Shown in pieces: positions 1-64,000 of a stretch of 64,000 bases of DNA (positions are counted from its first letter, which is position 1; each line of letters opens with the position of its first letter). The stretch is from an uncultured Lachnospiraceae bacterium (GTDB lineage: Bacteria; Bacillota; Clostridia; Lachnospirales; Lachnospiraceae). The DNA lies in NCBI GenBank assembly GCA_902789175.1, contig CADANF010000032.1, positions 1-64,000 of the forward strand, written 5' to 3'. Both the position numbers and the translations under genes were made by a program. The notes beneath the pieces were generated by a model. That model was not told where the DNA came from. It did not search any database and worked only from the letters and a program-made list of their open reading frames with translations.

Positions 1-23
1 TTTGCCCTCCTCCTACGATATCA

Positions 24-74
24 GGAATTTACCCTTGCAAAGAATATGCCGAGCAGGGATTTACTTTTGCAAAC
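24..74. repeat. Imperfect direct repeat upstream of the first gene
   Basis: Two copies of a roughly 18-base pattern, GGAATTTACCCTTGCAAA at about 24 and GGGATTTACTTTTGCAAA at about 57. Further TTGCAAA, TTTACC and TTTACCC words follow to about 145. No open frame covers the area. It could be a binding-site array or remnant of an upstream gene; function unknown. Confidence 0.4.
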
Positions 75-191
75 TGGAACTTAGATTTCCATTTCAGCTT
101 GCAAACTTGCATCTTGCGTTTCGATTTACCGCTTATTTACCCTGATTTCAAACTAAATAATAAAAATATATCGCAATACGATAAAAAATAG

Positions 192-220
192 TTGACAAAT
201 AATAAGTGGGACTGTATACT
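192..220 (+). promoter_or_regulatory. Sigma-A type promoter of the DUF2975/XRE operon
   Basis: TTGACA at 192-197 and TATACT at 215-220 are separated by 17 bases. It lies about 115 bases before the first start codon, leaving a long leader that holds the TTGACC repeats described next. Confidence 0.75.
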
Positions 221-231
221 TCAGATATGAG

Positions 232-299
232 TTGACCAATTGACCTTATTATTGACCTGTGACCTGACATTGATCTTACCAATGAATGGTATGATTGGT
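232..299 (+). promoter_or_regulatory. TTGACC repeat array and inverted repeats in the leader
   Basis: Just after the predicted transcription start there are TTGACC at 232, 240 and 252 and GTGACC at 259. These are followed by TACCA/TGGTA (277-281 and 287-291) and ACCAAT/ATTGGT (278-283 and 294-299) inverted repeats. The placement suits operator sites for autoregulation by the XRE protein encoded downstream, but that is inference. Confidence 0.35.
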
Positions 300-336
300 T
301 TTTGAAAAGAAATTGTTATGTGAGAGGAGATTTTTA

Positions 337-849
337 ATGAAGGAACTAAAAACAAATAAATCAAAAAAGATGAGTATTTATTTAAAGCTTGTGGCGGGAA
401 TTGCTTCTTTACTTATGCTGGCGTTCTTTGTTATGTGTACTATCCAGTCAGTAAGTGACAACCTAAAAGATACAGGAAGTCAGTATTTCTTTATGCTTAC
501 TGCGGATCCAAAACTTAATTTAGGATTTATGTGGTTTACAGCAGTACTTTGTTTTTTTATTGTATTTCAGTTCTGGAAGATATCAGATCAGATTGGAAGA
601 GATAACTCATTTTCACAGGAAAATGCAGAAAGCTTTCATAGAATGACTATCAGTTCAATCATCATAATAATTCAGTATATTGTAAGAATCGTATTGTTTA
701 TAGTATTGGACAAGGTTAATATAATGTCCCTCTATCTCCGTGGAGGAATGGCGATTGCATTTCTTCTCTTTGCAATACTTACAGAAGCCCTTGCAGGACT
801 TGTTAGAAATGCATACGAGATGAAACAGGAAGCTGATCTTACAATTTAG
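337..849 (+). CDS. DUF2975-like integral membrane protein
   Basis: A 170-residue protein with about four predicted membrane segments, after a short basic N-terminus (KELKTNKSKKMS). The start at 337 is preferred over an upstream in-frame codon at 295 because GAGAGGAGA sits just before it. The gene is followed after 11 bases by a small XRE regulator. DUF2975 membrane proteins are commonly paired with YozG-type regulators, and this arrangement is the main support for the family call. The biochemical role of the family is unknown. The pair may sense the membrane or control the neighbouring DUF4173-like gene. Confidence 0.7.
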   Translation: MKELKTNKSKKMSIYLKLVAGIASLLMLAFFVMCTIQSVSDNLKDTGSQYFFMLTADPKLNLGFMWFTAVLCFFIVFQFWKISDQIGRDNSFSQENAESFHRMTISSIIIIIQYIVRIVLFIVLDKVNIMSLYLRGGMAIAFLLFAILTEALAGLVRNAYEMKQEADLTI

Positions 850-860
850 GAGGTGGGTTT

Positions 861-1073
861 ATGATCATAATAAATGTAGATGTAATGCTGGCAAAAAGAA
901 AAATGAAGGTTGGAGAATTAGCTGAAAAAGTTGGGATCACTCTTGCAAATATTTCGATTTTAAAAAATGGTAAAGCGAAGGCTATAAAGATTGAGACGCT
1001 GGATAAAATCTGCAAAGCGCTTGATTGTCAGCCAGGGGATATACTTGAATATAGACCAGATGAAGAAGCATAA
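861..1073 (+). CDS. Small XRE-family (YozG-like) transcriptional regulator
   Basis: A 70-residue protein that is almost entirely one helix-turn-helix domain: the segment around VGELAEKVGITLANISILK is the helix-turn-helix, followed by KICKALDCQPGDILEY, typical of the Cro/C1 YozG group. A strong AGGAGG site precedes the ATG. It is translated from the same message as the upstream DUF2975-like gene. It probably binds DNA as a dimer and may recognise the TTGACC repeats or the inverted repeats in the operon leader. No partner resembling a toxin is present, so a toxin-antitoxin role is not supported. Confidence 0.85.
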   Translation: MIIINVDVMLAKRKMKVGELAEKVGITLANISILKNGKAKAIKIETLDKICKALDCQPGDILEYRPDEEA

Positions 1074-1146
1074 AAAGGTGAGATAAGATGCCAGATTTTT
1101 GTTTATATTATTGCTATCTTTTTATTATAAATAAAAAAATAAAAAA

Positions 1147-1199
1147 CCGGGAAACCGGACCACATTCAAACAAAGTGGAGCAGGCCTAACCTGCTCCAC
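1147..1199. other. Tandem hairpins between operons
   Basis: A small CCGG-GAAA-CCGG hairpin (1147-1158) is followed by a perfect 10-bp stem GTGGAGCAGG/CCTGCTCCAC (1175-1184 and 1190-1199) with a five-base loop. No T-run follows on the plus strand. It may be a weak terminator or a structured leader for the following gene, which starts only 35 bases later. Confidence 0.45.
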
Positions 1200-1234
1200 A
1201 ATTAAAAGAGAATTGAATATAAGGAGCATAGATC

Positions 1235-2830
1235 ATGGAATTTGCAATGAAAAAAAGAAAGTTCCATATGATAGCGAGTATTTTAATAGCGGCGGTTTTT
1301 TCGTTTTGTCGTTATGATAAGGGAGAAGGGCTATTAATATTATTGCTTAGTATGGCACTCGTGTTTTATCTGTTTTTAACTATTAGATCCAGCATAGGAA
1401 CTATAAAGAAAGATTCGTATTTCCTACTGGGGATGATATTACTTTTAGGTTTGTCGAGTTTTATCACAGATAATAAAGATATACAGACAACTAATAATCT
1501 TGGAATATTTCTTCTTACATCTGTTACAGTTATTCATAATTATTATTTCGATAATAACTGGAGTCTTACAAAATATCTTGGAATGATAGTAAAATCATTT
1601 TTCAATATAATCCCTCTTACATTTCTTCCCGTTAAAGAATTTAGAGAATTAATAAATTATAAAAAGATAGAGCAAAATGGTGATAATGCAGCAGTTGCCA
1701 AAAAAGAAACAGGATATTATGTATTTGTTGGACTTGTGACATCTATTCCAATAGTTTTAATCCTTGTTTTTTTACTTGCATCTGCGGATGCAGTTTTTGG
1801 AAAAATAGTAAGTACCATTTTTGTAGAGATCATTGATTTTAATATAACAAATGTTTTTCAGATCGTTGTTTTATTTCTGCTGGGGTTTGTTTTATCATAT
1901 TCAGGCATCAGGGTTATGGAACAAAAACAAGTACCTGACTATGATGGGAAAAATGAATATTTTGAAGAAGTTATAGCAATAACAGTGCTTAGCGTTATCT
2001 CTATATTATATTTAGTATTTTCAGTAATACAGATCTTATATCTGTTCATTGGAGATTTCAGATTGCCAGAAGGATATACCTATGCCAAGTATGCGAGAGA
2101 GGGCTTTTTCCAGCTTTTGTTTGTCTGCCTCTTAAATCTTTTGATAGTTTTATTTGTGCTTAAACATTTTAGGCGTGGAATTATTACAAAGATACTTCTT
2201 ACAGTTATTTCAGCCTGTACCTATATAATGATCGCATCCAGTGCACTTAGAATGGGTATGTATGTATCAGAGTATAATCTTACCCGTCAAAGAGTAAAGG
2301 TGTTCTGGGCACTGGCAACATTAGCGATTATCTTTATATTTGTAGTTATCAATATCTATAAGGAAAATTTCAGATTATCAAGATGGGCTATGATAGCATT
2401 CTGCATTTGTTATCTTGTACTTTCTTTTGGAAGGATGGATGCATTTATCGCCAGATATAATCTGAGTAAGCTTACTAATGAAGAGATGGAACTATTAGAT
2501 ACTTATGGGGAAGATTATATTTACTTTGAGGAGAATTATAAAAATAGAGAAAAAGAGTATCAGATGGAACTTTGGAAGAAGATGGATTATGATCTAGACG
2601 CGATGTATGATGAGTATGCAGGATTAAAAAGTATCCGGGAGCTTGTTTTGAGCCATAGATATGAATATACACTTTCTGCAGATGCGATTCCTGCACTTGA
2701 AGATACATCCCATATATTTGTTTTAAAATATAAGGATGAGAATTTTATTAAAAAGTATGGAATATCCGATCTTAGCTTCAGGCATCTTAATCTGTCGAAG
2801 ATTATGGCAAGAAGATATATTGAAAACTAA
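1235..2830 (+). CDS. DUF4173/DUF4153-like polytopic membrane protein
   Basis: A 531-residue protein with about twelve hydrophobic segments through residue ~410 and a soluble acidic, tyrosine-rich C-terminal tail of about 120 residues. AAGGAG precedes the ATG. Proteins of the DUF4173/DUF4153 group have this layout and are often encoded beside DUF2975 and YozG-type genes, as here. No catalytic motif is evident and the molecular function of the family is unknown. The call rests on architecture and context, since no alignment was possible. Confidence 0.6.
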   Translation: MEFAMKKRKFHMIASILIAAVFSFCRYDKGEGLLILLLSMALVFYLFLTIRSSIGTIKKDSYFLLGMILLLGLSSFITDNKDIQTTNNLGIFLLTSVTVIHNYYFDNNWSLTKYLGMIVKSFFNIIPLTFLPVKEFRELINYKKIEQNGDNAAVAKKETGYYVFVGLVTSIPIVLILVFLLASADAVFGKIVSTIFVEIIDFNITNVFQIVVLFLLGFVLSYSGIRVMEQKQVPDYDGKNEYFEEVIAITVLSVISILYLVFSVIQILYLFIGDFRLPEGYTYAKYAREGFFQLLFVCLLNLLIVLFVLKHFRRGIITKILLTVISACTYIMIASSALRMGMYVSEYNLTRQRVKVFWALATLAIIFIFVVINIYKENFRLSRWAMIAFCICYLVLSFGRMDAFIARYNLSKLTNEEMELLDTYGEDYIYFEENYKNREKEYQMELWKKMDYDLDAMYDEYAGLKSIRELVLSHRYEYTLSADAIPALEDTSHIFVLKYKDENFIKKYGISDLSFRHLNLSKIMARRYIEN

Positions 2831-2862
2831 TATGTAAAAATCTAACAGTGGATTTATAATAA

Positions 2863-2930
2863 AAACGTACCAGGTATATTTTTTATGGTTATGGCGTGAG
2901 CCGGGCCAAAGAAATATACCTGGTACGTTT
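2863..2930. terminator. 18-bp perfect inverted repeat, probable transcription terminator
   Basis: AAACGTACCAGGTATATT (2863-2880) pairs exactly with its complement at 2913-2930 around a 32-base loop. It lies just after the DUF4173-like gene. The stem is unusually long and no clear T-run follows on either side, so it could be a non-canonical terminator or a mobile hairpin rather than a standard intrinsic terminator. Confidence 0.45.
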
Positions 2931-3067
2931 ATATGAATTTACGTCGGGATTCACGTTAGTTCTTTTTGCTTTGCCTTGTTTAAATTTAAGTCAAATGATA
3001 TGATTATTCTATGTTTTTTGATGAATAGTAAATACTAAATGAAGTTTAACGATTATAGGGGGTAAAT

Positions 3068-4279
3068 ATGAATGAATCCATAAATAATAAGCCCTTAACA
3101 GGATATCGTTTAAAGATATTATCTATCGGGGCATTTTTACTAATCTTATTTTTCCTGTCAGTAGCAGTGTGTTCAGCTGTCCTTATTAAAAAAATCGTAG
3201 AAAATGGTTTTGCGGATACATTTAAAAGTGAATGGCCGCTCCTTACAGCTTTAATTATTATTGAAGCTCTTATCTTCTGGGCAGGTATCATTATGGTATA
3301 TACCACATCAGTGCAGCTGGGAGTAAAACTTCGCCTTATTGGAGTACTTTGCGGCTGGATCCCCATTGTACATCTTTTTGTATTATTTAAGATAATCAAA
3401 GTTACAACAGCAGAAGCTCATTTTGAAAAGAAAAAACTTAAACTTAATGAAAAAAGAAAACTTCAGCAGATCTGTAAAACAAGATATCCAATTTTAATGG
3501 TTCATGGAGTTTTCTTCAGAGATTTTAAGTATTTTAATTACTGGGGCAGGATCCCGGATGAGCTGGAAAAAAATGGAGCACGCGTGTTTTATGGAAATCA
3601 TCAGTCAGCAGCTTCAGTTGTTAACAGTGCAAAGGAACTTGCGGCAAGGATAAATGAAATCGTGGATTCTACTGGATGCGGCAGGGTTAATATCATAGCT
3701 CATTCCAAAGGAGGCTTAGATATTAAGACTGCGGTAAGTTGCCTTGGCATAGCAGATAAGGTAGCATCGATAATAACAGTAAATACTCCACATCGAGGCT
3801 GTGAATTTGCTGAATATTTATTAAATAAAGCACCAGCAGGTTTTAAAGAGAAAGTTGCAAACAGTTATAACAGTGCTCTCCGTAAATTAGGAGATACAAA
3901 TCCGGATTTTATTGCAGCTGTTACAGATCTTACAGCATCAGGTTGTAAAAAAATCTGGGATATGACAGCAGGCTTTGATTTTAAAGGGCATGGAATTTAT
4001 ACAAAGAGTATAGGTTCATGTATGAAACAGGCAGGAAGCGGTGCATTTCCACTTAATATGAGTTATATGTTCGTAAAATTACTTGACGGAAGAAATGATG
4101 GTTTAGTTGGGGAAAAATCATTCCCATGGGGAGATGAATATATCTTCCTTGAAAATAAAAAGAAGAGGGGAATATCTCATGGAGATATGATCGACCTTAA
4201 TAGAGAAAATATCCCGGGTTTTGATGTAAGGGAATTTTTTATTGATATAGTTGCAGACCTGAAAAATAAAGGATTATAA
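3068..4279 (+). CDS. Membrane-anchored alpha/beta hydrolase, lipase-like
   Basis: A 403-residue protein with three N-terminal membrane segments (about residues 15-42, 57-80 and 88-110) followed by a cytosolic or extracellular alpha/beta-hydrolase domain. YPILMVHG (140-147) is the oxyanion-hole strand. The nucleophile elbow reads AHSKGG, giving Ser213 in A-x-S-x-G instead of the usual G-x-S-x-G. VNTPHRG around 238-244 is typical of bacterial triacylglycerol lipases and PGAP1-like hydrolases. The catalytic Asp is likely in LLDGRNDGLV and the His in GISHGDM. The substrate is unknown. GGGGG-type Shine-Dalgarno bases lie before the ATG. Confidence 0.75.
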   Translation: MNESINNKPLTGYRLKILSIGAFLLILFFLSVAVCSAVLIKKIVENGFADTFKSEWPLLTALIIIEALIFWAGIIMVYTTSVQLGVKLRLIGVLCGWIPIVHLFVLFKIIKVTTAEAHFEKKKLKLNEKRKLQQICKTRYPILMVHGVFFRDFKYFNYWGRIPDELEKNGARVFYGNHQSAASVVNSAKELAARINEIVDSTGCGRVNIIAHSKGGLDIKTAVSCLGIADKVASIITVNTPHRGCEFAEYLLNKAPAGFKEKVANSYNSALRKLGDTNPDFIAAVTDLTASGCKKIWDMTAGFDFKGHGIYTKSIGSCMKQAGSGAFPLNMSYMFVKLLDGRNDGLVGEKSFPWGDEYIFLENKKKRGISHGDMIDLNRENIPGFDVREFFIDIVADLKNKGL

Positions 4280-4344
4280 GATATAAGTCAGGTTGAGGTG
4301 ACAATGAAAAGGAAAATCAGTGAGTGGTAATATACGAGGTAAAA

Positions 4345-5037
4345 ATGTGCAGGGTTCTTATTGTAGAAGATGATAAAGAAATAAGGGAATTACTTGGAAA
4401 ATTTCTGTCGCAAAATGGCTTTTTGATCAAAGAAGCAAGAGATGGTTCTATTGCATCAAGATTAATGGCCCAAGAAACATATGACGTAATACTTATGGAT
4501 ATGATGCTTCCATTTAAGTCAGGGGATGAGTTGATAAAAGAGATTCGTTCTTCTAAAGATGTAGAAAAAAGCAGAACTCCGGTTATTGTTATATCTGCTA
4601 AAACAAAGATAGAAACAAGGATTGAAGTCCTTCGCATGGGAGCAGATGATTATATCCTTAAACCATTTGACTTAAATGAAGTGTTAGCCCGTATTGAAGT
4701 TGTCTTAAGAAGAGTAAGAGAAAGTAAGAATGAGAAAGATGATCTTACATTTAAAAGTCTTAGAGTAAGTCAGAAGAATAATACTGTCAGCTGTAATGAT
4801 AAAGAACTTAGCCTTACTTCAAAAGAAAGGCAGCTTCTTATCTTATTTATGAAGAATCCTAAAAAGACTTTCTCAAAGGCAAATCTTTATGAAACTGTCT
4901 GGGAAGACGATTACATTTATGAGGATAATACCATAAATGTTCATATCAGTAACCTTAGGGCAAAATTAAAAAAGGCGGCAGGAGAAGATATAATAGAAAC
5001 GGTCTGGGGGATAGGATACAGATTAAAGCAGAATTGA
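4345..5037 (+). CDS. OmpR/PhoB-family response regulator
   Basis: A 230-residue two-domain regulator. The receiver domain starts MCRVLIVEDDKEIRE, with phospho-acceptor Asp52 in ILMDMMLP and the conserved KPFD lysine. The C-terminal winged helix carries LTSKERQLLILF and ends WGIGYRLK, as in the VanR/PhoB group. ATG at 4345 with GAGGT before it is preferred to the upstream GTG at 4324. The cognate kinase is probably the one at 6537, but 1.5 kb of truncated acyltransferase genes now lies between them. It likely controls the ABC exporter at 7640-10154. Confidence 0.9.
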   Translation: MCRVLIVEDDKEIRELLGKFLSQNGFLIKEARDGSIASRLMAQETYDVILMDMMLPFKSGDELIKEIRSSKDVEKSRTPVIVISAKTKIETRIEVLRMGADDYILKPFDLNEVLARIEVVLRRVRESKNEKDDLTFKSLRVSQKNNTVSCNDKELSLTSKERQLLILFMKNPKKTFSKANLYETVWEDDYIYEDNTINVHISNLRAKLKKAAGEDIIETVWGIGYRLKQN

Positions 5038-5680
5038 AATATTGCGATCAGGATAATGGAATTTCAAACTATTTCCTATTGGCAGCGAGTATATTATTCT
5101 ATGCCTGGGGAGAACCCAAACTGGTATTTTTAATGATCTTTTCTATTCTGGTCAATTATTGTGTTGGAGTTGCTTTGGATAAAGCAAAAGGAAAATGGCG
5201 TAAGGTATTTCTGGCTCTTGGAATCCTGTTGGATCTTTCAATTCTGGGATACTACAAATATGAAGCATTTTTTGCCAGAATAGTAAATAAGATGTTCCAT
5301 GCCCAATTGATCCCGGTGCTTAATATAGCTCTTCCAATAGGAATATCATTTTTTACATTCCAGGCGATTTCTTATATTGTTGATGTATATAGAGGAGATA
5401 CAGAGGCGTCAAAGAGTATCGTAAATGTGGCACTCTATATTTCATTTTTCCCTCAGCTTATAGCGGGGCCTATTGTAAAATATAAGGATATAAATGAGCA
5501 GATTAAAAAGAGATCGATCAATTGGATCGATGTTTCGGATGGATTTAAGAGATTTATATACGGCCTTTCTAAAAAAGTGCTTATTTCAAACGCATTAGGG
5601 CTTTGCGTTGATACAATATACTCTTTTAAGATAGAAACTGTGGACTGTCGTGCAGCATGGATAGCGGCATTAGCATATAA
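5038..5680 (+). pseudogene. Truncated MBOAT (AlgI/DltB-like) O-acyltransferase fragment
   Basis: The translation contains ASILFYAWGEPKLV, PIGISFFTFQAISYIVDVYRG and FFPQLIAGPIVKY, which are diagnostic of AlgI-type membrane-bound O-acyltransferases. It has no proper start: the reading frame emerges directly from the end of the response regulator and the usual first ~30 residues are missing. It breaks off after AAWIAALAY, where the family continues into the region containing the catalytic histidine. Only about 215 of the usual 450-500 residues remain, so it should be inactive. The downstream break joins a DHHW-type gene out of frame. Confidence 0.8.
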
Positions 5681-6507
5681 TTGGAAAAGATAACTGGTTG
5701 TTTTATAAAACCAAAAAAGAAGATAATCCAATTGCAGACTACAGAGGACAGAATCTTTATAGTGATGAAGAGTTAAAAAAGATAGCGGATAACTGTATCA
5801 AACAAAGAGATTATGTTGAGGATCATGGCGGAGAATTTGTAATTTTCATAGCGCCTAATAAGGAGAGGGTATATTCGGAATATATGCCTGACTTTTATGG
5901 AAAACCTGCTGAAAATTACAGGGTTAAGCAGGTATATGATTACCTGAAGGAAAATACTGATATTAGGATTGTTTACCCATATCAGGAATTGATGGAAGCA
6001 AAAGAAAAAACAGGGTATTATCTTTATTACAAGACGGATACTCATTGGAACTCTGTTGGTGCATATATAGGTTCTGTTGCGCTATTAAAAGAACTGGGGA
6101 TTGAAATGCCTTCTGTTTATGGTGATGAGATAAATATAGAGGCGTGTAATAATACAGCGGGAGACCTGGCCAATATGTTAAATCTCAGAGAACAGCTTGC
6201 TGATATAGATGGAGTCTATAAGGTATCCGGGTACGATGAACATAATACGGAAAATGTAGAATATGATTATACGGGAATGATCAGTTATCATTCTGAAAAC
6301 GCAGATACCAGAAGAATACTGATCCTCAGAGATTCTTTCTGTGTTGGTATGGCACCCTATATCGGAAGTCAGTTTAATGACAGCTATATGTTCCATAGAA
6401 ATTATTATACGTATCAGCAATATCTTGATGCGGATCCGGATATTGTGGTTTTTCAGGTGGTTGAACGTTACGTAGATTCCCTTGGGACTTTTTCAATAGA
6501 AAAATAA
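5681..6507 (+). pseudogene. 5'-truncated DHHW/AlgX-like SGNH acetyltransferase
   Basis: The frame resumes as GKDNWLFYK at 5683, an internal motif of the DHHW/AlgX-like family, so the N-terminal signal-anchor portion is missing. The remaining ~270 residues keep DTHWNSVGAY (the D-x-H-W catalytic motif) and ILRDSF with the serine. The first possible start is TTG at 5698 with only a poor GGAAAAG site. Such proteins acetylate extracellular polysaccharides using acetyl groups delivered by an MBOAT partner, whose fragment is directly upstream. Without export signal and partner it is probably non-functional. The two fragments look like the ends of a larger internal deletion. Confidence 0.75.
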
Positions 6508-6536
6508 GTCATGGGGTATGATCACGGGGGGCATGG

Positions 6537-7493
6537 ATGAATATTGAAATCTGTTTTATCGTAGTTTTAAGTCTATGTTGTTTGTTCTCACTAAGAAGGT
6601 GGATCCTTCTAAGGATAAGTATTAAAGAAATTACCAATGAACTGAGAAAGACAAGAAATCCAGGATATGACAGACAGTTAAGGGTAGATCTTTCTGATAA
6701 GAATTTAAATGAACTGGCTAAAGAGATAAATGATAATCTTTCCTTTCAAAAAAAGATCAAATTAGAAACGGAAAGAAGAAGCAAGATTTTAGAGCAGTCT
6801 GTTTCTGATACATGTCACGATCTTCGCACGCCGCTTACGGTAATAAAGGGGAATCTTCAGCTGCTGGAAAATGAGGTCAGTTCAACAGAAGGAAAGAAGT
6901 ACCTTCAGATAAGTAATAATAAGGCGGATGCCTTAAAGGTTATGGTAGATGAATTCTTTGAATTATCTGTTCTTGAAAGTGACAGTAAGCCTGTGGAATT
7001 AGAAAAGATAGATGTGACAGCATTTTTAACAGATTTTATCATAGAAAATGAATCTATCATCCGAAAGAAAAAAATAAATCCTGAAATATCATTTCCTGAT
7101 AAGGCGGTAAATATAAGGGCCAGTGGTGAATTGCTCAGCAGAGTGTTCAGCAATCTTATCAGTAATATTATGAAATATGCTGTGGATGGTTTTATTCTAA
7201 AGGTATATCCTGATCCGGTAACATATAAGAATGAACAGCCATATATGTTGGCTTCGGATGGGGAATGCAATATGTATCATATAAGACTGGGAAATAGAGT
7301 TAAAGATCCGGAACTTATTGATATTCAGCATATATTTGAAAGAAGCTACAGAGCAGATAAGGCTAGAACTGACGGTAGTGCAGGATTAGGACTTTATATT
7401 GCAAAACTCCTATGTGAAAAGCAGAAGGCAGATGTTAAAGCTACATTAGAAGATGATTTTATATATTTTGACCTTTATTTTTTACAGGATTAA
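6537..7493 (+). CDS. Sensor histidine kinase (CprK-like, short sensor)
   Basis: A 318-residue kinase with a single hydrophobic N-terminal segment (about residues 3-27) and no extracellular domain. A HAMP-like linker containing DLSDKNLNELAKEIN precedes the H-box SDTCHDLRTP (His94). The N-box NLISNIMKYA and G-box DGSAGLGLYIAK are present. This layout matches kinases that control LanFEG/CprABC-type peptide exporters in Clostridia, which fits the ABC genes just downstream. GGGGGG lies before the ATG. It probably phosphorylates the regulator at 4345. Confidence 0.88.
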   Translation: MNIEICFIVVLSLCCLFSLRRWILLRISIKEITNELRKTRNPGYDRQLRVDLSDKNLNELAKEINDNLSFQKKIKLETERRSKILEQSVSDTCHDLRTPLTVIKGNLQLLENEVSSTEGKKYLQISNNKADALKVMVDEFFELSVLESDSKPVELEKIDVTAFLTDFIIENESIIRKKKINPEISFPDKAVNIRASGELLSRVFSNLISNIMKYAVDGFILKVYPDPVTYKNEQPYMLASDGECNMYHIRLGNRVKDPELIDIQHIFERSYRADKARTDGSAGLGLYIAKLLCEKQKADVKATLEDDFIYFDLYFLQD

Positions 7494-7536
7494 AAAAACC
7501 TCTTTACTGAAGTAAACAGTGAAGGGGTTTTTTTTG
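7492..7536 (+). terminator. Intrinsic terminator after the histidine kinase
   Basis: An A-rich stem ending in CTTTACTG pairs with CAGTGAAGGGG and runs into eight T residues. It separates the kinase from the ABC exporter genes. Confidence 0.85.
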
Positions 7537-7639
7537 AGTTTTTTAAATTATTTAAGAATTTCTTTATATTTATCTTTTATCATGATCATTGTAAAGAAAG
7601 TATGAGTTTATTTAGATACCCAGAAAAAAGGAGAAAAAT

Positions 7640-8554
7640 ATGTCGGAAAGCATTGTAAGAGTTAATGATCTGACAAAGCAATATAAAAAACAACTTGCTT
7701 TAGATCATGTAAGTTTTGAAATAAAAAAAGGTTCTATAGTAGGCCTTATCGGTCCAAATGGAGCCGGCAAGACTACCATAATGAAAATACTTGGAGGGCT
7801 GGCTTATCCTACTGATGGAAGCATAGAAATGTATGGTGAGAGCAGTGAAAAAGGTCTTAATCATGCCAGAACAAGAATGAGCTTTATGATAGAGACTCCT
7901 TATGAAAAAGAGAAGATGACAGCGAGAGAGAATCTGGAAAAACAGAGACTTCAGAAAGGCATCCCTGATAAGCAGAGGATTGATGAAGTGTTAAAGCAGG
8001 TTAACCTTCTTAATACTGGTAAGAAGGTAGTGAAGAATTTTTCGCTTGGTATGAGACAGAGACTGGGACTTGCAAATGCACTTCTTGGAAAACCAGAATT
8101 TATGGTGCTTGATGAGCCGATTAATGGTCTTGATCCGGAAGGTATAGTTGAGATGAGAGAACTCTTTAAGAAGATAAATAAAGAAGATGGTGTAACACTT
8201 GTAATTTCCTCTCATATATTAAGTGAACTTTCACTTCTCTGTACGGATTACATTTTTATAAATAAGGGCAAGATAAAAGGAATATTTACTGCTGATGAAC
8301 TTAGGGCTCAGTGCAGTGAATATATTGAGATTGATACAGATAATAATGAAAAGGCCTGTACAATTCTTACTGAAAAATGCGCTATAAAAAATCTGGATGT
8401 GCAGGAATCAGGAAAGATAAGGATCTATGACGGCTTAGAGGATATAAGGAACATTTCCCTTAGTCTATATAAGGACAATGTGATTCCGGTTGAAATATCA
8501 AGAAATGAAATCAACCTGGAAGATTACTATATGCGTAAGGTACAAGAGGAGTGA
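7640..8554 (+). CDS. ABC transporter ATP-binding protein, BcrA/LanF type
   Basis: A 304-residue ATPase with Walker A GPNGAGKTT, signature FSLGMRQRLGLA, Walker B FMVLDEPINGLDP and the switch histidine in ISSHILSEL. The ~90-residue C-terminal extension is typical of BcrA/LanF/CprA subunits that export or expel peptide antibiotics such as bacitracin and lantibiotics. AAAAGGAGAAAA precedes the ATG. It is followed by two ABC-2 type permeases that overlap or nearly touch, forming a three-gene exporter. Regulation by the upstream two-component system is inferred. Confidence 0.88.
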   Translation: MSESIVRVNDLTKQYKKQLALDHVSFEIKKGSIVGLIGPNGAGKTTIMKILGGLAYPTDGSIEMYGESSEKGLNHARTRMSFMIETPYEKEKMTARENLEKQRLQKGIPDKQRIDEVLKQVNLLNTGKKVVKNFSLGMRQRLGLANALLGKPEFMVLDEPINGLDPEGIVEMRELFKKINKEDGVTLVISSHILSELSLLCTDYIFINKGKIKGIFTADELRAQCSEYIEIDTDNNEKACTILTEKCAIKNLDVQESGKIRIYDGLEDIRNISLSLYKDNVIPVEISRNEINLEDYYMRKVQEE

Positions 8555-8559
8555 TGCTT

Positions 8560-9360
8560 ATGTTTAATATTATAAAATCTCAAAATTATTCGCTTCGCCG
8601 TGACCTAATGGTGGTGCTTACGATACTTACAGCTATAGCTCTGCCTTTCCTTGGAATTTATTTTACCAGAATGATGCAGGAAATAGATTTTTCAAATATT
8701 ACAGGATCAATGTATCATACTCTTCTCAATGAGGATATTGTTGCATTTAATCTTTTTATCATTATGATCTTTGCGGCTAAGACTGTGGGAGGAGATAGCA
8801 GTGATAAGACAATAAATTATGAATTAATGAATGGTCACAGCAGAGAAAAAGTGTTTTTTGCAAGAGTGATAAATGGTTTTTTCTGGAGTGTCATATTTGT
8901 AATGATCACCATATTCCTGCCTTATGTGGTAGTATGTTATATCAATGGCTGGGGAGATAATTGTTCCTTAAATGAGATGCTTATAAGAAATGGACTTTTG
9001 TTTTTTCCTATACTCAGACTATCTGCACTTTTTATGCTGATAACAGTTCTGGCTGATAGCTGTGGCGCAGGAATTGGAGTTAGTTATCTTATTATCCTTA
9101 TTGAGGCTGTTTTTGATTCTGTCTTAGATGCATCTAAAGATAAAGGAGAGTATTTTTATTTATTTAGTCTTTCAAATATCACTAAGCTGACAGAGGTTAA
9201 CAACTCGTGGCAGACTGTTAAAGAGGGAAGGGTCATAAACTGGTTTGATTTTAGTACAAACAGTGAAATGATCAGAAATACGTGCTTTATATCACTTGTT
9301 ATGGCAGCTATTTATATTATGGGAGCTTATTTGTATTTTAAAAAGAAAGACAAGGGTTGA
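8560..9360 (+). CDS. ABC-2 type permease, LanE/LanG-like (first subunit)
   Basis: A 266-residue protein with about six membrane segments. The motif AKTVGGDSSDKTINYELMNGHSREKVFFARV after the second segment is typical of LanE/LanG/BcrB permeases. ATG at 8560 has AGGAG at a good distance; an ATG at 8554 overlapping the ATPase stop is possible. It should form a heterodimeric channel with the next gene, powered by the ATPase at 7640. Confidence 0.82.
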   Translation: MFNIIKSQNYSLRRDLMVVLTILTAIALPFLGIYFTRMMQEIDFSNITGSMYHTLLNEDIVAFNLFIIMIFAAKTVGGDSSDKTINYELMNGHSREKVFFARVINGFFWSVIFVMITIFLPYVVVCYINGWGDNCSLNEMLIRNGLLFFPILRLSALFMLITVLADSCGAGIGVSYLIILIEAVFDSVLDASKDKGEYFYLFSLSNITKLTEVNNSWQTVKEGRVINWFDFSTNSEMIRNTCFISLVMAAIYIMGAYLYFKKKDKG

Positions 9361-9365
9361 TGATT

Positions 9366-10154
9366 ATGAAAAATATGATCAGATCGTTATTATATGAGAT
9401 AAGAAAAAATAGATCTTTAAAGCTGGCATTTATAGGCTTAATCCTGATAAATATCTTATTAGTTTTTATCAATATAGGAGAAAATTCATTTTATGAAGAA
9501 TCAGGTAGTGCAATGCTTGCAGAGGGAAACAGTTTTTCATATATGATGGGGATGTATTTTGTTTTATTTGCTGTTGCTATGATAGCTGGCGGAGATTTTA
9601 AAGATAAGGTTATTAATTATGAGGTGATGTCAGGACATTCCAGGTTAAGTATCTTTATGGCAAGGAATATAATTGCGATATTAGTTGCTTCATCTGGTGG
9701 GCTGATCCTTAGTTTTGTTCCGCTTGTTGCGTCCTGTATCGGATGGGGATTTGGAAACAGACTGGTACTTAGTGACGTGATTTTAAGAACATGTCTTTAT
9801 TTATTTCCGTTTATCAGGATAGCCGCATTATTTTCAATGTTTACATTTTTGATAAAAAATCAATATGCAATGTTGGGAATTGGTTATGGCATCATATCAT
9901 TTTGCCTTGTTACTTCAGGTACGGTAAAAAATCATACTAATTTTTTTACAGCAATGTTTAATCTGAATCTTTTATCAGGTTTTAAAGGCTGGAGTGTTTA
10001 CAATATCAGCAATTTAAGAGGATTAGTGACTTATGCCGCTTTTGACAGCTCAGTAACTGTAAAGATGGTGGCAGGGACAGTGGTCATATCCCTTATTGCA
10101 ACGGGCATTTATCTTCTTTTAGGATATGCACTATTTAGAAGGGATGAGCTATGA
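9366..10154 (+). CDS. ABC-2 type permease, LanE/LanG-like (second subunit)
   Basis: A 262-residue protein with about six membrane segments. It is paralogous to the preceding permease: GGDFKDKVINYEVMSGHSRLSIFMARN aligns with GGDSSDKTINYELMNGHSREKVFFARV. ATG at 9366 is favoured by AAGGG nine bases upstream, with ATG at 9360 as the alternative. Together with 7640 and 8560 it completes an ATPase/permease/permease exporter of the lantibiotic-immunity type. Confidence 0.82.
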   Translation: MKNMIRSLLYEIRKNRSLKLAFIGLILINILLVFINIGENSFYEESGSAMLAEGNSFSYMMGMYFVLFAVAMIAGGDFKDKVINYEVMSGHSRLSIFMARNIIAILVASSGGLILSFVPLVASCIGWGFGNRLVLSDVILRTCLYLFPFIRIAALFSMFTFLIKNQYAMLGIGYGIISFCLVTSGTVKNHTNFFTAMFNLNLLSGFKGWSVYNISNLRGLVTYAAFDSSVTVKMVAGTVVISLIATGIYLLLGYALFRRDEL

Positions 10155-10250
10155 CTTGTTTTAAAAATATTCCGTATTTAAGAGAAATGAACTATGGGTC
10201 GGTGTTGTTAAGAATACAAAATATTTAGTAGAAATAAAAGGAGGATTTCC

Positions 10251-11993
10251 GTGGATATATCATTTGCGATTTTGGAGATATTACTGTCAGTATTTCTATT
10301 TTTTATGTCAGTACGTTTAAAAAAATATCCCACTCCAAAAGGCAGGGTTTTATATTTTGTACCGGTGGCAGTTGCCTTAATTATGCTTGGTTTTGTGGGC
10401 TTTAATCTGATAATGGCGGGGCTTTATTTAGCTTCCTCTTTACTTTGCCTTAGTCTGTTTACGGAGAAGATTAATATAAGAAGGGGCATAGCCTTGGCGG
10501 CATTTCTTTTATCATTAAGCAGTTTGCTTATGATGAAATTTTCAAAAAATTATAAAAGATATTCCATAAGTGAAGATTTTGAAAATGTCTACAACACTAT
10601 GAAAGAGCATTATGTTTTGTCAGAAGAAAAGGGAATAGATTTTGATGGGCTTTATCTTAAATATCAGCCTTTGTTTAAGGAGGCGGATAAAAAGCAGGAT
10701 CTTACTTTAAATTATCAGCTTTGGCAGCAGTTTTCTCAGGAATTCTATGACGGTCATGTAGGTTATGCACCTGGTAATATGAAGGATAAAGAAGTGAGCC
10801 GTATCATTTGTGAGTCCTATGGCAATGATTACGGACTTTCAATAATAAAGCTTTCTTCAGGAGAATTTGTGGCAGTAAATGTTGAAGGAAGCAAGGCTTC
10901 TTATTCAATAAAGAGTTTAGAAGAAGGTAATTACTTAGAAGATGAAGAGATTAAATTATTTAAGGATGCAAGGTTAGAATTTAAAACAAAAAACTCAGAT
11001 AATGACAGGCTCAGTCTTTTAAATGCAGGAATTAAAAATGGTACTGTTATCACTAAATGGAATGGAAAAAATATAGAAGATTATTACGATGATATAAAAT
11101 ACTATTTCTTTCAGGTTCCTGTAGATGAAAACGAAGAATTCTATAAGCCGATGTATGTGGCAGGTATGGGAGGAGATTCGGTAGAGATTTCATTTATTGA
11201 TGAAGAAGGAAAAGAAAAGACTGTAACAGTAAATAAGCTGGGAGCTTATGCCCCTAGGCTTTATAATACATTAATGACTATTGATAAAGGTCTTAAGATA
11301 AATAATCTTGGCTGGGAAGCTTTAAATGAAGAAACTGTTGTCCTTAGAATTTATCAGATGGCTTATGATATGAAATCTTATACTGGCACAGATTATAGTG
11401 AAATGACAGATAAGCTTAGAAGCGAGCTTTTAGCCTATAAAGATGCAGGATATAAGAATATAATAATCGACCTTAGATCAAATACAGGAGGAAGTCCATT
11501 TATGGTAAGGGGAGTGGCGTGTCTCTTTGCCCCAGAGGGAAAGCATTTAGCTTATTATTCAGCAAAGATAAATGAAAACACAGCTACATATGAAAGAGGA
11601 GAAGACGGAAGATACATAATAGGAGAAGAGGCTGTTAGCTATGAAGGCGAAGATCTTTGGCATGATGGAAATATCACCCTGCTTGTAAATGCCCAGACAG
11701 TCAGTGCCGGGGACGATATGGTATACATGATGGGAGAGTATCCTAATGTAAAAATAAAAGGAATAACAAAAAGTAATAATTCCTGTCAGGCTGTACAGGC
11801 AATGGATATTTCAACAGGCTCATTTTCTTTTTCAGTAGTTCCAAATCTTACTCCGGAAGGAGACATTGCAATCGACACCTTAAAAGATCATAAAGCAAGA
11901 GTTGATTTTGATGAATATATCCCTGTAACAAAGGAGATGGTGAGGGCTATATTCGATGAGGGGGAGGATTATATACTTCAGCAAGTAGATTAA
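10251..11993 (+). CDS. Membrane-anchored S41-family (tail-specific-like) peptidase
   Basis: A 580-residue protein with three or four N-terminal membrane segments (to about residue 100) and a large extracytoplasmic domain. The C-terminal half has NIIIDLRSNTGGSPF and TVSAGDDMVYMM, where Ser in SAGD is the expected S41 nucleophile, and a lysine lies in KGITKSNN. No clear PDZ domain is recognised. The start is GTG with an ideal AAAGGAGG site. Substrate unknown. S41 peptidases degrade or process exported proteins. It begins 96 bases after the exporter permeases and may be part of the same response. Confidence 0.8.
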   Translation: MDISFAILEILLSVFLFFMSVRLKKYPTPKGRVLYFVPVAVALIMLGFVGFNLIMAGLYLASSLLCLSLFTEKINIRRGIALAAFLLSLSSLLMMKFSKNYKRYSISEDFENVYNTMKEHYVLSEEKGIDFDGLYLKYQPLFKEADKKQDLTLNYQLWQQFSQEFYDGHVGYAPGNMKDKEVSRIICESYGNDYGLSIIKLSSGEFVAVNVEGSKASYSIKSLEEGNYLEDEEIKLFKDARLEFKTKNSDNDRLSLLNAGIKNGTVITKWNGKNIEDYYDDIKYYFFQVPVDENEEFYKPMYVAGMGGDSVEISFIDEEGKEKTVTVNKLGAYAPRLYNTLMTIDKGLKINNLGWEALNEETVVLRIYQMAYDMKSYTGTDYSEMTDKLRSELLAYKDAGYKNIIIDLRSNTGGSPFMVRGVACLFAPEGKHLAYYSAKINENTATYERGEDGRYIIGEEAVSYEGEDLWHDGNITLLVNAQTVSAGDDMVYMMGEYPNVKIKGITKSNNSCQAVQAMDISTGSFSFSVVPNLTPEGDIAIDTLKDHKARVDFDEYIPVTKEMVRAIFDEGEDYILQQVD

Positions 11994-12020
11994 ATATGGC
12001 GACCAGATTCTAGACGAACG

Positions 12021-12110
12021 CCAAAATATAAAAGACACTCAAGCAATGCCATCAGCGGGCTAAAACATGCCCTTTGATGGCATTCTTTCGTGTCTTTTAT
12101 TATATTTTGG
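12021..12110. terminator. Large two-tier hairpin, probable bidirectional terminator
   Basis: The outer arms CCAAAATATAAAAGACAC and GTGTCTTTTATTATATTTTGG pair with a three-base bulge. The inner arms AATGCCATCA and TGATGGCATT pair around a loop that also has GGGC/GCCC. The whole 90-base stretch can fold into one stem and ends T-rich. It occupies most of the 341-base gap after the peptidase gene. Confidence 0.7.
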
Positions 12111-12250
12111 CTGGGGATAGATACTTTATTTCATGCCATCGCAGTAGCCTGATTAATGAGATTTTTGCATCGGTATCTATAATTTAGATGGGGATAATAC
12201 TTTATGAAAGGGTATCATTCCGGCATATCTCTTCGCGTCATTTTTTTGTA

Positions 12251-12280
12251 TAGACATCCATAATAAATAAGGCGTATTAT
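12251..12280 (+). promoter_or_regulatory. Probable promoter of the small membrane protein gene
   Basis: TAGACA at 12251-12256 and TATTAT at 12275-12280 are separated by 18 bases, 55 bases before the next start codon. Confidence 0.5.
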
Positions 12281-12334
12281 AGAATAATAAAATTAATGTA
12301 AAAAGTCATTAAATGGGGATTAAGGAAGGTTGAT

Positions 12335-12742
12335 ATGAAGACCATTAATAAAGTAGGGAGATTTTTAGGAATCATATCATCGTTTGTGATAATAATTGCT
12401 TTGTTTTTGCCAAGTGTTGACAGAGATTATATGGATATCAGATATAGTACGCTTACTGTATTTGAGAGCAATAAAGTTGGTGGAGTAATCATTATCATAA
12501 TAGCGATTGCAGGATGTTATGCTGCATTTAAAGGAAGCGGACTTGCTACAAGTATTGCAGGTATTGCATCACTAGCAGCAAACATTTTCTTTGCAGTACG
12601 TTTTGAAAGTGCTGATCCAGTGGTAAGAGCACTTAAAAGGATCGATCTGGGACTTGTGACACAGGGACTCGGGTTTTGGATTGCAATTTTTGGATCACTG
12701 GTTTTATTAGGATCAGGAATCATGCTTTCAAAACAAAACTAA
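12335..12742 (+). CDS. Small integral membrane protein, unknown function
   Basis: A 135-residue protein with four hydrophobic segments (about residues 11-28, 48-65, 70-88 and 110-131) and short loops. AAGGAAGG precedes the ATG. It has its own promoter and lies between a large terminator hairpin and the AAC(3)-like gene. No motif is recognised. The general look is similar to small Firmicutes membrane proteins annotated only as hypothetical. Confidence 0.7.
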   Translation: MKTINKVGRFLGIISSFVIIIALFLPSVDRDYMDIRYSTLTVFESNKVGGVIIIIIAIAGCYAAFKGSGLATSIAGIASLAANIFFAVRFESADPVVRALKRIDLGLVTQGLGFWIAIFGSLVLLGSGIMLSKQN

Positions 12743-12916
12743 GCATTATAAGCAGAGTATCAGCAAAAAAAAAGCGGGTGGGACGTGTAACTTATTTCCA
12801 ATAAAGAAAATATTTTTTCTAGGTTATGCGTTTAACCTATTGCAAAATAAGGAAACTTAGGTAATAATCATAAACAGGACAGATAATAAATCTAATGAAT
12901 TGACAGGAGATATTAT

Positions 12917-13711
12917 ATGGAAAAGTTTATGACAACAGTTACTAAAGAAGATATAAAAAAATCATTAAAGGAATTAGGACTTGCTAGTGGGGACACCGTA
13001 ATGGTGCATACTTCACTTGGAAGTATCGGATATGTATGTGGCGGAGCCCAGGGAGTTATTGAAGCTTTAATTGAGACAGTAGGCAGTGAAGGAACAATCA
13101 TGATGCCAACTCAGTCATGGAAGAATCTTGATCCGGAAGATGGCGTTCATTGGACTATCTCAAAGGATGACTGGCAGATCATAAGAGATAACTGGCCAGC
13201 ATATGATAAGGCTATAACTCCTACTAATACAATGGGTGCCGTTGCAGAAATGTTTAGAAGCTGGCCTGGGGCTTTAAGAAGTGATCATCCAGCCAGATCT
13301 GTTGCTGCATGGGGAAAACATGCAGAGTATCTTACAAAAGATCATGATCTCTCTAATATCTTTGGAGAGGGTTCACCTATAGCAAAATTATATGAATTAA
13401 ATGCCAAAGTACTTCTTATCGGTGTTGGATATGATAAGAATACATCTATTCATCTTGCAGATGTTAGAGCTGAGTATCCTGGAAAACATAACTGCACTGA
13501 ATATAGTGCCATTATGGAGAATGGTAAGAGAGTATGGAAGGCATATGACACTCTGTTTGTTGACGGAGAAGATTTTGATGCCATTGGAGAAGCATTTGAA
13601 GCAGAATGTGCTGTTTCACATGCTAAGGCAGGAGATGCAGAACTTAGACTTATGAATCAGCGTGACATAGTTGATTTTTCAGTAAAATGGATTGAAGAAA
13701 ATAGAAAATAG
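12917..13711 (+). CDS. AAC(3)-family (antibiotic NAT) acetyltransferase
   Basis: A 264-residue single-domain protein. MVHTSLGSIGYVCGGAQGVIEAL, TIMMPTQSW, the HPARSVAAWG motif and GVGYDKNTSIHLAD are characteristic of aminoglycoside 3-N-acetyltransferase-like proteins (YokD/FrbF group), which use acetyl-CoA. The length is normal for the family. Chromosomal members often have unknown physiological substrates, so resistance cannot be inferred from sequence alone. GGAGA lies before the ATG. Confidence 0.88.
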   Translation: MEKFMTTVTKEDIKKSLKELGLASGDTVMVHTSLGSIGYVCGGAQGVIEALIETVGSEGTIMMPTQSWKNLDPEDGVHWTISKDDWQIIRDNWPAYDKAITPTNTMGAVAEMFRSWPGALRSDHPARSVAAWGKHAEYLTKDHDLSNIFGEGSPIAKLYELNAKVLLIGVGYDKNTSIHLADVRAEYPGKHNCTEYSAIMENGKRVWKAYDTLFVDGEDFDAIGEAFEAECAVSHAKAGDAELRLMNQRDIVDFSVKWIEENRK

Positions 13712-13794
13712 TTCTTACATCTCAATTTTAAATCTGGCTGATAGGGTATGAGTTTCCCTTTAGCATTTTACCCGCTTTAAAACTCACTTACTTA

Positions 13795-13843
13795 GCTGAT
13801 GGTCTTTGTTTTTGTTCGTTTTCAAAGACCCTCAGCTTTTTTT
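13795..13843 (+). terminator. Intrinsic terminator after the AAC(3)-like gene
   Basis: GCTGATGGTCTTTG pairs with CAAAGACCCTCAGC with one internal mismatch and is followed by eight T residues. Confidence 0.88.
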
Positions 13844-13934
13844 TATGCTTATTTTTTGTTGCAGATAAAGTTGTTAATGACGTAAAATAACAAAAAAAGA
13901 TAGAAAATAAGTTAAAGCAAAGGATTTTAGGCGG

Positions 13935-15818
13935 ATGTTTTTACCAATATCTAAAAAAGAAATGAAAGAAAGAGGCTGGGATACAGCTGATTTTATATAT
14001 GTGATCGGAGATGCTTATGTGGATCATTCTTCATTTGGACCGGCTATTATCAGCCGCACACTTGAGGCTCATGGTTATAAAGTAGCTATCATATCACAGC
14101 CGGATTATAAAGACTCTGCCAGCATCAGAGCCTTGGGAAAACCACGTCTTGGATTCCTTGTATCTGCCGGTAACATGGATTCAATGGTCAATCATTATAC
14201 AGTGAATAAAAAAAGAAGGCATGAGGATGCTTATACACCAGGCGGAAAAGCCGGAAAAAGACCGGATAATGCAACCATATGCTACTGCCAGATGATAAGA
14301 AAAGAGTTCGGAAATGATATGCCGATAATAATCGGCGGCATTGAAGCAAGCTTAAGACGTCTTGCTCATTATGATTATTGGGCAGATAAATATAAAAAGT
14401 CTATCCTTCTTGATTCAGGGGCAGATCTTTTAATATATGGAATGGGAGAGCTTGCAACAGTTGAAGTTGTAGATGCTCTTAATTCAGGAATAGCTATAAG
14501 AGATATAACTTATGTAGCAGGAACTGCATATAATGCAAGAAATCTTGATACAGTTTATGACTGTATCATGCTTCCTTCTTATGATGAATGCCTCGTAGAT
14601 AGATCAAAGTATGCTGAATCATTTAGGATACAGCATATGAATACTGACAGTATAAGTGGAAAAACTCTGGTTGAACAGTATGGGTCTCACAGATTTGTGA
14701 TACAGAATCCGCCAATGAGACCGCTTACTACAATGGAGTTAGATGATGTATATGAACTTCCTTATGAAAATAGATGGCACCCATCTTATGATAAATTAGG
14801 CGGAGTTCCTGCCTTTGGTGATATAAAGTTTTCACTTACTGCAAACCGCGGATGTTTTGGGGGATGTAGTTTCTGTGCGATAACATTTCATCAGGGAAGA
14901 GTATTACAGGCAAGATCTAAGGAATCTCTCCTTAAGGAAGCAAAATGGATGATAGAACAGCCTGATTTTAAGGGATACATCTATGATGTGGGTGGTCCTA
15001 CAGCGGACTTTGATCATCCAGCCTGCGAGAAACAAAAGAAATATGGTGTCTGTCAGAATAAACAGTGCCTTTATCCTGAGGTCTGCCCTAATATGAAGGT
15101 AGATCATAAAGGCTATGTAGAGGTCCTTCGGGAATTAAGAAAACTTCCGGGGGTTAAGAAGGTCTTTATAAGATCAGGTATAAGATTTGATTATGTTCTT
15201 AAGGATAGGGATGATACATTTCTCAGGGAGCTGATAAAGTATCATATCTCGGGACAGCTTCGTGTGGCACCGGAACATGTAACTGATCATGTGCTCGATC
15301 TTATGGGAAAGCCAAGGTGCGAGGTATATAATAGATTCTGTAAGAAATTTGAAAAGATTAATAAGGAATTAAAGAAAGATCAGTATCTTGTTCCTTATCT
15401 TATTTCTTCTCATCCGGGATCTGATCTAAATGATGCCATTGCTCTTGCGGAAGCTATAAGGGATATGGGATATATGCCGGAACAGGTGCAGGATTTCTAT
15501 CCAACTCCGTCCACAGTATCTACGGTCATGTATTACACTGGTCTTGATCCTAGAACCATGAAGAAGGTAAGAAGTGCTCATGATATGCATGAGAAGGCTA
15601 TGCAAAGAGCTCTTCTTCAATATAAAAAACCTGAGAATTATGAATTGGTAAAAGAAGCTTTGATAAAGGCAAAAAGACAGGATCTTATTGGATTTGATGA
15701 AAAATGTCTCATCCCTCCAAGAAAGATTAATTTTCAGGAAAAAAAGCCTAAAAGAATAGAGAGAAGTATCGAGAGAAAAGGCAAAAAAAAACCAGCAAAA
15801 TATAAGAAAAAAGTATGA
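13935..15818 (+). CDS. YgiQ-family radical SAM protein
   Basis: A 627-residue protein beginning FLPISKKEMKERGWD, as usual for YgiQ. The radical SAM motif is NRGCFGGCSFCAI (C-x3-C-x2-C), preceded by a cobalamin-binding-like N-terminal domain with GGIEASLRRLAHYDYW. A second cysteine cluster (CEKQKKYGVCQNKQC and VCPN) follows. The basic C-terminal tail (KKPKRIERSIERKGKKKPAKYKKK) suggests RNA or ribosome contact. The reaction is not established for the family. The gene is monocistronic, with terminators on both sides. Confidence 0.92.
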   Translation: MFLPISKKEMKERGWDTADFIYVIGDAYVDHSSFGPAIISRTLEAHGYKVAIISQPDYKDSASIRALGKPRLGFLVSAGNMDSMVNHYTVNKKRRHEDAYTPGGKAGKRPDNATICYCQMIRKEFGNDMPIIIGGIEASLRRLAHYDYWADKYKKSILLDSGADLLIYGMGELATVEVVDALNSGIAIRDITYVAGTAYNARNLDTVYDCIMLPSYDECLVDRSKYAESFRIQHMNTDSISGKTLVEQYGSHRFVIQNPPMRPLTTMELDDVYELPYENRWHPSYDKLGGVPAFGDIKFSLTANRGCFGGCSFCAITFHQGRVLQARSKESLLKEAKWMIEQPDFKGYIYDVGGPTADFDHPACEKQKKYGVCQNKQCLYPEVCPNMKVDHKGYVEVLRELRKLPGVKKVFIRSGIRFDYVLKDRDDTFLRELIKYHISGQLRVAPEHVTDHVLDLMGKPRCEVYNRFCKKFEKINKELKKDQYLVPYLISSHPGSDLNDAIALAEAIRDMGYMPEQVQDFYPTPSTVSTVMYYTGLDPRTMKKVRSAHDMHEKAMQRALLQYKKPENYELVKEALIKAKRQDLIGFDEKCLIPPRKINFQEKKPKRIERSIERKGKKKPAKYKKKV

Positions 15819-15865
15819 ACTTAAAAGTCATTTTATAGAGAAGAAATGGCCCATATGTTAAAATT

Positions 15866-15900
15866 ATCCTGTATATGCGTTGCATTTACAGGATTTTTTT
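15866..15900 (+). terminator. Intrinsic terminator after ygiQ
   Basis: ATCCTGTATATGC pairs with GCATTTACAGGAT around GTT, followed by seven T residues. Confidence 0.85.
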
Positions 15901-15964
15901 ATGTGATGTATTTATAGGGTTTTATGCGATGCCAAAACAGGATTTTTAATATATGGGGGCGCTT

Positions 15965-16339
15965 ATGAAAAATAGTCTTTTTATAGAAAATAAAGAAGAT
16001 TTTGATAATTCAGAAACTGGGGTTTATTGTCTTGATGAAGAAAGACGGATCACCTATTGGAATAAGAAAGCAGAAGAGATCACAGGTTATACATCAGATG
16101 AAATGATTGGCAAATATTGCTTTGAAGGCGGACTTGATCATATAACAGAAGATAATGCCCATCTTTGTAATACTATGTGTCCTATGCTGGGAAGCATGTT
16201 TGATGGAGAAAAAAGAGCGGCTATAGTCTGGCTGCTTAGTAAATCCGGTGAAAGAGTAAAAGTAAAAGTTGAAACGGATTGTTTATATGAGGGGGATAAA
16301 ACCATAGGAGCAATTGAATTTTTCAAACCTGTAGACTGA
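15965..16339 (+). CDS. Stand-alone PAS sensor protein with Cys/His cluster
   Basis: A 124-residue single PAS domain: TGVYCLDEERRITYWNKKAEEITGY is the typical PAS core start. A Cys/His cluster follows in the middle (Cys52, His59, Cys68, Cys72, the last in LCNTMCP). The same C...H...LC-x3-CP pattern occurs in PAS domains attached to diguanylate cyclases. It may hold a metal or heme, but that is inference. ATG at 15965 is preceded by GGGGG; an ATG four codons upstream is possible. It is co-transcribed with the EAL protein 15 bases downstream and probably gives it sensory input. Confidence 0.75.
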   Translation: MKNSLFIENKEDFDNSETGVYCLDEERRITYWNKKAEEITGYTSDEMIGKYCFEGGLDHITEDNAHLCNTMCPMLGSMFDGEKRAAIVWLLSKSGERVKVKVETDCLYEGDKTIGAIEFFKPVD

Positions 16340-16354
16340 GACGGGGGATCTGTT

Positions 16355-18409
16355 ATGGCTAAATACGACGCAGAAAAGTATAAAGATCAACTTTTATTCC
16401 AGGCATTTGATTCGATGCCTGGTGGAGTTTTGGTGTATAAAGCCAATGAAGAGGAAGAGATTCTCTATGCGAATCATGCAACCCTTACTATATTTGAATG
16501 CAGTTCTTTTGATGAATTTATGGAATTATCTGAGGGATCATTTAAAAAAATGGTCCACCCCGATGATATCGAATTAGTTGAAAGTGATATAGAAAACCAG
16601 ATCATCACGGGTATCGATAAATTTGATCATGTAAATTACAGGATAATCACTAAAAATAAAAAAGTACGTTACCTGGAGGATTATGGAAAGTTAGTCGAAC
16701 ATCCTTCTTTAGGGCTTTTATATTATGTTTTCCTTGTTGATACAGATATTAAATATCTTACTTATGATGTGGATAAATTAACAGGACTGCCTGGGCAGAA
16801 GCGATTTAATGAATATGCTTCCAGGCTTTTAAAATTAATGTCCCTTAATAAAGATGCACCAAAGATGGTGTATATCTATTTAAATATCAGCCGCTTTAAG
16901 ATAATAAATATTAAATATGGCATCGAACGTGGAGACAGGATTTTAAAAGAAGTAGCTTCAATCTTAAAAGATGTATTTATAAATGATTATATTTCCAGAT
17001 TTGCCGATGATCATTTTGCCCTTCTTACAGTGAATGAGCGTATCAAAGAAAAGATAGAAGAAATAAGCAGACGTATAATGGATATCGAGCTTATAGGAAA
17101 TACTATCGAATTAAAAATCGGGGCATTTCTTGTAAGAGATTATAATGAAAAAGCAGAGATTTCTGTAGGCTATGCCCAGATTGCCTGCGAAAGCATTAAA
17201 TATCAGGCTGGGGAACATTTTGTATATTATACTGATGAACTTGGACGTAAGATCAATCTTCAGTATTATGTTGTAAATAATATAGAAATGGCTATAGAAA
17301 AAGGTTATATTAAAGTTTTCTATCAGCCGGTAATAAGAGCACTTACGGGTGAATTATGTGGCATGGAAGCCCTCGCCAGGTGGATAGATCCGGAAGTAGG
17401 ATTCCTTAATCCTTACGATTTCATATCCGCCCTCGAAGATGCAAGGCTGATCCATAAACTTGACAGGTATATTGTTAAAGAAGTATGCGAGAATTACAAG
17501 AGATGTGTAGAAAATGATATCCCTCTCGTTCCGGTATCATTTAATCTATCCAGACTTGACTTTGTTTTGACAGATATAAGAAAAGAGATTGATGATCTTG
17601 CAGATTCCTATAATGTGCCTAAAAAAATGCTGAATATTGAGATTACTGAAAGTATGTTTATGGAGGATGCAAGCCGCATTAAAGAGCAGATCGATGGCTT
17701 CCATGAATCTGGATATAATGTCTGGATGGATGATTTTGGAAGTGGTTATTCATCTCTTAATGTTCTTAAGGATTTTGACTTTGATGAATTAAAGATAGAT
17801 ATGGTCTTTCTTTCTAACTTCAATAAGAAGTCAAAGAATATCATCGAATCAGCAGTAATGCTGGCTAAAAGAATAAATATACAGACTTTGGCTGAAGGGG
17901 TTGAAACCAGGGAACAGTTTGAGTTTTTAAGAAGTATAGGCTGTGAGAAGATACAGGGCTATTATTTCAGCAAGCCATCTCCTTATGAAGAGATAATTAA
18001 GAACTGTAAGGAGAAGGGGGCTGAGGTAGAAAAATGGTCAGAGGCGGAGTATTATGACAAGGTTGGTAAAGTGAATTTCCTTACAGATAATCCGCTTGCT
18101 ATTTCAGAAGATGATGGAAAGCATTTCAGGATACTCTTTGCAAATGAGCTTTTTAAAGAGGTTTTAGCCAGCAGTGGAGTTTTATCTGTTGAAGAAGCTG
18201 AGAAGAATATGAATAAACCGGATAATCCAATCCATAAATTATTACGTGAATTCGCGAAAAAGGTTCAGGGAAATGAGGATAAGGAACTGACTTATCCTTA
18301 TGGAAAAGAATATATGGAGCTCAAGGCCCGGGTCATTGCTGAATATAACGGAAGATATATGTATGCTTTAAGCATTAATAATATTACTAGTATAACGTTC
18401 GCAAAATAA
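16355..18409 (+). CDS. PAS-GGDEF(degenerate)-EAL cyclic-di-GMP phosphodiesterase
   Basis: A 684-residue protein: PAS domain (about 10-130), GGDEF domain (about 140-295), EAL domain (about 305-550) and a C-terminal PAS-like region. The GGDEF motif reads RFADDHF (217-221), so cyclase activity is not expected. The EAL domain keeps GMEALARW (EAL 338-340), NIEITES, DDFGSGYSS (Asp459, Asp460), LKIDMVF, AEGVET and QGYYFSKP, indicating active c-di-GMP hydrolysis. No membrane segment is present. The last seven residues, TSITFAK, and the stop codon are supplied by the inserted hairpin repeat at 18387, so the native C-terminus may be altered. Confidence 0.9.
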   Translation: MAKYDAEKYKDQLLFQAFDSMPGGVLVYKANEEEEILYANHATLTIFECSSFDEFMELSEGSFKKMVHPDDIELVESDIENQIITGIDKFDHVNYRIITKNKKVRYLEDYGKLVEHPSLGLLYYVFLVDTDIKYLTYDVDKLTGLPGQKRFNEYASRLLKLMSLNKDAPKMVYIYLNISRFKIINIKYGIERGDRILKEVASILKDVFINDYISRFADDHFALLTVNERIKEKIEEISRRIMDIELIGNTIELKIGAFLVRDYNEKAEISVGYAQIACESIKYQAGEHFVYYTDELGRKINLQYYVVNNIEMAIEKGYIKVFYQPVIRALTGELCGMEALARWIDPEVGFLNPYDFISALEDARLIHKLDRYIVKEVCENYKRCVENDIPLVPVSFNLSRLDFVLTDIRKEIDDLADSYNVPKKMLNIEITESMFMEDASRIKEQIDGFHESGYNVWMDDFGSGYSSLNVLKDFDFDELKIDMVFLSNFNKKSKNIIESAVMLAKRINIQTLAEGVETREQFEFLRSIGCEKIQGYYFSKPSPYEEIIKNCKEKGAEVEKWSEAEYYDKVGKVNFLTDNPLAISEDDGKHFRILFANELFKEVLASSGVLSVEEAEKNMNKPDNPIHKLLREFAKKVQGNEDKELTYPYGKEYMELKARVIAEYNGRYMYALSINNITSITFAK

Positions 18410-18536
18410 CTGGACTAATGCGCTGAAAGCTTGCTCGAGAGTGCGTCTCAAAAAACGTAGGCGTAGCAGGCTACGCTGAGGATTTTTGAGGCGTGCTATC
18501 GATGTAAGCAGGCAAGCATTCGGTCCATTATACTAG
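18387..18536 (-). repeat. Hairpin repeat element, copy 1 (150 bp, longest form)
   Basis: Bounded by CTAGTATAA and TTATACTAG. The two halves can pair over most of the length around a GCGTAGC-AG-GCTACGC tip. It is in reverse orientation relative to the copies at 29630 and 53962 and retains an internal arm that both of those lack. It supplies the end of the upstream EAL-protein gene. It resembles a miniature inverted-repeat transposable element with no coding capacity. Confidence 0.88.
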
Positions 18537-18572
18537 GAAAGTAAATTTGAAAGATAAGATATGATCATAATC

Positions 18573-18639
18573 AAACCTGTCAGATGAGGTTATCAGATAT
18601 TATTTACTAAAATCTGATGCCTATGACAGGTTTTTTCGT
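18573..18639 (+). terminator. Intrinsic terminator downstream of the repeat
   Basis: AAACCTGTCA pairs with TGACAGGTTT, with an inner ATCAGAT/ATCTGAT stem, followed by six T residues. It is probably the original terminator of the PAS-EAL operon. The rest of the gap to 18746 holds only A/T-rich promoter-like sequence. Confidence 0.8.
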
Positions 18640-18699
18640 TTCTTATATGGTTGTTTATTTTATTTATTTTTATTATAATAAGTAGGTATGTAAAAAAAT

Positions 18700-18714
18700 G
18701 GGTATAGTCTACCC
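18700..18714 (+). promoter_or_regulatory. Promoter-region palindrome GGGTA-N5-TACCC
   Basis: A perfect five-base inverted repeat encloses a TATAGT that could serve as a -10 element, 33 bases before the SbcD-like start. The -35 is poor (TAAGTA). Since the following genes run without a gap into suf genes, a regulator such as an Rrf2/IscR-type protein could bind here. This is a weak inference. Confidence 0.4.
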
Positions 18715-18746
18715 GTGCATTTATTAGGAATTAAGAAGGATTAAAT

Positions 18747-19805
18747 ATGAGGTTTATTCATACATCAGATATATGTCTTGGGGCTGTTCCTGATGAAGGC
18801 CGCGATTGGAGTCAGGACCGTACAAGAGAAATAGAAGAAGCATTTGATCGGATAATATCAGACTGTAATGAGAAACATGTAGATCTTCTCCTTATTGCTG
18901 GTAATCTTTTTAATGCTCCACCAACTTTTGATGATCTGGTCAAAGTGGATGCAAAGCTTCAGACACTTGAACATACAAGGACTATAATAATCTCCGGTGA
19001 TAGAGATTATATGGAACCAACCAGTGACTGGGCGCATTTTAAATTTAGATCAAAGAGCGCAGTTCTTCCTGCAGAGAAGACTACAAATGCGTTTCTTAAG
19101 AATATAAATACTTGTATTACAGGATATAGCTATGGTAAGAATGAGCATATCGAAAATGTGATCGGAAATATCAATCCAGGTAAGCCAGGGGCTATCAATA
19201 TCTTACTTGGCTGTGGTGGTGATGCGGAGCATATGCCATTTAACAGGGAAAATATAGCAAGAAAAGGTTTTCATTACATTGCTCTTGGTCATTCAACCAA
19301 TCCGGTACATATATTAAAGAATCGTATGGCTTATTCCGGTTCACCGGAGCCACTTGGACCAAATGACAGAGGAAATCATGGTTATATTCTTGGAGAGATT
19401 GATGAGAAAGGCACAAGGATCAAATGGTGCCCTATAGCTAAGAGAAGTTATATCAATTTCCAGTTTGATCTTAGCTCGGATCTTAAGAACGAAGAAGTTG
19501 AAAAGATGGCTGAGGATAAGATGCTTAAACTTGGTAAAGAGAATATTTATACCATTGTTTTAAAAGGTTTTACAAGTGATGAAAAAAAACCGGATTTTTC
19601 AAGGATCCAGAAGAGGTTCAATGTATATAGGATAGTTGATAAGACTATTTCAAGAAAGAAAGTTGAACAGATGGAGGCTGATAACGAAAAAAATCTTGTT
19701 GGAAGATTCATCAGTGAAGTAAATGATAGTTATACAATAGACACAAGGATCAGAGAAAAAGCTTTAAGATATGGTCTTGAAGCACTGATCAAGGCGGGAG
19801 AATAA
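18747..19805 (+). CDS. SbcD/YhaO-like metallophosphoesterase homolog with degenerate metal site
   Basis: A 352-residue protein with the SbcD/Mre11 fold order, beginning MRFIHTSDICLG. The usual metal ligands are altered throughout: D-x-H is DIC (8-10), GD-x-x-D is GNLFN (52-56), GNHD is GDRD (84-87), the expected histidine before the fifth motif is in GCGG (155-158), and GH-x-H is GHST (181-184). Phosphodiesterase activity is therefore doubtful. The frame is intact and is followed two bases later by an SbcC/YhaN-like gene, so the pair is maintained. A structural or signalling role is possible. Confidence 0.75.
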   Translation: MRFIHTSDICLGAVPDEGRDWSQDRTREIEEAFDRIISDCNEKHVDLLLIAGNLFNAPPTFDDLVKVDAKLQTLEHTRTIIISGDRDYMEPTSDWAHFKFRSKSAVLPAEKTTNAFLKNINTCITGYSYGKNEHIENVIGNINPGKPGAINILLGCGGDAEHMPFNRENIARKGFHYIALGHSTNPVHILKNRMAYSGSPEPLGPNDRGNHGYILGEIDEKGTRIKWCPIAKRSYINFQFDLSSDLKNEEVEKMAEDKMLKLGKENIYTIVLKGFTSDEKKPDFSRIQKRFNVYRIVDKTISRKKVEQMEADNEKNLVGRFISEVNDSYTIDTRIREKALRYGLEALIKAGE

Positions 19806-19807
19806 AT

Positions 19808-21484
19808 ATGTATCTTACAAAGCTCTTACTTAGAGATTTTGGAAAATTTCATAATGAAGAGATAGTTCTTAAGCCTGGTCTTAATGTAGTTCATGGTGGA
19901 AAAGATTCGGGCAAATCAACTGTAGGTTCATTTATCAAAGGAATGATGTTCGGTATTCCCAAGGATGATAAGAAAGATAGCGAATATGATCTCTATAAAC
20001 CAGAAAAGGGCTCTTATTATTCAGGAGCTGCTTATCTGAAAAAAGATGGTACTAATTATCTGTTAGATAGATCATTCCTGGATGGAGCAAAGAAAATGTC
20101 TGTTCTTGATGTTAATTCAGGAAGAGATATAACTTTAAAAGACAGTAATACTATAACAGGTACTCTTATTGAAACTGATAAGAATACTTATCGCGATACA
20201 ATGTATATCGGAGATAACAGAGAAGGAGCAGCTAAGGAATTAAATGATTATCTTAGTAGCATGATCCTTACAGGTTCATCTGATATTGATCTAAATAAGG
20301 CAATAGCACATCTTAAGGCTGAGAAAGAAAAGCATAATTCTAGAGCACTTTCTCATAAGGTAAGTGAGCTTGCTGAAAAAATAGAAGAATATGATGATGT
20401 AGATCCTGGACTGGCTGAAAATAAGCAGGCTCTTAAAGATCTGACTGAGAAATTTTCTATGGAGGCTCAGAGAAGAAAAAGGGTGGCAAGACAGCTGGTG
20501 GAAAATGAAGATGGCTCAGTTTCTTATAAAGATGATGAAGTGATCGATAAAGAAATTGAAGCTATGAATGGCAAAAAAGCTGAAGATGAGGTAGATATTG
20601 AGGAGACTAAAGAGACTCCTTTAACTGACAGAATGCCTGTGATACTTCTTACAGGTATCCTGGTAGTACTTGCTATAGCAGAGATTGTTAATCTGCTTCC
20701 TTTTGATGATGCTATTAAAAAGCTTTTTGTCATATTTACTATAGGCCTCGTAATAATCACTATTGTAGATGGACTTAGAAGAAAAGGATTCTTTAATACG
20801 GATGATATAGAAACTCCGGATGAAGATGAATTTAATAAAGTCCTAGAAGAGATTCAGGAAGAAAGAGATCAGCAGGAAGAAACAGAATTCGATATGACTT
20901 TTGCAAAGGAATATCAGGAGAAGAAACAGAAATTAGCTGAGGAAAAAGAAAAACTCTTAGAGAGAAAGGCTTCCAGAGATAAACTTAAAGCAGAGCAGGC
21001 TCTTGTATTTAAAAAGAAAGCAGAGCTTGAGGATGAAGTTAAGAGTATCAAGCTTGCTATAAACACCATTGAAGCTTTATCAAGAAGTTATATGGAAAGA
21101 GCAGGAAGAGACATAGTTCCTTATCTTTCAGAATATATTCCGGTTCTTACCAATGATCTTTTTGTTGGTATTTCTTCAGACAGTAATGGAAAGCTTATTG
21201 CAGAAGGACATGGCGAAAATATGCCTGTTTCATCTCTTTCAGAAGAGATGGCTGCAAAGGTTTACACAGCTGTAAGACTTAGTATTGCTAAGCATTCTGA
21301 TAATGAGAGGCTTCCGCTTATCATAGATAATGCTATTAATTTTAAAAATCAAAAGGATACAGAAGCACTTCTTTCAGTGCTTTCAGGTATAGATACTGAG
21401 CAGATAGTAATTCTTACTTCAGAGGATACAGTTTCAAATATCCTGGATGATATGAAAATTTCTTATAATTATATTGATCTGTAG
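19808..21484 (+). CDS. SbcC/YhaN-like membrane-anchored AAA ATPase, degenerate
   Basis: A 558-residue protein. The N-terminal part MYLTKLLLRDFGKFHNEEI and Walker A GGKDSGKST (Lys36) fit Rad50/SbcC/YhaN proteins. Coiled coils (about 165-270 and 335-435) flank two membrane segments (276-296 and 304-321), as in YhaN. The C-terminal signature is LSEEMAAKVY in place of LS-G-G-T-x-E-Q, and Walker B is LPLIIDN (Asp507, Asn508) in place of ILDD. ATP hydrolysis may be lost while binding persists. It partners the SbcD-like protein just upstream and ends 10 bases before an amidohydrolase gene. Confidence 0.75.
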   Translation: MYLTKLLLRDFGKFHNEEIVLKPGLNVVHGGKDSGKSTVGSFIKGMMFGIPKDDKKDSEYDLYKPEKGSYYSGAAYLKKDGTNYLLDRSFLDGAKKMSVLDVNSGRDITLKDSNTITGTLIETDKNTYRDTMYIGDNREGAAKELNDYLSSMILTGSSDIDLNKAIAHLKAEKEKHNSRALSHKVSELAEKIEEYDDVDPGLAENKQALKDLTEKFSMEAQRRKRVARQLVENEDGSVSYKDDEVIDKEIEAMNGKKAEDEVDIEETKETPLTDRMPVILLTGILVVLAIAEIVNLLPFDDAIKKLFVIFTIGLVIITIVDGLRRKGFFNTDDIETPDEDEFNKVLEEIQEERDQQEETEFDMTFAKEYQEKKQKLAEEKEKLLERKASRDKLKAEQALVFKKKAELEDEVKSIKLAINTIEALSRSYMERAGRDIVPYLSEYIPVLTNDLFVGISSDSNGKLIAEGHGENMPVSSLSEEMAAKVYTAVRLSIAKHSDNERLPLIIDNAINFKNQKDTEALLSVLSGIDTEQIVILTSEDTVSNILDDMKISYNYIDL

Positions 21485-21494
21485 GAGTTTTTAA

Positions 21495-22436
21495 ATGGAA
21501 TTAAAGCATAACATTAACAAATCCGGTCCTAATCTTCCAGGAACGGATTTTATTAAAGAGAAAATCATAGGAAAAAGGTATGTTAATACAAAAGTGGTAG
21601 ATTTCCATGTGCATATCTTTCCTGATGAAATTGCAGAAAGAACAATCAGTAAACTTGAAGATCTTAGTGGGATTGGACCATATACAAGGGGAACAGCGGC
21701 AGATTTAAAGGCTTCCATGGAGAAATCAGGGACAGATATCTCTGTGGTGCTTCCTATTGTTACAAATCCTGATAAGACATCTCATATCAACCAGGTAGCT
21801 GCCCGTACGAATGAATCATTTAATGAAACGGGGATCATTTCCATTGGAGGAATTCATCCTGATAACTCTAATTATAAGGATATCATTAAAGAGATAAAGA
21901 GTCTTGGACTTAAGGGTATTAAACTTCATCCGGATTATTACGGTGTGAGACTTGATGATATCAGACTTGAGAGAATAATAGATGAGGCTTCAAATCAGGG
22001 GTTATTTATAGTAACTCATGCAGGTCCTGATATTGGACTCTATCCACCTGCGTTAAGCCCGGTAGATAGCATTGTAAAGGTAATAAAGGATGTTCATCCT
22101 GAAAAATTCATCCTGGCCCATATGGGAGGATGGATGGTATGGAATGAAGCCTATGATAAATTAAGAGAAACCAATGTTTATCTTGATACTTCATTCTCAA
22201 TCGGGGAAATCAACTGGAAGCAGTTATCTAAGGTTAGATATGGTTTCCATATGATGAATGATGACTTATTTGTAAAGATGGTCAAAGGATTTGGCAGTGA
22301 GAGGATTCTCTTTGCCACTGATTCTCCTTGGTCAGATCAGAAGGAATATATTGAAAGGATCAGTATCATGCCTCTTTCTGATGAAGAGAAAGATAATATT
22401 TTTTATAAGAATGCATATAAGCTGTTACAGCTTTAA
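21495..22436 (+). CDS. Amidohydrolase-family metal-dependent hydrolase
   Basis: A 313-residue TIM-barrel hydrolase of the amidohydrolase-2/TatD-like type. Metal ligands appear in VVDFHVHIFPD (His38, His40), KLHPDYYG, VTHAGPD, LAHMGG and FATDSPW. An extra 34-residue N-terminal segment precedes the barrel compared with most relatives, but AGGAG before the ATG at 21495 supports this start. Substrate unknown. It lies 18 bases before sufC with no terminator or promoter evident between, so it is probably transcribed with the suf genes. Confidence 0.8.
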   Translation: MELKHNINKSGPNLPGTDFIKEKIIGKRYVNTKVVDFHVHIFPDEIAERTISKLEDLSGIGPYTRGTAADLKASMEKSGTDISVVLPIVTNPDKTSHINQVAARTNESFNETGIISIGGIHPDNSNYKDIIKEIKSLGLKGIKLHPDYYGVRLDDIRLERIIDEASNQGLFIVTHAGPDIGLYPPALSPVDSIVKVIKDVHPEKFILAHMGGWMVWNEAYDKLRETNVYLDTSFSIGEINWKQLSKVRYGFHMMNDDLFVKMVKGFGSERILFATDSPWSDQKEYIERISIMPLSDEEKDNIFYKNAYKLLQL

Positions 22437-22454
22437 AATAAATGGAGGTACATT

Positions 22455-23198
22455 ATGCCACAGTTGTTAGAAATAAAAGGGCTGACTGTTAACGTGAGCG
22501 ACAAAGAGATTCTTCACGGAGTTGATCTTAGTGTCAACAAAGGTGAAGTTCATGTGTTGATGGGACCAAATGGTGCCGGAAAGTCAACACTTGGCTACGC
22601 TTTAATGGGCAATCCTAATTATTCAGTAACGGGAGGTTCAATAACCTTTAACGGCAAAGATATCTTGGAAGAGAACGCAGCAGAGCGCGCAAAAGACGGA
22701 CTGTTCCTTTCATTCCAGAATCCTATTGAAGTTCCCGGTATCACACTTTCAAATTTTATCAGAAGTTCTGTAGATCAGAAAACTGGTAAACGTCAAAGAC
22801 TCTGGGACTTCAGAAAGAAGTTGGAAAAAGAGATGAAGGTCCTTAAGATGGATCCTTCATATGCTGATAGAGATCTTAATGTAGGTTTTTCAGGCGGAGA
22901 GAAGAAGAAGGCAGAGATCCTTCAGATGCTTATGTTAAAGCCTGATCTTGCAATCCTTGATGAAACTGACTCAGGACTTGATGTTGATGCAGTAAGAACT
23001 GTATCAGACGGTGTTGAAGAATTCATGAAGGAGAAAGAAGGAGCACTTATCATCATCACACATAGTACAAGAATCCTTGAGTCACTTCATGTTGATCATA
23101 CTCATATTCTTGTTAATGGAAAGATAGTTGCTTCAGGAGATGGTTCTCTTGTAGATGAAATCAATGAAAATGGATTTGAGAAATATTTAGGTAAGTAA
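22455..23198 (+). CDS. sufC: SufC, ATPase of the SufBCD Fe-S scaffold
   Basis: A 247-residue ABC-type ATPase with Walker A GPNGAGKSTLG, signature FSGGEKKKAEILQ and Walker B LAILDETDSGLDVDA, which is the SufC-specific form. It powers conformational change of the SufB/SufD scaffold during iron-sulfur cluster assembly in the cytosol. GGAGG precedes the ATG. It is the first of five suf genes in the order C-B-D-S-U, which is common in Firmicutes. Confidence 0.97.
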   Translation: MPQLLEIKGLTVNVSDKEILHGVDLSVNKGEVHVLMGPNGAGKSTLGYALMGNPNYSVTGGSITFNGKDILEENAAERAKDGLFLSFQNPIEVPGITLSNFIRSSVDQKTGKRQRLWDFRKKLEKEMKVLKMDPSYADRDLNVGFSGGEKKKAEILQMLMLKPDLAILDETDSGLDVDAVRTVSDGVEEFMKEKEGALIIITHSTRILESLHVDHTHILVNGKIVASGDGSLVDEINENGFEKYLGK

Positions 23199-23230
23199 TC
23201 TTACTTATAGAGATTTTTTAGGAGACTGTA

Positions 23231-24640
23231 ATGAAAGAAAAGACTAAAGTCGAAGATATTTCAAGAGAGTTCTATGATTTCAGATATGAGGAAAAGGACT
23301 ACTACAAGGTAGATGAAGGACTTACAGAAGAGATCGTAGAACAGATTTCAAAAGAAAAAAATGATCCTGAATGGATGCGTGAATTCAGACTGAAATCTCT
23401 TGAAGAATACCGTAAGATAAGAGTTCCTCAGTGGGGACCTTCTATAGATGGTCTTAACATGGATAATATCGTTACCTATGTAAGACCAAAGAATAATAAA
23501 ATGAGCGCTGACTGGAGTGAGGTTCCGGAAGAGATCAAGGAAACATTTGAAAAACTTGGTATTCCTAAGGCTGAAAGAGAAAGTCTTGCAGGAGTTGGAG
23601 CTCAGTACGATTCAGAACTGGTTTATCATAATGTCAGGGAAGAAGTTGCTGCCCAGGGTGTTATTTATACTGATCTTGAGTCGGCAATGCACGGACCTTA
23701 TGAAGAGATGATAAGGGAACATTTTATGAAGCTTGTGCCACCACAGGATCATAAGTTTGCCGCTCTTCATGGAGCAGTATGGTCAGGTGGATCATTTGTA
23801 TATGTACCAAAGGGAGTTTCTGTTGAAATTCCACTTCAGTCATATTTCAGACTTAACGCACCTGGTGCAGGTCAGTTTGAGCATACACTTATAATAGTTG
23901 ATGAAGGAGCAGATCTGCATTTCATAGAGGGATGCTCTGCGCCTAAGTATAATGTTGCAAATCTTCATGCCGGATGTGTTGAGCTTTTTGTAGGAAAAAA
24001 TGCGAAACTTCGTTATTCAACTATTGAGAACTGGTCAAAGAATATGTATAACCTGAATACAAAGCGTGCCGTCGTTGAAGAAGGCGGTAAGATGGAGTGG
24101 GTATCAGGTTCATTTGGTTCTCATGTTTCCTATCTTTATCCTATGACAATCCTTAAGGGTGATAACTCTCAGATGGAATATACTGGAATCACTTTTGCAG
24201 GAAATGGACAGAATCTTGATACTGGTATGAAGGTAGTTCATACAGGTAAAGATACAAAGTCTGTTGTAAGTGCTAAGTCTATTTCTAAGGATGGAGGTAT
24301 CAGTACATTTAGAAGTGCTGTTGTTGTAAATAAAAATGCTAAAGGTGCAAAATCTTCAGTAGACTGTGCATCTCTTATGTTAGATGATATTTCTCGTTCA
24401 GATACTATACCATCGATGGATGTAAGAACTGATGACGCTGATATCGGACATGAGGCAAAGATTGGACGTATCAGTGATGAAGCTGTATTTTATCTTATGT
24501 CTCGCGGAATTTCAGAAGCGGACGCAAGAACTATGATAGTCAGTGGATTCGCAGATAATGTATCTAAGGAACTTCCTCTTGAATATGCTGTTGAGATGAA
24601 TAATCTCATACGTATCGAGATGAAGGGCAGCATAGGTTAA
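23231..24640 (+). CDS. sufB: SufB, Fe-S cluster scaffold
   Basis: A 469-residue protein with the SufB hallmarks: SVEIPLQSYFRLNAPGAGQFEHTLI, EGCSAPKYN with the conserved Cys, and the C-terminal ADIGHEAKIGRISDEAVFYLMSRG. It forms the SufBC2D complex and assembles the nascent cluster. The length is standard. It starts 32 bases after sufC with TAGGAGAC before the ATG and is followed after 11 bases by sufD. Confidence 0.97.
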   Translation: MKEKTKVEDISREFYDFRYEEKDYYKVDEGLTEEIVEQISKEKNDPEWMREFRLKSLEEYRKIRVPQWGPSIDGLNMDNIVTYVRPKNNKMSADWSEVPEEIKETFEKLGIPKAERESLAGVGAQYDSELVYHNVREEVAAQGVIYTDLESAMHGPYEEMIREHFMKLVPPQDHKFAALHGAVWSGGSFVYVPKGVSVEIPLQSYFRLNAPGAGQFEHTLIIVDEGADLHFIEGCSAPKYNVANLHAGCVELFVGKNAKLRYSTIENWSKNMYNLNTKRAVVEEGGKMEWVSGSFGSHVSYLYPMTILKGDNSQMEYTGITFAGNGQNLDTGMKVVHTGKDTKSVVSAKSISKDGGISTFRSAVVVNKNAKGAKSSVDCASLMLDDISRSDTIPSMDVRTDDADIGHEAKIGRISDEAVFYLMSRGISEADARTMIVSGFADNVSKELPLEYAVEMNNLIRIEMKGSIG

Positions 24641-24651
24641 GGAGGTATAAG

Positions 24652-25752
24652 ATGAGCGAATTAAGAGAGATCAGCGTAAATCATTTACCTTCACCAACAT
24701 GGAACTGGCTTAAGGTAAATGAAGCCTATATCAAAGTTCCATCAGAGGCTGTAAAAGGAAATGAACTGATCGAAGCAGGAAAAGATATAAAAAGAAATGT
24801 ATCTTTAGATCAGGAAAGATTTTTATCATTTGAAGCGGGATTAGGTGAAGAATTCAGTCAGTTAACTGAAAGCTTCAAAATAGCAAAAGAAAGCTTTAAG
24901 ATAGAAAATGATACTAAGGTTAAAGAACCTGTAAGAATAGATATAAGTTACCTGGAAAACAGCTTTGCTTTCAACAGCTATGAGGCTCATGTTGGAGATG
25001 ATTCAGAATGTACCTTCATTGTAAATCATATTATCTGTGAAGGTTCAGATATCAAAGAAGCTGCATGTGACATGAGATTTATCATTGGTAAAAGATCTAC
25101 AGTTAAACTGGTTCAGATACATAGCTTTAATGATGAGATGAAGTTCTATAACAATGTTTCAGCAGAATGTGCTGAGGATGCAAGATTTGAAGTGATCCAT
25201 CTTGAGCTCGCCTCAGCGGGGATATTCGAAGGACTTTGCTGTAATCTTCTTGGAGACAGAAGTTCTCTTAGGATTGATACTGCATATCTTGGAAAGAATG
25301 AAGATATCATCGATTTTAATTATGTTGCAAGACATAGAGGTAAAGAAACAAAGAGTAATATCTATTGTAACGGAGTACTTAAGAATAATGCCAGTAAGGT
25401 ATTCCGTGGCACAATTGACTTTATCAAGGGATGTGCCGGTGCTGTAGGTGATGAGAAGGAAGATGTTCTGCTTATTGATGAAGATGTAGTTAATAAGACT
25501 GTTCCGCTTATTCTTTGTGCAGAAGAAGATGTAGAAGGTACACACGGTGCAACTATAGGAAAATTAAGCGATGAAGTACTTTTCTATTTTATGGCCAGGG
25601 GAATCGATGAAGAGAATGCTTATAAACTTATGATCGATGGCAGAATCCGGGAAGTTGCTTCTAAAATTGAAGATGAAAAGACCAGGGAGTATATATTTGA
25701 AACTCTTTTAAAAAATGAAGATGAAGTAAGCGAGGAGGAAGAGGATGAGTAG
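24652..25752 (+). CDS. sufD: SufD, partner subunit of the SufBCD complex
   Basis: A 366-residue SufB/SufD-family protein with a shorter N-terminal part. The C-terminal beta-helix ends VEGTHGATIGKLSDEVLFYFMARGIDEENAY, where the histidine is the SufD residue implicated in cluster building and iron delivery. A highly acidic tail (DEVSEEEEDE) overlaps the sufS start by eight bases, indicating translational coupling. AAGGAGG precedes the ATG. Confidence 0.93.
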   Translation: MSELREISVNHLPSPTWNWLKVNEAYIKVPSEAVKGNELIEAGKDIKRNVSLDQERFLSFEAGLGEEFSQLTESFKIAKESFKIENDTKVKEPVRIDISYLENSFAFNSYEAHVGDDSECTFIVNHIICEGSDIKEAACDMRFIIGKRSTVKLVQIHSFNDEMKFYNNVSAECAEDARFEVIHLELASAGIFEGLCCNLLGDRSSLRIDTAYLGKNEDIIDFNYVARHRGKETKSNIYCNGVLKNNASKVFRGTIDFIKGCAGAVGDEKEDVLLIDEDVVNKTVPLILCAEEDVEGTHGATIGKLSDEVLFYFMARGIDEENAYKLMIDGRIREVASKIEDEKTREYIFETLLKNEDEVSEEEEDE

Positions 25753-26971
25753 ACTTGATGTTAATGCTATAAGAAAAGATTTTCCATTTTTTGCATCCAC
25801 TGATCTGGCTTATTTAGATAATTCTGCTACTACTCAGAGACCAAAAGTAGTATTAGATGCAATAAGTGATTATTATTATCATTCAAACGCAAATCCATTT
25901 AGAGGGCTTTATCAGCTTTCAATCGATGCAACTGAAAAATATGAGCATGCAAGACATACTGTTGCACAGTTTATAAATGCATCTTCTGATAAAGAGATCA
26001 TTTTTACAAGAAATGCATCAGAAAGCCTTAATCTCGTAGCTTACAGTCTTGGCAATCTTCTCCTTAATGAAGGGGATGGAATAATAACTACTATAGTTGA
26101 GCACCATAGTAATATGCTTCCATGGATGGAAGCAGCAAAGAGAAATAAGGCTGAACTTAAATTTTTCTACTGCGAAAAAGATGGATCGTTTGATATAGAA
26201 AAGTTGAAAACATTAATAACACCAAAGACAAAGATAGTTGCAATGACAGCCATGTCTAATATATTTGGCAGACTTAATGATATGAGTAAGGTGGCAGAAG
26301 TGGTTCACTCTGCGGGTGCATATCTTGTGGTTGATGGAGCCCAGAGCGTTCCTCATTCTGTGACTGACGTAAAGAAAATGAATTGTGATTTTCTTGCATT
26401 TTCAGGCCATAAGTTACTTGGACCATTTGGAATTGGTGTTTTATATGGTAAGGAAGCTTTACTCGAAAAAATGCCTCCTTTCCTTACAGGTGGAGAAATG
26501 ATAGAGTCAGTAGATATTGACTATGTTTCTTATGCTGAGCTTCCTCATAAATTTGAGGCAGGAACAGTTAATGCTGGTGGAGCCATTGGCCTTGAAGCTG
26601 CTATTAATTATATAAAAAGTATAGGTCTTCAGGAAATTGAAGAAAGAGAAAGGGAACTCAGCCATCTTGCTTTTGCTAAATTTAAGGAGATCCCTCATGT
26701 TACGCTTCTTGGAGCAGATGATCCAGATGAACATCATGGTATCTTTACATTTAAGATAGATGGTGTACATCCACATGATGTGGCAGCTATAATGGCTGAG
26801 GATAAGGTTGCTATCAGAGCAGGACATCACTGCGCTGAACCTCTTCATACCTATATGGATGGCAGACCAACAACCAGAGCAAGCATAATGTTTTATAATA
26901 CAGAAGAAGAAATAGAAAGACTGATCGAAAGTGTCTCATCAGTCAGGAGGAAAATGGGCTATGGAGAATAG
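25745..26971 (+). CDS. sufS: SufS-type cysteine desulfurase
   Basis: A 408-residue group II cysteine desulfurase. YLDNSATTQRPKVV opens the fold; FSGHKLLGPFGIGVLYGK holds the PLP lysine; RAGHHCAEPLH holds the catalytic cysteine. It removes sulfur from cysteine and passes it to SufU for Fe-S assembly. The start is within GAGGAAGAGGATG overlapping sufD, and its end overlaps sufU by 11 bases. Confidence 0.96.
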   Translation: MSRLDVNAIRKDFPFFASTDLAYLDNSATTQRPKVVLDAISDYYYHSNANPFRGLYQLSIDATEKYEHARHTVAQFINASSDKEIIFTRNASESLNLVAYSLGNLLLNEGDGIITTIVEHHSNMLPWMEAAKRNKAELKFFYCEKDGSFDIEKLKTLITPKTKIVAMTAMSNIFGRLNDMSKVAEVVHSAGAYLVVDGAQSVPHSVTDVKKMNCDFLAFSGHKLLGPFGIGVLYGKEALLEKMPPFLTGGEMIESVDIDYVSYAELPHKFEAGTVNAGGAIGLEAAINYIKSIGLQEIEERERELSHLAFAKFKEIPHVTLLGADDPDEHHGIFTFKIDGVHPHDVAAIMAEDKVAIRAGHHCAEPLHTYMDGRPTTRASIMFYNTEEEIERLIESVSSVRRKMGYGE

Positions 26972-27422
26972 AACATTCTATAATGAAATACTTACGGAAC
27001 ATAATATGAATCCGGAACATAAACATAAGCTTATGTCTTATAATAAAGAGATGCGAGGAGTTAATCCTTCATGTGGAGATAAGATAACGCTTCAGCTTAA
27101 TGTTTCTGATGATGGAATTATAGAAGACGGCTCATTTATAGGAGATGGATGTGCCATATCACAGGCCAGCGCTGATATGATGCTGGATCTTGTTATTGGA
27201 AGAAGCGTTGAAGAGGCGCTTTCACTTAAAGATACTTTCCTTAAGATGATAAAAGGAAAGGTAAGTGATGAGGAGCTTGAGATGCTTGAAGAGGCATCGG
27301 CTCTTCAGGATATTGCACATATGCCGTCAAGAGTTAAATGTGCTGTACTTGGATGGCACACTCTTGAGGAGATTTTTAATGAAGAAAATCAGGGAAAAGA
27401 TGTTTCTACTGAGGATCAGTAA
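26961..27422 (+). CDS. sufU: SufU, zinc-dependent sulfurtransferase for SufS
   Basis: A 153-residue protein with the three SufU cysteines in NPSCGD, GDGCAIS and RVKCAVLGW, and the ~20-residue insertion that separates SufU from IscU. It accepts sulfur from SufS through a zinc-bound cysteine. The ATG at 26961 inside the end of sufS is chosen because AGGAGG lies 10 bases before it. It is the last gene before a terminator. Confidence 0.94.
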   Translation: MENRTFYNEILTEHNMNPEHKHKLMSYNKEMRGVNPSCGDKITLQLNVSDDGIIEDGSFIGDGCAISQASADMMLDLVIGRSVEEALSLKDTFLKMIKGKVSDEELEMLEEASALQDIAHMPSRVKCAVLGWHTLEEIFNEENQGKDVSTEDQ

Positions 27423-27453
27423 TAATAATTGCAAGGCCGCATGTAATGCTATG

Positions 27454-27492
27454 TACCCTCTTTACTGGACAACCAGTAAGGAGGGTATTTTT
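27454..27492 (+). terminator. Intrinsic terminator of the suf operon
   Basis: TACCCTCTTTACTGG pairs with CCAGTAAGGAGGGTA around ACAA, followed by TTTTTAT. Confidence 0.9.
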
Positions 27493-27530
27493 ATTGCACA
27501 AGGTAGCCGGGATTAAGGTGTATTTAAGCA

Positions 27531-27560
27531 TTGACATACTTTGTTATAGTATGTTACTAT
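27531..27560 (+). promoter_or_regulatory. cysK promoter with internal dyad
   Basis: TTGACA at 27531-27536 and TACTAT at 27555-27560 are separated by 18 bases. A perfect inverted repeat ACATACT-N7-AGTATGT (27534-27554) spans the -35 and the spacer, a position where a bound regulator would block RNA polymerase. Confidence 0.7.
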
Positions 27561-27576
27561 ATCAGAAAAATTTATA

Positions 27577-27595
27577 ACCCACTAAACCGGTAGGT
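27577..27595 (+). promoter_or_regulatory. Candidate operator downstream of the cysK start site
   Basis: ACCCAC-N7-GTAGGT is a dyad with one mismatch, placed about 10-30 bases after the predicted transcription start. The form is reminiscent of Rrf2/CymR-type operators of cysteine genes, but no matching regulator is encoded nearby. Confidence 0.4.
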
Positions 27596-27646
27596 AAGAT
27601 GGGCTATAAAGATAAACAATACCAAAAGGTTATGGAGGAAGAAATT

Positions 27647-28582
27647 ATGGCAAAGATTTATGAAAATGCATCAGAACTTATTGGACATACACCACTTCTT
27701 CATTTAGCGGCTTATCAGGAGAAGGAAGGATTAAAGGAAGCAAATATCTTTGCAAAAGTGGAATATTTTAATCCGGCAGGTTCTGTGAAGGACAGAGTTG
27801 CGCTTTCTATGATCGAGGAAGCAGAAAAAAGTGGAAAGTTAAAACCTGGTGCAACTTTAATTGAGCCAACCAGTGGAAATACAGGTATTGGAATCGCGGC
27901 AGTAGCAGCGACAAAGGGCTATAAAGTAATAATCACTCTTCCAGAAACCATGTCAGTTGAAAGAAGAAAACTTATGAAGGCCTATGGAGCTCGCCTTGTT
28001 CTTACAGAAGGAGCAAAGGGAATGAAGGGAGCCATAGCAAAGGCTGAAGAATTAAATAAAGAGATAGAGGGATCTCTTATACTTGGTCAGTTTGATAATC
28101 CAGCTAATTCCCTTGCGCATTATAAGACAACAGGACCTGAGATCTGGGAAGATACAGAGGGTAAGGTAGATATATTTGTTGCTGGTGTTGGCACAGGCGG
28201 AACAATAACAGGTGCTGGAAAATATCTTAAAGAGAAAAATCCGGATGTAAAAGTAATTGCAGTTGAACCATTATCAAGTCCGGTACTTTCAAAAGGAGAA
28301 GCAGGACCACATAAGATTCAGGGAATCGGAGCAGGGTTTGTGCCAAAGGTTCTTGATACAGAAATATATGATGAAGTTTTACCGGTATCAAATGAGGACG
28401 CATTTGAAACAGGAAGAAAGATAGCGGCGTACGAGGGGATACTTGTAGGAATATCATCAGGAGCAGCACTTTTTGCAGCTTCAGAGATTGCCAGGAGACC
28501 AGAAAATAAAGGAAAGAATATAGTAGTTCTCCTTCCTGATTCAGGAGACAGATATCTTTCAACAACATTGTTTGGGGAGTGA
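27647..28582 (+). CDS. cysK: Cysteine synthase (O-acetylserine sulfhydrylase)
   Basis: A 311-residue PLP enzyme. The lysine is in [21 protein letters not shown] and [15 protein letters not shown] bind substrate and PLP phosphate. It makes cysteine from O-acetylserine and sulfide. ATG at 27647 with GGAGGAAG is chosen over an upstream in-frame ATG at 27599, which lacks a good ribosome site. It is followed after four bases by a LysR regulator, so both are probably under the promoter at 27531. Cysteine made here feeds SufS. Confidence 0.95.
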
Positions 28583-28586
28583 TAAA

Positions 28587-29492
28587 GTGACATTACAGCA
28601 GTTAAGATACGTTATAGAAATTGCAGAAAGTGGTTCTATGAATGTGGCAGCAAAAAAACTTTTTTTGTCACAGCCAAGTTTATCAGGAGCAGTGAAAGAC
28701 TTGGAATCAGAACTTGGATTTGATATTTTTTTAAGATCAAACAGAGGAATTGTCATAACTCCTGATGGAGAGGATTTCCTTGGATATGCAAGACAGGTTC
28801 TAGATCAGTTTGAATTATTAAATGATAAATTTATAGAGAAGAGATCTAAAAAGAAATTCAGTGTTTCCATGCAGCATTATTCCTTTGCAGTTAAGGCATT
28901 TGTTGAGGTAGTAAAGCAGTTTGGCATGGACTCTTTTGAATTTGCGGTGCACGAGACAAAAACAAAAGAAGTAATAGAAAATGTAAAGAATTTTAAGAGT
29001 GAGATTGGAATCCTTTATATTGATGATTTTAATGAGAAAGTATTAAGAAAGCTTTTTTTAGAAAATGATCTTGAATTTAAAGAGTTATTTACCTGTAATA
29101 CATATGTATATCTTTGGGGACAGCATCCTCTTGCAAATAAAAAGAAAATATCGATAAATGATCTTGCCTGTTATCCATGCCTTTCATTTGATCAGGGGTT
29201 AAATGCTTCTCTGTATCTTTCGGAAGAACAGCTTTCTACTTATAATTACAGCAGAATAATAAAAGCAAATGACAGAGCCACAATGCTTAATCTTATGGTA
29301 GGATTAAATGGATATACACTTTGTTCTGGTATAATAAGTGAAGATCTTAATGGAGATGCCTATAAGGCTGTTCCATTAAAAGAAAACCAGAAGATGAGAA
29401 TAGGATACATTAAACGTAAAGGATCCAATCTGAGCCGCTTAGGAGAGCTTTACGTGGAAGAATTAAGTAAATATGAGGATCAGGTCAGATAA
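28587..29492 (+). CDS. LysR-family transcriptional regulator
   Basis: A 301-residue LysR protein. The N-terminal helix-turn-helix contains LRYVIEIAESGSMNVAAKKLFLSQPSLSGAVKDLE, followed by the substrate-binding domain. The start is GTG at 28587 with GGAG before it, four bases after the cysK stop. The context suggests control of cysteine or sulfur metabolism in the way of CysB/CysR/YtlI, with cysK as a likely target, but LysR genes are usually divergent from targets rather than co-directional. Confidence 0.88.
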   Translation: MTLQQLRYVIEIAESGSMNVAAKKLFLSQPSLSGAVKDLESELGFDIFLRSNRGIVITPDGEDFLGYARQVLDQFELLNDKFIEKRSKKKFSVSMQHYSFAVKAFVEVVKQFGMDSFEFAVHETKTKEVIENVKNFKSEIGILYIDDFNEKVLRKLFLENDLEFKELFTCNTYVYLWGQHPLANKKKISINDLACYPCLSFDQGLNASLYLSEEQLSTYNYSRIIKANDRATMLNLMVGLNGYTLCSGIISEDLNGDAYKAVPLKENQKMRIGYIKRKGSNLSRLGELYVEELSKYEDQVR

Positions 29493-29529
29493 GAATAAAA
29501 ACTTAAATTTGAGGCTTATAAGAGCTTTA

Positions 29530-29606
29530 AATAAGGACGCAAAAGAATCCCTCCATCGAGCATTGGCTAGGTGGAGGGATTTATTTTTAGCGTCTTTATT
29601 TTTATA
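29530..29606 (+). terminator. Two-tier hairpin terminator after the LysR gene
   Basis: AATCCCTCCA pairs with TGGAGGGATT, enclosed by GACGC/GCGTC arms with flanking A- and T-rich tracts. It can act in both directions between the convergent lysR and prs genes. Confidence 0.8.
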
Positions 29607-29629
29607 CCAGTATATCGTCATTTAAATAA

Positions 29630-29762
29630 CTAGTATAACGTCACTTAAATAACTGGACCGAATGCTTGCCTGCTTACATCGATAGCACGCCTCAAAAATC
29701 CTCAGCGTAGCCCGCTACGCCTACAGCGCATTAGTCCAGTTATTTTGCGAACGTTATACTAG
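29630..29762 (+). repeat. Hairpin repeat element, copy 2 (133 bp)
   Basis: Bounded by CTAGTATAACG and CGTTATACTAG, with sub-terminal AAATAACTGGAC/GTCCAGTTATTT arms and a GCGTAGC-CC-GCTACGC tip. Its right end supplies the TAG stop of prs on the minus strand. A degenerate copy of its first 22 bases (AGTATATCGTCATTTAAATAAC, 29609-29630) lies immediately to the left, a partial tandem duplication. Confidence 0.9.
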
Positions 29763-30967
29763 AACTGAGCTGAGCCATCGTAATTATCAGAAATTGTATG
29801 GCTTTCACGATATTCATTAACTCTTGCCTGAATGCGTTCTCTTGGATCGAGAAGTGATGAAAGAGAAGCGTTGTGGTTAAGGTGATCGATGATGATAGCG
29901 ATATATTTGCTCATATCAGCTGAAAGGTACCAATCACGTGTGAAGAGTTCAGGATTCTGATATACAACATTTGTTGTGATAACTTTATCAATGATTCCCT
30001 TGTTAAATGCATCATCAAATACTGAAAGACCAGCTGTGAAAAGGCCAAATGTTGAAAGGCAGAATACTCTCTTTGCTTTTCTTTCCTTTAACTGTCTTGC
30101 TACATCGAGCATTGATTCACCTGAAGCAATCATATCGTCGATGATGATAACGTCCTTACCGTCAACTGAATCACCAAGGAATTCATGAGCAACGATAGGG
30201 TTCTTTCCGTTAACAACCTTAGAATAATCTCTTCTCTTATAGAACATTCCAACGTCAACGCCTACGTGATTAGCGAAGTAGATTGCTCTATGCATAGCAC
30301 CTTCATCAGGGCTGATAACCATAAGATGATCTTTATCAAGCTGAAGGTCACTTATATTCTTGAGGAGACACTTGATGAACTGATATGTAGGCATAACATT
30401 TTCAAAACCACTAAGAGGGATTGAATTCTGTACACGAGGATCATGAGCATCAAATGTGATGATATTTGAAACGCCATAATAATTTACAAGTTCCTGAAGA
30501 GCAAGAGCACAGTCAAGAGATTCTCTCTTGTTACGCTTATGCTGTCTTGATTCATAAAGGAAAGGCATGATGATGTTAAGACGGTTAGCTTTACCGCCGA
30601 TAGCAGCAATAACACGCTTTAAATCCTGGAAATGGTCATCCGGAGACATAGGGATCATCTGACCACCTAAGTTGTACTGAATGCTGTAATTTGTTACATC
30701 AGATAAGAGATAAAGATCTGTTCCTCTAACTGATTCTGAGATTGTTCCCTTTGCCTCACCTGAAGCAAATCTAGGGCAGCAGGAATCGATGATGTAGCTA
30801 TCTCTTTCATAGCCGTTGAATACAAAATTATTATCGTTGAGATTTCTCTCTTTTCTCCATTTTACAAGGTACTGATTAACCTTATCACCGAGTGATGTGC
30901 AACTCTGTAATGGAATAATACCAAGTTTGCCTACTGGAACAGTTACAAGTTTACTTGCGTCTGGCAT
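29759..30967 (-). CDS. prs: Ribose-phosphate pyrophosphokinase (PRPP synthase)
   Basis: A 402-residue protein, longer than the ~315 residues of typical Prs, as is usual for Lachnospiraceae forms with an N-terminal extension. Motifs include PFLYESRQHKRNKRES (ATP loop), TFDAHDPRVQNSIPL and the PRPP-binding VIIIDDMIASGES. It makes PRPP for purine, pyrimidine, NAD, His and Trp synthesis, feeding nadC and trpD here. ATG at 30967 is preceded by GGAGGAG. Its TAG stop lies within the terminal CTAG of repeat copy 2, so the C-terminus may have been trimmed or changed by the insertion. Confidence 0.93.
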   Translation of the reverse strand: MPDASKLVTVPVGKLGIIPLQSCTSLGDKVNQYLVKWRKERNLNDNNFVFNGYERDSYIIDSCCPRFASGEAKGTISESVRGTDLYLLSDVTNYSIQYNLGGQMIPMSPDDHFQDLKRVIAAIGGKANRLNIIMPFLYESRQHKRNKRESLDCALALQELVNYYGVSNIITFDAHDPRVQNSIPLSGFENVMPTYQFIKCLLKNISDLQLDKDHLMVISPDEGAMHRAIYFANHVGVDVGMFYKRRDYSKVVNGKNPIVAHEFLGDSVDGKDVIIIDDMIASGESMLDVARQLKERKAKRVFCLSTFGLFTAGLSVFDDAFNKGIIDKVITTNVVYQNPELFTRDWYLSADMSKYIAIIIDHLNHNASLSSLLDPRERIQARVNEYRESHTISDNYDGSAQF

Positions 30968-30991
30968 TTCTTTCTCCTCCAACTTAAGTAC

Positions 30992-32023
30992 TTATTTGTT
31001 TTTATTTTGAAAAGCTTGTTGCTTTTTCTGGTAACGTATGTCTTTACCGAAGATATTAAAAAACTCATATCGGTCAACAAAGCGTGACATAAGTCTTTCG
31101 CTGTAAGCCTTACTAAGGTCCTGTACTGAGAGATTAGTAGTGATTATTGTGGACCTGTTCTGTATCAATCTCTGATTTACCACTTCAAAAACTTGAGAGG
31201 CGGTAAAATTATTTGGAACTTCTGTGCCCAGGTCGTCAATCACTAAGAGATCTGCATTATAAACCAGCTCATAAACTGGTTCAACTTTAAGCTTTGTATC
31301 AGTATCGTAAGACATTAAATACTTAGATAAAATGTCACTGAAAAGCTCATTTGCAGATACATAGAGTACTGAATGACCTGACTCGATAAGCTCTTTTGAA
31401 ATTGCATGCGAAAGGAAGGACTTACCAAGTCCCGCCTCGCCGTATATTAATATATTTTGACCTCTGTTGTCAAATTGTTTTGTAAACTCTTTTGCTTTTT
31501 CAAGTTTATCAACCATATTATCATAAGGTGATTTCTTGTATCCGGCTATAAGTTCATGGCTATAATAAGAAAGAGAGAAGTTCTCGAAGGATTCCTTTTT
31601 TATTATATCTGCATGACTTGATTGTTTATAGAGGATATCAGCAAGTCTTTTATTAAAACATTCACATCTTTTGCCGTTTACAAATCCCTCGTCCTTACAG
31701 ATAGGGCATGAATAGTGGACTAACAGGTAGTCAGAAGGATAACCGGATTCCTTAAGAAGGGTTGTCTTTTCTTTATTAAGTAAAGCAAGTTTCTTTTTCC
31801 TTTCTATATCAGAATCCTTTGATCTGTCTTTTGCCATGTTTCTGAGGCGGCTTTTGATAAAACCAATATTAAGTAGAGAAATTTCCTCATCAATCTTTGC
31901 AATCCTTGGAATCTTTTCATAAACCTCTTCTTTACGAAGAACTCTGTTACGAAGAGCATCTGATTTTAATCGGCTGTATATGTTTTTAATCTCATTCTTA
32001 TCAGCTATATAATAATTGCTCAA
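30992..32023 (-). CDS. dnaI: DnaI/DnaC-like helicase loader ATPase
   Basis: A 343-residue AAA+ protein. The N-terminal zinc-binding part has CPICKDEGFVNGKRCECF, followed by Walker A YGEAGLGKSFLSHAI, Walker B LLVIDDLGTE and a sensor region TIITTNLS. It loads the replicative helicase during initiation or restart. The start is TTG overlapping the upstream dnaD-like stop (TTGA), with GAGGT before it. It is co-transcribed with dnaD and prs on the minus strand. Confidence 0.9.
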   Translation of the reverse strand: MSNYYIADKNEIKNIYSRLKSDALRNRVLRKEEVYEKIPRIAKIDEEISLLNIGFIKSRLRNMAKDRSKDSDIERKKKLALLNKEKTTLLKESGYPSDYLLVHYSCPICKDEGFVNGKRCECFNKRLADILYKQSSHADIIKKESFENFSLSYYSHELIAGYKKSPYDNMVDKLEKAKEFTKQFDNRGQNILIYGEAGLGKSFLSHAISKELIESGHSVLYVSANELFSDILSKYLMSYDTDTKLKVEPVYELVYNADLLVIDDLGTEVPNNFTASQVFEVVNQRLIQNRSTIITTNLSVQDLSKAYSERLMSRFVDRYEFFNIFGKDIRYQKKQQAFQNKNK

Positions 32024-33147
32024 TTTTCTTTAACCTCGTCCATATAAAGGTCTTCTATCATCTTAAGATCATCTGAATGATCAGTCTGCCTGAATGAATT
32101 AATATTACGCTTTTTAGAAGTATCAACATTTATTACATTAGAACCTGTAGAAGACTGATAGCTGTCTACATCCTTAAGAGTCTTAACCCCTGCTGCGTGC
32201 CATTTTGTAAGTATTCCGTCAACATAATTAAATGTAGCCTTTGAAGGGCTGTTAACGATAGCAATTTCACATGCTTTAAGTATTATAACATTATCGAAGA
32301 GGAAAGTAGTAGTCCATTTGTTGATAAATGACTTTTCTTTCACATTTATAGAATGCCACTGTATACCAAGCTTTTCTAAAATCTTGCCAAAGAGGGTGAA
32401 GTAACGTAAGGTGAATTCCTTTGCCTCTGCCCTTGTAGTTATTTCATTTTCGTACCAGTTGATGGCAACCTTCTCATAAAACTTCGAGTCAGTCTTCTTT
32501 ATCTCTCCGCAGTACTCAAGGAGATATTCGCAAAGGTCAAAAGAAAAATGAAGCTCATCGTGAATGTAGATGAGAGAATTCATATCTTCCTGTGCAAGCT
32601 CTCTCTGGAAATATGCTTCAGCTTCATCACGAAGGTCCATAAGTTCAGGATCCTGAAGTTTAAGATTAAGCTGGTTTTGTGTAAGACGTTTCTTTGAAGG
32701 ATTCTTTTTAGCAGCAGGGACACTGGCTGCAGGTGTTTCTTCAACTACTTCAACTTTTTCGGCCTTTACAGCTTTTTTCTCATTCTTTTGAAATGCGATG
32801 ATATTCATGAGGTAGTCATCACTTTCATATGAGGTATCAGCCTCTTCTTCCTCTTCTAATTTAAGAAGAGTGATACTATAAGTATCTTCAGCCTTATCAT
32901 ATTTAAGATCAAGGATACCTTTAGAAATCCAGTATTTGATACCACGACATACATCCTTTTCCTGACATGACATTTTATCAGCTATAGATGAAACTGTAGC
33001 TCCGATATTGTCCTGAAGAAGTCTGACGAGATAGATGTAAAGTTTTACAAATTCTCCGTTGGCTTCCGGCATATATCTGTCTATGAAGATGTTTGATACA
33101 GTGGTGAATTTTTCTTTCTTTTCAGATTTAACTTTGATGTAACCCAT
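32020..33147 (-). CDS. DnaD/DnaB-like primosomal protein
   Basis: A 375-residue protein. The N-terminal winged-helix region (about residues 5-100) and a DnaD-type helical domain containing YFQRELAQEDMNSLIYIHDE and CEYLLEYCG with KVAINWYENEITTRAEA support assignment to the DnaD/DnaB replication-initiation family. A linker rich in Lys, Ala and Pro (about 135-155) separates them. ATG at 33147 with AGGAAAA is chosen. A TTG at 33222 is too close to the predicted transcription start. It acts with the DnaI-like loader next to it. Confidence 0.88.
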   Translation of the reverse strand: MGYIKVKSEKKEKFTTVSNIFIDRYMPEANGEFVKLYIYLVRLLQDNIGATVSSIADKMSCQEKDVCRGIKYWISKGILDLKYDKAEDTYSITLLKLEEEEEADTSYESDDYLMNIIAFQKNEKKAVKAEKVEVVEETPAASVPAAKKNPSKKRLTQNQLNLKLQDPELMDLRDEAEAYFQRELAQEDMNSLIYIHDELHFSFDLCEYLLEYCGEIKKTDSKFYEKVAINWYENEITTRAEAKEFTLRYFTLFGKILEKLGIQWHSINVKEKSFINKWTTTFLFDNVIILKACEIAIVNSPSKATFNYVDGILTKWHAAGVKTLKDVDSYQSSTGSNVINVDTSKKRNINSFRQTDHSDDLKMIEDLYMDEVKEN

Positions 33148-33226
33148 AACGCTTTTTCCTATTTCATACCTTATTTCTTTAAAGCAAATGATTGCTTTTT
33201 GCAGTCTTCCGTCGAACTGCAATGAG

Positions 33227-33255
33227 ATTATATATTACTTGTTTTACGAATGCAA
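33227..33255 (-). promoter_or_regulatory. Minus-strand promoter of dnaD-dnaI-prs
   Basis: Read on the minus strand, TTGCAT (33255-33250) and TATAAT (33232-33227) are 17 bases apart. The ~70-base leader that follows has two small hairpins (GCAGT/ACTGC and AGCAA/TTGCT). Confidence 0.75.
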
Positions 33256-33383
33256 ATTGCAGGGAGGCTCTTAGAAGAATGTTGATTTTGTTGATAACGT
33301 AAACCTGATTCAAAAGGTGTGTGCACAAATCCATGAAAAAGGCGGGGTTTATAAAAAATAATAAAAAAAACGAAATGTTGATA

Positions 33384-33415
33384 AATAAAAAAACAGGTCT
33401 CTATTACGAGACCTG
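33384..33415 (-). terminator. Intrinsic terminator of murC
   Basis: On the minus strand CAGGTCTC pairs with GAGACCTG and runs into a T-tract, shortly after the murC stop. Confidence 0.88.
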
Positions 33416-33442
33416 AAATTTTGTGGGTATTGTTGATAAGTA

Positions 33443-34837
33443 TTATTTAAGTAACTCAACCCCGATAGAATCAATGTTACCAGCACCCATAGTTATCAAC
33501 ATATCATTGTTACTTACATGAGATTTAAAATAATTTTTTATGGATTCGAAATCACCGAGATATACGGCATCGCATCCTAAGGCTTTAAGCTCCCTTTCCA
33601 AATCTTTTGAAGAGATAGTACCATCATCCTTTTCTCTTGCGGCATAGATATCTGCAAGAAGTACATGGTCACATACTGAAAGAGCCTTGGCAAAGTCTGA
33701 GAGAAGTGCCTTGGTACGTGAATAGGTATGTGGCTGGAATGCACACCAAAGCTCATTCTTTACAACTGAGCGGCCAACCTTAAGAGTTGCAGCAATCTCT
33801 GTTGGATGATGAGCATAGTCATCTATCACTTTAACATTTCCAGGGAGTGTACCCTTATATTCGAATCTTCTATGAGCAGATGCACAATTCTTTAAACCTT
33901 CTTTTATAATAGAAAGGTCTATATCAAGGAATCTTGCAGCAGCAATGGCAGAAAGAGAGTTAACTGCATTGTGGATTCCTGTTACGGCAAGCTCTATCTT
34001 ATCGATATATTCACCATCAATATAAAGATCATATGCAGGATGACCTTCTTCATTTAAAATGACATTTTTAGCCTGATAGGTATTTCCATCATTAAGACCA
34101 AAGGTGATGATACTGCAATCCTTATCCTTAACTGCGGCCTTTATATCGTCAAGATATTTCATATCCCCATTTACAATTAAGAGCCCCTTATCCTTAAGGT
34201 TAGTTGAATATTTAGCAAATGACTTAACGATATTTTCGATATTCTTAAAGAAATCCAGGTGGTCGTTGTCAATATTAAGAATGATGCTTATATAAGGATA
34301 AAATGAATGAAAGCTGTTGGTGTATTCGCAGGCCTCTGTGATAAAGTAAGGAGATGATCCTACGCGGATATTTCCACCTATAAGATTAAGCATTCCCCCA
34401 ATTGATATTGTTGGATCTTTGGCTGCAGCCATAAAAATGTGTGAAAGCATGGAAGTTGTTGTTGTCTTTCCATGGGTTCCACTTACTGCTATAGAATATT
34501 TATAGTTTTCCATGATCTGACCAAGAAGCTGGGCACGGGTAAGAAGAGGAATGTTCTTTTCCTTAGCCATAAGAAGCTCTTCGTTATCATTTGAAATAGC
34601 AGCTGTATAAACAACTAGATCGATATCTGCTTCAGAGGTGATATTTGACCCGAACTGTCCGATATATATTTTGATTCCTTTATCTGCTAATATTTTTGTA
34701 GTCTCAGATTCTTTCATGTCTGAACCTGTGACTTTAAAGCCTTCCTTATTTAATATCTCAGCAAGTCCACTCATGCTGATTCCGCCAATTCCTATAAAAT
34801 GTACATGACAAGGCTTTGTAAAATCTACCTGGTACAT
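33443..34837 (-). CDS. murC: UDP-N-acetylmuramate--L-alanine ligase
   Basis: A 464-residue Mur ligase. HFIGIGGISMSGLAEIL is the UDP-binding start, SGTHGKTTTTSML is the ATP P-loop, and DDYAHHPTEIAATL is the conserved C-terminal domain motif. It adds the first amino acid of the peptidoglycan stem peptide in the cytosol. The length is standard. AAGGAAG lies before the ATG. The gene is monocistronic, with a -10-like TATAAT near 34880 on the minus strand, back to back with the nadB promoter. Confidence 0.96.
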   Translation of the reverse strand: MYQVDFTKPCHVHFIGIGGISMSGLAEILNKEGFKVTGSDMKESETTKILADKGIKIYIGQFGSNITSEADIDLVVYTAAISNDNEELLMAKEKNIPLLTRAQLLGQIMENYKYSIAVSGTHGKTTTTSMLSHIFMAAAKDPTISIGGMLNLIGGNIRVGSSPYFITEACEYTNSFHSFYPYISIILNIDNDHLDFFKNIENIVKSFAKYSTNLKDKGLLIVNGDMKYLDDIKAAVKDKDCSIITFGLNDGNTYQAKNVILNEEGHPAYDLYIDGEYIDKIELAVTGIHNAVNSLSAIAAARFLDIDLSIIKEGLKNCASAHRRFEYKGTLPGNVKVIDDYAHHPTEIAATLKVGRSVVKNELWCAFQPHTYSRTKALLSDFAKALSVCDHVLLADIYAAREKDDGTISSKDLERELKALGCDAVYLGDFESIKNYFKSHVSNNDMLITMGAGNIDSIGVELLK

Positions 34838-34930
34838 AATGACTGTTCTTCCTTTCCAATAAAATAAAAAACATTGTTCATTATAACATACGCAATCTGG
34901 TTTTTAAAGTTTAATCAAAAAACCGTCCCA

Positions 34931-34959
34931 TTGACACCTACAATACGTTGTGGCATAGT
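34931..34959 (+). promoter_or_regulatory. nadBC promoter
   Basis: TTGACA at 34931-34936 and CATAGT at 34954-34959 are 17 bases apart. The spacer holds ACAA-TACG-TTGT, a short dyad that could be an operator for a NAD-responsive repressor (inference). Confidence 0.65.
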
Positions 34960-35005
34960 AAAAAAGATATATTTATGTTGGAAAGAAGGACAACAAAGAA
35001 AGACT

Positions 35006-36322
35006 ATGATTAAAGTCAGAGAAGAGGAATTTGATGTGGTTGTTGTTGGCACAGGAGCAGCGGGACTTTTCGCTACCCTTTCTATGCCATCGGATCTTAA
35101 AGTCCTCATGATTACAAAGGATGAAATCCTTAATAGTGATTCATATCTTGCACAGGGTGGTATATGTGTTTTAAAAGAACCATCTGATTTTGATGCTTTC
35201 TATGAAGATACAATGAAAGCGGGCCATTATGAGAACAGACCGGATTCAGTCAGGATAATGATCGAAAATTCGCCAAGAGTAATAGATAGACTTGTTTCTT
35301 ATGGCGTGGATTTTGAGAAAAATAATGATGGAACATTTGATTATACAAGAGAAGGCGGACATTCTACCTTCAGGATACTTCACCATGAAGATGTTACAGG
35401 TAAGGAAATAACAAGCAAGCTTTTTGAAGCAGTTAAAAAAGCTGATAATATTACATTTAGTGAGCACACTACCATGATGGACCTTATCACTGAGGGAAAT
35501 ACATGCCATGGTATCGTGGCAAAAAAGGATGATGAGTTTATCCTTATATATGCAAAGGAAGTGATCCTTGCCACTGGAGGTATCGGTGGATTATTTAAGA
35601 ATTCAACTAATTTCAGCCACATTTCCGGAGACAGTTTTGCCATAGCCTTAAAACATGACATAGAACTTGAAAATATCAATTATATTCAGATACATCCTAC
35701 AATTTTCTATGAAGATGTGCCTGGAAGAAAATTCCTCATATCAGAATCTGTAAGAGGAGAGGGCGCCATTCTTATTGGAAAGGATGGAAAACGTTTCACA
35801 GATGAACTTCAGCCTCGTGACGTGGTGACTGCAGCAGAAAAAATCCAGATGGAGAAAGACAATCTTCCATATGTGAGACTTTCATTTGAAAATATCCCAA
35901 AGGAAGAGATATTAAGCCATTTTCCTAATATTTATAATCATTGTAAGAAAGCTGGATTTGATATTACAAAGGAACCAATTCCTGTTACTCCGGCTCAGCA
36001 TTATCTTATGGGGGGGATACATACAGATACCTATGGAAGGACTACCATGGAACATCTTTATGCAGTTGGAGAAACAGCTTGTAATGGCGTTCATGGAGCA
36101 AACCGTCTTGCAAGTAACTCCCTTCTTGAAAGTCTTATATTTGGCGAAAGAGCGGGATATGTCATAAATGAAGAGATAAGAAATATATCTTTAAAGAAAC
36201 CTTCAGTTGATCTTGAATCACTTAAGGATGAAAAAAAATGGAAAGAAGATAATAAGAAGATCATAATGAATGAGATAAAGAGAAAGGATAAGGCTTTTTA
36301 TGATAAATGGTGTAAACTTTAG
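35006..36322 (+). CDS. nadB: L-aspartate oxidase
   Basis: A 438-residue flavoprotein. VVVVGTGAAGLFA is the FAD dinucleotide fold; SYLAQGGICV, SESVRGEGAILIGKDGKRFTDE and HGANRLASNSLLESLIFG are L-aspartate oxidase motifs. It oxidises aspartate to iminoaspartate in de novo NAD synthesis. The form is shorter than the 540-residue E. coli enzyme, as in many Clostridia. The start at 35006 is downstream of the promoter; longer in-frame readings start upstream of it. It overlaps nadC by 23 bases. The usual partner nadA is not in the window. Confidence 0.93.
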   Translation: MIKVREEEFDVVVVGTGAAGLFATLSMPSDLKVLMITKDEILNSDSYLAQGGICVLKEPSDFDAFYEDTMKAGHYENRPDSVRIMIENSPRVIDRLVSYGVDFEKNNDGTFDYTREGGHSTFRILHHEDVTGKEITSKLFEAVKKADNITFSEHTTMMDLITEGNTCHGIVAKKDDEFILIYAKEVILATGGIGGLFKNSTNFSHISGDSFAIALKHDIELENINYIQIHPTIFYEDVPGRKFLISESVRGEGAILIGKDGKRFTDELQPRDVVTAAEKIQMEKDNLPYVRLSFENIPKEEILSHFPNIYNHCKKAGFDITKEPIPVTPAQHYLMGGIHTDTYGRTTMEHLYAVGETACNGVHGANRLASNSLLESLIFGERAGYVINEEIRNISLKKPSVDLESLKDEKKWKEDNKKIIMNEIKRKDKAFYDKWCKL

Positions 36323-37160
36323 AATAAATATCGATGATTATATAATCGCAGCTTTAAAAGAAGATATTACCAGTGAGGATGTTTCTACAAATGCCATTAT
36401 GCCTGAAGATCAGGCTGGAAAGGCTGATCTTATCTGTAAGCAGGATGGTATAATCTGCGGACTTAAGGTGTTTGAGAGAGTATTCTATCTTTTGGATGAT
36501 AAGTCAAGATTTGAAACAGAAGTAAAGGATGGAGATTTCGTAAAGAAGGGACAACTTATAGGTGTTATCTATGGTGACATCAAGGCACTTCTTTCAGGAG
36601 AGAGAACAGCACTCAACTATCTTCAGAGAATGAGTGGAATCGCTACTTATACAAATAAGTATGTTGAAGTACTTAAAGGTTCAAAGACAAAGCTTTTAGA
36701 TACAAGAAAGACTACTCCTGGTATGAGAGTTTTTGAAAAGTATGCTGTAAAGTGCGGTGGAGGCACAAATCATAGATATAATCTTTCAGATGGCGTACTT
36801 CTTAAGGATAATCATATTTCATCAGCAGGTGGAGTAAAGAAAGCTATTGAAATGGCAAGAGATTATGCTCCATTTGTAAGAAAGATTGAGATAGAAGTTG
36901 AAACATTAGACCAGCTTAAGGAGGCACTTGAAGCAAAAGCTGATATCATCATGCTTGATAACATGGACCTTGATACCATGAAGACTGCAGTAGCGATGAT
37001 TGATGGAAGAGCTGAAGTTGAGGTTTCAGGAAATGTTACAGAGGACCGTCTTCGCGATATAGCGTCTATCGGAGTAGACTATGTTTCTTCAGGAGCCATT
37101 ACTTATTCAGCTCCAATCATGGACCTCAGCTTAAAAAATATGGTAAAAATTGCAGAATAG
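36300..37160 (+). CDS. nadC: Nicotinate-nucleotide pyrophosphorylase (quinolinate PRTase)
   Basis: A 286-residue protein with LKEDITSEDVSTNAI, ERTALNYLQRMSGIAT, LLDTRKTTPGMRVFEKYAVKCGGGTNHR, DNHISSAGG and IEVEVETLDQ-like segments typical of NadC. It converts quinolinate and PRPP to nicotinate mononucleotide. The start inside the end of nadB (23-base overlap) is supported by AGGATAAGG at 36284. Translational coupling with nadB is likely. Confidence 0.95.
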   Translation: MINGVNFRINIDDYIIAALKEDITSEDVSTNAIMPEDQAGKADLICKQDGIICGLKVFERVFYLLDDKSRFETEVKDGDFVKKGQLIGVIYGDIKALLSGERTALNYLQRMSGIATYTNKYVEVLKGSKTKLLDTRKTTPGMRVFEKYAVKCGGGTNHRYNLSDGVLLKDNHISSAGGVKKAIEMARDYAPFVRKIEIEVETLDQLKEALEAKADIIMLDNMDLDTMKTAVAMIDGRAEVEVSGNVTEDRLRDIASIGVDYVSSGAITYSAPIMDLSLKNMVKIAE

Positions 37161-37172
37161 AATAAAATTTTC

Positions 37173-37200
37173 TTGACATTCTAAAGATACGGAATAAAAT
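37173..37200 (+). promoter_or_regulatory. ilvE promoter
   Basis: TTGACA at 37173-37178 and TAAAAT at 37195-37200 with a 16-base spacer, 34 bases before the ilvE start. Confidence 0.65.
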
Positions 37201-37234
37201 GTATTTATTAAATTTAAGAATGGAGATGCAGATT

Positions 37235-38257
37235 ATGGAAAAGAAGGATATTGACTGGGGCTCACTTGGTTTCGGATATATGGAAACAGATGCGAGCTAT
37301 GTATCATGGTTCAAAGATGGCAAATGGGATAATGGCGCTCTTACAAAAGAGCACACTGTAACTATCAGTGAATGTGCTGGTGTGCTTCAGTATTCACAGT
37401 CAATCTTTGAAGGACTTAAAGCTTATACAACAAAGGATGGACATATCGTCTGCTTCCGTCCTGATCTTAATGCCCAGAGAATGGCTGATTCAGCAGCTCG
37501 CCTTGAAATGCCAGTTTTCCCTGTCGATAAATTTGTAGAGGCCGTTGATGAAGTTGTTAAGGCCAATGCAGCATGGGTTCCTCCATTCGGTTCAGGTGCT
37601 ACACTTTATATCAGACCATATATGTTCGGGGCGAATTCAGTTATCGGTGTTAAACCGGCTGATGATTATATGTTCAGAATTCTTGTTACTCCTGTTGGAC
37701 CTTATTTTAAGGGCGGTGCAAAGCCAATCGTTATCAGAGTAAGTGATTTCGACAGAGCAGCTCCAAGAGGAACAGGAAATATCAAGGCAGGACTTAATTA
37801 TGCTATGAGTCTTCATGCAATAGTTGATGCTCATAAGAATGGTTTTGCAGAAAATATGTATCTTGATCCTGCTACAAGAACAAAGGTTGAAGAGACAGGT
37901 GGTGCAAACTTTATCTTTATTAAAGGTAATACTCTTATCACTCCAAAGTCTGATTCAATCCTTCCTTCTATCACACGTCGTTCTCTTGAAGTAGTTGCAA
38001 AAGACTACCTTGGAATGGAAGTAGAAGAAAGAGAAGTATTATTTGATGAAGTTGAGACTTTCGATGAATGTGGTCTCTGCGGAACAGCTGCGGTTATCTC
38101 GCCAGTTGGAAAGATTAATGATCATGGCAGAGAAATCTGTTTCCCAAGTGGAATGGAAGAGATGGGACCTGTACTTACAAAGCTTCGTAATACACTTACT
38201 GGAATTCAGATGGGTGAGATTGAAGGACCAGAAGGCTGGGTTCATACAATTCTTTAA
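37235..38257 (+). CDS. ilvE: Branched-chain amino acid aminotransferase
   Basis: A 340-residue fold-type IV PLP enzyme of the longer BCAT class. QSIFEGLKAY, RPDLNAQRMADSAARL, GTGNIKAGLNYA (PLP lysine), VEETGGANFIFIK and ECGLCGTAAVISPVG are class motifs. It interconverts Leu, Ile and Val with their keto acids. ATG at 37235 with GGAG upstream is chosen; an ATG at 37226 is possible. It stands alone between its promoter and a terminator. Confidence 0.95.
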   Translation: MEKKDIDWGSLGFGYMETDASYVSWFKDGKWDNGALTKEHTVTISECAGVLQYSQSIFEGLKAYTTKDGHIVCFRPDLNAQRMADSAARLEMPVFPVDKFVEAVDEVVKANAAWVPPFGSGATLYIRPYMFGANSVIGVKPADDYMFRILVTPVGPYFKGGAKPIVIRVSDFDRAAPRGTGNIKAGLNYAMSLHAIVDAHKNGFAENMYLDPATRTKVEETGGANFIFIKGNTLITPKSDSILPSITRRSLEVVAKDYLGMEVEEREVLFDEVETFDECGLCGTAAVISPVGKINDHGREICFPSGMEEMGPVLTKLRNTLTGIQMGEIEGPEGWVHTIL

Positions 38258-38289
38258 TCATAAACTCTAAATTAAAGTATGTTAACAAG

Positions 38290-38331
38290 GCACTTTTCTT
38301 ACGGGAATCCCCCGTGGGAAAGGTGCTTTTT
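38290..38331 (+). terminator. Intrinsic terminator of ilvE
   Basis: GCACTTTTCTTACGGG pairs with CCCGTGGGAAAGGTGC, followed by six T residues. Confidence 0.9.
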
Positions 38332-38459
38332 AAGTATATGGCTTTGTTGACTTTTATATTAAATGATTCTATTATTAGTGTATACATGATGCAGGATTGT
38401 GTCTTTTGTCTGCATCTGCTTTAGAAAAAAAGTGTATTATATTGAAAAGGATTTATTAT

Positions 38460-38948
38460 ATGAGATTTAAAAAAAAGGCATTGCTTATGGTTCTTTTTAT
38501 GGCAATGCTGTTTATTACAGGTTGTAAAGAAAAGAGATTCTCAGATCTTGGTGGAATGGCAATTTCCATGAGTGAAGATATGAGAGTTGTTAAGAACAGG
38601 AATGCAACCTGGGCTATGACAAATGGATATATTAATGCTGTAGGTATAAGAACTGATAGTGATGATCTTGAGAAAACCGGCCTTGAAGTTAATTCTCTTT
38701 CAGATTATGTTGCAGCATATATAAAAGGAAATGATATTCCGGACAATGTTACTGTAAATACAGAAGATAATTATATTTATTTTACATATAATAATAAAGA
38801 ATCAAAGCTTACTTACGTTAATTTCTTTTATGATAATGGAGATTATTACTGGCTTGTTTCTTTCGCATGCCCGATGGGAAATACTTATGACCTTTATAGA
38901 AAAGATATTTTCAAATGGGCTGACAGTGTAAAATTTACAGATAATTAA
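38460..38948 (+). CDS. Small exported lipoprotein
   Basis: A 162-residue protein with a type II signal: MRFKKKALLMVLFMAM then lipobox FITGC (Cys22). The mature part is about 140 residues with no recognised domain. AAAAGGA precedes the ATG. It lies 10 bases before a polysaccharide-type ABC exporter, so it may serve or monitor that transporter, though such lipoproteins are not a standard part of Wzm/Wzt systems. Confidence 0.8.
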   Translation: MRFKKKALLMVLFMAMLFITGCKEKRFSDLGGMAISMSEDMRVVKNRNATWAMTNGYINAVGIRTDSDDLEKTGLEVNSLSDYVAAYIKGNDIPDNVTVNTEDNYIYFTYNNKESKLTYVNFFYDNGDYYWLVSFACPMGNTYDLYRKDIFKWADSVKFTDN

Positions 38949-38958
38949 GGATATTAAG

Positions 38959-39729
38959 ATGAACACAAATACATTTTTACAAAACAGATTTATTTTATCT
39001 GAACTTGTAAAGAAAGGGATCAAACTCAAGTATAGAAGGTCTTACCTTGGTATCATTTGGTCACTTCTTGAACCACTTCTTACGATGATAATTCTTACCA
39101 TTGTTTTTGGAACACTGATGGGAGTTAAAGATAAGGCATTTCCGGTCTATATACTTGCCGGGCGACTTCTGTATAGCTGTTTTTCACAGTCAACAACAGC
39201 GGCGTTAAAATCTATCAGGCAGAATGCATCTATGATAAAGAAGATATATGTACCAAAGCTTCTTTATCCATTTTCAGGTATCTTATTTAACTTTATTATA
39301 TTTTTAATATCTCTTATAGTACTGGCTGCAGTGGCTATAGTGCTGGGGGTATATCCATCCATATATCTTCCTTTGGCTATAGTGCCTCTTTTTATACTGC
39401 TTCTTCTGTCTACAGGATGTGGTCTTATACTTTCTACTATAGGGGTATTTTTCAGGGATATGGAATATCTATGGAATGTTTTCCTTATGATGATAATGTA
39501 TACATGTGCCATATTCTATAAGCCGGAAAGACTTTTAAAGAGCGGCTGGGGGTTTGTGCTGAAGGTAAATCCTCTTTACTGTATCATTATGAATTTCAGA
39601 GATTGCATATTTGGAAGACCTATGGAACTTCCTTATCTTTTCTATGCATTTATATTCAGTGTGGTATCAGTTGTTTTGGGAATATTAATGTTTAAGAAAA
39701 ATGAAGATAAATTTATCCTTAATATATAA
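38959..39729 (+). CDS. ABC-2 permease, TagG/Wzm-like polysaccharide exporter
   Basis: A 256-residue protein with six membrane segments. KKGIKLKYRRSYLGIIWSLLEPLL is the diagnostic N-terminal motif of O-antigen/teichoic-acid export permeases. It starts 10 bases after the lipoprotein gene and is followed after 12 bases by the ATPase. It likely moves an undecaprenyl-linked glycan, teichoic acid-like polymer or related lipid-linked substrate. No glycosyltransferases are present nearby. Confidence 0.9.
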   Translation: MNTNTFLQNRFILSELVKKGIKLKYRRSYLGIIWSLLEPLLTMIILTIVFGTLMGVKDKAFPVYILAGRLLYSCFSQSTTAALKSIRQNASMIKKIYVPKLLYPFSGILFNFIIFLISLIVLAAVAIVLGVYPSIYLPLAIVPLFILLLLSTGCGLILSTIGVFFRDMEYLWNVFLMMIMYTCAIFYKPERLLKSGWGFVLKVNPLYCIIMNFRDCIFGRPMELPYLFYAFIFSVVSVVLGILMFKKNEDKFILNI

Positions 39730-39741
39730 GGGCGTAAATGT

Positions 39742-40482
39742 ATGAGCGATACGGTTTTAAAAGTAAATGATGTTAGTATGAGATTTAACCTTAGTAAAGA
39801 AAAGGTTGACTCTCTTAAAGAATATATGATCAAGCTCCTCAAGGGACAGCTGGAGTTTGATGAATTCTGGGCATTGGAAAATATTGATTTTGAGCTTGAA
39901 AAAGGTGACAGGCTTGGAATCCTTGGGTTTAATGGAGCTGGAAAGTCTACACTGCTTAAAGTTATTGCAGGAGTATTTAAGCCAACAAAGGGATCTGTAG
40001 AAAGGTCTGGGGTTCTTGCTCCTCTTATTGAACTGGGAGCAGGTTTTGATCCTCAGTATACAGGACTTGAAAATATCTATCTTTACGGAGCATGCCTCGG
40101 ATACAGCAGAAAATTCATTGACTCTAAGTTAGAGGAAATAATAGATTTTTCAGAATTGAGGGACTTTATTCATGTTCCTTTAAAGAACTACTCTTCTGGC
40201 ATGAAGACGAGACTTGGATTTGCCATAGCAACTATAGTTGAACCGGATATCCTTATCCTTGATGAGGTTCTTTCTGTAGGTGATGCAAAATTTAAGAAGA
40301 AGAGTGAAAAGAAACTCATGTCTCTTTTGGATAAAGGAGTTACGGTACTGTTTGTATCTCATAATACTGATCAGGTAAGAAGAATATGTAATAAGGCCAT
40401 GATACTTGATCATGGAAAAATGATAGACTTTGGGGAAGTTAACGAGATTGCTGATAAATATACAGAACTCGTTGATAAATAG
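39742..40482 (+). CDS. ABC ATPase, TagH/Wzt-like, without C-terminal substrate domain
   Basis: A 246-residue ATPase with Walker A GFNGAGKSTLLK, signature YSSGMKTRLGFA and Walker B ILILDEVLSVGDAKF, in which LSVGD is specific to the Wzt/TagH group. There is no extra C-terminal carbohydrate-binding domain, as expected for exporters not requiring chain-end recognition. It pairs with the permease at 38959. No terminator is evident before uppP. Confidence 0.92.
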   Translation: MSDTVLKVNDVSMRFNLSKEKVDSLKEYMIKLLKGQLEFDEFWALENIDFELEKGDRLGILGFNGAGKSTLLKVIAGVFKPTKGSVERSGVLAPLIELGAGFDPQYTGLENIYLYGACLGYSRKFIDSKLEEIIDFSELRDFIHVPLKNYSSGMKTRLGFAIATIVEPDILILDEVLSVGDAKFKKKSEKKLMSLLDKGVTVLFVSHNTDQVRRICNKAMILDHGKMIDFGEVNEIADKYTELVDK

Positions 40483-40559
40483 GAAATAAAAATATAGCTT
40501 GTTTAAATAAAATAGGTTATAATTTTTTGCGGATGACTAAAAACTAAAAGGGGGCAGGT

Positions 40560-41405
40560 ATGAGCTTTTTAGAGATAATTAAGGTTATTTTTCTTGGTAT
40601 TGTAGAAGGAATTACAGAATGGCTGCCAATAAGCAGTACGGGGCATATGCTTCTGGTAAATGAATTTCTTAAATTAAATGTATCAGAACAGTTTATGAAT
40701 ATGTTCCTGGTGGTAATACAGCTGGGAGCTATAATGGCTGTAGTTGTTATCTATTGGAAACGTCTCTGGCCTTTTTCTAAAGAGGAAGGAGAGAGGACTG
40801 GCGTAGTTGTTAAGCGTTCAACACTTCTTATGTGGGTAAAAGTTATAATAGGTACACTGCCTGTTATGGTAATCGGATTATTATTAGATGATATCATCGA
40901 TAAACACCTTCATAAACCGGTTGTTATAGCTCTTATGCTCATCGCATATGGTGTGTGGTTTATTTTTATTGAAAACAGAAATAAAACAAGAAGACCTAGA
41001 GTAGATAAGATGAAGAAGATGACCTATAAGGATGCACTTATGGTAGGCCTTTTTCAGGTCCTTTCAATAATTCCGGGAACATCAAGATCAGGTGCTACAA
41101 TAATTGGTGGACTTTGGATCGGACTTTCAAGAAAGGTTGCTGCTGAATATACTTTCTTCCTTGGAATCCCGGCAATGTTTGGTGCGAGCCTTTTAAAAAT
41201 CCTTAAATTTGGATTACATTTTAAGACTTATGAATTCTTTGCACTGATACTTGGAATGGGTATTTCATTTATCGTATCTATATTTGTTATCAAATTCCTT
41301 ATGAAATATATCAAGACTCATGATTTTAAAGCTTTTGGATACTATCGTATAGGTCTTGGAATAATAGTTTTATTAGTGGCTTTAGTAAAGGTTATTGCTA
41401 AATGA
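40560..41405 (+). CDS. uppP: Undecaprenyl-diphosphatase (BacA/UppP)
   Basis: A 281-residue membrane enzyme. EGITEWLPISSTGHM and PGTSRSGATI are the two catalytic motifs. It recycles undecaprenyl pyrophosphate for cell-wall and glycan synthesis and is associated with bacitracin resistance. GGGGGCAGG precedes the ATG. It overlaps the pseudouridine synthase start by four bases (ATGA). A functional link with the exporter upstream is plausible because both use undecaprenyl carriers. Confidence 0.96.
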   Translation: MSFLEIIKVIFLGIVEGITEWLPISSTGHMLLVNEFLKLNVSEQFMNMFLVVIQLGAIMAVVVIYWKRLWPFSKEEGERTGVVVKRSTLLMWVKVIIGTLPVMVIGLLLDDIIDKHLHKPVVIALMLIAYGVWFIFIENRNKTRRPRVDKMKKMTYKDALMVGLFQVLSIIPGTSRSGATIIGGLWIGLSRKVAAEYTFFLGIPAMFGASLLKILKFGLHFKTYEFFALILGMGISFIVSIFVIKFLMKYIKTHDFKAFGYYRIGLGIIVLLVALVKVIAK

Positions 41406-42196
41406 AATTGATCAGACTTGATAAGCTTCTTTGTGACGCGGGACTTGGCACAAGAAGTGAAGTAAAACAATTATTAAAAAAACATAATATAACAGTAAAT
41501 GGCATAAAGATAATAAAACCGGAAACAAAAGTAGATACAGAAAATGACGAGGTAGCTGTTGACGGGAAAGTTATCAGTCATGAAGAATTTGAATATTATC
41601 TTCTCAATAAACCTGCCGGAATCATATCTGCAGCGGAGGATAAGAAGGAAAAGACAGTAGTTGATCTTATTAAAGAGAAAAAAAGAAGAGATCTGTTTCC
41701 TGTGGGACGTCTTGATAGAGACACAGAAGGCCTCCTTCTTATTACTAATGATGGACATCTTGCAAACAGACTTCTTAAACCAGGAAAACATGTAGATAAG
41801 ACATATTTTGCCTATGTAAAAGGACCTGTTAATGAGGATACAAAGAAAGCGTTCCTTTCAGGAGTAGATATACATGATGAAACACTTACTAAACCTGCGG
41901 ATCTTATCATCTTAAAGGAAGATGAATCGGACTGCTTTAAAGATGCTCTTGATTATATAAAAAATAGTGATAAGATAGATGAGAGCATTTTAGATGAAAA
42001 ACTTACAGGAACTTATCTTACTATAAGAGAGGGAAGGTTCCATCAGGTAAAACGTATGTTTCAGGCAGTTGGCTGTGAGGTGATATACTTAAAGAGGATT
42101 TCCATGGGACTTCTAAAGCTTACGGAGGATCTTCCTATAGGATCCTATAGAAAACTCACAGAAGAAGAACTTAAAATAATACGAAGTGAGAACTAA
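41402..42196 (+). CDS. RsuA/RluB-family pseudouridine synthase
   Basis: A 264-residue enzyme. The N-terminal S4 RNA-binding domain is RLDKLLCDAGLGTRSEVKQLL; the catalytic motif is FPVGRLDRDTEGLLLITNDG with the nucleophilic Asp; GRFHQVKRMFQAVGCEV follows near the end. It modifies a uridine in rRNA, probably in the 16S subunit, as RsuA, or a related site. It is translationally coupled to uppP. Confidence 0.92.
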   Translation: MKLIRLDKLLCDAGLGTRSEVKQLLKKHNITVNGIKIIKPETKVDTENDEVAVDGKVISHEEFEYYLLNKPAGIISAAEDKKEKTVVDLIKEKKRRDLFPVGRLDRDTEGLLLITNDGHLANRLLKPGKHVDKTYFAYVKGPVNEDTKKAFLSGVDIHDETLTKPADLIILKEDESDCFKDALDYIKNSDKIDESILDEKLTGTYLTIREGRFHQVKRMFQAVGCEVIYLKRISMGLLKLTEDLPIGSYRKLTEEELKIIRSEN

Positions 42197-42220
42197 ATAA
42201 GAACATATACAATAAAAGCC

Positions 42221-42250
42221 TTGACGCATCAGTACGTATTATGGTAATCT
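42221..42250 (+). promoter_or_regulatory. Promoter and leader of rpmG-secE-nusG-rplKA
   Basis: TTGACG at 42221-42226 and TAATCT at 42245-42250 are 18 bases apart. The 130-base leader has small hairpins: GCC-TTCG-GGC followed by TTTTATTTTT near 42262-42283, GTGCA/TGCAC near 42284, and CCAGC/GCTGG near 42304. The first could be a weak attenuator. No tRNA gene was found in this leader. Confidence 0.55.
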
Positions 42251-42383
42251 ATACGTTGCGATGCCTTCGGGCTTTTATTTTTGTGCATGAAATGGTGCAC
42301 ATTACCAGCGACGGCTGGAAATAAACGACCGAATTTCGCAAGGCAAAAGTTGTACAAAATAAAAAAATACGGAGGTGACAGTT

Positions 42384-42533
42384 GTGCGCGTAAAGATCAC
42401 ATTGGCATGTCAGGATTGTAAACAGCGTAATTACAATATGACTAAGGATAAGAGACAGCACCCTGATAGAATGGAGACAAAGAAGTATTGTCCATTCTGC
42501 AAGGCTCATACAGTTCACAAGGAAACAAAATAG
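42384..42533 (+). CDS. rpmG: 50S ribosomal protein L33
   Basis: A 49-residue protein, [19 protein letters not shown]..., with zinc-binding CQDC and CPFC pairs, the C-plus form of L33. The start is GTG with an ideal GGAGGTGAC site. It is followed after 20 bases by secE, as is common in Firmicutes. Confidence 0.97.
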
Positions 42534-42553
42534 TCTAAATTAGGAGAATTATT

Positions 42554-42757
42554 ATGTCAGATAAGAAAGAGACATCACCTGCTTTAGAGAGAAGTTGGTT
42601 CAAGTCTATCAAGGCTGAATTTGGCAAGATAACTTGGCCATCTAAGAACCAGCTTATCAAAGAAACAGTCGTTGTGGTTGTTTCAGCAGTGTTGCTTGGT
42701 GCGATTATCTGGGGTGTTGATCAGGTTCTTCAGTATGGACTTACTTTTATTTTTTAA
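42554..42757 (+). CDS. secE: Preprotein translocase subunit SecE
   Basis: A 67-residue single-span protein. KSIKAEFGKITWPSKNQLIKETVVVVVSAV is the SecE amphipathic helix and membrane segment. TAGGAG lies before the ATG. It stabilises SecY in the membrane. Placement between rpmG and nusG is the classical order. Confidence 0.97.
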   Translation: MSDKKETSPALERSWFKSIKAEFGKITWPSKNQLIKETVVVVVSAVLLGAIIWGVDQVLQYGLTFIF

Positions 42758-42772
42758 TTAGGGAGTGTAAAG

Positions 42773-43378
42773 ATGGCAGAAGATAGAATTGAAAATGTAA
42801 CAAACATTGAAAACATCAATGCATCAGAGGCCCCTGTATCAAAAAATATCAAGCAGGGTGGGGATAATGAACCACATTGGTATGTAGTCCATACATACTC
42901 AGGATACGAGAACAAAGTAAAGACTGATATCGAGAAGACTATTGAGAATCGTAAACTTCAGGACCAGATGTTCGAAGTTATGGTTCCTGTTCAGGACGTT
43001 ACCGAAATGAAGAACGGCACTAAGAGGGTCGTTTCAAGAAAAATTTTCCCAGGTTATGTTCTTGTTCACATGATCAAGAATGATGTTACATGGTACGTTG
43101 TAAGAAATACTCGTGGTGTAACAGGATTTGTTGGACCTGGATCAGAACCTGTACCTCTCAGCGATGAAGAGATGAGGAAGCTTGGCGTTAAGTCAGACGA
43201 TATCGAGATCGACGTTGAGATTGGCGATTCTATCAAAGTAATCGCAGGTGCATGGGCAGACACAATCGGTGTTATCAAGTCAATTAATGCTACTAAGCAG
43301 ACAGTAACAATCGATATTGATATCTTCGGTCGTTCAACAGATGTTGAAATCGGCTTAGGTGATATTGAGAAATTGTAA
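42773..43378 (+). CDS. nusG: Transcription factor NusG
   Basis: A 201-residue protein. HWYVVHTYSGYENKVK opens the NGN domain, PGYVLVHM and WYVVRNTRGVTGFVG follow, and the C-terminal KOW domain has GDSIKVIAGAWADTIGVIK. A ~35-residue acidic N-terminal extension is present. It links RNA polymerase to ribosome or Rho. TAGGGAGTG precedes the ATG. Confidence 0.97.
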   Translation: MAEDRIENVTNIENINASEAPVSKNIKQGGDNEPHWYVVHTYSGYENKVKTDIEKTIENRKLQDQMFEVMVPVQDVTEMKNGTKRVVSRKIFPGYVLVHMIKNDVTWYVVRNTRGVTGFVGPGSEPVPLSDEEMRKLGVKSDDIEIDVEIGDSIKVIAGAWADTIGVIKSINATKQTVTIDIDIFGRSTDVEIGLGDIEKL

Positions 43379-43384
43379 CAATTT

Positions 43385-43416
43385 GTGGAAGGGTTAGAAG
43401 AACCCGTTAATACCAC
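43385..43416 (+). promoter_or_regulatory. Leader hairpin before rplK, candidate L1 site
   Basis: GTGGAAGGGTT pairs through GGGTT/AACCC and the outer GTGG/CCAC, with an asymmetric GTTAATA on the 3' side. The same layout recurs before rplA at 43887. It ends five bases before the AGGAGG of rplK. Confidence 0.65.
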
Positions 43417-43435
43417 TTTTAGGAGGTACGCTAAG

Positions 43436-43861
43436 ATGGCGAAGAAAGTAACAGGATACATTAAATTACAGATACCTGCAGGTAAGGCAACTCCTGCACC
43501 ACCTGTTGGACCAGCACTTGGTCAGCACGGTGTTAATATCGTAGAATTCACAAAGCAGTTCAATGCAAAGACAGCTGATCAGGGTGATATGATCATCCCA
43601 GTAGTTATCACTGTTTATGCTGATAGAAGCTTTAGCTTCATCACAAAGACTCCTCCAGCTGCAGTTCTTATCAAGAAGGCTGCTAAGCTTTCAAAGGCTT
43701 CAGGTGAACCTAACAGAAAGAAAGCTGGAAAGATTACAAAGGCTCAGGTTGAAGAGATTGCTAAGACAAAGCTCCCAGACCTTAACGCTGCAAGCCTCGA
43801 GGCTGCTATGAGCATGATCGCAGGTACAGCACGTTCAATGGGCGTTGAAGTAGTAGAATAA
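43436..43861 (+). CDS. rplK: 50S ribosomal protein L11
   Basis: A 141-residue protein starting [35 protein letters not shown], diagnostic of L11. The ATG at 43436 with AGGAGG is chosen over an in-frame upstream start at 43385, which lies inside the leader hairpin. It binds the GTPase-associated centre of 23S rRNA. Confidence 0.97.
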
Positions 43862-43886
43862 TTCACAGTGATTAATAATTAATTAG

Positions 43887-43918
43887 GTGGAAGGAGGTCG
43901 CTCCTCCGATAATACCAC
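43887..43918 (+). promoter_or_regulatory. Leader hairpin before rplA, candidate L1 site
   Basis: GTGG then AAGGAGG-TCG-CTCCTCC then GATAATACCAC forms an outer GTGG/CCAC stem and an inner stem, separated by an asymmetric loop with GATAAT. It abuts the AGGAGG of rplA, so protein binding would block translation. It matches the hairpin before rplK in form. Confidence 0.65.
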
Positions 43919-43932
43919 AGGAGGTTTATTTA

Positions 43933-44649
43933 ATGAAAAAAGGTAAGAGATATATCGAAGCTGCAAAGCTCGTAGAAAAGAATAAGTTATATGACCTTGA
44001 TGAGGCTGTTTCAGTTATCAAGAAAGTAGCCAGCGCAAAGTTCGATGAGACAGTTGAAGCTCACTTAAAGCTCGGTGTTGATGGACGTCATGCTGATCAG
44101 CAGGTACGTGGTGCCGTAGTTCTTCCTCACGGTACAGGTAAGACTGTTAAGGTTCTCGTATTTGCTAAGGGTAACAAGGTTGACGAAGCACTTGCTGCAG
44201 GCGCAGATTACGCTGGTGGCGATGAGCTCGTTCCAAAGATCCAGAACGAAGGTTGGTTAGACTTCGACGTTGTTATTGCTACACCTGATATGATGGGTGT
44301 TGTAGGACGTTTAGGACGTGTACTCGGACCTAAGGGATTAATGCCAAATCCTAAGGCTGGTACAGTTACAATGGACGTTGCTAAGGCAATCGCTGACGTT
44401 AAAGCCGGTAAGATCGAATACAGACTTGACAAGGCAAACATTATCCACGTGCCAGTAGGAAAGGCTTCATTCGAAGAAGCTAAGATCGCGGACAACTTTA
44501 AAGCCTTATTAGATGCTGTAGTTAAAGCTAGACCAGCAGCAGCTAAGGGTCAGTATTTAAGAAGTGTAACAATCACTTCAACAATGGGCCCTGGAATCAA
44601 GCTTAATCCACAGAAGTTTATGGATGTTGCTGTTTCAACTGAAGAGTAA
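43933..44649 (+). CDS. rplA: 50S ribosomal protein L1
   Basis: A 238-residue protein with [54 protein letters not shown] and [15 protein letters not shown], all L1 motifs. It forms the L1 stalk and in many bacteria represses its own operon. It is followed by a terminator; rplJ-rplL, which usually come next, are absent. Confidence 0.97.
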
Positions 44650-44670
44650 TATAGCATTTTTATAAAATAA

Positions 44671-44706
44671 GAGAGACCTGTCGGTTAACGGCCGGTCTCT
44701 TTTTTG
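44671..44706 (+). terminator. Intrinsic terminator of the ribosomal protein operon
   Basis: AGAGACC pairs with GGTCTCT across an inner CGGTTAACGGCCG region, followed by a run of T residues. Confidence 0.88.
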
Positions 44707-44802
44707 TTGATTTTAAAAAGTAATAATAGTAAAATGTAACTAGATTTGCATTCAAATGAGTCGGCGTTTTGTATAAAATAACTATCTGAGAGGGGGTTAA
44801 AG

Positions 44803-45096
44803 ATGGGAAAGACTAAGGTTCAGGAAGCTGTGATAAGTCTTATAAATGAGGCACTTCCGGAAATTAAAAATGTTGATACCACAAAGGATTTAATAACTGA
44901 ATATGGTGTCAATTCTATCTCAATCATAAAACTTATCGTTTCATGTGAGAATATGTTCAAGGTGAGTTTTTCAGATTATGAGCTCGATATTTCGGACTAT
45001 AAAACATTTGATGATCTGATCGAGAGAGTTGGTAAAAAACTAGACGAACAGGCAGGAGAGAGAAGGGTTATTGGAGGAATAGAGTATGGAAGATAA
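44803..45096 (+). CDS. Stand-alone acyl/peptidyl carrier protein
   Basis: A 97-residue protein with the four-helix carrier-protein pattern. The phosphopantetheine site is YGVNSISIIKL (Ser38), with Asn in place of the common Asp in D-S-L. It is not the housekeeping AcpP, whose site is DSLD. A C-terminal tail of ~20 residues extends past the domain. A GAGGGGG site precedes the ATG. It overlaps the next gene by 11 bases, and a phosphopantetheinyl transferase lies 1.2 kb downstream, suggesting a small dedicated acyl-transfer system. Confidence 0.85.
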   Translation: MGKTKVQEAVISLINEALPEIKNVDTTKDLITEYGVNSISIIKLIVSCENMFKVSFSDYELDISDYKTFDDLIERVGKKLDEQAGERRVIGGIEYGR

Positions 45097-46147
45097 GATG
45101 CGTTTACCAGTAACGAGGAATCCGCTTATTACTTCATGGCAATGGCATGCAACATTATTCTCGATTCTTTCAGAGGATGATAATGCTAAAAAATGGATAT
45201 ATAGTAATTATATTCAGTTGAGAAGTTTTAAAGTTGAAGAGATCTTTACAGGGGATGAGATACTTTTTGCAGATATGATACCGGGAACTAGTTCCTTAAA
45301 GGCTTGTCCTTATCTTGTAACATCGCTTATGACTAAATCACAGATAGAATGCTATTGCGGGGATATAGTAGATTTCATCATTAAGACACTTGATCTGGGG
45401 GGTTATGTTTATGGTGTCTTTGATGAAGCAAAGATTTTAAGTGATTACAGTGTGGATTATAAATTCCCTCATGAATTATTTATTTACGGATATAACAGAG
45501 ATAAGAAATATTTCTATACAGGAGATTTTACATTTAAAGAGAGATATTCTCATAATACTGTATCTTTTGAGGAGTTAAGAAAAGGCTATGATGCCATTTC
45601 TCCAGATGAAGATCATATGTTCAGAGATGACTATATGGGTCACAGAGGGCTTTATGTTATCTTTAAGAATACAGAAAATCCTGTGTATGAAGTAGATATC
45701 GAATTCATCAAAGAGAGTATTTTTGAATATCTGAATTCGGTAAATACAAAGAAAAAATATAGGATGTTAAGAAACGTTCATGATAATACAACTTATGGTA
45801 TAAGCGTTTTAGATGCGGTCTATGACAGGCTTATGGAACAGGTTAATATGGAAGAGCCTGATTTTGACATAAGAGCGATTCATGTTCTCTATGATCATAA
45901 AAAACTTATGTATGAGAGAATAAAATATCTTATGGAAAGAGGCTACATCGCCTATGATGCGGAGCTGCTGGATAACTACAGCCTTGTAGTTAAAAACATG
46001 CTTACTGCAAGAAATCTTCTTATCAAGATCTCAATTACAGAGAATATGGAAGATGCTTCCAGATTTAAAATGTATTTTGGAATAGCGAGAGAAAAGGAAG
46101 CGAGTGTTCTGCTTGAAGTGCTTTCCAGACTTGATAAGAGAAAATAA
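45086..46147 (+). CDS. BtrH-like protein acting with the carrier protein
   Basis: A 353-residue soluble protein. The middle part, FPHELFIYGYNRDKKYFYTGDF followed by VSFEELRKGYDAI, resembles BtrH_N/C39-like proteins found beside carrier proteins in peptide and aminoglycoside clusters. In butirosin synthesis BtrH transfers an acyl group from the carrier protein BtrI. Here the overlap with a carrier-protein gene fits the same type of role, but substrate and acceptor are unknown. Cys residues at YLV-preceding KACPY and in ECYCGD could be catalytic. The family assignment is from memory of patterns, not alignment. Confidence 0.5.
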   Translation: MEDKMRLPVTRNPLITSWQWHATLFSILSEDDNAKKWIYSNYIQLRSFKVEEIFTGDEILFADMIPGTSSLKACPYLVTSLMTKSQIECYCGDIVDFIIKTLDLGGYVYGVFDEAKILSDYSVDYKFPHELFIYGYNRDKKYFYTGDFTFKERYSHNTVSFEELRKGYDAISPDEDHMFRDDYMGHRGLYVIFKNTENPVYEVDIEFIKESIFEYLNSVNTKKKYRMLRNVHDNTTYGISVLDAVYDRLMEQVNMEEPDFDIRAIHVLYDHKKLMYERIKYLMERGYIAYDAELLDNYSLVVKNMLTARNLLIKISITENMEDASRFKMYFGIAREKEASVLLEVLSRLDKRK

Positions 46148-46189
46148 TAAAGCTAGACATGCTTAAAAGTATTTGTATTAAAGCGGGTT

Positions 46190-46227
46190 GCCGGGAGGTC
46201 GAGTGATAACGATTTCCCGGCTTTTTC
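46190..46227 (+). terminator. Intrinsic terminator after the BtrH-like gene
   Basis: GCCGGGA pairs with TCCCGGC with a partly paired loop, followed by five T residues. Confidence 0.85.
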
Positions 46228-46294
46228 AAAAAATAAAGTTACAACTATCTTAAGCGCTGTGATAAAATCTTATTGATATTAAGGGGATATTTTA

Positions 46295-46948
46295 ATGAAA
46301 GTATATATTTATAAAGTTGATAAGATTTATATTGGAGAAAAGATTAAGGCTGTAAGGGAAATGCTCTGTGACTGGAGAAAAGAAAAGCTCGATAAACTTA
46401 AGGTGGAAGATGCAATCCTTACTTCAGCCGGTGCAGGTCTTTTAGTACAGAGAGCTTTAAAAAAATCCTTTGGTATCAGTAAGGATGATATAAAGATCAG
46501 ATATAATGAAATGGGAAAGCCATATCTTAAAGGATTTGAAAACTGTTTCTTTAATATAGCCCATTCAGGTAATTACTGTGTTGTGGTCACAGATGATAGT
46601 GAGTGCGGTGTTGACATAGAAACAAAGGATGATAAAAATTATGCTGTTACAAGACGACTGTTTACAGATAAAGAAAGAAGTGCAGTTGAGGATGCGCCTG
46701 AAGATGAGAAACAGATAGTATTTAGAAAGATCTGGACTATGAAAGAGGCATATCTTAAGCTGAATGGTACAGGGATAAGCATTCCGTTAAAGTCATTTGA
46801 AGTGACTACAGACAGCTGCAAAGTAAAGGATAATAATGGATATATATATCTTATGAATGAAAACAGCTATAAAGAAGAATATATTATTGCAATTGCTTCA
46901 AAAAAAGATAATTTTTCTCTTGACATAGAATACATTGTAAGTATATAA
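46295..46948 (+). CDS. 4'-phosphopantetheinyl transferase, Sfp-type
   Basis: A 217-residue protein with NIAHSGNYCVVV, CGVDIETKDD (magnesium-binding Asp/Glu) and the signature WTMKEAYLKLNGTGISIP. This two-lobed Sfp/Gsp form activates carrier proteins of secondary metabolism, in contrast to the small AcpS of fatty acid synthesis. AAGGGGAT precedes the ATG. It probably modifies the carrier protein at 44803, although it is separated by a terminator. Confidence 0.92.
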   Translation: MKVYIYKVDKIYIGEKIKAVREMLCDWRKEKLDKLKVEDAILTSAGAGLLVQRALKKSFGISKDDIKIRYNEMGKPYLKGFENCFFNIAHSGNYCVVVTDDSECGVDIETKDDKNYAVTRRLFTDKERSAVEDAPEDEKQIVFRKIWTMKEAYLKLNGTGISIPLKSFEVTTDSCKVKDNNGYIYLMNENSYKEEYIIAIASKKDNFSLDIEYIVSI

Positions 46949-46984
46949 TATCTTTTGTTGCTGATGCGACTTCATATATATTTT

Positions 46985-47058
46985 GCGTGTTTAGCTCAGC
47001 TGGATAGAGCGTTTGACTACGGATCAAAAGGCCGGGGGTTCGAATCCTCTAACACGCA
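46985..47058 (+). tRNA. tRNA-Arg (anticodon ACG)
   Basis: A 74-base cloverleaf. Acceptor GCGTGTT pairs with AACACGC; D-arm AGCTC...GAGC; anticodon stem TTTGA/TCAAA with loop CTACGGA; T-arm has GGTTCGAATCC. The CCA end is not encoded. Confidence 0.95.
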
Positions 47059-47065
47059 CACTGTT

Positions 47066-47100
47066 AAATCGGGAAACCTTTCTAGAGGGGATCCCGATTT
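47066..47100 (+). terminator. Terminator after tRNA-Arg
   Basis: AAATCGGGA pairs with TCCCGATTT, followed by further T-rich bases. Confidence 0.85.
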
Positions 47101-47219
47101 TCTTTGTTTAAAACCATTTCACAATTCCTTCATTTGAGTAATAAAATCCTGTATTTTATAATGAACTTAGTAGTTTTTACTTTGGGTAATCAGGGGTTTT
47201 TATGTATGGAGGTGTTTTT

Positions 47220-50200
47220 ATGGCGGGATCTAAAAGGATTCTTGGTATTTTTCTTACAGTTTTTCTTATTTTTACAATTTGTTTTAGCAACACATATCAT
47301 TTGGTTGATGCAGCTACTGCTGGATGGAAGAAAAACCAAAAAGGCTGGTGGTACTGCTATCAGGATGGTTCATATCCCGCGAATAAATGGGCCAGCATCG
47401 GGGGCAAATGGTACCATTTTGATCAAAAGGGTTATATGGAGACAGGATGGATCAAAGTAAATGGAAAGTGGTATTACTTAAATTCCAATGGCTCTATGGC
47501 AACCGGCTGGGTAAAGTCAGGCAGTAAATGGTATTATATGAATTCCAATGGTACTATGGCAACTGGCTGGGTTAAATCGGGCAGCAAGTGGTATTATATG
47601 AATTCCAGTGGAGCTATGGTAACTGGTTTTGTTACAGTAGGTGGAAAAACTTATTATATGAATTCCAGTGGAGCCATGGTAACAGGAAAGCAGACGATTG
47701 GTGGAAAAGAATATTTCTTTGACTCCAGTGGAGCCATGGTAACAGAAACAAAAAACTATTGTCTGAATAAAACTGAGATAACTCTCGGGACAGGAGAGAG
47801 CTTTAAATTAGTTTTAAAGGATGCAGCAGCTAAAGAAGTGGTATGGAAATCCTCAGATCAGAGTATTGCTGGAGTAGAGGGTGGCGTGGTTAATGGAAAT
47901 CAGCCGGGAAGCTGCTTTGTAACAGCTACTTATAAGAATAAAGAATATAAGTGTAAGGTGAATATTATTGATTTTGAATTCTCATATTATGGCATGCACC
48001 TTGAACCAGGGGAGGATTTTTTACTAAGTGCTACACCTAAAGGACCGGGTGTTTCATATACCTGGAGTTCTTCAGATGAAAACATTGCTACGGTTGATGC
48101 AACAGGGCTTATACATGCAACTCCGGGTCTAGGAGGATCATGCGATATCAGAGTGGGATTTGAAACGGTAAATGGCATATCATATAAAGGTGTAACTATA
48201 TACGTTTCTTCATTCGAAGATCTTTATAAAACTGATATGACAACAGATAATTCCTATAAGAAAGCAAAAAATCCTGAAGAAAGAGAAGCATATGATGGAA
48301 TGGAACTTGATCTTACTCTTCTTTCATCGGGGATTGAAAAAGTATCAGATAGATATTATGAGCATCCGGGAGATATGGATACGATATCTTTAGGGGATTT
48401 TAATTATTTTTTCTTATCAGATACCTGGGCAAACAGAGTCATAATATTTAGAGTACCTCATAATATAACATTTAATGGTGCCGATGTATCAGATTATATT
48501 TACTGTGTTTTAGGTCAAAAGGATACTGTATCTTCGAAAGCTGGATATGATCTTTCAGGTCTTAACTGGCCTGTGGGAGTAGCTGCAACAGTTACAAAAG
48601 AGGGTAAGGTAAAGATTTTTGTGGCAGATGCAAAGAATGACAGGATCCTTGTATGGAATGATCTTCCAGAGGAAGGGGATAATGGTGCAGCGGCAGATTT
48701 TTCCATTATGCAGATGATCGATTCCACGTATTATTCCTATGGAGAAAATGCTGCATTTATAAATGCTAATGAATCAAAGATAGCATGGCCATGGGATCTT
48801 TGGACTGATGGAGAAAGACTAGTATGTACTTCAACTCAGAGCGGATTTGTGCTTATATGGGAAGACAATCTTCCGACAGCAGAAGATAAATATCCGGATA
48901 GGATAATAAAGACTGGTGGAACTCCTCGTACCATAACATGTAATGATAATATACTTCTTTTAGGAGATCATAATATTACAAAGGCTGATGGATCACAGGT
49001 GCCAGCCTTACGTGTGTTTAATGATTATAAGGCTTTATCATATGAAGAGAATTTAAGTGCGATAGATAATGATAAGGTACTTTTCTTATATGCAGAAGAT
49101 CCGGGAGATTTTATCTATACAGATAACAATTCCGGTCAGCCTTCCGGTCTTTATCTGACAACTGATATGACTACAAAGAATGGAAATGTGCTTCCTGAAG
49201 GAACGCTCATTCTTCATGAAGCCGGAGCATTGACTGTATGGAAAGATGGAAAAATTGATGATGAAAATGACAGGCCTGATTATTATATTGGTGGAAGTCA
49301 GATAGATTGTGATGATTACTATTATTTCATTGGCGGAGACATCTGTTCTATAGTACAGGATGATAAAGGAAATCTTTTCTCTCTTGGTATCAATGCAGGT
49401 AAGATTGTTGGATTTAGCAATGGAGCATTTCCGGATGAACCGGAAGCTGTGAGTGAAAGCGTGATAAGTCAGATGTATGGAGATACATTTGTTTATAATG
49501 GGGCTTATTACTGGAATAATAGAGAAATAGGAGTGGTTGAAAAGCATTGCATAGAAGATCCTAATATATGTATTGGAGCTTCAAACTGTGATGAAAAAGT
49601 AGCAGACACCCTCTATAAATATCAGAATTGTAAGACTGTGTCTGACGGGGAACATCTTCTTGTAGTAGATGATTATAATTCAACAGTCTGCCTCTGGAAG
49701 GATATTCCGGATGAAAATGATGCAAAGCCTGATATGAGATTATTCTTTGCAAAATCTGTTGAAGATGCTTCTTTTGTTAAGGATGGACAGTCAACAGGGC
49801 TTATAATAAGTGAAAGAGAAAGATTATACTACTGGAAAGATATAAATAATCTGTTTGGTGGAGAGTGGCCTGATGCATACTACAATAAAAAAATAGGAAG
49901 TGTGATATTTAGTTATATAAAGTCGATTGATTATTGCGATGGATATTTATATATAGCCCAGAATGACAGGCTTTATATTTATCAGGGAATACCAGCAAAG
50001 GATTCCGAACCAAAGGCAACAGTCCAGTTGTCATTTAAGGGGGCTATGGGACGCGATGTGAGTTATTATGGCCCGGATATTCATGCTACAAAGTGTGATG
50101 ATGGAAATACTTATATATCAATTGCTTCAACTAAAGATAGCGCGGCTATTATAAGCCTTGCAGATGCTTTAGATAATACGGCAAATGAAAATGCAAAGGT

Positions 50201-50630
50201 TATAGAAGGCTGCCATATAAGAACTGTAGCAGAACTTCAGAATGGTATAAGAAGATATGAGGATACTTATAGATCTTTCAATGGAGTATCGGATGTCATT
50301 GTTACTAAAGAGGGTAAGGTGATAGCTTGTGATGGAGGATTTGGAAGGATCGTCGTATGGAACAGTATAGATGATGCCGTGTCAGAACTCTATGATGAGA
50401 CAAAGAAGAGTGTAGTTATAATTGGACATGGAACTAATATATATGACAGCTATGATGTTCTTCTTTCGGATCCTACAAATGATTTCTTTAATATGGCTTA
50501 TGATGTAAAAGCCATTCAGTCCAAAGATACTTTCTATAATGCTCATTACATAGATTATGATGGTACTTATCTATGGGTTGGAGATTACAAATTCTCAGGG
50601 GGAGTAAAGAGATTTACAATTGAACTTTAG
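47220..50630 (+). CDS. Large secreted surface protein: wall-binding repeats, Ig-like domains, beta-propeller-like region
   Basis: A 1136-residue protein. A signal peptide (1-31, cleavage near LVDA-AT) is followed by choline-binding-type wall repeats (33-176: GWVKSGSKWYYMNSNGTMAT and variants), a Big-2-like domain (181-250, KTEITLGTGESFKL), a second Ig-like domain (255-330, WSSSDENIATVDATG) and ~800 residues with recurring blade-like units such as ILVWNDLP, LIWEDNLP, LTVWKDG, VCLWKDIP, LYYWKDIN and IVVWNS, most followed by D-x-x-PD. These suggest NHL-like propeller blades. It would sit on the cell wall and bind an extracellular ligand. No catalytic motif is seen. ATG at 47220 has GGAGG upstream. 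Confidence 0.8.
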   Translation: MAGSKRILGIFLTVFLIFTICFSNTYHLVDAATAGWKKNQKGWWYCYQDGSYPANKWASIGGKWYHFDQKGYMETGWIKVNGKWYYLNSNGSMATGWVKSGSKWYYMNSNGTMATGWVKSGSKWYYMNSSGAMVTGFVTVGGKTYYMNSSGAMVTGKQTIGGKEYFFDSSGAMVTETKNYCLNKTEITLGTGESFKLVLKDAAAKEVVWKSSDQSIAGVEGGVVNGNQPGSCFVTATYKNKEYKCKVNIIDFEFSYYGMHLEPGEDFLLSATPKGPGVSYTWSSSDENIATVDATGLIHATPGLGGSCDIRVGFETVNGISYKGVTIYVSSFEDLYKTDMTTDNSYKKAKNPEEREAYDGMELDLTLLSSGIEKVSDRYYEHPGDMDTISLGDFNYFFLSDTWANRVIIFRVPHNITFNGADVSDYIYCVLGQKDTVSSKAGYDLSGLNWPVGVAATVTKEGKVKIFVADAKNDRILVWNDLPEEGDNGAAADFSIMQMIDSTYYSYGENAAFINANESKIAWPWDLWTDGERLVCTSTQSGFVLIWEDNLPTAEDKYPDRIIKTGGTPRTITCNDNILLLGDHNITKADGSQVPALRVFNDYKALSYEENLSAIDNDKVLFLYAEDPGDFIYTDNNSGQPSGLYLTTDMTTKNGNVLPEGTLILHEAGALTVWKDGKIDDENDRPDYYIGGSQIDCDDYYYFIGGDICSIVQDDKGNLFSLGINAGKIVGFSNGAFPDEPEAVSESVISQMYGDTFVYNGAYYWNNREIGVVEKHCIEDPNICIGASNCDEKVADTLYKYQNCKTVSDGEHLLVVDDYNSTVCLWKDIPDENDAKPDMRLFFAKSVEDASFVKDGQSTGLIISERERLYYWKDINNLFGGEWPDAYYNKKIGSVIFSYIKSIDYCDGYLYIAQNDRLYIYQGIPAKDSEPKATVQLSFKGAMGRDVSYYGPDIHATKCDDGNTYISIASTKDSAAIISLADALDNTANENAKVIEGCHIRTVAELQNGIRRYEDTYRSFNGVSDVIVTKEGKVIACDGGFGRIVVWNSIDDAVSELYDETKKSVVIIGHGTNIYDSYDVLLSDPTNDFFNMAYDVKAIQSKDTFYNAHYIDYDGTYLWVGDYKFSGGVKRFTIEL
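47424..47745 (+). repeat. Tandem ~60-bp repeats coding wall-binding units
   Basis: About five repeats of 60 bases encode GW-x-K-x-G-x-KWYY-x-NS-x-G-x-M-x-T units, with near-identical DNA in the middle copies (for example GGCAGTAAATGGTATTATAT and GGCAGCAAGTGGTATTATAT). Such DNA allows repeat-number change by recombination. Confidence 0.85.
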
Positions 50631-50644
50631 TAAGTAGTAATGTA

Positions 50645-50687
50645 TAAAGATCCAGTGGCGTAAAGCGGCTGGATCTTTATTTTTTTG
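50645..50687 (+). terminator. Terminator of the surface-protein gene
   Basis: TAAAGATCCAG pairs with CTGGATCTTTA, followed by a T-run. Confidence 0.9.
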
Positions 50688-50710
50688 AGGGGAATAAGCC
50701 ATGCAGATTC

Positions 50711-50759
50711 TTGACACTTATATAGGATTCTGTCATAATCTACTTTAGCGCGTTAACGC
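50711..50759 (+). promoter_or_regulatory. Symporter promoter with downstream palindrome
   Basis: TTGACA at 50711-50716 and CATAAT at 50734-50739 with a 17-base spacer. GCGTTAACGC (50750-50759) is a perfect ten-base palindrome near the start site and likely an operator; the binding protein is unknown. Confidence 0.7.
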
Positions 50760-50785
50760 AATAATGCAGAAAAGGGAGTAGAAAA

Positions 50786-52330
50786 ATGGCGGTAAAAATC
50801 ATTCTTTTAGTAGTGTTTTTTTCAGTAATGATTGGCGTTGGTTTTTATTCAAGAAGAAAAGCAAGAAACGTCAATGATTACGTATTGGGTGGAAGAACTG
50901 TAGGTCCATGGATCACGGCCTTTGCCTTTGGAACATCTTATTTTTCATCGGTTGTATTTATAGGATATGCGGGTCAGTTCGGATGGAAGTATGGACTTTC
51001 ATCTACCTGGATCGGTCTTGGAAATGCCATGATAGGAAGTCTTCTTGCATGGCTTGTGCTGGGGAGAAGAACAAGAGTCATGACTCAGAAGCTTGAAGCA
51101 AGAACCATGCCGGAATATTTTGGAAAGAGATTTGATTCAAAAGCCCTCAGGGTTGTTGGTTCTGTTATTGCATTCGTTTTCCTGGTTCCTTATACAGCAT
51201 CTGTTTATAATGGACTTTCAAGACTTTTTGGAATGGCTTTTTCGATAGATTATCATGTATGTATCGTTATCATGGCGCTTCTTACAGGTGTTTATGTAGT
51301 TGTAGGCGGTTATATGGCAACTGCTTTAAATGATTTTATTCAGGGTATCATAATGCTTATCGGTATAGCGGCAGTTATAATTGCAGTTCTTAATGGACAG
51401 GGAGGATTCCTTGAAGCAGTTAAGAAACTTTCAGAAGTGGAAGTGGATGCAGCGGTTACTGCGGCACCTCTTCTTGGTTCTAAGGGACTTTTCGCAAGCT
51501 TCTTTGGACCAGATCCACTTAACCTTTTAGGTGTTGTAGTACTTACTTCTCTTGGAACCTGGGGACTACCTCAGATGGTACATAAATTCTATACCATTAA
51601 GGATGAGAAGGCAGTAAGGACAGGAACCATCGTTTCAACATTTTTTGCTATTGTGATCTCAGGAGGATGCTACTTCCTTGGCGGTTTTGCAAGACTTTTC
51701 AGTGGAGCTGATATCTATAAGCCAGATGGAACAGTAGCTTATGATTCAATTGTTCCAGCAATGCTTTCTACATTACCTGATCTTCTTATAGGTATTGTGG
51801 TGGTACTGGTATTTTCAGCTTCTATGTCAACTCTTTCATCGCTGGTACTTACATCAAGTTCAACCTTAACACTTGATCTTATCAAACCACTTATCGCAAA
51901 GAATATGAAGGAGAAAACTCAGCTTAGTCTTATGAGAATCCTTGTTATTGCATTTATTGCTCTTTCTGTAATACTTGCATTTAATCCTCCAATGTTCATT
52001 GCTCAGTTAATGGGAATTTCATGGGGAGCTCTTGCCGGAGCATTCCTTGCACCATTTATGTTTGGACTTTATTCAAAGAAGATCACAAAGGCATCAGTTT
52101 GGGCAAGTTATATCTTTGGTGTAGGATTTACTGTTGTTAATATGATCCATCCAATGATAAAATCTCCTATCAATGCCGGTGCATTTACAATGTTAGTAGG
52201 ACTTATCATTGTTCCAGTTATAAGTCTTATAACACCAAAACCAGACAAGGCTCTTATAGATGATATATTCTCTTGCTATGAGGAAACTGTCGTTGTACAT
52301 AAGAGTGAAAGTCTTGAGGAAGAAAAATAA
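50786..52330 (+). CDS. Sodium:solute symporter (SSF family)
   Basis: A 514-residue protein with about 13 membrane segments. The pattern VNDYVLGGRTVGPWITAFAFGTSYFSS, TMPEYFGKRF, YVVVGGYMATALNDFIQGIIML and SASMSTLSSLVLTSSS are SSF-family motifs, closest in style to proline/pantothenate-type symporters. It imports a small solute with sodium; the substrate cannot be told from sequence. GGGAG precedes the ATG. It stands alone, with its own promoter. Confidence 0.9.
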   Translation: MAVKIILLVVFFSVMIGVGFYSRRKARNVNDYVLGGRTVGPWITAFAFGTSYFSSVVFIGYAGQFGWKYGLSSTWIGLGNAMIGSLLAWLVLGRRTRVMTQKLEARTMPEYFGKRFDSKALRVVGSVIAFVFLVPYTASVYNGLSRLFGMAFSIDYHVCIVIMALLTGVYVVVGGYMATALNDFIQGIIMLIGIAAVIIAVLNGQGGFLEAVKKLSEVEVDAAVTAAPLLGSKGLFASFFGPDPLNLLGVVVLTSLGTWGLPQMVHKFYTIKDEKAVRTGTIVSTFFAIVISGGCYFLGGFARLFSGADIYKPDGTVAYDSIVPAMLSTLPDLLIGIVVVLVFSASMSTLSSLVLTSSSTLTLDLIKPLIAKNMKEKTQLSLMRILVIAFIALSVILAFNPPMFIAQLMGISWGALAGAFLAPFMFGLYSKKITKASVWASYIFGVGFTVVNMIHPMIKSPINAGAFTMLVGLIIVPVISLITPKPDKALIDDIFSCYEETVVVHKSESLEEEK

Positions 52331-52362
52331 TAAAAAAATTTTAAAAATTTTAAAAAAAGTGC

Positions 52363-52391
52363 TTGCATTTCAGAAAAGTATGCCGTATAAT
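52363..52391 (+). promoter_or_regulatory. tRNA-Gln promoter
   Basis: TTGCAT at 52363-52368 and a perfect TATAAT at 52386-52391 with a 17-base spacer, 34 bases before the tRNA. Confidence 0.8.
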
Positions 52392-52425
52392 CATATCTGT
52401 TGCTGATGAGCAAGCACTTGAATAT

Positions 52426-52498
52426 TGGGCTATCGCCAAATGGTAAGGCACTGGACTCTGACTCCAGCATTTTCAAGGTTCGAATCCTTGTAGCCCAG
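52426..52498 (+). tRNA. tRNA-Gln (anticodon CTG)
   Basis: A 73-base cloverleaf. Acceptor TGGGCTA pairs with TAGCCCA; anticodon stem CTGGA/TCCAG with loop CTCTGAC; T-arm with GGTTCGAATCC. The CCA end is not encoded. Confidence 0.95.
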
Positions 52499-52506
52499 CT
52501 TTTACT

Positions 52507-52538
52507 AGACGAACTAAGATACTTAGCTCGTCTTTTTC
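52507..52538 (+). terminator. Terminator after tRNA-Gln
   Basis: AGACGAACTAAG pairs with CTTAGCTCGTCT around ATA, followed by a T-run. Confidence 0.88.
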
Positions 52539-52620
52539 TTTTCTTGACAAGTTTTATTATATGATGCTAATATTTGCGTGTTGCATACAGCAGGTATTTT
52601 GCTATTAGGAGGAAAGTAAA

Positions 52621-53001
52621 GTGAGTAGTATTATTTATGTAGTGCCATGGGCAATCTGTGATACAGAGAATGTCTACATAAAAAAAGTTAGTCTGGAAGG
52701 GGCAGATGTTCTTGATAAGGGAACTCCGGTTGATGACTGGTGTATCAGGGATGTAATAAGCAGTCCGGACAGAAGAACGAAAGATGTTTATGCAATAGTT
52801 GATGTATATAACGGTTACGATTTCGATAATTTAGACAAGAAGAAGCCTGTAGAGATAGTTAAGCTTACCAATTCTATAACTAATTTAAAGAGTCTTGGAT
52901 ATGAGTTAGCTGATGAAACACAGAGACAGTTTATCAGAGAAAAAGTGCTTATGATTGAGAAGCCTGGCAAAAAGAAAGCAAGTAAAAAACAGGCGGTATA
53001 A
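52621..53001 (+). CDS. Conserved-looking small protein of unknown function
   Basis: A 126-residue soluble protein with a GTG start and an ideal AGGAGG site. The first ~110 residues look like a compact alpha/beta domain and the tail is lysine-rich (KPGKKKASKKQAV), suggesting RNA or ribosome contact. It is followed after 13 bases by a CvfB-like RNA-binding protein, with which it is probably translated. I do not recognise the family. Confidence 0.7.
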   Translation: MSSIIYVVPWAICDTENVYIKKVSLEGADVLDKGTPVDDWCIRDVISSPDRRTKDVYAIVDVYNGYDFDNLDKKKPVEIVKLTNSITNLKSLGYELADETQRQFIREKVLMIEKPGKKKASKKQAV

Positions 53002-53014
53002 AACAGGAGATTAA

Positions 53015-53848
53015 ATGAGAACAGGAACATGGAATGAACTTAAAGTTGATAGGATAAAAGACTTCGGCGTTTATCTTACAGATGGCTGCGAAGATGTGCT
53101 TCTTCCAAGAAAACAGGTTCCAGAAGGAACAAAGGTTGGAGATACTATCAAAGCTTTTATTTATATGGATTCAAGTGACAGACCAATTGCAACACTTGAT
53201 ACACCTCTGATCGAGCTGGGACGTATGGCAAAGCTTAAGTGCAAGGCTGTATCTGATTTTGGTGCATTTATGGACTGGGGACTTGAAAAGGATATCTTCC
53301 TTCCTTTCAAGCAGCAGACAATAAAGGTAGTTCCTGGATCAAGATATCTTGTAAGGATGTATGTAGATAAATCCGGAAGACCTTGTGTATCTATGAAATT
53401 ATATGATTTCCTTGGTGGATGTTTCGGATATGAGGAAGGCAGCACAGTAACCGGAACTATTTATGAGATAAGAAAAGGTTTTGGGGCTTTTGTTGCGATA
53501 GATGATAAGTATTCAGGTCTTATTCATCAGAGTGAGATCTTTGATAAAGTTTTTGTTGGTGAAGAAGTAAGCTGCAGGATCGTAAAGATAAGAGAAGATG
53601 GAAAAGCCGATCTTTCTATGAGAGAGGCTATCCCACAGCAGATGAATAAAGATGCTGAAATGGTATATGACATCATTAAGAGTTATGATGGGGTCCTTCC
53701 ATTTACAGATAAGGCAAGTGCCGAGCTTATAAAGACAGAATTTGGTATCAGTAAAAATGCATTTAAGCGTGCGGTTGGACGACTTCTTAAAGAAGGTAAG
53801 GTAAAACTCACAGAAAGAAGCATTATACTTACAGAAAGAGATAATTAA
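53015..53848 (+). CDS. CvfB-like S1-domain RNA-binding protein
   Basis: A 277-residue protein. Successive S1-like domains (about 1-65, 66-140 and 141-210) include KDFGVYLTDGCEDVLLPRKQVP and KGFGAFVAIDDKYSGLIHQSEIFD; the C-terminal winged helix has FGISKNAFKRAVGRLLKEGKV. This matches the CvfB/YitL family, a virulence and RNA-binding factor in Firmicutes. CAGGAGA precedes the ATG. Confidence 0.92.
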   Translation: MRTGTWNELKVDRIKDFGVYLTDGCEDVLLPRKQVPEGTKVGDTIKAFIYMDSSDRPIATLDTPLIELGRMAKLKCKAVSDFGAFMDWGLEKDIFLPFKQQTIKVVPGSRYLVRMYVDKSGRPCVSMKLYDFLGGCFGYEEGSTVTGTIYEIRKGFGAFVAIDDKYSGLIHQSEIFDKVFVGEEVSCRIVKIREDGKADLSMREAIPQQMNKDAEMVYDIIKSYDGVLPFTDKASAELIKTEFGISKNAFKRAVGRLLKEGKVKLTERSIILTERDN

Positions 53849-53861
53849 ATATAAATCCTAG

Positions 53862-53896
53862 GGCCTCACACTGATTAAGCGTGAGGTCGTTTTACG
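53862..53896 (+). terminator. Terminator of the cvfB operon
   Basis: CCTCACAC and GCGTGAGG pair across TGATTAA, followed by TCGTTTTA. The remaining gap to 54158 holds repeat copy 3 and no open frame. Confidence 0.75.
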
Positions 53897-53961
53897 TAGA
53901 GTTCTTGGCACCGTGTTTTTACTGGACGAAGGGACCTTTGCAATCGCCCGACAAGGGGCAG

Positions 53962-54085
53962 CTAGTATAACGTCACTTAAATAACTGGACCGAATGCTTG
54001 CCTGCTTACATCGATAGCACGCCTCAAAAATCCTCAGCGTAGCCCGCTACGCCTACGTCCAGTTATTTTGCGAACGTTATACTAG
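53962..54085 (+). repeat. Hairpin repeat element, copy 3 (124 bp)
   Basis: Nearly identical to copy 2 but lacks nine bases (AGCGCATTA) before the right GTCCAGTTATTT arm. Ends are CTAGTATAACG and CGTTATACTAG, with the same GCGTAGC-CC-GCTACGC tip. It is intergenic and does not touch a stop codon. Confidence 0.92.
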
Positions 54086-54158
54086 GATAGATGTCGGGTA
54101 GTTGCGATGGCATTGGAGATTAAGCTGCTGACTGAGAGTGGAGAAAAGGAATAAGAAT

Positions 54159-55991
54159 ATGAGTATAATTTCAGTTGAGGGATTAAAGAAAGCATTTGGC
54201 GAAAAGAAAATACTAAGTGACGCAACCTTCGGTCTTGAAGAAGGGGAAAAAGCAGGTGTTATAGGAATTAATGGAACAGGAAAATCTACGCTGCTAAAGA
54301 TGATAGCAGGAGAGGAAGAAAGTGATGATGGAAAGATCATTAAAGCTAATAAGGCCAGAGTAGCTTATCTTCCGCAGATACCTGATTTTAATTCTGATAA
54401 GACTATTATTGAATATGCAACTGATGATCTTTCGGACATGGCAGACGGCTGGAACTTAGAGGTTAAGGCGAAAGATATGCTCATTCGTCTTGGATTTAAG
54501 GACTTTAGTCAGAAGGTAAATGTTCTTTCCGGTGGAGAAAAAAAGAAGGTGGCACTGGTAAGGTGTCTTATTGAGCCTTCTGATATCCTGCTTTTGGATG
54601 AGCCTACCAATCATCTGGATGCTGCTATGGTTAGATGGCTTGAAGATTATCTTAAGGCTTATAAGGGAACTATCCTTATGGTCACTCATGACAGATATTT
54701 CCTGGATATTGTAACAAGTAAGATAATAGAACTTGATCATGGAGATGTATATAGTTATGAATCCAACTATTCTGGATTCCTTCTGCTTAAAAATAAAAGA
54801 ATTGAAGATGCCATAAATCAGGAAAAGAAGAGACAGAACTTCCTTAGGAATGAACTTAAATGGGTAAGACGAGGGGCCAGAGCAAGAACAACAAAGCAGA
54901 AGGCCAGACTTGCTCGTTTTGAGGAAGTAAGTAATACATGTGCTCCTGTTATGGATGAAGCTTTAGTTCTTGAATCTGTAGCTTCAAGAATGGGAAGAAA
55001 GACTATAGAGATAAATAACATTTCCAAGGAATATGATGGAAAAGTGCTCATTAAAGATTATACCTATACAGCTCTTAGAAATGACAGGATCGGTATAGTT
55101 GGACCTAACGGATGCGGTAAATCCACCCTTCTTAAGATGATAGCCGGATTTATACAACCAGATAAGGGAGATATATCTCTTGGAGAGACTATAAAGATAG
55201 GCTATTTTGAGCAGGAGATAACAGAACTTGAAAATGCACCTCAGGATCAAAGAGTCATTGATTATATAAGAGATACTGCTGAATATATAAAGACACCAAC
55301 AGGCTATATATCAGCGGCTCAGATACTGGAAAATTTTCTTTTTGAGGGAGAGATGCAATATTCACCTCTCTACAAGCTTTCAGGAGGCGAAAAGAGGCGT
55401 TTAAAGTTGCTTAAGGTAATTATGACGGCTCCAAATGTTTTGCTTTTAGATGAGCCTACAAATGATCTGGATATAGCGACTCTTTCAGTTCTGGAGTCTT
55501 TTCTTTCTAGTTTTGATGGGATAATCATCACTGTAAGTCATGATAGATATTTCCTGGATAATGTTGTTAACAGGATACTTTTATTTGATGGCAGTGGAAA
55601 TATAAAACAGTATGATGGTAACTATTCGGATTTTGTTGAAAAATCAGGATATGTTATGAAACTAAAGAATAGTGATGCTTCAGCAAAAGAAGGAGAAAGT
55701 GCGTCAATTCCTAAAAGTAATGTTGGAAAGCAGACATATAAACCCCGCCATGAAGAAAAACTTAAGATGTCTTATAAAGAAAAAAAAGAATATGAGACTA
55801 TTGAAGAAGATATTGCTCTTCTTGAAGAAAAAATCGAGAAGTGTGATGCCGAGATTCTTAAATATGGCAGTGATTTCGTAAAGTTAAGAGAATTAGGCGA
55901 TGAAAGAGATAGGTTAGAAAAAGAAATCGAAGAAAAGATGAGCCGTTGGGAGTATTTAGAAGAGTTAAATGACAGGATCATAAATCAGTGA
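54159..55991 (+). CDS. ABC-F family ATPase, Uup/YfmR-like
   Basis: A 610-residue protein with two ABC domains and no membrane segment. Walker A motifs GINGTGKSTLLK and GPNGCGKSTLLK, signatures LSGGEKKKVAL and LSGGEKRRLKL, and Walker B LLLDEPTNHLD and LLLDEPTNDLD. The inter-domain linker has the arginine-rich KWVRRGARARTTKQKAR of ABC-F translation factors. A C-terminal coiled coil (about 525-605) is of the Uup type. It likely rescues or tunes stalled ribosomes. ATG at 54159 with AAAGGAAT is preferred to an upstream in-frame start at 54138. Confidence 0.93.
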   Translation: MSIISVEGLKKAFGEKKILSDATFGLEEGEKAGVIGINGTGKSTLLKMIAGEEESDDGKIIKANKARVAYLPQIPDFNSDKTIIEYATDDLSDMADGWNLEVKAKDMLIRLGFKDFSQKVNVLSGGEKKKVALVRCLIEPSDILLLDEPTNHLDAAMVRWLEDYLKAYKGTILMVTHDRYFLDIVTSKIIELDHGDVYSYESNYSGFLLLKNKRIEDAINQEKKRQNFLRNELKWVRRGARARTTKQKARLARFEEVSNTCAPVMDEALVLESVASRMGRKTIEINNISKEYDGKVLIKDYTYTALRNDRIGIVGPNGCGKSTLLKMIAGFIQPDKGDISLGETIKIGYFEQEITELENAPQDQRVIDYIRDTAEYIKTPTGYISAAQILENFLFEGEMQYSPLYKLSGGEKRRLKLLKVIMTAPNVLLLDEPTNDLDIATLSVLESFLSSFDGIIITVSHDRYFLDNVVNRILLFDGSGNIKQYDGNYSDFVEKSGYVMKLKNSDASAKEGESASIPKSNVGKQTYKPRHEEKLKMSYKEKKEYETIEEDIALLEEKIEKCDAEILKYGSDFVKLRELGDERDRLEKEIEEKMSRWEYLEELNDRIINQ

Positions 55992-56080
55992 CATAGATAA
56001 TGATTAGGGGATTGACGAAAAAAAGACAAATTATTAAGCTATCTATATTTAAAACGAACTTTTTAAGGAGGAGTTATACT

Positions 56081-56731
56081 ATGTGGGGAAGAGAGATTGT
56101 TCTTAACCAGATAAAAAGTAAAACTAAGAGATTTTTTGTACTGAGTATAGTTTTTATTGTATTAGCAGCTATACTTATTGGGCTTGGAGTGATTGTAAGT
56201 TCTGGAGAATCTGACTTAGGCCCAGGAATTGTTTTTTATGTTTTTGCAGCGATATTGCTTTTATTTGCAATACCTCTTTTATTGTTTGGAATCTCAAGAA
56301 AAAAACATCCAGAGAAGCAGAGGTATTTAAGAAAACATCCGGAAGTATTAGAATATGCGGATGAACTTTATGCAACTATGGAATATCAGAATGATCATCT
56401 TATCATTTCAAATAGATTATTTGCATTTAAGACAGATCTTACAAGAATAGTAATGAGGGAACATCTTCTTTCAGTTTATGTATTTGTACAGTATTATAAT
56501 GGAGTTCCATCAAGTGTATCTCTTGTTGTTCAGACTGTAAATGATCAGTTTAATATTCCTATCAAGTTTAAAGAGAAAGATTCCTATAAAGATGATTTTA
56601 TGATCCTTGCAAAAGCGTGTCGTTTCTGTCGTCCGGGATATGGCAATCAGGACTATGTTACATATATGAGACAGATGTGGGAAGCTGCTGAAAAGAAAAA
56701 ACATGGTGGGTTTAATCATACATTATCATAA
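56081..56731 (+). CDS. Two-span membrane protein, first of a paralog pair
   Basis: A 216-residue protein with two membrane segments near the N-terminus (about 15-42 and 48-73) and a ~140-residue cytosolic domain ending YVTYMRQMWEAAEKKK. ATG at 56081 with AAGGAGGAG is chosen over an in-frame upstream start. The following gene shares the design and the ending YVEHMRKMWREAQQAK. I do not recognise the family. Confidence 0.7.
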   Translation: MWGREIVLNQIKSKTKRFFVLSIVFIVLAAILIGLGVIVSSGESDLGPGIVFYVFAAILLLFAIPLLLFGISRKKHPEKQRYLRKHPEVLEYADELYATMEYQNDHLIISNRLFAFKTDLTRIVMREHLLSVYVFVQYYNGVPSSVSLVVQTVNDQFNIPIKFKEKDSYKDDFMILAKACRFCRPGYGNQDYVTYMRQMWEAAEKKKHGGFNHTLS

Positions 56732-56763
56732 TGTTAAAAAAATAGTAAAGGGATAAATATATT

Positions 56764-57429
56764 ATGAAAACGGGAATAGAATTAGGAAAAGAGAAAAGAA
56801 GGAATGGGCGTATTTTTATATGTATTGGTTCATTGTTAATCGTATTTTTTATCGCCGTAGTTGTTAATGGAGGTTCTGATAAATTTTCATTTAAGGATCT
56901 TCTTATTATTCTTATTACTGGGTTAGGATCTATCGCTTTGGGAATATGGTTAATTTTTGGATGGAAAAAACAGCTTTTAAAAAAAGATCCTAAAATATTA
57001 TTTAAAGAAAAACAACATTATGAAAATATTGAATTTGAAAATGAATATGTAATCGTTTCAAAAGAATATATATCATTTAAACAGCAGCCGGATCATATTT
57101 TTAAAAGAGATGAAGTTCTTAATATGTTTTATAACAAATTCAGTGTAAGAGGGAGTAGCTTTTACTTATTAGAGGTAAAAACTGTAAGAATGGATGATCA
57201 ATTAACTATAAACCCAGACAGGTTTAATATAAAAGATCTTATAAAGGGCCATGTGTTTGATAAACAGCTGGAAATCTTAGGAAGTGCATGCCCTTATGCA
57301 TGTATTGGAAAATACGATCCAGGCTATGTTGAACATATGAGAAAGATGTGGAGAGAAGCACAGCAGGCTAAATTGGAAAATATGCCGGATGCCAAGGATG
57401 TGATCCATATGAGTAATGGCATTGGCTGA
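56764..57429 (+). CDS. Two-span membrane protein, second of a paralog pair
   Basis: A 221-residue protein with membrane segments at about 14-36 and 46-69, followed by a cytosolic domain aligned loosely with the preceding protein (PGYVEHMRKMWREA versus the related ending there). GGGAT precedes the ATG. The two genes are 32 bases apart and probably co-transcribed. Tandem duplication followed by divergence is the likely origin. Function unknown. Confidence 0.7.
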   Translation: MKTGIELGKEKRRNGRIFICIGSLLIVFFIAVVVNGGSDKFSFKDLLIILITGLGSIALGIWLIFGWKKQLLKKDPKILFKEKQHYENIEFENEYVIVSKEYISFKQQPDHIFKRDEVLNMFYNKFSVRGSSFYLLEVKTVRMDDQLTINPDRFNIKDLIKGHVFDKQLEILGSACPYACIGKYDPGYVEHMRKMWREAQQAKLENMPDAKDVIHMSNGIG

Positions 57430-57478
57430 TCCTCGATTATAAAAATAAAAAACTTTAGTGAATTAAAGTAAAAAAGTG

Positions 57479-57507
57479 TTGACACGAAAAAGATAAAGCG
57501 TTATAGT
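57479..57507 (+). promoter_or_regulatory. trp operon promoter
   Basis: TTGACA at 57479-57484 and TATAGT at 57502-57507 with a 17-base spacer, directly before the T-box leader. Confidence 0.88.
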
Positions 57508-57818
57508 TAATCCAACAAAAAAATATCAGTAAACCGTTGATGCGGAGATAAAAATGAAAGATGTGCTCACAGAGAGTAAGGGATGCTGAGAACCTTGCAG
57601 TAACAATTCATTAAATGGACCGCTGAGGGAGTGGTGAAAAGTTATTCTTAGTATTCCACTACGTTAAGTGCAGGCGTTAACTGCCGTGGGTATGTTGGTA
57701 CCCAGCTAAGTGTAAAATGCGAAAGCCTTTTAAAATGAGAGTGGCACCGCGGATATTTTATTAATTAAGATTATTCGTCCTCAGGTTGATATTAATATAT
57801 CGACCTGGGGATTTTTTT
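57508..57818 (+). promoter_or_regulatory. T-box riboswitch, tryptophan specific, with terminator
   Basis: Stem I is closed by GCGG (57542-57545) and CCGC (57620-57623). The specifier codon TGG (57616-57618) followed by A sits in the specifier loop, pointing to tRNA-Trp. The T-box AGAGTGGCACCGCGG (57738-57752) has TGGC, complementary to a tRNA end with discriminator G. The terminator pairs CCTCAGGTTGAT with ATCGACCTGGGG and ends in a T-run (57778-57818). Uncharged tRNA-Trp would stabilise the antiterminator and turn on trpEGDCBA. Confidence 0.93.
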
Positions 57819-57862
57819 ATTGCCTGAAAGGCAAAAGTAAACATATCAAAGGAGGTAAGAAG

Positions 57863-59356
57863 ATGAGTATCTTAACTAGTTTACAGGATTTAAAACAATA
57901 TGAGAAAGATAAGAAAATAGTTCCTGTTGCAAAAGAAATCCTGTCAGACATGGTAACACCCATTGAAGTATTAAAGAGACTTAAGAAAGTCAGCAAGAGA
58001 ACTTATATTTTAGAAAGTGTAGTGAGCCAGTCTTACTGGGGAAGATATACATTTTTAGGGTATGATCCGATCCTTGATCTTGAATTAAAGAATGGAATTC
58101 TAACCAAAACAGATCTTCTTACTGAAGAAAAAGAAGTATATGAAGTAGGAAAAGGAAAAGAAGTTGAAAAACCAGGAGACATAATTAAGGAGATAATTGA
58201 CGCAAATTCTTCTCCAAGGATTCCTGGACTTCCTTCTTTTACCGGAGGCCTTATAGGATATTTTTCTTACGATTTTATAAAATATGCTGAACCGGTACTA
58301 AAACTAAAAGAAGCAAAAGAAGATGATTTTTCAGATATGAATCTTATGCTGTTTGATAAGGTAATAGCATTTGATAATATCATGCAAAAGCTGGTGCTGA
58401 TAGTAAATATAAAGACTGATAACCTGATCGAAAATTATGTAGCGGCACTTGCCCAGCTTGATCATATGGAAGAACTGATAATATCAGGAGAGAAGGAAAA
58501 TGTTCCAAAGGGGAGGCTTTTAAGTGATTTTAAAACAGCTTTTAGCAAAGAAGAATATGAAGAGATGGTTGAAAAAGGAAAGAAGTACATCTTCGAGGGG
58601 GATATCTTTCAGGTTGTGCTTTCTAACAAGCAGCAAGCTCAATTTGCCGGAAGCTTGTTTGATACATACAGGATTCTTAGATCCAGCAATCCATCGCCAT
58701 ATATGTTCTATTTCGACATTAACGGAGAAGAAATAGCAGGTGCATCTCCGGAAACACTTACTAAATTAGATAATGGAGACCTTTATACATTTCCTCTTGC
58801 TGGAACAAGAAAGAGAGGCAGGACACCTGCTGAAGATAAAGAGATAGAGGAAGAGTTATTACAGGATGAAAAAGAACTGGCAGAGCATAATATGCTGGTA
58901 GATCTTGGTAGAAATGATCTTGGACGAGTTGCAAAGTTTGGAACAGTTGAGGTTGTGGACTATATGTCAGTTGAAAAGTATTCTCATGTAATGCATATAG
59001 GTTCTACAGTAAAGGGAGAAATTGATGATACAAAGTATGATGCGACAGATGCAATTGCATCAATTCTTCCTGCAGGTACACTTTCAGGAGCTCCTAAGAT
59101 AAGAGCCTGTCAGATTATCGATGAATTAGAAGGAGACAGGAGGGGAATCTATGGCGGAGCCATTGGATATATAGATTTCACAGGTAATATGGATACCTGT
59201 ATAGCCATTAGACTTGCGTTTAAGAAAAATGGCAAAGTAACTGTTAGATCCGGTGCCGGAATTGTGGCAGATTCCTTTCCCGCAAATGAATATCAGGAAT
59301 GCATAAACAAGGCCGGTGCCGTGATTGATGCTATCAAGGCAGCAAATGAGAGATAG
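57863..59356 (+). CDS. trpE: Anthranilate synthase component I
   Basis: A 497-residue chorismate-utilising enzyme. YILESVVSQSYWGRYTF holds the Trp-feedback region (LLES-like); PYMFYFDINGEEIAGASPETL, FPLAGTRKRGRT and LPAGTLSGAPKIRA are catalytic motifs. It makes anthranilate with TrpG. AAAGGAGG precedes the ATG. First gene of trpEGDCBA. Confidence 0.97.
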   Translation: MSILTSLQDLKQYEKDKKIVPVAKEILSDMVTPIEVLKRLKKVSKRTYILESVVSQSYWGRYTFLGYDPILDLELKNGILTKTDLLTEEKEVYEVGKGKEVEKPGDIIKEIIDANSSPRIPGLPSFTGGLIGYFSYDFIKYAEPVLKLKEAKEDDFSDMNLMLFDKVIAFDNIMQKLVLIVNIKTDNLIENYVAALAQLDHMEELIISGEKENVPKGRLLSDFKTAFSKEEYEEMVEKGKKYIFEGDIFQVVLSNKQQAQFAGSLFDTYRILRSSNPSPYMFYFDINGEEIAGASPETLTKLDNGDLYTFPLAGTRKRGRTPAEDKEIEEELLQDEKELAEHNMLVDLGRNDLGRVAKFGTVEVVDYMSVEKYSHVMHIGSTVKGEIDDTKYDATDAIASILPAGTLSGAPKIRACQIIDELEGDRRGIYGGAIGYIDFTGNMDTCIAIRLAFKKNGKVTVRSGAGIVADSFPANEYQECINKAGAVIDAIKAANER

Positions 59357-59364
59357 GAGGAAAT

Positions 59365-59937
59365 ATGATATTACTGATAGATAATTATGATAGTTTTTCC
59401 TATAACCTTTATCAGCTCGTAGGAAGCATCAATAATGATATAAATGTTATAAGAAATGATGAAATGTCTTTAGATGAGATAAGAGAGTTAAAGCCTGAAA
59501 GAATAATACTTTCACCGGGACCCGGTAGACCAGGTGAAGCGGGAATAATTGAGGATGTGATAAGAGAATTTAAAGGAGAGATCCCAATCCTTGGTGTTTG
59601 TCTTGGACATCAGGCAATCTGTGAAGTATATGGAGCTACAGTAGGTTATGCATCTCGTCTTATGCATGGAAAAAAATCTCTTTGCAGGATAGACATTACT
59701 TCCAATATCTTTAAAGGGATAAATGAAGAGATGGAAGTGGCAAGATACCATTCCTTATCTGCAAAGAAAGAGACAATACCAAAAGATTTAAAGATCACAG
59801 CCATAAGTATAGATGACGGTGAAGTAATGGCAGTAGAAGATAGTAAAAATAAAGTCTACGGATTGCAGTTCCATCCTGAATCAATACTTACGCCGGATGG
59901 CAAGAAAATGTTAGAGAATTTCTTAAAGGAGGACTAA
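59365..59937 (+). CDS. trpG: Anthranilate synthase component II (glutamine amidotransferase)
   Basis: A 190-residue class I amidotransferase. LLIDNYDSFSYNLYQLVG opens it; LSPGPGRPGEAG is the oxyanion region; GVCLGHQAICE holds the catalytic Cys; LQFHPES holds the His/Glu pair. It supplies ammonia to TrpE. It starts eight bases after trpE. Confidence 0.97.
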   Translation: MILLIDNYDSFSYNLYQLVGSINNDINVIRNDEMSLDEIRELKPERIILSPGPGRPGEAGIIEDVIREFKGEIPILGVCLGHQAICEVYGATVGYASRLMHGKKSLCRIDITSNIFKGINEEMEVARYHSLSAKKETIPKDLKITAISIDDGEVMAVEDSKNKVYGLQFHPESILTPDGKKMLENFLKED

Positions 59938-59940
59938 AAA

Positions 59941-60987
59941 ATGATTAAAGAAGCAATAGTTAAAGTATCAGAAGGTAAAGATCTTACATTTGACGAAGCT
60001 TATGAGGTAGTAAGTGAGATCATGGGCGGAGAGACAGATCAGGCCCAGACAGCGGCATTTTTAACAGCCCTCCATATTAAGGGAGAAACACCTGATGAAA
60101 TATCAGGCGCTGCAACAGCAATGAGAGAAAAAGCTCTTCCTGTAGAACATGAATCAAAGGTGCTTGAAATTGTAGGAACAGGTGGAGATAAGGCTCAGTC
60201 AATGAATGTTTCAACCACAACAGCTTTTCTTTTAGCTGCAGCGGGCGTAAATATAGCTAAGCATGGCAACAGAGCTGCTACATCAAAATGCGGAACAGCG
60301 GATGCTCTTGAAGCTTTAGGTGGAAATCTTATGGTAAGCCCTGAACTTAATCAGAAGATGATAGAAGAAAACGGCTTTGCATTTATGTTTGCTCAGAAAT
60401 ATCATTCAGCTATGAAATATGTTGGACCTGTTAGAAAGACTATCGGAATTCCGACAATATTTAATCTTCTTGGACCTCTAACAAATCCTGCAAGACCGGA
60501 CTATTTCCTTCTTGGAGTTTATAAGGAAGAATTAGTGGATGAGATTGCAGAGACACTTAAAAAAATGGGAGTAAAGCGTGCCATGGTTGTCTTTGGACAG
60601 GATGAGTTAGATGAGATTTCAGTAAGTGCAAAGACTTCTGTAGCTGAATTAAAGGAAGATGGCTCTATCGAAAGATACGAAATCAATCCAGCAGATTTTG
60701 GAATCACAGAAAAATATACAAGAGATGATATTAAGGGTGGAGAGCCTAAAGAAAACGCTTTACTTACTAAAGAAATCCTTTCTGGTAAGGCTGGGATGGA
60801 AGGCTCAAAGGCAAATCTTGCCATGAAGAATGTAGTTCTTTTAAATGCAGCTGCAGCCCTTCACTTAGTTAAAGGAGTATCTCTTAAAGAAGGATTTAAG
60901 GAAGCTGAAGAAGTAATGAATTCAGGCAAGGCACTTAATGTGATCGATAGATATGTAAAGATGTCTAATCTTGAAGCTCAGGCATAA
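59941..60987 (+). CDS. trpD: Anthranilate phosphoribosyltransferase
   Basis: A 348-residue protein with VGTGGDKAQSMNVSTTTAFLLAAAG (PRPP-binding), KHGNRAATSKCGTADALEALG and GPLTNPARP. It couples anthranilate to PRPP. It starts three bases after trpG. A slightly long C-terminus (YVKMSNLEAQA) is normal. Confidence 0.97.
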   Translation: MIKEAIVKVSEGKDLTFDEAYEVVSEIMGGETDQAQTAAFLTALHIKGETPDEISGAATAMREKALPVEHESKVLEIVGTGGDKAQSMNVSTTTAFLLAAAGVNIAKHGNRAATSKCGTADALEALGGNLMVSPELNQKMIEENGFAFMFAQKYHSAMKYVGPVRKTIGIPTIFNLLGPLTNPARPDYFLLGVYKEELVDEIAETLKKMGVKRAMVVFGQDELDEISVSAKTSVAELKEDGSIERYEINPADFGITEKYTRDDIKGGEPKENALLTKEILSGKAGMEGSKANLAMKNVVLLNAAAALHLVKGVSLKEGFKEAEEVMNSGKALNVIDRYVKMSNLEAQA

Positions 60988-61004
60988 GAATTAGGAGGTT
61001 ACTC

Positions 61005-61784
61005 GTGATACTTGATGAACTTGCAGAATCAACTAGAAAGAGAGTTGCAAAGAAAAAGGAAAAGATTTCTTTAGAAGAGATTAAAGAAAAAGCTCTTATG
61101 ATGGAAAATACAAAAGATTTTCCTTTTGAAAAGGCTCTAAAAAAAGAAGGACTTTCTATAATAGCTGAAGTAAAAAAAGCTTCTCCTTCAAAAGGAATCA
61201 TCGCAGCTGACTTTCCTTATCTAGAGATTGCTAAAGAATATGAGGCATCAGGATTAGATGCAATTTCCTGCCTTACAGAGCCAGAATATTTTAAGGGAAG
61301 CGATAAGTATTTAGAGGAGATAGCAAAGGAAGTAAAGATCCCTGTTTTAAGAAAAGATTTTACAGTAGATCCTTATATGATCTATGAAGCAAAAACACTT
61401 GGGGCATCAGCGATACTTCTTATTGCGGCAATCCTTAGTGACGAGGAATTAAAGGAATATTATGAGGTTGCAGATTCTCTAGGGCTTTCAGCTTTATTTG
61501 AAGCTCACGATGAGGAAGAAGTAAAGCGATGCTTAGCTCTGGGAGCAAGGATAGTAGGCGTAAATAATAGAAATCTAAAGGATTTTACAGTTGATATAAA
61601 TAACAGTATCAGATTAAGAGAACTGATCCCGGAAGATGTTATCTATGTATCTGAAAGTGGGATAAAGACTCCTGAAGATCTTAAGATCTTAAAGGAAAAT
61701 GGTACTGATGCGGTTCTTATAGGCGAGATGTTTATGAGAAGTGAAAATAAAAAAGAATTGATAGAAAGTTTACATAAGATATAA
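61005..61784 (+). CDS. trpC: Indole-3-glycerol-phosphate synthase
   Basis: A 259-residue TIM barrel with [64 protein letters not shown] and YVSESGI. The start is GTG with TAGGAGG. It is a mono-functional TrpC; no TrpF domain is fused to it, and no trpF follows. Confidence 0.97.
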
Positions 61785-61794
61785 GGAGATAAAA

Positions 61795-62976
61795 ATGGCT
61801 GGTAGATTTGGTGAATTTGGTGGACAGTATATTCCAGAAACCTTAATGAATGAGATCCACAAATTAGAAAAGGCATATGAATTTTATAAAAACGATCCAG
61901 AGTTTAATAAGGAATTAGAAAGTCTTCTTAAAAATTATGCTGGACGTCCTTCTCTTCTTTACTATGCAGAGAAGATGACAAAGGATTTGGGAGGAGCAAA
62001 GATCTATCTTAAGAGAGAAGATCTTAATCATACAGGTTCTCATAAGATAAATAATGTTTTAGGTCAGATCCTTCTTGCAAAGAAGATGGGAAAGACCAGA
62101 GTGATAGCTGAGACAGGAGCCGGCCAGCATGGGGTTGCAACTGCTACAGGAGCTGCTCTTATGGGGATGGAATGTGAGATCTTCATGGGAGAAGAAGATA
62201 CAAAGAGACAGGCGCTTAATGTATATAGAATGAAACTTCTTGGAGCAAAGGTTCATGCTGTAACAAGTGGAACTAAGGTCCTTAAGGATGCTGTTAATGA
62301 ATGTATGCGTGAGTGGACAACAAGAGTAGATGATACTCTTTATGTTTTAGGTTCTGTAATGGGACCTCATCCATTCCCAACAATAGTAAGAGACTTCCAG
62401 AGCGTTATCAGTAAGGAATCCAGAGCTCAGATCTTAGAAGCAGAGGGACGTCTTCCGGATGCAGTAGTAGCATGTGTTGGCGGCGGTTCTAATGCCATTG
62501 GCTCTTTCTATGAGTATATAAAAGATGAGGGAGTAAAGCTTATTGGCTGTGAAGCTGCAGGCCGCGGCGTTGATACAGATATGAATGCAGCAACCCTTGC
62601 AAATGGTACCATCGGTATCTTCCATGGTATGAAATCCCTTTTCTGTCAGAATGAATATGGTCAGATAGCTCCGGTTTATTCTATTTCAGCCGGACTTGAT
62701 TATCCGGGAATCGGACCGGAACATGCTTATCTTCATTCAATTGGAAGAGCTCAGTATGTGGCAATAACAGATGATGAAGCAGTAAATGCATTTGAATATC
62801 TTTCAAGAACAGAAGGAATTATCCCTGCAATAGAAAGTTCACATGCAATAGCTCATGTTATGAAACTTGCACCAACAATGCCTAAAGACAGCATTATCGT
62901 TGCTACAGTTTCAGGCAGAGGCGATAAGGACGTTGCTGCAATTGCAAGATATAGAGGAGAAAAGATCTATGACTAG
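61795..62976 (+). CDS. trpB: Tryptophan synthase beta chain
   Basis: A 393-residue PLP enzyme starting [16 protein letters not shown]. The PLP lysine is in [27 protein letters not shown] and [12 protein letters not shown] are standard. It joins indole and serine. AAGGAG precedes the ATG. Its end overlaps trpA by eight bases. Confidence 0.97.
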
Positions 62977-63745
62977 AATAAAAGACGCATTTAAAGAAAA
63001 AGCATTTATAGCCTTTCTTACTGCTGGAGATCCATCATATGAAGAATCTCTCGAAAACTTCAGAGCAGCAATAAGAGGAGGAGCAAGCCTTATAGAGGTG
63101 GGAATTCCATTTTCAGATCCTATTGCTGAAGGACCTGTAATTCAGGAAGCAGATATAAGAGCTCTTAGCGGGGGAATGACTACAGATAAGGTATTTGACT
63201 TAGTTAAGGATATCAGAAAAGAGAGCGATATCTCTCTTGTATTTATGACTTATGCAAATCCTGTATTTCATTATGGATTAGACAGATTCTTTAATAATGC
63301 AGCGGCTGCAGGAGCTGACGGTATAATAATCCCTGATGTTCCATATGAAGAATCAAAGGAATTTTCAGAAGTGGCTGAAAAATACGGGATAGATTTTATC
63401 CCGCTTGTAGCACCGACAAGTGAAGACAGGATAAAGATGATTGCTGAAAGTGCAAAAGGATTTATCTATGTAGTATCTTCAATGGGGGTAACAGGAGTAA
63501 GAAGCGAGATAAATACTGACTTAAAGTCTATGGTAGAAAGTATAAGATCAGTTACCGATGTTCCATGTGCCATTGGATTTGGAATCAGTAATCCGGAGCA
63601 GGCAAAAAAGATGGCTGAAATTGCAGATGGAGTTATCGTTGGTTCTGCAATGGTAAAGATCGTGGCTTCTGAAAAAGAAAATGCACCAAAAAAACTTGAA
63701 GAATATGTAAGTGCCATGAAGAATGCGGTTAAATCTGTTGAATAA
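62969..63745 (+). CDS. trpA: Tryptophan synthase alpha chain
   Basis: A 258-residue TIM barrel. [34 protein letters not shown] (catalytic Glu and Asp region), [28 protein letters not shown] and [11 protein letters not shown] are TrpA motifs. The ATG at 62969 inside the end of trpB is chosen because AGAGGAG lies before it and the family begins here. Last gene of the operon. Only a weak GGAAA/TTTCC hairpin follows. Confidence 0.96.
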
Positions 63746-63824
63746 ACAATGGGAAAAGCTAAAGTTTCCACAAAAAGCATAAAAAATACAATATTTTTTT
63801 GAAAATTTACATTTAAAAGTTTAA

Positions 63825-63854
63825 TAGACAAAAGTGTTGGTTTTGATGTATAGT
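63825..63854 (+). promoter_or_regulatory. Promoter of the PurF-like gene
   Basis: TAGACA at 63825-63830 and TATAGT at 63849-63854 with an 18-base spacer, 43 bases before the ATG. Confidence 0.6.
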
Positions 63855-63896
63855 AGCCTTGTTAATAAAATACTGTATATACAAAGGAGACTAACA

Positions 63897-64000
63897 ATGG
63901 GTGGATTTTTTGCATCAGCGTTAAAAGAGGACTGCGTGTTTGATTTATTCTATGGAACAGATTATCATTCACACCTTGGTACAAGAAGAGCAGGCCTTGT
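63897..64000 (+). CDS. PurF-like amidophosphoribosyltransferase homolog (partial, runs off the window)
   Basis: The first 34 residues begin MGGFFASALKEDCVFDLF and continue with YGTDYHSHLGTRRAGL, which matches the class II glutamine amidotransferase domain of PurF-like proteins. Functional PurF has a catalytic Cys immediately after the start, as in M-C-G; here the residue is Gly. AAAGGAGA precedes the ATG. It may be a PurF paralog without glutaminase activity. Only the 5' end is in the window. Confidence 0.65.
   Translation, partial: MGGFFASALKEDCVFDLFYGTDYHSHLGTRRAGL

Follow-up and report, generated by a model that had tools for sequence, protein, structure and literature searches.

It is proposed that genes D and C, adjacent on a 64,000-nucleotide stretch of an uncultured Lachnospiraceae genome (contig CADANF010000032.1 of assembly GCA_902789175.1; hereafter the window), probably encode a complex that descends from a membrane-anchored ancestor of the YhaO/YhaN (Mre11-Rad50-like) type, is no longer catalytic and has been retained for a new, stoichiometric function, that of a scaffold or adaptor at the membrane. 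This reading is inferred from sequence alone; a non-enzymatic new job is suggested because the motifs are lost, selection is strong, and there are ties to the membrane and to the SUF genes. A DNA-repair nuclease and a partner ATPase have here lost their motifs on both sides, yet they are kept as a pair. The features of the locus are as follows.

18573 to 18633, + strand: terminator-like AAACCTGTCA...TGACAGGTTT with a T run, 5' of D (by eye; absent from the scan output)
18698 to 18716, + strand: inverted repeat GGGTA-N5-TACCC, 5' of D, a possible operator (also in L066 and L067)
18747 to 19805, + strand: D, Mre11/SbcD/YhaO-like presumed pseudo-nuclease, 352 aa; open frame, ATG start, 2 of 8 ligand positions kept
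19808 to 21484, + strand: C, Rad50/YhaN-like presumed pseudo-ATPase with a transmembrane hairpin, 558 aa; open frame, ATG start
21495 to 22436, + strand: Amidohydro_2 protein
22455 to 23198, + strand: SufC, above its NCBIfam cut-off
23231 to 24640, + strand: SufB, above its NCBIfam cut-off
24652 to 25752, + strand: SufD, the best-scoring family, although its 181.5 bits fall short of the 222-bit cut-off
25745 to 26971, + strand: SufS, above its NCBIfam cut-off
26961 to 27422, + strand: SufU, above its NCBIfam cut-off
27453 to 27488, + strand: terminator-like hairpin of 16 pairs, 3' of SufU

The intergenic gaps are 2 bp (D to C), 10 bp (C to amidohydrolase) and 18 bp (amidohydrolase to SufC), and the description of D and C in the sequence-only reading as open, well-initiated frames two bases apart holds. 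A promoter scan of 18300-28500 returned 32 promoter-like sites against 33.7 expected and gave no information; the terminator scan of the same interval returned 11 terminator-like sites against 4.8 expected, including two weak + strand sites within SufB and SufS.

The two-metal site of Mre11/SbcD is built from the ligands D, H, D, N, H, H, H and H. This list is supported by the invariance of the positions in 127 of the 147 rows that come from other genera of the Lachnospiraceae. We scored D at these eight positions and C at seven ATPase positions. The corresponding motifs of the window D read DIC, GNLFN, GDRD, GCGG and GHST, and alignment to relatives leaves only D8 and H182 of the eight ligands. 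All motifs quoted for D and C in the sequence-only reading are correct; the family motifs that it gave for D (GD-x-x-D among them) are corrected, the intact relatives carrying GDLFH-type and GNHD motifs. The loss recurs throughout this genus of gut bacteria, where 1-3 of 8 ligands are kept in 54/54 rows and positions 53 and 86 are intact in 0/53. In E. coli SbcCD the H84Q substitution gives a nuclease-deficient enzyme (PMC6265447); we take H84 to be the His of the GNHD motif and thus position 86 of the window D, aligned by motif. Across the other genera all eight ligands are present in 127 of 147 rows, seven in 4 and five or fewer in 16. Catalytic-motif loss in D and C is therefore genus-wide, neither chance nor one bad genome.

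These rows derive from 61 genomes of the same genus, 57 of which have a D match. G059 has a single, weak match (E 4.6e-4), which belongs to a secondary SbcD-like kind, and 56 genomes with a D ortholog remain; the 54 genus rows represent 54 of these 56, G036 and G037 being excluded as broken at contig ends. L148, which we take to be a genus row (G054), and L101 are cut at contig ends in D, as is L110 in C, and their missing positions are counted as not kept. C is present in two further genus genomes, G046 (partial) and G048, and the pair was not found in three of the 61: G021 (95% complete), G059 (97%) and G049 (80%). A D match is present in 201 of 299 genomes of the wider family. Of the 199 matching genomes outside the genus, 147 were taken in, for the most part those with better scores, and the 52 whose matches are weaker or fragmentary were left out; a few of the 147 rows (L245, L248, L253-L255 and L257) we take, by eye, to be probably of a paralogous type. 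Relatives with names are Lachnospiraceae assemblies, one of them from dairy-cattle duodenum.

The family relationship of D remains recognizable. Profile A1 (53 rows, including intact relatives) matches Mre11 structures (4tug, E 6e-25), and the window D alone matches Mre11 and sbcd models at about 1e-9. Its score falls below the NCBIfam sbcd cut-off of 77.65 bits (37.7 bits in one search and 25.8 in another); this is not specific to ligand loss, because the intact relatives L120 and L124 fall short too (65.1 and 62.3 bits). The Pfam Metallophos score is 20.9 bits, under the cut-off of 21.5.

The window C retains an intact Walker A (GGKDSGKST), with LSEEM at the signature and IIDN at Walker B. 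Four of the seven ATPase positions are kept (K and S/T of Walker A, the Ser of the signature and, in Walker B, the first Asp); the Q-loop Q (D there), the signature G (E) and the second Walker B acid (N) are not, and the D-loop Asp is also missing. Genus-wide, C keeps 0-5 of the seven: the Walker A Lys is present in 46/54 rows, the Q-loop Q in 0/52, a signature G or A in 5/54 and a second Walker B D or E in 18/54. Walker A is missing from L081, L111, L112, L114-L117 and, outside the genus, L122, and is ambiguous in L102, which has a shifted GKS. The persistence of the Walker A Lys leaves open the possibility, itself only an inference, that C may still bind ATP.

The Rad50-type head of C is split by a coiled coil, profile A2 matching Rad50 at residues 1-103 and 396-558. 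Transmembrane segments are predicted at 276-294 and 299-317, and two such segments are predicted in 51 of 53 genus rows. No zinc-hook CxxC was found in C, the 558-aa translation having no Cys anywhere. The partner had been called SbcC-like in the sequence-only reading, which holds in part: C is a short Rad50-type ATPase that is nearer YhaN than the zinc-hook SbcC because it is short, has a transmembrane hairpin and lacks cysteine, and the SbcD/SbcC of this genome lie elsewhere. C passes the cut-off of AAA_27, which we take to be built on YhaN, at 37.6 bits; this cut-off is also exceeded at the genome's SbcC locus and in 13 of 14 control genomes. AlphaFold models built from 4 alignment rows only had a mean pLDDT of 44.0 for D and 42.2 for C, too low for use.

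D and C are both under strong purifying selection. The median dN/dS is 0.031 for D (16 genus pairs, 0 to 0.155) and 0.047 for C (15 genus pairs, 0.014 to 0.217), to be compared with 0.023 for SufB (28 pairs), 0.077 for SufC (33), 0.101 for SufD (7), 0.069 for SufS (3) and 0.166 for the amidohydrolase (7). These are Nei-Gojobori estimates from genus pairs with dS 0.05-1, which share lineages and are thus non-independent. The Walker-A-less pair L111/L115 gives 0.046 for D and 0.053 for C. The degeneration is thus not decay. A reading as pseudogenes on their way out could appeal to the degenerate catalytic motifs and to the few genus genomes in which the pair was not found; it is contradicted by normal-length open frames, dN/dS of 0.03-0.05 and newly conserved blocks, and is all but excluded. 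We dropped it on the open frames and dN/dS.

The sequence-only reading had held that selection keeps a non-catalytic, membrane-bound complex, and had named as a check whether the same substitutions recur in an orthologous clade under purifying selection. The check was run and both were found, so that the claim is supported by recurrence in the clade and low dN/dS. The nuclease and ATPase inactivity of D-C is itself likely, and is inferred from sequence.

The genus has also gained conserved sequence. The features concerned are as follows.

18864 to 18866, + strand: C40 of D, Cys in 52/53 genus rows, 4/4 module sisters and 57/143 others
19113 to 19115, + strand: C123 of D, Cys in 53/53 genus rows, L118-L120 (not L122) and 7/143 others
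19308 to 19310, + strand: H188 of D, a newly fixed His four residues past the GHxH motif, in 53/53 genus rows, L118-L120 (not L122) and 0/136 others
20420 to 20545, + strand: new juxtamembrane block of C, residues 205-246, ...EAQRRKRVARQLVENEDGSVSY...
20621 to 20842, + strand: conserved transmembrane-hairpin block of C, residues 272-345, holding both predicted segments

Residues 211-240 of C are the least variable 30-residue stretch of the genus alignment, at 0.68 bits where the genus averages 1.40, and in intact relatives the same residues are among the more variable parts (3.00 bits). Their consensus reads EAxRKRxARxLVENEDGxVxY and is followed by the conserved hairpin. Profiles of 205-246 and 272-345, made from genus rows and tested on 195 C rows with a threshold of 8 bits, match 53/53 genus rows and, outside the genus, only L118, L119, L120 and L122; L148, counted as genus, also matches, and L121 reaches 8.7 bits with the second profile only. 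The module is thus confined, among the 195 C rows, to the genus and four sister lineages. A family-wide search at E 1e-4 found it in 7 of 397 genomes (two of the own genus, G100, G130, G189, G239 and G149), of which the G149 match is false, being weak and in an unrelated 555-aa ORF. The module has no convincing second copy in its own genome, where the next match has E 0.36, and no Pfam family matched it (best E 0.61). Both the added module and the breadth of the SUF linkage described below lie beyond the view of the sequence-only reading.

The new residues of D raise the alternative that D remains enzymatically active through a reconstructed metal centre of D8, N53, D87, C123 and H188. In its favor, D8 and D87 are kept, D8 is invariant in the genus, position 53 is almost fixed as Asn, and C123 and H188 are invariant in the genus. 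Against it, six of the eight columns that once held ligands show wide variation among the genus rows, with entropies at the 55th-97th percentile (the zero entropy of the intact set at these columns is a consequence of selecting 8-of-8 rows). Furthermore, C123 and H188 stand beside the complete old site in L120 and are therefore additions; H188 in particular is not a replacement ligand, because it coexists there with all eight ligands. A rebuilt enzyme is thus very unlikely. Displaced metal ligands, which the sequence-only reading had put forward as a refuting case, were rejected as well, no consistent replacement being seen in those six columns; the idea is unsupported, and the invariant H188 leaves a small doubt.

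L120 (genome G130) also bears on the order of events. In addition to the module, H188, C123 and all eight ligands it retains the signature and Walker B, and of the seven C positions only the Q-loop Gln is missing. The D tree places it with the genus, L118 and L119 (SH-aLRT 95; 84 when L122 is added), and the C tree with the module masked places it inside the whole module clade (99). In a 96-row joint tree the genus (28 rows) forms one clade (90), nested after L122, L120, L119 and L118; the module-masked C tree does not recover the genus as a single clade. The branching order of L118-L122 varies between trees, and for these two reasons anything from one to three losses may have occurred within the clade. 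Common to the three trees is that the sole member of the module clade with a full nuclease site already carries the module. Because L120 combines the module with all eight ligands, the module probably arose before catalysis was lost.

Loss of the nuclease site is not restricted to this clade. There are 13 dead-D rows outside it, in other genera, with at least 6 of 7 ATPase positions kept in 9 of the 11 that have a scored C. Among 140 rows outside the genus with both scores, 123 are intact, 9 have a dead D with 6-7 of 7 in C, 5 are hurt in both (L250 with a split C frame) and 3 have a hurt C with an intact D (L138 and L189 with split C frames). A dead D with an intact C is commoner than the reverse, suggesting that nuclease loss tends to precede. 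Family-wide, the tree requires 10 changes of the live/dead label, and for the live group no fewer than 6 are imposed by the starred branches; the count comes from a quick tree with some long branches. The recurrence of dead D in other genera hints that a non-nuclease role of YhaO/YhaN-type proteins predates the genus. Living stages stand side by side (intact without the module, nuclease intact with the module in L120, dead with the module, and dead with the module in the SUF operon), making the order of a new job followed by loss of chemistry testable.

In the genus, the pair heads a SUF iron-sulfur operon in most loci. In 44 of 51 genus loci SUF genes follow downstream of the pair, on its strand and no more than 6 kb away, with the amidohydrolase too in 24 of the 51; outside the genus this holds for 0 of 26 loci. 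Linkage was scored as SufB and SufC at 60% identity or more, only for loci with enough sequence; outside the genus just 26 of 147 loci were long enough and examined, and uncut gene labels show no SufB, SufC or SufD near these 26 either. SufB is present in 57 of 61 genus genomes and missing from G012, G021, G045 and G059; in G045, which is 69% complete, the contig breaks off within a SufB match beside the pair. G021 and G059 have no pair, no SufB and no SufC. In an AtpD tree, used because a YgiQ-like marker matched only 2 of 25 genus genomes tried, they sit beside different pair-bearing relatives, which suggests two co-losses of the pair and SUF; each could have been a single deletion of neighboring genes. 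The same tree also puts G239, from another genus, inside the genus. SUF is not required everywhere, because the pair is kept in the sister genomes G100 and G189 (hurt pair; SufC not found at E 1e-60), in G012 (84% complete; SufB not found) and at 7 of 51 genus loci without SUF linkage. G049 (80% complete) has a SufB piece and no pair. The link may reflect mere co-expression.

A bolder reading would make D-C a membrane-bound SUF accessory, in which C40, C123 and H188 form a metal or cluster site replacing the Mn centre, perhaps across a D dimer, and the module of C serves as a docking site for SufBC2D or passes clusters on to clients in the membrane. We consider this unlikely.

The literature on YhaO/YhaN/SbcE points, by analogy, to a DNA-repair role as the likely ancestral one. 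The Bacillus proteins (SbcE) are reportedly treated in Krishnamurthy et al. 2010; SbcE is an SMC-like protein of double-strand-break repair (PMC4205851) and SsbA interacts with it (PMC7031210). In B. pumilus, yhaONM is a putative repair cluster that is peroxide-induced, with yhaO and yhaN listed under lexA/SOS (PMC3896406). It may be argued that D-C is a non-cutting DNA tether, which by binding alone would fix DNA ends or the chromosome to the membrane. The retained Mre11- and Rad50-type sequence relationship, the Walker A Lys in most genus rows and the B. pumilus regulation speak for this. On the other hand, the signature motif and the Q-loop, which close Rad50 on ATP, are lost; Walker A is also gone in one subclade (L111, L112, L114-L117); and LexA-like boxes in the genus are not above the reversed control (5 vs 7 of 52). 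An exact GAACN4GTTC was found upstream in 0/52 genus rows, 0/4 module sisters and 3/142 others, and boxes with at most one mismatch in 5, 0 and 27, respectively (reversed controls 7, 0 and 15). The tether is unlikely on this evidence.

Repair appears to be covered elsewhere, because the genome has a separate SbcCD pair. At G000:C24 a 404-aa SbcD scores above the curated cut-off and, inspected by eye, shows the usual motifs; after it comes a 1072-aa AAA_27-matching frame that we take to be SbcC. A second, motif-intact D-C-like pair lies at G000:C5. Their coexistence with the dead pair would allow a regulatory decoy, in which the dead subunits join and damp SbcD/SbcC or the second pair. However, second D-like matches occur in only part of the genus, and a decoy would, by inference, have no call for a new transmembrane module, so that we give this idea very little credence.

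We therefore return to the scaffold or adaptor as the preferred reading. In it, D and C would still assemble in the Mre11-Rad50 manner, although this contact is inferred and has no structural support; the C hairpin would hold the complex at the membrane; and the C module together with the new residues of D would bind a partner, making the complex a scaffold or adaptor, not a nuclease. Co-expression with SUF may place its service in Fe-S supply or under SUF-inducing stresses, a step that is weakly supported. No earlier description of an inactive SbcD/YhaO pair, or of a SUF-linked one, was found in the literature searched (titles and abstracts, with only the top part of several result lists), and one in print is not excluded.

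Among known systems, D and C resemble Bacillus YhaO/YhaN, to which they may be orthologous, in that a Mre11-like gene adjoins one for a Rad50/SMC-like ATPase and C has a transmembrane hairpin; Bacillus YhaN also has transmembrane segments. They differ in lacking the nuclease and ATPase motifs, in the added conserved module and in the SUF operon. The likeness to SbcCD and Mre11-Rad50 rests on profiles, which match Mre11 in the case of D and the two halves of the Rad50 head in the case of C, whereas D in the genus has 1-3 of 8 ligands, C has a transmembrane hairpin instead of zinc-hook Cys residues, and the genome's own SbcCD occupies a separate locus. The nearest relatives, intact Lachnospiraceae pairs such as L121 and L124, share the orthologous neighboring genes and the hairpin and differ in having 8/8 ligands, an LSxGT-type signature, no module and no SUF link. 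Vps29 and the polymerase B subunits are inactive scaffolds of the metallophosphoesterase fold, and D would likewise use this superfamily fold without catalysis; unlike them, it belongs to a nuclease-ATPase pair in which both partners have lost motifs and to which a membrane module has been added.

Beyond the clade whose C subunit carries the conserved juxtamembrane and transmembrane module, 13 other Lachnospiraceae rows have a D subunit (the SbcD-like protein) that retains no more than 5 of the 8 metal ligands, and the ATPase partner beside it is often motif-intact; C scores 7/7 in L144, L196, L225, L236, L244, L247 and L261, and the remaining six rows are L191, L226, L234, L250, L251 and L256. 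Judged from sequence alone, dead nucleases therefore seem to have arisen more than once. In L226 (genome G162) D forms a portion of a 647-aa frame, and a separate C was not found on the fetched stretch.

Outside the module clade, a class A penicillin-binding protein (PBP) gene lies immediately downstream of D-C in 16 of the 123 loci with 700 bases downstream (L121, L125, L127, L128, L132, L136, L137, L141 and parts of eight shorter loci), as judged by blastp against four of the PBPs, the only ones covered by the Pfam check of PBP identity. One of these 16 loci (L234) has a dead D. No such downstream gene was found by blastp in the genus (0/51) or in the module sisters outside it (0/4).

Neighbouring features of the pair in the window:

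21495-22436, Amidohydro_2 protein, substrate unknown
18698-18716, inverted repeat GGGTA-N5-TACCC, directly upstream of D
13935-15818, radical-SAM gene, upstream of the pair, which we take to be YgiQ-like

Among the 51 genus loci whose sequence extends far enough downstream, the Amidohydro_2 gene accompanies D-C in 24; it also does so in the module sister L119, where SUF is absent. The repeat, retained in L066 and L067, is a possible operator for the D-C-SUF operon. The radical-SAM gene has a match (E 1e-100) in only 2 of the 25 genus genomes tried and in 3 of 5 sister-genera genomes.

The genome itself encodes a second D-C-like pair, adjoined by ATP synthase genes:

8198-11111 of L268 (G000:C5), motifs intact, two transmembrane segments
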